DNA of 10,000 nucleotides from Magnetospirillum sp. (GTDB taxonomy: Bacteria; Pseudomonadota; Alphaproteobacteria; Rhodospirillales; Magnetospirillaceae): contig JAIWOG010000117.1 in assembly GCA_020217035.1 (NCBI GenBank), positions 1 to 10,000 of the forward strand. Reading direction: 5' to 3'. The notes under the pieces are model-generated. The model searched no databases and was not told where the DNA came from. It saw only the letters and a program-made list of their open reading frames with translations. Below, piece after piece: positions 1 to 10,000 of this stretch. How positions within the stretch are numbered: the first letter of the stretch is position 1; each line of letters begins with the position of its first letter. The translations under genes were made by a program, and so were the position numbers.

Positions 1-1
1 G

Positions 2-289
2 GTGGAGTGGACCGAGGGCGCCACTCATTACTTGGCGCTGCGCCGCCGGGACGGTGGGCTGGCCGGGCCGTTCCGGGTGGAGGCCGTGCCGGATGATCAC
101 GCCAAAGTCCGGGTCCTCGATCCCCTGACCGTCACCCCGTATGTCGGCGGCTCCGAGGAGCGGACGTATTTCAGCTTCGGCCCCGGCCAAGCCTGGGCGC
201 AGCCCGCCCGGGTGCTCGGCATCCGCCCCCGTGGTGGGCAGGTGGAAATCTCCGCCGTCGCCGAAGATTCCCGTGTGCATGTGAACTGA
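2..289 (+). CDS. Phage tail tip / host specificity protein J-like, C-terminal end (partial)
   Basis: This is an open frame running in from the left edge and ending with TGA at 287-289; only about 95 C-terminal residues are visible and the true start lies outside the window. The GTG at position 2 is just the first possible start in the frame. The block with YFSFGPGQAWAQPARVLGIR followed by PRGG, an EISAVAEDSRVHV-type segment and the end of the protein matches what I recall of the C-terminus of lambda gpJ-like tail tip proteins in alphaproteobacterial prophages. Those proteins sit at the tail tip and contact the host receptor. The two genes that follow are lysis-type genes, which fits the end of a siphophage late operon. 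The family call rests on remembered similarity; the J fibronectin-like domains that would confirm it are out of view. Confidence 0.7.
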   Translation: MEWTEGATHYLALRRRDGGLAGPFRVEAVPDDHAKVRVLDPLTVTPYVGGSEERTYFSFGPGQAWAQPARVLGIRPRGGQVEISAVAEDSRVHVN

Positions 290-352
290 TTGCGGGGCGC
301 TGCCCCGTGCCCCGCCAAAGGCCGAGAGGCCATTGGAACCCGATCCTTTTCT

Positions 353-378
353 GGCCGCCTATCCGGGCGGCCATTTTT
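353..378 (+). terminator. Intrinsic terminator between tail tip gene and lysis genes
   Basis: A perfect 7-bp GC stem, GGCCGCC (353-359) and GGCGGCC (366-372), is separated by a 6-nt loop and followed by TTTTT at 374-378. A T352-A373 pair can extend it. It lies 63 nt after the tail gene stop and ends only 14 nt before the ATG of the next gene, so it would reduce read-through into the lysis genes unless antitermination occurs. Confidence 0.65.
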
Positions 379-392
379 GTTGGAGACAGCCT

Positions 393-830
393 ATGACCAA
401 GACCTGCACCGTGCCGCGCGGTATCCGCCTGAACAATCCCGGCAACATCAAGGAATCGCCCGGCGACAAGACCCAATGGCAGGGCGAACGGGCCACCGAC
501 GACGATCCGGTGTTCGAGGAATTCGTCAGCCCCGAGGCTGGTATCCGGGCGCTGGCCCGCATCCTGGTCGGCTATCAGCACCGCTACGGCCTGAATACTG
601 TTGCCGGGATCATCAATCGCTGGGCGCCGGGCTGCGAAAACGATACCGGCGCCTATATCGCCCACGTCGCCTCCCGCCTCGGCGTGACGCCCGACCAGAC
701 CATCGACGTTACCCGGCCGGAGACCATGGCCGGTCTGGTGGAAGCCATCATCCGCCATGAAAACGGTCAGCAGCCCTATGCCCGCGAGGTGATCCTGGCC
801 GGTGTGGACATGGGGCTGGGGAGGGCCTGA
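393..830 (+). CDS. Phage 'structural protein P5'-type / putative lysin-associated protein
   Basis: The product is 145 residues. I start it at ATG 393, which has TTGGAGA about 6 nt upstream; an upstream TTG at 333 would put the terminator inside the coding sequence and adds residues unlike the family. The protein opens with RGIRLNNPGNI (residues 9-19), then FEEFVSPEAGIRAL (41-54), then INRWAPGCENDTGAYIAHV (74-92), and ends with a VEAIIRHENG helix. This pattern is typical of small phage/prophage proteins annotated as structural protein P5 or as virion-associated peptidoglycan-degrading proteins. I recognise the family, but I do not see a proven catalytic motif. It stands immediately before a holin-like gene (2-nt gap), which supports a role in lysis or cell-wall penetration. 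No signal peptide is evident, so export would depend on the holin or on virion packaging. Confidence 0.7.
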   Translation: MTKTCTVPRGIRLNNPGNIKESPGDKTQWQGERATDDDPVFEEFVSPEAGIRALARILVGYQHRYGLNTVAGIINRWAPGCENDTGAYIAHVASRLGVTPDQTIDVTRPETMAGLVEAIIRHENGQQPYAREVILAGVDMGLGRA

Positions 831-832
831 CC

Positions 833-1435
833 ATGAAGCTGCTCGATCTGCTGGGCGATGCTGCCGCCATCGCCGCCAATCCCGTGGTGGGGCTGGCCAA
901 GGTGGCGCTCGACGTCGCCCCCGACATCGCCGGCCTGTTCGGCGACGATGCCGAAAAGGCCGTCGGTAAGCTGGCCGACACCGTGCGTGCCGTCACCGGC
1001 ACCGACGATCCCGCCCAGGCCCGCGAAGCTTTGGCCGATCCCACTCTGGTGTTTCAGCTTCGCTCCCAGGCCCAAACCTTCGCCCACGAGGAGCGGATGC
1101 AGGAGATGGCCAATGCCGTCACCACGCTGACCGCGACCCTGACCGACCGCCAGAACGCCCGTGCCAGGGACAGCGAGTTCATCAAGGCCGGGCGGAGCAA
1201 CATCCGCGCCAACGTGCTGCTGGTGACGGCGGGGGCGGGTATCGTCGGCGGCATCGCCTTCATGGTGTTCGGCCACGTCGACGGCAACACCGCCGTCGGC
1301 GGCTGCATCATCTCGGTCGTGACCCTGCTGGCGGGCAAGTTCGCCACCGCCTTCGATTTCGAATTCGGTGGATCGGCGGACTCGGAGCAAACTCGTACCC
1401 TGTTGGCGCACGCATCACCGATCAATGGAAGATAA
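833..1435 (+). CDS. Holin, GTA/3TM-type family
   Basis: The product is 200 residues, starting at ATG 833, two bases after the preceding stop. A GGGGAGGG stretch inside the end of that gene can serve as ribosome binding site, so the two are probably translationally coupled. The N-terminal 120 residues are mostly helical and soluble: an amphipathic opening MKLLDLLGDAAAIAAN, then a charged middle part. Two clear hydrophobic segments follow at about 127-148 and 153-174, with a short polar C-terminal tail. This architecture fits the holin family known from gene transfer agents and alphaproteobacterial prophages (GTA_holin_3TM), which permeabilises the inner membrane so that the lysin reaches the wall. 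The third membrane segment of the family may be the weakly hydrophobic N-terminus. Its position after the P5-type gene and before a strong terminator marks the end of the late operon. Confidence 0.7.
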   Translation: MKLLDLLGDAAAIAANPVVGLAKVALDVAPDIAGLFGDDAEKAVGKLADTVRAVTGTDDPAQAREALADPTLVFQLRSQAQTFAHEERMQEMANAVTTLTATLTDRQNARARDSEFIKAGRSNIRANVLLVTAGAGIVGGIAFMVFGHVDGNTAVGGCIISVVTLLAGKFATAFDFEFGGSADSEQTRTLLAHASPINGR

Positions 1436-1453
1436 ATCAGAAAGCCAAGCCAT

Positions 1454-1489
1454 GCGGCCGACCGGGGGAAACCCTGGTCGGCCGCTTTT
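1454..1489 (+). terminator. Strong intrinsic terminator closing the prophage late operon
   Basis: A perfect 10-bp stem, GCGGCCGACC (1454-1463) with GGTCGGCCGC (1476-1485), extends inward by one G-T and three G-C pairs to a GAAA tetraloop at 1468-1471, giving 14 pairs. TTTT follows at 1486-1489. It begins 18 nt after the holin stop codon and is oriented for plus-strand transcription. Confidence 0.85.
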
Positions 1490-1498
1490 CGTGTTTCT

Positions 1499-1519
1499 GG
1501 CCTGCATATGTGGCAGGCC
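1499..1519. repeat. Short perfect inverted repeat in the prophage/module intergenic region
   Basis: GGCCTGC (1499-1505) is mirrored by GCAGGCC (1513-1519) around a 7-nt spacer. No T-run follows on either strand, so it is not a convincing terminator. It lies in the 202-nt non-coding stretch (1436-1637) where two operons converge. That stretch otherwise holds the terminator at 1454-1489 and a short direct repeat GGTCCCCG (1596-1603 and 1618-1625). An operator, a protein-binding site or chance are all possible. Confidence 0.35.
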
Positions 1520-1637
1520 GTTGATGGGCTCCGAACGGGACCGCCGCCATCCCCACCACCGCTCTCGATCCGTCCCGCGCGACGGCGTCTCCTGCGGTCC
1601 CCGCGCTTTCGGGTCCGGGTCCCCGTATCGCGGCTGT

Positions 1638-2546
1638 CTATTCCGTCGGCAGCGACGACATGTCGGCGGCCACGGTCTCGATGACCTTGCGCAGCCCCGT
1701 CATCAAGTCTCCGTGATGCTTATCCAGGTGGACGGAAATCTCGTCGTTGGCCAGCAGCTTGCCCAGGAAGCCCTTGGCCACCACCAGGGTCAGCATCGTA
1801 TCGCCGTAATCATCCTCGATCCGGCGATAATCCCGCTGGACGTTTTCCATCTCCCGCTCCATGCGGGCGATATCCTCGGGGGACACGCCGATCGAAGGCT
1901 TTGCCTTGGCGGGCTCGACCAGATCGTCGGGTTTGGTGGTCGCCAGGATCATTTTCGCGTAATTCTCGGTGCAGTGGTTGGCCGAGATCATCATTTCCGC
2001 CGCCGCGATCTGGCGAACCGGCTTCATCTTGCGCAAATGCTTGAAGATGGCCTGCCCAACCATCCGGTCCTTCAGAATTTCCACCACCTCGGGGGCGATG
2101 CCGTCAAGCAGGCGCTGGCGTTCTCTGATACGGTCCACGTTGACGTTCAGCGCCAGAGCGATCCGTTCCGGCGCCAGCCCTTTCTCGATGGCGCGGAGGA
2201 TCATCATGTGTTCCTGAACGGCGGACAGCCGACTGATTCGCTTGTTGTAGGTGAAACCTTCGTCGTCGGTGGAGACCAGGCAGACGGCTTCGGTGCCGCC
2301 CAGTTCCTTCAGGGCTTCCAGCCTCAGGTGCCCGTCCAGCAGGACATAAAGCCCGTTTTCCTCGGAGGCGGCTTTTTCCGGATGAACCGCCAGTGGCTCG
2401 ATGATTCCGACTTCTCGGATCGAGGCCAGAATGGTGCGATATTTCGGGCTCTTGCGGACGTCCTTGCTGACCTGCCGGGTCGGCAGGATCCGGTCGAGGG
2501 GCAACAGGATGGTGCCTCCCTCGAAGCCGCGATAGATGCCGCTCAT
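1638..2546 (-). CDS. ParB-like protein with RepB-type C-terminal domain
   Basis: The product is 302 residues. ATG at 2546 overlaps the stop of the upstream gene by 4 nt (ATGA) and has GGAGG 8 nt ahead. The N-terminal part resembles a ParB/Sulfiredoxin-like domain: ILLPLDRI (13-20), an IREVGIIEPLAVHP strand-helix region (43-56) and a ParB-box-like LLDGHLRLEALKELG (69-83). A helix-turn-helix-like region lies at about 125-148. The C-terminal half, with charged helices at about 222-245, looks like the RepB family of plasmid partition proteins. ParB proteins normally bind centromere-like DNA and load as CTP-dependent clamps. Here the usual ENxxR segment is replaced by NKRISRLSAVQEH (101-113), so standard CTPase function is doubtful. 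No ParA/RepA partner lies nearby. It is the last gene of the recombinase operon and probably works with it. Confidence 0.8.
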   Translation of the reverse strand: MSGIYRGFEGGTILLPLDRILPTRQVSKDVRKSPKYRTILASIREVGIIEPLAVHPEKAASEENGLYVLLDGHLRLEALKELGGTEAVCLVSTDDEGFTYNKRISRLSAVQEHMMILRAIEKGLAPERIALALNVNVDRIRERQRLLDGIAPEVVEILKDRMVGQAIFKHLRKMKPVRQIAAAEMMISANHCTENYAKMILATTKPDDLVEPAKAKPSIGVSPEDIARMEREMENVQRDYRRIEDDYGDTMLTLVVAKGFLGKLLANDEISVHLDKHHGDLMTGLRKVIETVAADMSSLPTE

Positions 2547-3445
2547 GGCCGGGCCTCCGCAGGCAAGCGATCCGCCAGGGTCTTGGGCATGTCGTGGATC
2601 CCCTCCGCCCGCAACAGGGTGCGGAAATGGTCGTCGGCCAGGAGCTTGCGCAAAGCGCTCAACACGAACACCAGACGCTGTTCGGCCATCTCGGCTTTCT
2701 TCACCATCAAGGTTTGCCGCCGCACCTCGGCCTGATAGGTCCGCAGCAGGTTCTTGGCGGACAGTTCCTTGGGCGTTTTCTTATCGTTCTTATTGAACCC
2801 CTTCCCCAAGGCCCGGCGGCGGTCCACCAGCTGGCGCACCCGGATGAACTGATCCCCGCGCAGGGTGCCGTCCTCGTAGGCCTGCATCAGGGTCGCCTGG
2901 ACATCCTGCCCTCCCGCCTTGGCGATCTCCGTCGCGATGTAGATGGGCAGCCATCCCTGTTCGACGGCATTGATCAGTCGCCCTTCGCCCGCTTTCAGCA
3001 AGGTCAGGATGCCGTGGACATAGGCCCGGTCGACGCCGATCTTTTCGGCGATCCGCGAGGTGTTGTAGCCCCGCTCATCGAGGATACGGACGGCCTGAAG
3101 CAGGTCGCTGCTGGAATGCTGGCGGCGAGCCAGATTTTCCACCAGGCTCATCAGGAAGAGTTCCGCCTCGGGGACCGAAATGATGGCGGCCGGGATTTCC
3201 GTTTCGCCCAGAACCTGGAATGCCTCGATCCGCCCCTGGCCGCAGACCAGATGATAGATCGGTCCACCGTCGTCATTTCCCGCATGGGTGACCGTGATCG
3301 GGCGTTTCAATCCGACGCGCGCGATGTTTTCGACAATGCTGGCGAAGACCTTCTTCGAGCGGCTGCGCGGGTTGAGGATGCGGATGCGGTCGATGGGAAT
3401 GGAGCGGATTTCCTCCGGTCCGGCGACATGATGATCTGGTGGCAT
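2543..3445 (-). CDS. ParB N-terminal domain protein (partition-like DNA-binding protein)
   Basis: The product is 300 residues. The frame is open well upstream inside the recombinase gene, but the real start is ATG 3445: it overlaps the recombinase stop by one base (TGATG) and is preceded by GGAGG, and the upstream extension is only the recombinase read in another frame. The ParB-type N-terminal domain shows IPIDRIRILNPR (16-27), GLKRPITV (45-52), the ParB box GQGRIEAF (69-76) and ENLARRQH (103-110), which corresponds to the ENxxR nucleotide-binding motif. A helix-turn-helix follows at about 127-150 (YNTSRIAEKIGVDRAYVHGI). The C-terminal part is basic with a KNDKK patch near 219-223 and long helices, perhaps a dimerisation or spreading region. 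It therefore looks more canonical than its downstream neighbour. The close coupling to a recombinase suggests a DNA-bridging or recombination-site role instead of ordinary segregation; this is inference. Confidence 0.82.
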   Translation of the reverse strand: MPPDHHVAGPEEIRSIPIDRIRILNPRSRSKKVFASIVENIARVGLKRPITVTHAGNDDGGPIYHLVCGQGRIEAFQVLGETEIPAAIISVPEAELFLMSLVENLARRQHSSSDLLQAVRILDERGYNTSRIAEKIGVDRAYVHGILTLLKAGEGRLINAVEQGWLPIYIATEIAKAGGQDVQATLMQAYEDGTLRGDQFIRVRQLVDRRRALGKGFNKNDKKTPKELSAKNLLRTYQAEVRRQTLMVKKAEMAEQRLVFVLSALRKLLADDHFRTLLRAEGIHDMPKTLADRLPAEARP

Positions 3446-5016
3446 CAGGCGACCTCCCTCAGGCTGACGCGCCGGGCCAATCCGTAAAGCGCGTCCAGGG
3501 TATCGTGGCGATATGCGTCGAGACCGGCGGCGTTGCGCTCGGCCAGACGCATCCGGGATACGCTCATGTCCAGGGCCGGTAGCAGGTAATAATCCTGCAC
3601 GGCCTCGTTGCCAGCGGCCATGCGCACCGCAACGGTGATGTCCGGGCACAGGACCGTATCGAAGCGAACCACCCAGCGCCGGGCACCCGCGGAAGTCTCC
3701 TGGCATCGGCTCAACACCAGGGAGACGGTGAATTCCCGGTTGACCGTCAGCAGGTCCGTCGCAGGATCAGTGAAAACCTCTCCGCCAATCTCGCGGATAC
3801 GCTCGACGGTCTCGGCTACCAGGCGGGGATGCATCGCACGCAGGCCACGGTTGATCTCCAGCATCCGGCAGGCCTGCTCCGGCCAGTAGCCGATCAGGAC
3901 ATAAGCCCGGGTCAGGCTGCCGAACCGGCTGCGAAAGGCCCCGCTGGAGGGCATGCTGTCGCATTCATCGATAATCAGGCCCGACAGACATCCCCGCTCA
4001 TGGAGCAAGGCATTCAGGGCGGCCAGCATCTCTTCGTCGCTCAACCGGACGGAACGATGGCGGATGATGGCCTGGGCGGCATCGAACAGAGCTTGGTCAA
4101 CGATCGGCGTGAACGCCCTGTCGGCCCGGATCCAATCCTCGGGGGCGTTGATGGTCCGCTGTTGCTTCAGCTTGAAGGAACGGCGGTTCCAGACATTATT
4201 CCCGACATATTTCTCGTTAATCAGCACCTGATGGACGGTCCCCCGCGTCCAGGGGCGGCCGAAATCGGTGCGGATGCCTCTGCCGTTGAGCCGCCCGGCG
4301 ATTTCCCGCTCGCTTCGCCCGTCCTCGACGAAGGCGCGGAACATCCAGTTGACGGTCTCGATTTCCTCGGGCGGTCCCGGCACCAGAATGACCCGGTCGG
4401 TCTGGATGCTTTTCTGCTCGCCGCGGGCAAGTTCCTCCTTGGGCATGCCGGTATGGTCGATCAGTTGACGGCGCAGCCCGAACCCGGCGGGGCCGCCCTG
4501 GCGGTACCCCAACCCGATCAAACGCCGTTGGCCGGTGAACACCTTGACCGACAATTCACGGGGATATTCCCCCGCCATCATCCGCTTCAGCGCCTTGATG
4601 ATGTGGGAGAAGGGGCTGCCGTCATTGCCGAATTGCTCGGCGCAGTAATGCACCTTGATACCGGCGATATCGCAGCAGAGTTCGTAATAGGCCCCCTCGT
4701 CGGGGTTCTGGAAGCGCCCCCAGCGGCTGACGTCGTAGACGAGAACGGCGGAAAAGTCCGCCTGACCACTCCTTACATCATGCAGCAATTGCTGCAACGC
4801 CTTGCGCCCGTCCAGACGCAGACCGCTTTTGCCTTCGTCGGCATAGGTGCGGACGATCTCGAAGCCATGGTCATCGGCATATTGCCGGATGGCGTCGCTT
4901 TGATTTTCCGTCGAATATTGCTGATGCTCGGTGGACATGCGCACATATTGGGCCGCGCGCATCCGCCCCTGCGGGGCGGCGCCTGTTTCGCCCTTATGTC
5001 CGGTTCCGTTGTCCAC
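3445..5016 (-). CDS. Large serine recombinase (resolvase/invertase catalytic domain plus recombinase domain)
   Basis: The product is 523 residues from GTG 5016; ATG 4962 (505 residues) is the alternative and starts just before the conserved domain. The resolvase fold is clear: YVRMSTEHQQYSTENQ with R26 and catalytic S28, YADEGKSG (58-65), and YDVSRWGR (94-101) supplying the active-site Asp and Arg residues. A recombinase domain follows at about 165-275, including GYRQGGPAGFGLRR, RPWTRGTVHQVL and NEKYVGNN. The segment where a zinc ribbon usually sits (about 338-378) has only C343 and C352, so no four-cysteine site is visible. The C-terminal 120 residues lack the usual long coiled coil. Such enzymes cut and rejoin DNA at specific sites through a phosphoserine intermediate. 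It heads a three-gene overlapping operon with two ParB-like proteins. I recall this combination from rhizobial and related genomes. Confidence 0.93.
   Translation of the reverse strand: MDNGTGHKGETGAAPQGRMRAAQYVRMSTEHQQYSTENQSDAIRQYADDHGFEIVRTYADEGKSGLRLDGRKALQQLLHDVRSGQADFSAVLVYDVSRWGRFQNPDEGAYYELCCDIAGIKVHYCAEQFGNDGSPFSHIIKALKRMMAGEYPRELSVKVFTGQRRLIGLGYRQGGPAGFGLRRQLIDHTGMPKEELARGEQKSIQTDRVILVPGPPEEIETVNWMFRAFVEDGRSEREIAGRLNGRGIRTDFGRPWTRGTVHQVLINEKYVGNNVWNRRSFKLKQQRTINAPEDWIRADRAFTPIVDQALFDAAQAIIRHRSVRLSDEEMLAALNALLHERGCLSGLIIDECDSMPSSGAFRSRFGSLTRAYVLIGYWPEQACRMLEINRGLRAMHPRLVAETVERIREIGGEVFTDPATDLLTVNREFTVSLVLSRCQETSAGARRWVVRFDTVLCPDITVAVRMAAGNEAVQDYYLLPALDMSVSRMRLAERNAAGLDAYRHDTLDALYGLARRVSLREVA
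4963..4979 (-). promoter_or_regulatory. Hairpin abutting the alternative recombinase start
   Basis: CCGCCCC (4963-4969) and GGGGCGG (4973-4979) form a perfect 7-bp stem around a 3-nt loop, ending one base before ATG 4962 on the minus strand. If translation begins at that ATG, the only G-rich ribosome binding sequence is locked in the stem. If it begins at GTG 5016, the hairpin is inside the coding region. The structure is seen; a regulatory role is inference. Confidence 0.35.
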
Positions 5017-5115
5017 CGATCCGCCGTCCCCCGCGACTCTTCGATTCCCGGCGGTTCGGCCTGATTTGGAACATCCGGATTACTGGTCCGGCGTCCCCCC
5101 TCTCCGCGCCATCAT

Positions 5116-5132
5116 TCAACCATAACGGTTGA
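5116..5132 (+). promoter_or_regulatory. Candidate operator: inverted repeat before the small HTH gene
   Basis: TCAACC (5116-5121) and GGTTGA (5127-5132) form a perfect 6-bp inverted repeat with a 5-nt spacer. Its right arm overlaps the first two bases of the GAGGAG ribosome binding site at 5131-5136. It lies in the roughly 127-nt region between the divergent recombinase and HTH genes. That position suits an autoregulatory operator or a recombinase/ParB site. I found no convincing -35/-10 pair there. Confidence 0.4.
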
Positions 5133-5143
5133 GGAGCGGAAAA

Positions 5144-5509
5144 ATGTTGCTGAAAAAGGGCAAGACTTTTCCGGGCGGCAATGAACAGCCTCCAGGCGAG
5201 ACAGATTACGCAGGGATGATCTCTCTGGCATTGCAGAAGCAGCTTGGAACCAGCCATCAGGCCATCAAGACAGCGATGCGCTGGACCGGGGCAGGAGAAA
5301 GAACCGTGAAGAACTGGTTCTCCGGTGCCCATGGTCCCAGCGGGGAGCACCTGATCGCGCTGGCGAGGCATTCGGACGAGGTTCTGAATATATTCTTGAT
5401 GATGGCTGATCGGCGGATAGCAGTTGCCAGGATAAAGATCGCAGAGGCCCGAACCAAACTGGCCGATGATTTGGAGACCGTCGAAATGCTATTGGCTGAC
5501 GGGACCTGA
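5144..5509 (+). CDS. Small helix-turn-helix DNA-binding protein of the recombinase module
   Basis: The product is 121 residues from ATG 5144, chosen because GAGGAG (5131-5136) sits 7 nt upstream; a TTG at 5129 overlaps that site and is not a credible start. A helix-turn-helix-like region spans about 38-60 (HQAIKTAMRWTGAGERTVKNWFSG), followed by GPSGEHLIALARHSDEVL (64-81) and a charged C-terminal helix with heptad-like spacing (about 88-117) that could dimerise. I remember similar short proteins beside this recombinase/ParB module in other alphaproteobacteria, but know no experimental function. Divergent transcription from the recombinase operon and the inverted repeat overlapping its ribosome binding site suggest a repressor of itself or of the recombinase. 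GC content here is clearly below that of the mod genes, in keeping with acquired DNA. Confidence 0.72.
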   Translation: MLLKKGKTFPGGNEQPPGETDYAGMISLALQKQLGTSHQAIKTAMRWTGAGERTVKNWFSGAHGPSGEHLIALARHSDEVLNIFLMMADRRIAVARIKIAEARTKLADDLETVEMLLADGT

Positions 5510-5521
5510 AATGTTCCGTCG

Positions 5522-5788
5522 ATGCTGCACTACCTTGCCGGAATACTGGACGTCTTCATCAGCTTTTTCTTCGATGACCTGCCCGAAGGAATAAAACATC
5601 CTCCACCGCCCCCCGAGAACCACATGATACGGAGGGAATCCCTGGACTTGATGAAATACTACTACCGCATCCCCGACGAGCCACGGCGGCAGGTCTACGA
5701 GTTGGTGCGGGCGATGGGACGGAAGGAATGGGCTAAGGATGAATGCGTAGAAATGCACCCGGCACTCAACCATGTCTCCAGACCTTGA
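5522..5788 (+). CDS. Unrecognised 88-residue protein, overlapping the end of the TauE-family gene
   Basis: I do not recognise this protein. ATG 5522 lies 12 nt after the HTH gene stop but has no good ribosome binding site; ATG 5624 or ATG 5651 (GGAGGG 14 nt ahead) would give shorter products. The N-terminus is hydrophobic (MLHYLAGILDVFISFFF, 1-17), then a proline run at 27-31, then a charged helical part with KYYYRIPDEPRRQVYELVRAMG (45-66). The last 23 bases overlap the convergent permease gene, so the C-terminal tail may be accidental and the original end lost. The segment MKYYYRIPDEPRRQVYELV looks protein-like and may belong with the HTH gene in one small operon. GC is about 48% in the first line, low for this window. 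It could be a decayed or truncated gene. Confidence 0.35.
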   Translation: MLHYLAGILDVFISFFFDDLPEGIKHPPPPPENHMIRRESLDLMKYYYRIPDEPRRQVYELVRAMGRKEWAKDECVEMHPALNHVSRP

Positions 5789-6557
5789 CAGCGGAAATGA
5801 CCAGGATCACGGCCAGGATCGGCAACAGGATGGCGCTGGGGGCCAGCCCCAACAGCATCCCGCCGACGAAGGCCCCGACCAGCGAACCAGCCGCCATCAC
5901 CACCATAAAAGCGCGGTTCTTTCCCAGCACCGCGAAGCTGGCATCCTGGGTATAGCGGCTGAATCCCACGATCATGGTCGGCAGGCTGACGGCCAGCGAC
6001 AGACTGCCCGCCAGTTTGATGTCGAGGCCGAACAGCAGCACCAAGGTGGGAATGAGCAACTCGCCTCCGGCAATTCCCAGCAGGGATGCAACCACCCCAA
6101 TGCCAAAGCCGGCCAGAATTCCAGCAAAGATCTGGCCATTGCTCTCCAATAGCGGATGACCTTGGTTGCTGGCGTCGTGGCCGAACAGCAGTGCTCCGGC
6201 AATCAGGACCAGCAGTACGGCGATGGCCCGGTACAGCCGTTCGGATTTCAGGCGCATGGCCCAGCCCGCGCCAAACCATGCCCCGGCTAGGCTGCCCGCC
6301 AGTAGGTTGATGATCACGTCACAATGGGAAGCGACCGTCTCGATGGAGATGGTGCGGGTGCGGAACAGAAAGGCCGCCGCGACGACAACCAGACTCATGG
6401 CCTTGTTGAGGATTACGGCCTCCAAGGCAGCGAAGCGGAATGCGCCGATCAGTAAGGGGAGGCGAAATTCCGCGCCGCCAAGACCGATCAGTCCGCCCAG
6501 AGCGCCGATGACGGCACCGCTGCCAAAAGCCGCGACGCTATTCCTTTTCATATCCAT
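5766..6557 (-). CDS. TauE/SafE-family anion permease
   Basis: The product is 263 residues. I prefer ATG 6557, with AGGGG 6 nt ahead; GTG 6560 and ATG 6551 are possible. About eight hydrophobic segments are seen, in two homologous halves, each opening with the family's glycine-rich signature: GLIGLGGAEFRLP (22-34) and SLLGIAGGELLIP (158-170). These proteins are inner-membrane permeases; characterised members move sulfite, sulfoacetate or other small anions, and the substrate cannot be read from sequence. The start lies inside the upstream membrane-protein gene (20-nt overlap), so it is probably translated from the mod transcript as its last gene. Its 3' end meets a convergent small ORF, with 23 nt shared. 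The length is typical for the family and no break is seen. TauE family: confident; sulfite specificity: not supported. Confidence 0.9.
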   Translation of the reverse strand: MDMKRNSVAAFGSGAVIGALGGLIGLGGAEFRLPLLIGAFRFAALEAVILNKAMSLVVVAAAFLFRTRTISIETVASHCDVIINLLAGSLAGAWFGAGWAMRLKSERLYRAIAVLLVLIAGALLFGHDASNQGHPLLESNGQIFAGILAGFGIGVVASLLGIAGGELLIPTLVLLFGLDIKLAGSLSLAVSLPTMIVGFSRYTQDASFAVLGKNRAFMVVMAAGSLVGAFVGGMLLGLAPSAILLPILAVILVISAVKVWRHG

Positions 6558-6969
6558 CACATGCCCCTGCGCGCCACGTCCAGCCTCGAACTCGCGCAGG
6601 TGCGTGGGCGATCAGGGCAGAGACAACGATGATTCCGATGAATATTTCGGCGCGCCACACGGGAAACGCCGATCCAACCAGCAATGCCGCCACCTTGGCG
6701 ACGGTTAACAATCCCTTCAGTTGCAGCAGCCAACCCGGGGTCGATGCGATGTAGAGGCCCGTCATGGCGACGCCCGAGATAACCGTGAGGTGCCAGAACG
6801 GCATCCATTCCTGGCTTCCTACGGCGAACAGGAATCCCGCTCCGCTTCCGGCCACTCCCACCAAGTGGCTTGCCCGCAATCCGATATTGATCCATCGCTC
6901 GCCGGGGATTCGGCGGCCATTGGCGGGTAACAGACACGCCCGCAGCAGACGGATCATCTTGCCCAGCAT
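6538..6969 (-). CDS. Small four-helix membrane protein of unknown function in the mod operon
   Basis: The product is 143 residues from ATG 6969, 4 nt after the modC stop, with GGAAG about 9 nt ahead. After a basic 30-residue N-terminus, four hydrophobic segments lie near 35-52, 57-76, 82-102 and 108-123, ending in SALIAHAPARVRGW, a tail I recall from uncharacterised proteobacterial membrane proteins. Histidines sit in or next to segments 1, 2 and 4 (H35, H60, H122); heme or metal ligation is possible but unproven. No named family is recognised. Tight linkage to modC upstream and to a TauE-family permease downstream, with which it overlaps by 20 nt, suggests that these two membrane proteins function together, perhaps in anion handling. 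Confidence 0.65.
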   Translation of the reverse strand: MLGKMIRLLRACLLPANGRRIPGERWINIGLRASHLVGVAGSGAGFLFAVGSQEWMPFWHLTVISGVAMTGLYIASTPGWLLQLKGLLTVAKVAALLVGSAFPVWRAEIFIGIIVVSALIAHAPARVRGWTWRAGACDGYEKE

Positions 6970-6973
6970 GGCA

Positions 6974-8104
6974 TTAATCTTCCTTCAGCAGGTGTATCCC
7001 CTCGGCCCGCAGGGTCAGGGTGACTTCGGCGCCCGGCTTCAACCCATTACGCTGGGCCACATGCAGCAGCACCGGCATGACGATGGACGCCCCGCATGTG
7101 CCGATGGCGACTTCCACACGGACGGTTTCACCGAGCGCGAGCATGTCGGTGATCACGCCCTCGACCGGATTCTCGGCATCACCCCGCGAAGGGCGGTTTG
7201 GGGGGTGAAGCAGGACGTGAGAGGCCGGGATGCACCAGGAGACTTTGGCGGAGAGCGGGAATTCAGGGCGCAGACGGCTGCTGAAGGTGTGCCCCTGCCA
7301 GCCCAGGTAAGTGACGCCCTCACCTTCGTCGTGCCCCAGCACGACGCCCTCGAAGATGTTGCGGATGTCCACCAGCCGGGCCACGGCAACCGTGTCGGGC
7401 CTCGTCTTGACATCCATCGGCGCACCGGTCTGAAGCGTCTTTCCCCGGTGGAGGATGCAGAGCGTGTCAGCCAGGATCGCCGCCTCTTCCAGGTCATGGG
7501 TGACCAGCAGCGTCGGCATCTTCAGTTCCCGGCGCAGTTCCGCCAGTTCGACGTAGAGGCGCTGTCGGGTGGCACGATCCACCGCCGAGAACGGTTCATC
7601 CAGCAGCAGCACCTTCGGGTCGCGGGCCAGGGCGCGGGCGACGGCCACGCGCTGCTGCTGGCCGCCCGACAAGGCCGCCGGATAGCGGTCCTCCAGCCCA
7701 TCGAGATGCACCTTCGCCAGCAGGTCGAGCGCCCGCTTCCGCCGCTCCGTTTCCGTCATGTGCCCCATGGCCGCCATGACGTTGCCGAGCGCCGTCATGT
7801 GGGGGAACAGGGCGTAGCTCTGGAACACCATGCCGACTTCGCGCCGCTGCGGTGCCAGACACACCTTGCGCGCTGCGTCGAACCACGCCCGCCCATCGCA
7901 GGTGACCATCCCAGCCCCCGGCTGGTACAGACCGGCGACCGACCGCAGCACGGTGGATTTGCCGCTGCCCGAAGGTCCGACCAGGGCCAACACCTCGCCG
8001 GGACGGCAGACAAGCTCGGCGTCCAGCGGGATAGGGGCATCCTGGCGCAACCGCACCGTCAGGCCGGTATCAGCGGATAACGCGGGCACGGTTTGTAAGA
8101 ACAT
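6974..8104 (-). CDS. modC: Molybdate ABC transporter ATP-binding protein ModC
   Basis: The product is 376 residues from ATG 8104, overlapping the end of modB by 35 nt; the frame stays open further upstream inside modB, but those residues are not protein-like. No strong ribosome binding site precedes it, so translational coupling to modB is likely, and GTG 8089 is an alternative start. ABC ATPase motifs are complete: Walker A GPSGSGKST (43-51), Q-loop Q95 in FQSYALFPH, signature LSGGQQQRVAVARAL (145-159), Walker B KVLLLDEPF (164-172) with catalytic E170, and H-loop H203. A C-terminal regulatory region (about 235-372) with a TOBE-like part (GVITDMLALGETVRVEVAIG) matches ModC/CysA-type ATPases. 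It hydrolyses ATP on the cytoplasmic side to drive uptake through ModB. Adjacent modB and modA support molybdate or tungstate over sulfate. Confidence 0.88.
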   Translation of the reverse strand: MFLQTVPALSADTGLTVRLRQDAPIPLDAELVCRPGEVLALVGPSGSGKSTVLRSVAGLYQPGAGMVTCDGRAWFDAARKVCLAPQRREVGMVFQSYALFPHMTALGNVMAAMGHMTETERRKRALDLLAKVHLDGLEDRYPAALSGGQQQRVAVARALARDPKVLLLDEPFSAVDRATRQRLYVELAELRRELKMPTLLVTHDLEEAAILADTLCILHRGKTLQTGAPMDVKTRPDTVAVARLVDIRNIFEGVVLGHDEGEGVTYLGWQGHTFSSRLRPEFPLSAKVSWCIPASHVLLHPPNRPSRGDAENPVEGVITDMLALGETVRVEVAIGTCGASIVMPVLLHVAQRNGLKPGAEVTLTLRAEGIHLLKED

Positions 8105-8735
8105 AGCTGAGGCCGATGGTGAGAAGGGAGAACAGCAGGAGGAAAGCGGACATGACCCCGGCGGCGTGGTCATCGAACGCCTGCACGCGGTCGTAGATGG
8201 CGATGGCAATGGTCTTGGTTTCGCCGGGGATGCTGCCGCCAACCATCAGAACCACGCCGAACTCGCCGAGCGTATGGGCGAAGCTGAGGACCAGGGCGGT
8301 CAGGATGCCCGGCCACGCCAGCGGCAGTTCCACGCGCAACATGGCCCGCCAGGGCGACATGCCGCAGCAGGCGGCAGCCTCGCGTACGTCGCGGGGGATA
8401 GCCTCGAACGCCCGCTGCATGGGCTGGATGGCGAAGGGAAGGTTGATCAGCACCGAGGCGATTACCAGTCCGGTGAAGGAAAACACCAGCCCATGGCCGG
8501 TGGCCGCCTCAAACCACCGGCCCACGGGCGAGCGTGCGCCCATGGACACCAACAGGTAATAGCCCAGCACCGTGGGCGGCAGGACCAGCGGCAAGGCCAG
8601 TAGGGATTCCACCAGCCCCTTGCCCCGGAACGAGCGCCATGCCAGCCACCGCCCGATCACGATGCCCACGGGGAGAAGGATGGCGATGGTCCACGCCCCT
8701 AGAGACAGCGACAGACGCAACGCCATCCAGTCCAT
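8070..8735 (-). CDS. modB: Molybdate ABC transporter permease ModB
   Basis: The product is 221 residues from ATG 8735, three bases after the modA stop, with GGGAGAG in the end of modA as ribosome binding site. Five hydrophobic segments lie near 12-30, 45-65, 85-103, 143-166 and 193-215. The stretch ALPLVLPPTVLGYYLL (47-62) and LGEFGVVLMVGG (156-167) are hallmark ModB segments. The cytoplasmic EAA loop is at about 111-139 (EAIPRDVREAAACCGMSPW onward), the coupling site for ModC. It forms the inner-membrane channel of the molybdate importer as a homodimer. Length is normal for the family. Two consecutive cysteines in the EAA loop (C123, C124) are slightly unusual but not disruptive. The call is firm from motifs and operon context. 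Confidence 0.92.
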   Translation of the reverse strand: MDWMALRLSLSLGAWTIAILLPVGIVIGRWLAWRSFRGKGLVESLLALPLVLPPTVLGYYLLVSMGARSPVGRWFEAATGHGLVFSFTGLVIASVLINLPFAIQPMQRAFEAIPRDVREAAACCGMSPWRAMLRVELPLAWPGILTALVLSFAHTLGEFGVVLMVGGSIPGETKTIAIAIYDRVQAFDDHAAGVMSAFLLLFSLLTIGLSYVLTNRARVIR

Positions 8736-8738
8736 GGC

Positions 8739-9524
8739 TTACATCTCTCCCGGCAGGACGAAGCCGTACTTCTTGAACACGGCGCGGGCAGCGGGGGCCT
8801 GGACATAGGCGTAGAACGCCTTGGTGACGTCACCCGCCTTCTTGGTCAGCACCATGCGTTGACGCAGCGGGTCATGCCATTCGGCGGGGATCAGGGCGAA
8901 CTCGCCCAGCGCCGACACCTTGGGCGACAGCGCCAGCGAATAGGCGATGATGCCGCCCGCCGCCGAGCCGGTGGTGGCGTATTGCGCCGCCTGGGAGACG
9001 TTCTCGCCCAGCACCAGCTTGTCCTCGACCTTCTCCCACAGTCCGGCGGTCTTCAGCGCGGCGCGGGCGGCACGGCCATAGGGGGCGTGCTCGGGGTTGG
9101 CGATGGCGAACTTCTTGACCGTGCCCACCTCCAGGGCGGCAGCCAAATCCTTGAGCGAGCCATCGGGCTTGAGCGGTGAGCCGGGCGGGACGATCAGCAC
9201 GATCCGGCCCACGGCGTACAGGGTGCCCTCGTCCTGGGTCAGGCCGTCCTTGGCGAGTTCCAGGACATAGCCTTCGTCCGCCGACAGGTACATCTCGAAC
9301 GGCGCGCCTTCCTTGATCTGGCGGTGGAAATTGCCCGACGAGCCGAAGGACAACTTGACCGTCTTGCCGGTGTCCTTGGTGAACTGGTCGGCCACCTCGG
9401 TCAGGGCGAATTGCAGGTCGGCGGCGGCGGCGATGGTCGGCACTTCCTGGGCGACGGCGGGCGCGGTCCAGGCCAACGCGAAGAGGGGCAGCGCGGCCAA
9501 CAGCCGCAAGACACGTCTGATCAT
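8739..9524 (-). CDS. modA: Molybdate ABC transporter periplasmic binding protein ModA
   Basis: The product is 261 residues from ATG 9524, with the excellent ribosome binding site AGGAGAG (9531-9537) 6 nt upstream. The N-terminus is a Sec signal peptide: basic MIRRVLR, a hydrophobic core, and a likely AVA|Q cleavage after residue 25. Mature ModA motifs are IAAAADLQFAL (31-41), the oxyanion-binding GSSGNFHRQI (61-70), NPEHAPYGRAA (143-153) and the C-terminal VFKKYGFVLP (249-258). It captures molybdate (or tungstate) in the periplasm and delivers it to ModB. The sequence, especially APFEMYLSADEGYVLEL, is of a different subtype from the second ModA just upstream, so this is a divergent paralogue and not a recent duplication. 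First of the three tightly linked modABC genes. Confidence 0.9.
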   Translation of the reverse strand: MIRRVLRLLAALPLFALAWTAPAVAQEVPTIAAAADLQFALTEVADQFTKDTGKTVKLSFGSSGNFHRQIKEGAPFEMYLSADEGYVLELAKDGLTQDEGTLYAVGRIVLIVPPGSPLKPDGSLKDLAAALEVGTVKKFAIANPEHAPYGRAARAALKTAGLWEKVEDKLVLGENVSQAAQYATTGSAAGGIIAYSLALSPKVSALGEFALIPAEWHDPLRQRMVLTKKAGDVTKAFYAYVQAPAARAVFKKYGFVLPGEM

Positions 9525-9551
9525 GGATAGCTCTCCTGGAGAATGGCGCGC

Positions 9552-10000
9552 TCAGCGCAGCACTTTGAAGCCGTACTTGGTGAAAATGCCCGCCGCCTCG
9601 TCGGAGCGCAGGAAGTCGTAAAAAGCCTTGGCCGCAGGCGTCGCCTTGCCTTTGATCATGGCGACGGGATAGGCGATGGGGGCGTGGCTGTCCTCGGGAA
9701 ACAGGGCCACCGCCTTGACCTTGGCGGAACCAGCCACGTCGGAGGCGAAGCCGATGCCCAGAGGCGCTTCACCGCGTTCGATGAAGTTGACCGTTTCCAT
9801 CACGGTGGTGGTGGGGATCAGGCGGCCTTGGACGTCCTTCCAGACGCCCAGCTTCTCCAGCGCCCCCTTGGCGTAGACGCCCAGGGGAACGAAGTCGGGA
9901 TTGCCCATGGCCAGCCGCCCTTCACCCAGCAGCTTGCCCAGCGGGAAGCCCGGTTCGATCTTGGTCTGCAAGGTCGAGGATACCGGGGCCAATAGCGCCA
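9552..10000 (-). CDS. modA: Second ModA-type binding protein (partial, C-terminal part)
   Basis: About 149 C-terminal residues are visible; the frame is open to the window edge and the start lies outside. The sequence follows the pattern of classic ModA (E. coli type): APVSSTLQTK, GRLAMGNPDFVPLGVYAKGALEKLG, a VMETVNFIERGEAPLGIGFASD segment, ALFPEDSHAPIAYPVAMIKG, and a terminal AFYDFLRSDEAAGIFTKYGF. It should be a periplasmic molybdate (or related oxyanion) binding protein. It ends 27 nt before modA on the same strand, so both are probably in one transcript, giving a ModBC pump with two binding proteins. Whether a separate transporter follows further upstream, or this copy serves the same ModBC, cannot be told from the window. 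Confidence 0.85.
   Translation of the reverse strand, partial: ALLAPVSSTLQTKIEPGFPLGKLLGEGRLAMGNPDFVPLGVYAKGALEKLGVWKDVQGRLIPTTTVMETVNFIERGEAPLGIGFASDVAGSAKVKAVALFPEDSHAPIAYPVAMIKGKATPAAKAFYDFLRSDEAAGIFTKYGFKVLR

Follow-up and report, generated by a model that had tools for sequence, protein, structure and literature searches.

A conserved trio of a large serine recombinase and two ParB-like proteins without ParA: a possible module against competing mobile DNA

We find that a large serine recombinase gene and two different ParB-like genes form a conserved unit, with no ParA homologue in the stretches examined around its loci, and our best reading, to which we give a probability of roughly 0.4, is that the trio and its HTH-like regulator constitute an uncharacterised module against competing mobile DNA, that is, a defence-type recombinase/clamp system. 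The observations behind this reading are the conservation of the unit, the absence of ParA, its location as cargo, the sharing of a slot with defence genes in one island family, an invariant active site and the ParB-type folds of the two partner proteins.

Results

The window, i.e., the whole stretch of DNA analysed, is an entire 10,000-base Magnetospirillum contig, and sequence beyond it is therefore unreadable. Three genes on its reverse strand make up the trio: the large serine recombinase (3445..5016; 523 aa, GTG start), ParB1 (2543..3445; 300 aa, ATG start) and ParB2 (1638..2546; 302 aa). The TGA stop of the recombinase at 3447-3445 overlaps the ATG of ParB1 at 3445 by 1 nt, and ParB1 and ParB2 overlap by 4 nt with the common sequence ATGA; the gene boundaries in the window thus bear out the coordinates, strand and overlaps given in an earlier note on this DNA. 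A divergent HTH-like gene, the usual fourth member of the unit, lies at 5129..5509 on the forward strand (126 aa; phrog_23106, 9.8e-6). Pfam families were matched by the recombinase (Resolvase, 4.7e-22; Recombinase, 9.4e-25), by ParB1 (ParB_N, 3.7e-7; RepB, 2.2e-17) and by ParB2 (RepB, 7.5e-37; ParB_N below its cut-off), so that ParB1 combines ParB_N with RepB_C and ParB2 a ParB-like N part with RepB_C. In the host genome PF07506 matched only the RepB regions of ParB1 and ParB2. The window proteins scanned matched no ParA or rep family, in agreement with the earlier statement that the window holds no ParA/RepA ATPase or replication gene.

ParB1 keeps the C-G-Q-G-R and E-N-x-A-R-R motifs; in ParB2 the motif is altered to L-L-D-G-H-x-R, in which D-G-H-x-R stands in the place of GxRR, which we take to be the canonical ParB motif. 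In fold and sequence both proteins, each with an N domain and an HTH, resemble CTP-clamp ParBs. Unlike the ParB/Noc/KorB CTPase clamps and the RepB of RepABC, they are encoded without a ParA and as two paralogues in fixed order.

Of 112 distinct loci with 2.7 kb or more of sequence upstream, 106 keep the order and strand of the trio, indicating that the arrangement is not due to chance, that the ParB-like genes accompany the recombinase, and that the trio is conserved, a point on which the earlier note had staked its proposal. The same note had called the trio recurrent in other alphaproteobacteria; the recurrence holds, but the range is wider than that class. Among the 104 complete trios whose upstream sequence extends to 4 kb, 82 had a relative of the divergent HTH-like gene. 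A search of 9,719 ORFs in the stretches around 130 loci, which recognised a control ParA and in which weak matches were checked, returned no ParA homologue; the ParA-type ATPase that stands beside ParB in ParABS and RepABC was thus found beside the unit in 0/130 loci. Similarly, a gene labelled ParA was missing from the stretch examined in 11 of 12 annotated plasmid regions, whose gene tables are incomplete, the exception being a 30-kb circular Paraburkholderia plasmid whose own ParA lies outside that stretch, on the far side of the record start at ~6 kb from the unit. A parA or rep gene lying just outside the trio as part of a plasmid-type locus, which the earlier note had named as the finding that would overturn its view, is therefore not a consistent neighbour. 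Scoring of 7,999 candidates gave 6,064 relatives of ParB2, and most of the named ones are labelled plasmid or chromosome partitioning proteins; the gene order without ParA suggests a job other than partitioning. A literature search returned no paper recognisable as describing the trio.

The recombinase has a catalytic domain (~20-147), followed as in large serine integrases by a recombinase domain (~216-321). The middle part after it is unrecognised and leads to a C-terminal domain (~391-519). The serine active-site residues are intact, with S28, R26, R98, R101 and R153 invariant in 105/105 recombinases aligned. Upon structure comparison, integrase matches ended by residue 325 (two rows reach 354), and the structure model has no helix longer than 16 residues beyond residue 326, so that an integrase-type coiled coil is not seen; the VIA-align listing, which speaks to absence only, held no integrase zinc-ribbon or coiled-coil match. 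Going by the model, the recombinase seems to be without the integrase coiled coil. Model and structure comparison give the C-terminal domain a fold like that of PD-(D/E)xK nucleases, an assignment for which sequence searches returned no support. D459 and D475 are invariant in 105/105 proteins, and the K position is occupied by Y (98), F (6) or L (1); since the lysine is replaced (by Y477 here), the domain may only bind DNA. In comparison to the large serine integrases (SPbeta YokA/SprA, phiC31, Bxb1, A118), the recombinase of the unit thus differs in its C-terminal domain and in having two ParB-like partners in one operon, and no att site was found for it to set against their attP/attB. Alphaproteobacterial Paracoccus siphovirus prophages have been described with serine recombinases without an identified integration site (PMC6536676). 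These may overlap the family of the unit, but the part of that paper considered here mentions no ParB-like partners encoded next to the recombinase.

The trio looks like an accessory cassette, mostly cargo, of prophages, Tn7-like transposons, plasmids and integrative islands. The only island family compared, from Pseudomonas, has a slot in which one genome carries nothing but the unit. Of six genomes of this family without the unit, four have PADLOC-type defence genes there (CBASS, PD-Lambda-2, viperin, GajB-like helicase); the other two slots (21 and 25 kb) gave no PADLOC match in the 10 ORFs scanned of 56 listed. The trio therefore sits in a cargo slot that can otherwise hold anti-phage systems, an observation that goes beyond the earlier note. 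Like defence-island cargo (CBASS, PD-Lambda-2, Gabija-like, viperin), the unit uses the same slot in this family and is patchy, with one per genome in Pseudomonas (16 of 398 genomes carry the full unit, with no near-identical second copy). It differs in that no unit gene matched the PADLOC 2023 models, even at E up to 1, and in that its effector and activity are conjectural. Recombinases in defence islands are often simply mobility genes, which counts against a defensive reading of the unit.

The main rival is that the unit serves itself: the recombinase, with ParB aid at synapsis, would insert or excise the unit or adjoining cargo and so hitch-hike in the slots of larger elements. Besides the invariant serine active site, the borders of the unit speak for this. 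Several related pairs share DNA over the unit only, with sharp borders and unrelated flanks, although cassettes free of a recombinase can show equally sharp borders. Other related pairs (L014/L058, L041/L042, L206/L207 and L211/L212) have their flanks in common as well, which counts against the defence-type reading. Loci L044 and L202 are 94% identical. L202 carries an insertion of 2.7 kb of other genes between positions +25 and +42 downstream of the ParB2 stop, and L044 has a different 2.6 kb on the left side of the unit; two proteins adjoining the unit in L044 gave no defence match, a further point against the defence-type reading. On pAtC58 the unit has AbiE and Fic cassettes as its immediate neighbours, and the same cassettes occur without it elsewhere. 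Left and right flanks of 74 loci, compared with each other and with mispaired controls, contained repeats clearly above control in 8 (L014, L039, L051, L053, L054, L058, L061, L064) and marginal ones in L070 and its duplicate L109. These also favour the rival, but in the six loci inspected (L014, L039, L051, L053, L061, L064) the sequence, position and orientation of the repeats differ between groups, and we rejected them as general ends of the unit. The terminal repeats and multiple similar copies of an IS-like transposon are thus not a general feature of the unit, whose one copy in each of the 16 Pseudomonas genomes with a full unit also argues against the rival; S. stutzeri A563/77 has two units, which are divergent from each other. 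No recombination site was found that the ParB-like proteins might choose or bridge, as the earlier note had suggested. In the comparison of insertion and empty sites proposed in that note, the joined flanks of L047 retrieved filled slots, and no empty one, among 398 Pseudomonas genomes, which likewise counts against the rival; at the window's own site relatives have little more than the TauE gene in common. A candidate for the unit's own target is tRNA-Met(CAT), as Rhodobacteraceae phages have whole tRNA-Met genes or 3' halves of them at their edge; tyrosine integrases are found at such sites too, and in Paracoccus S1E-3, whose tRNA is intact, no repeat >17 bases was found at the far end. Overall, we regard self-serving recombination as doubtful. 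The single copies, the lack of general repeats and the presence of units inside other elements likewise leave the earlier suggestion of a mobile element guarding its own copy unsupported.

Improbable, in our judgement, is a role in maintenance, in which a serine resolvase for dimers or cointegrates and ParB-like clamps would serve plasmids and Tn7/Tn5053-like elements. TnsA/TniB/TniQ-type genes adjoin units on annotated plasmids and, by our reading, on Pseudomonas chromosomes, ParB2 relatives occur in 104 plasmid records, and ParB folds accompany a resolvase catalytic domain. However, units also turn up commonly in phage records and on chromosomal islands, where dimer resolution is unneeded, and the stretches examined yielded neither a ParA nor a general repeat pair.

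The window itself begins with the end of a phage late region on the forward strand (2..1435), comprising the end of tail J, an endolysin-like protein and a PHROG 1544 protein of unknown function (phrog_469, phrog_873, phrog_1544; NF040662). At the conserved end of this region lies a structured RNA-like element (1523..1624, reverse strand), probably read in the direction of ParB2, which nhmmer located in 94 examined stretches with one match each, two of them weak. Its 28 pairs include 13 with double changes, its score was reached in 0/500 shuffles, and it has no Rfam match. We rejected this 100-nt element as an attP or attC-like repeat because it occurs once per stretch examined, is unbroken in records taken for integrated prophages and is also present in unit-less phages with host-type genes right beyond (read by eye). 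On the other side of the trio, blastn identity to the phage contig L099 stops at 5463, and 5464..5765 is the probable prophage/host junction zone, followed by the TauE gene and further host-type genes. That the trio is the integrase of this prophage, with attR just right of the HTH-like gene, is very unlikely: the unit does lie at the record edge in phage records (ParB2 starts <6 kb from it in 11 of 12 viral records of at least 35 kb) and 14 of 20 unit-bearing phage records have no tyrosine integrase match, but such edges may be software-trimmed, another integrase is present in some records, a DUF2924-type serine recombinase sits at the other end of four Magnetospirillum-type records (the unit being complete only in G476), and the complete unit of P. 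caucaseum has a tyrosine integrase and a tRNA-Met half next to it.

Discussion

We return to the defence-type module as the preferred reading. Here, both ParB-like proteins would act as CTP-type clamps that load on target DNA and recruit or license the serine recombinase, presumably at a chosen target; cutting or rearrangement of the invader, or of the carrier element, by the recombinase would follow, and the purpose of the unit would be defensive. Its strongest form, held tentatively, is a new type of defence that shares slots with CBASS and other anti-phage systems, in which ParB-like CTP clamps mark invading or competing mobile DNA and license a nuclease-fold recombinase to cut or rearrange it.

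Should the unit defend its carrier, it would represent recombinase-plus-clamp immunity, which is not described in the literature searched, and would explain a recombinase in a slot used by CBASS. If instead its role is to move cargo, the unit would reveal how defence cassettes assemble. Under either reading the unit is compact and testable in laboratory Pseudomonas or E. coli, and the development of DNA-writing tools has an interest in recombinases that come with new targeting partners.

A serine recombinase and two ParB-like proteins form a recurrent unit

Base-by-base reading confirmed that, as the earlier note had claimed, three overlapping genes lie on one strand (minus): a serine recombinase (5016–3445), ParB1 (3445–2543; 1-nt overlap with the recombinase) and ParB2 (2546–1638; 4-nt overlap with ParB1). 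The usual fourth member of this unit, a divergent gene for a 126-aa HTH-like protein (hth), lies at 5129–5509. Left of the trio a phage late region comes to its close (last part of tail J, endolysin, PHROG 1544), and right of the trio are host-type genes (TauE, an ABC transporter ATP-binding gene, then putative modB and modA). The window is the entire 10-kb contig and the prophage is visible at one end only. Since the closest phage contig (L099) matches the window at DNA level from 1 to 5463 and host-type genes follow, the prophage/host junction probably falls between about 5463 and 5766.

With ParB2 as query, we found 6,064 relatives among the best 7,999 candidates scored. We compared 131 loci including the window (80 from genomes, 29 from viral contigs, annotated plasmid regions, one unannotated phage record and eight Pseudomonas stretches), of which 124 had distinct ParB2 DNA and 112 of those at least 2.7 kb upstream; the 12 with truncated upstream sequence were excluded from the count. 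The ordered trio, which had been proposed to be recurrent, does recur, and beyond alphaproteobacteria: recombinase and ParB1 lay upstream of ParB2 on the same strand in 106 of the 112, with loci in Alpha-, Beta- and Gammaproteobacteria and in MAGs labelled Pirellulales, Bryobacterales and Anammoximicrobium. In the six exceptions (L037, L043, L052, L059, L080, L127) recombinase and/or ParB1 was not found and the unit had apparently decayed. Among the 106, the overlap of recombinase and ParB1 was 4 nt in 57 loci and 1 nt in 29, and that of ParB1 and ParB2 was 4 nt in 64 and 1 nt in 14; hth was found in 82/104 complete trios having 4 kb upstream. The full unit is patchy in Pseudomonas (16/398 genomes, match list read by eye; the query was one unit and divergent units may be missed). 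Two divergent units (L102 and L119) were seen in viral records sharing one genome number (IMG genome 2534681903). Full-text search of open-licence papers returned none recognisable as describing the trio; a Paracoccus virome paper reports that 11 serine recombinases forming one cluster have no known site (PMC6536676), and these may overlap with the present family.

A structured RNA-like element adjoins ParB2 and belongs to the phage

Adjoining ParB2 is an RNA-like element of about 100 nt (1523–1624, minus strand; alignment A2), 82–94% identical in loci whose genes are near 70%. Single-base length changes between loci indicate that it is not coding. A profile search found it once in each of 94 examined stretches, two weakly and several from the same records. 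Covariation over 31 sequences gave 28 predicted pairs, 13 with changes on both sides; all five pairing measures were above at least 499/500 shuffles, and pairing was lost when the partner side was slid. The excess of G-U over A-C pairs (about 67 to 9, hand count) suggests an RNA probably read in the ParB2 direction. Since the element also ends alphaproteobacterial phage late regions that lack the unit, as well as those that have it, it is part of the phage and not of the trio. Rfam 15 gave no match; the alignment describes a structured, covarying RNA-like element of phage late-region ends absent from that database.

The unit occupies varied surroundings

Tn7-like or Tn5053-like genes adjoin the unit on two annotated plasmids, and putative ones do so in several Pseudomonas loci (gene clusters read by eye). 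Restriction, Abi, Dnd or TA labels were near the unit in 8/12 annotated plasmid regions, two of which (L243, L244) are one common context; six regions 130–220 kb away on the same plasmids were without such labels (one had mobile mystery A/B, one an HNH endonuclease), in a comparison that is small, read by hand and of unequal stretch lengths. Several pairs of loci at 81–95% identity have DNA in common over the unit only, and flanks are also common in L014/L058, L041/L042, L206/L207 and L211/L212. L044 and L202 have much of their surroundings in common but differ by two blocks: one locus has 2.7 kb of other genes immediately following ParB2, and the other has 2.6 kb on the left side of the unit. 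The main rival explanation, a recombination module moving itself or neighbour genes, is possible but doubtful: recombinases of defence islands are usually mobility genes, but no common ends were found for these units, and the Pseudomonas genomes with a full unit have one copy each.

Separately, a putative Fic-family cluster adjoins the unit left of hth in L083, L085, L111, L113, L115, L120 and others, and right of ParB2 in L016 (annotated Fic) and L031, the side varying by group. A 71-aa-type small protein (NQLALEAA.MELTLWVEQRG) recurs on differing sides of the unit in Pseudomonas (L044, 6641–6856; downstream of ParB2 in L049, L051, L052, L056 and L106).

The earlier note's claim of a trio without ParA holds in the examined stretches of 130 loci, where seven host-genome ParA-family proteins searched against 9,719 ORFs gave no match at E 1e-4; a relaxed search gave a best E of 0.068, with no P-loop. 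A plasmid ParA, used as positive control against a database of one protein, was detected at 3.6e-11. No gene was labelled ParA in 11/12 annotated plasmid regions. On the remaining one, a circular Paraburkholderia plasmid of 30 kb, the plasmid's own rep and ParA lie just beyond the examined stretch, on the other side of the record start and some 6 kb away from the unit. The Sphingobium plasmid pMSHV carries AAA ATPase, ParB and replication initiator labels 200 kb from the unit. A maintenance role for the trio appears improbable.

In 11/12 viral records of at least 35 kb, ParB2 starts <6 kb from the record edge with the hth side outward; six of these records (L101, L103, L105, L114, L119, L127) have a truncated or decayed unit. 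No tyrosine integrase match was found in 14/20 unit-bearing phage records. A DUF2924-type serine recombinase lies at the opposite end in four records. Of these, G476 has a complete trio whose hth side runs off the record, G463 has a trio truncated by the record end, and in G465 and G480 the trio is decayed. P. caucaseum carries a complete unit and a tRNA-Met half, with a tyrosine integrase between the two. Since enzymes other than the trio's recombinase can integrate these phages, the unit looks like edge cargo in them. Prophage integration is an unlikely role for it.

Prophage records of the Magnetospirillum type carry, at their opposite end, a module of DUF2924, serine recombinase and a 130-aa ORF (L099 4426–6631, L251–L254); in L099 it adjoins putative type I restriction-type genes. 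tRNA-Met(CAT) genes or 3' halves mark prophage edges in the L069–L121 group, at about -4240 to -4640 from the ParB2 start (in L085 just after a putative 5S rRNA end); tandem elements possibly use the same site.

The unit alternates with anti-phage systems in a Pseudomonas island slot

In L047 the unit is the sole cargo between backbone edges near 6983 and 11098 of one Pseudomonas island family. The joined unit flanks were searched in 398 Pseudomonas genomes, and both lay at most 30 kb apart on one contig in seven. In G237 the slot carries the unit together with a TIR protein of the CAP12 type; none of the remaining six has the unit. PADLOC gave matches in four of those six (14 ORFs scanned). 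The weakest of these is a GajB-like helicase; the others are HORMA/TRIP13 CBASS with CapP, PD-Lambda-2_C with cll, and viperin with Hp1/Hp2. Two long unit-less slots (21 and 25 kb) gave no match in the 10/56 listed ORFs scanned. Across L047 (6983–11098), L269–L272 and L277, variable cargo sits between two conserved small genes. The slot, holding CBASS, PD-Lambda-2, viperin, GajB-like helicase or the trio, is likely a defence hotspot.

Because the unit alternates with anti-phage systems in one slot, the recombinase active site is intact, two clamp-fold proteins are kept and no ParA was found in the examined stretches, our favoured but tentative reading of the trio is a module that acts on competing DNA (probability 0.4).
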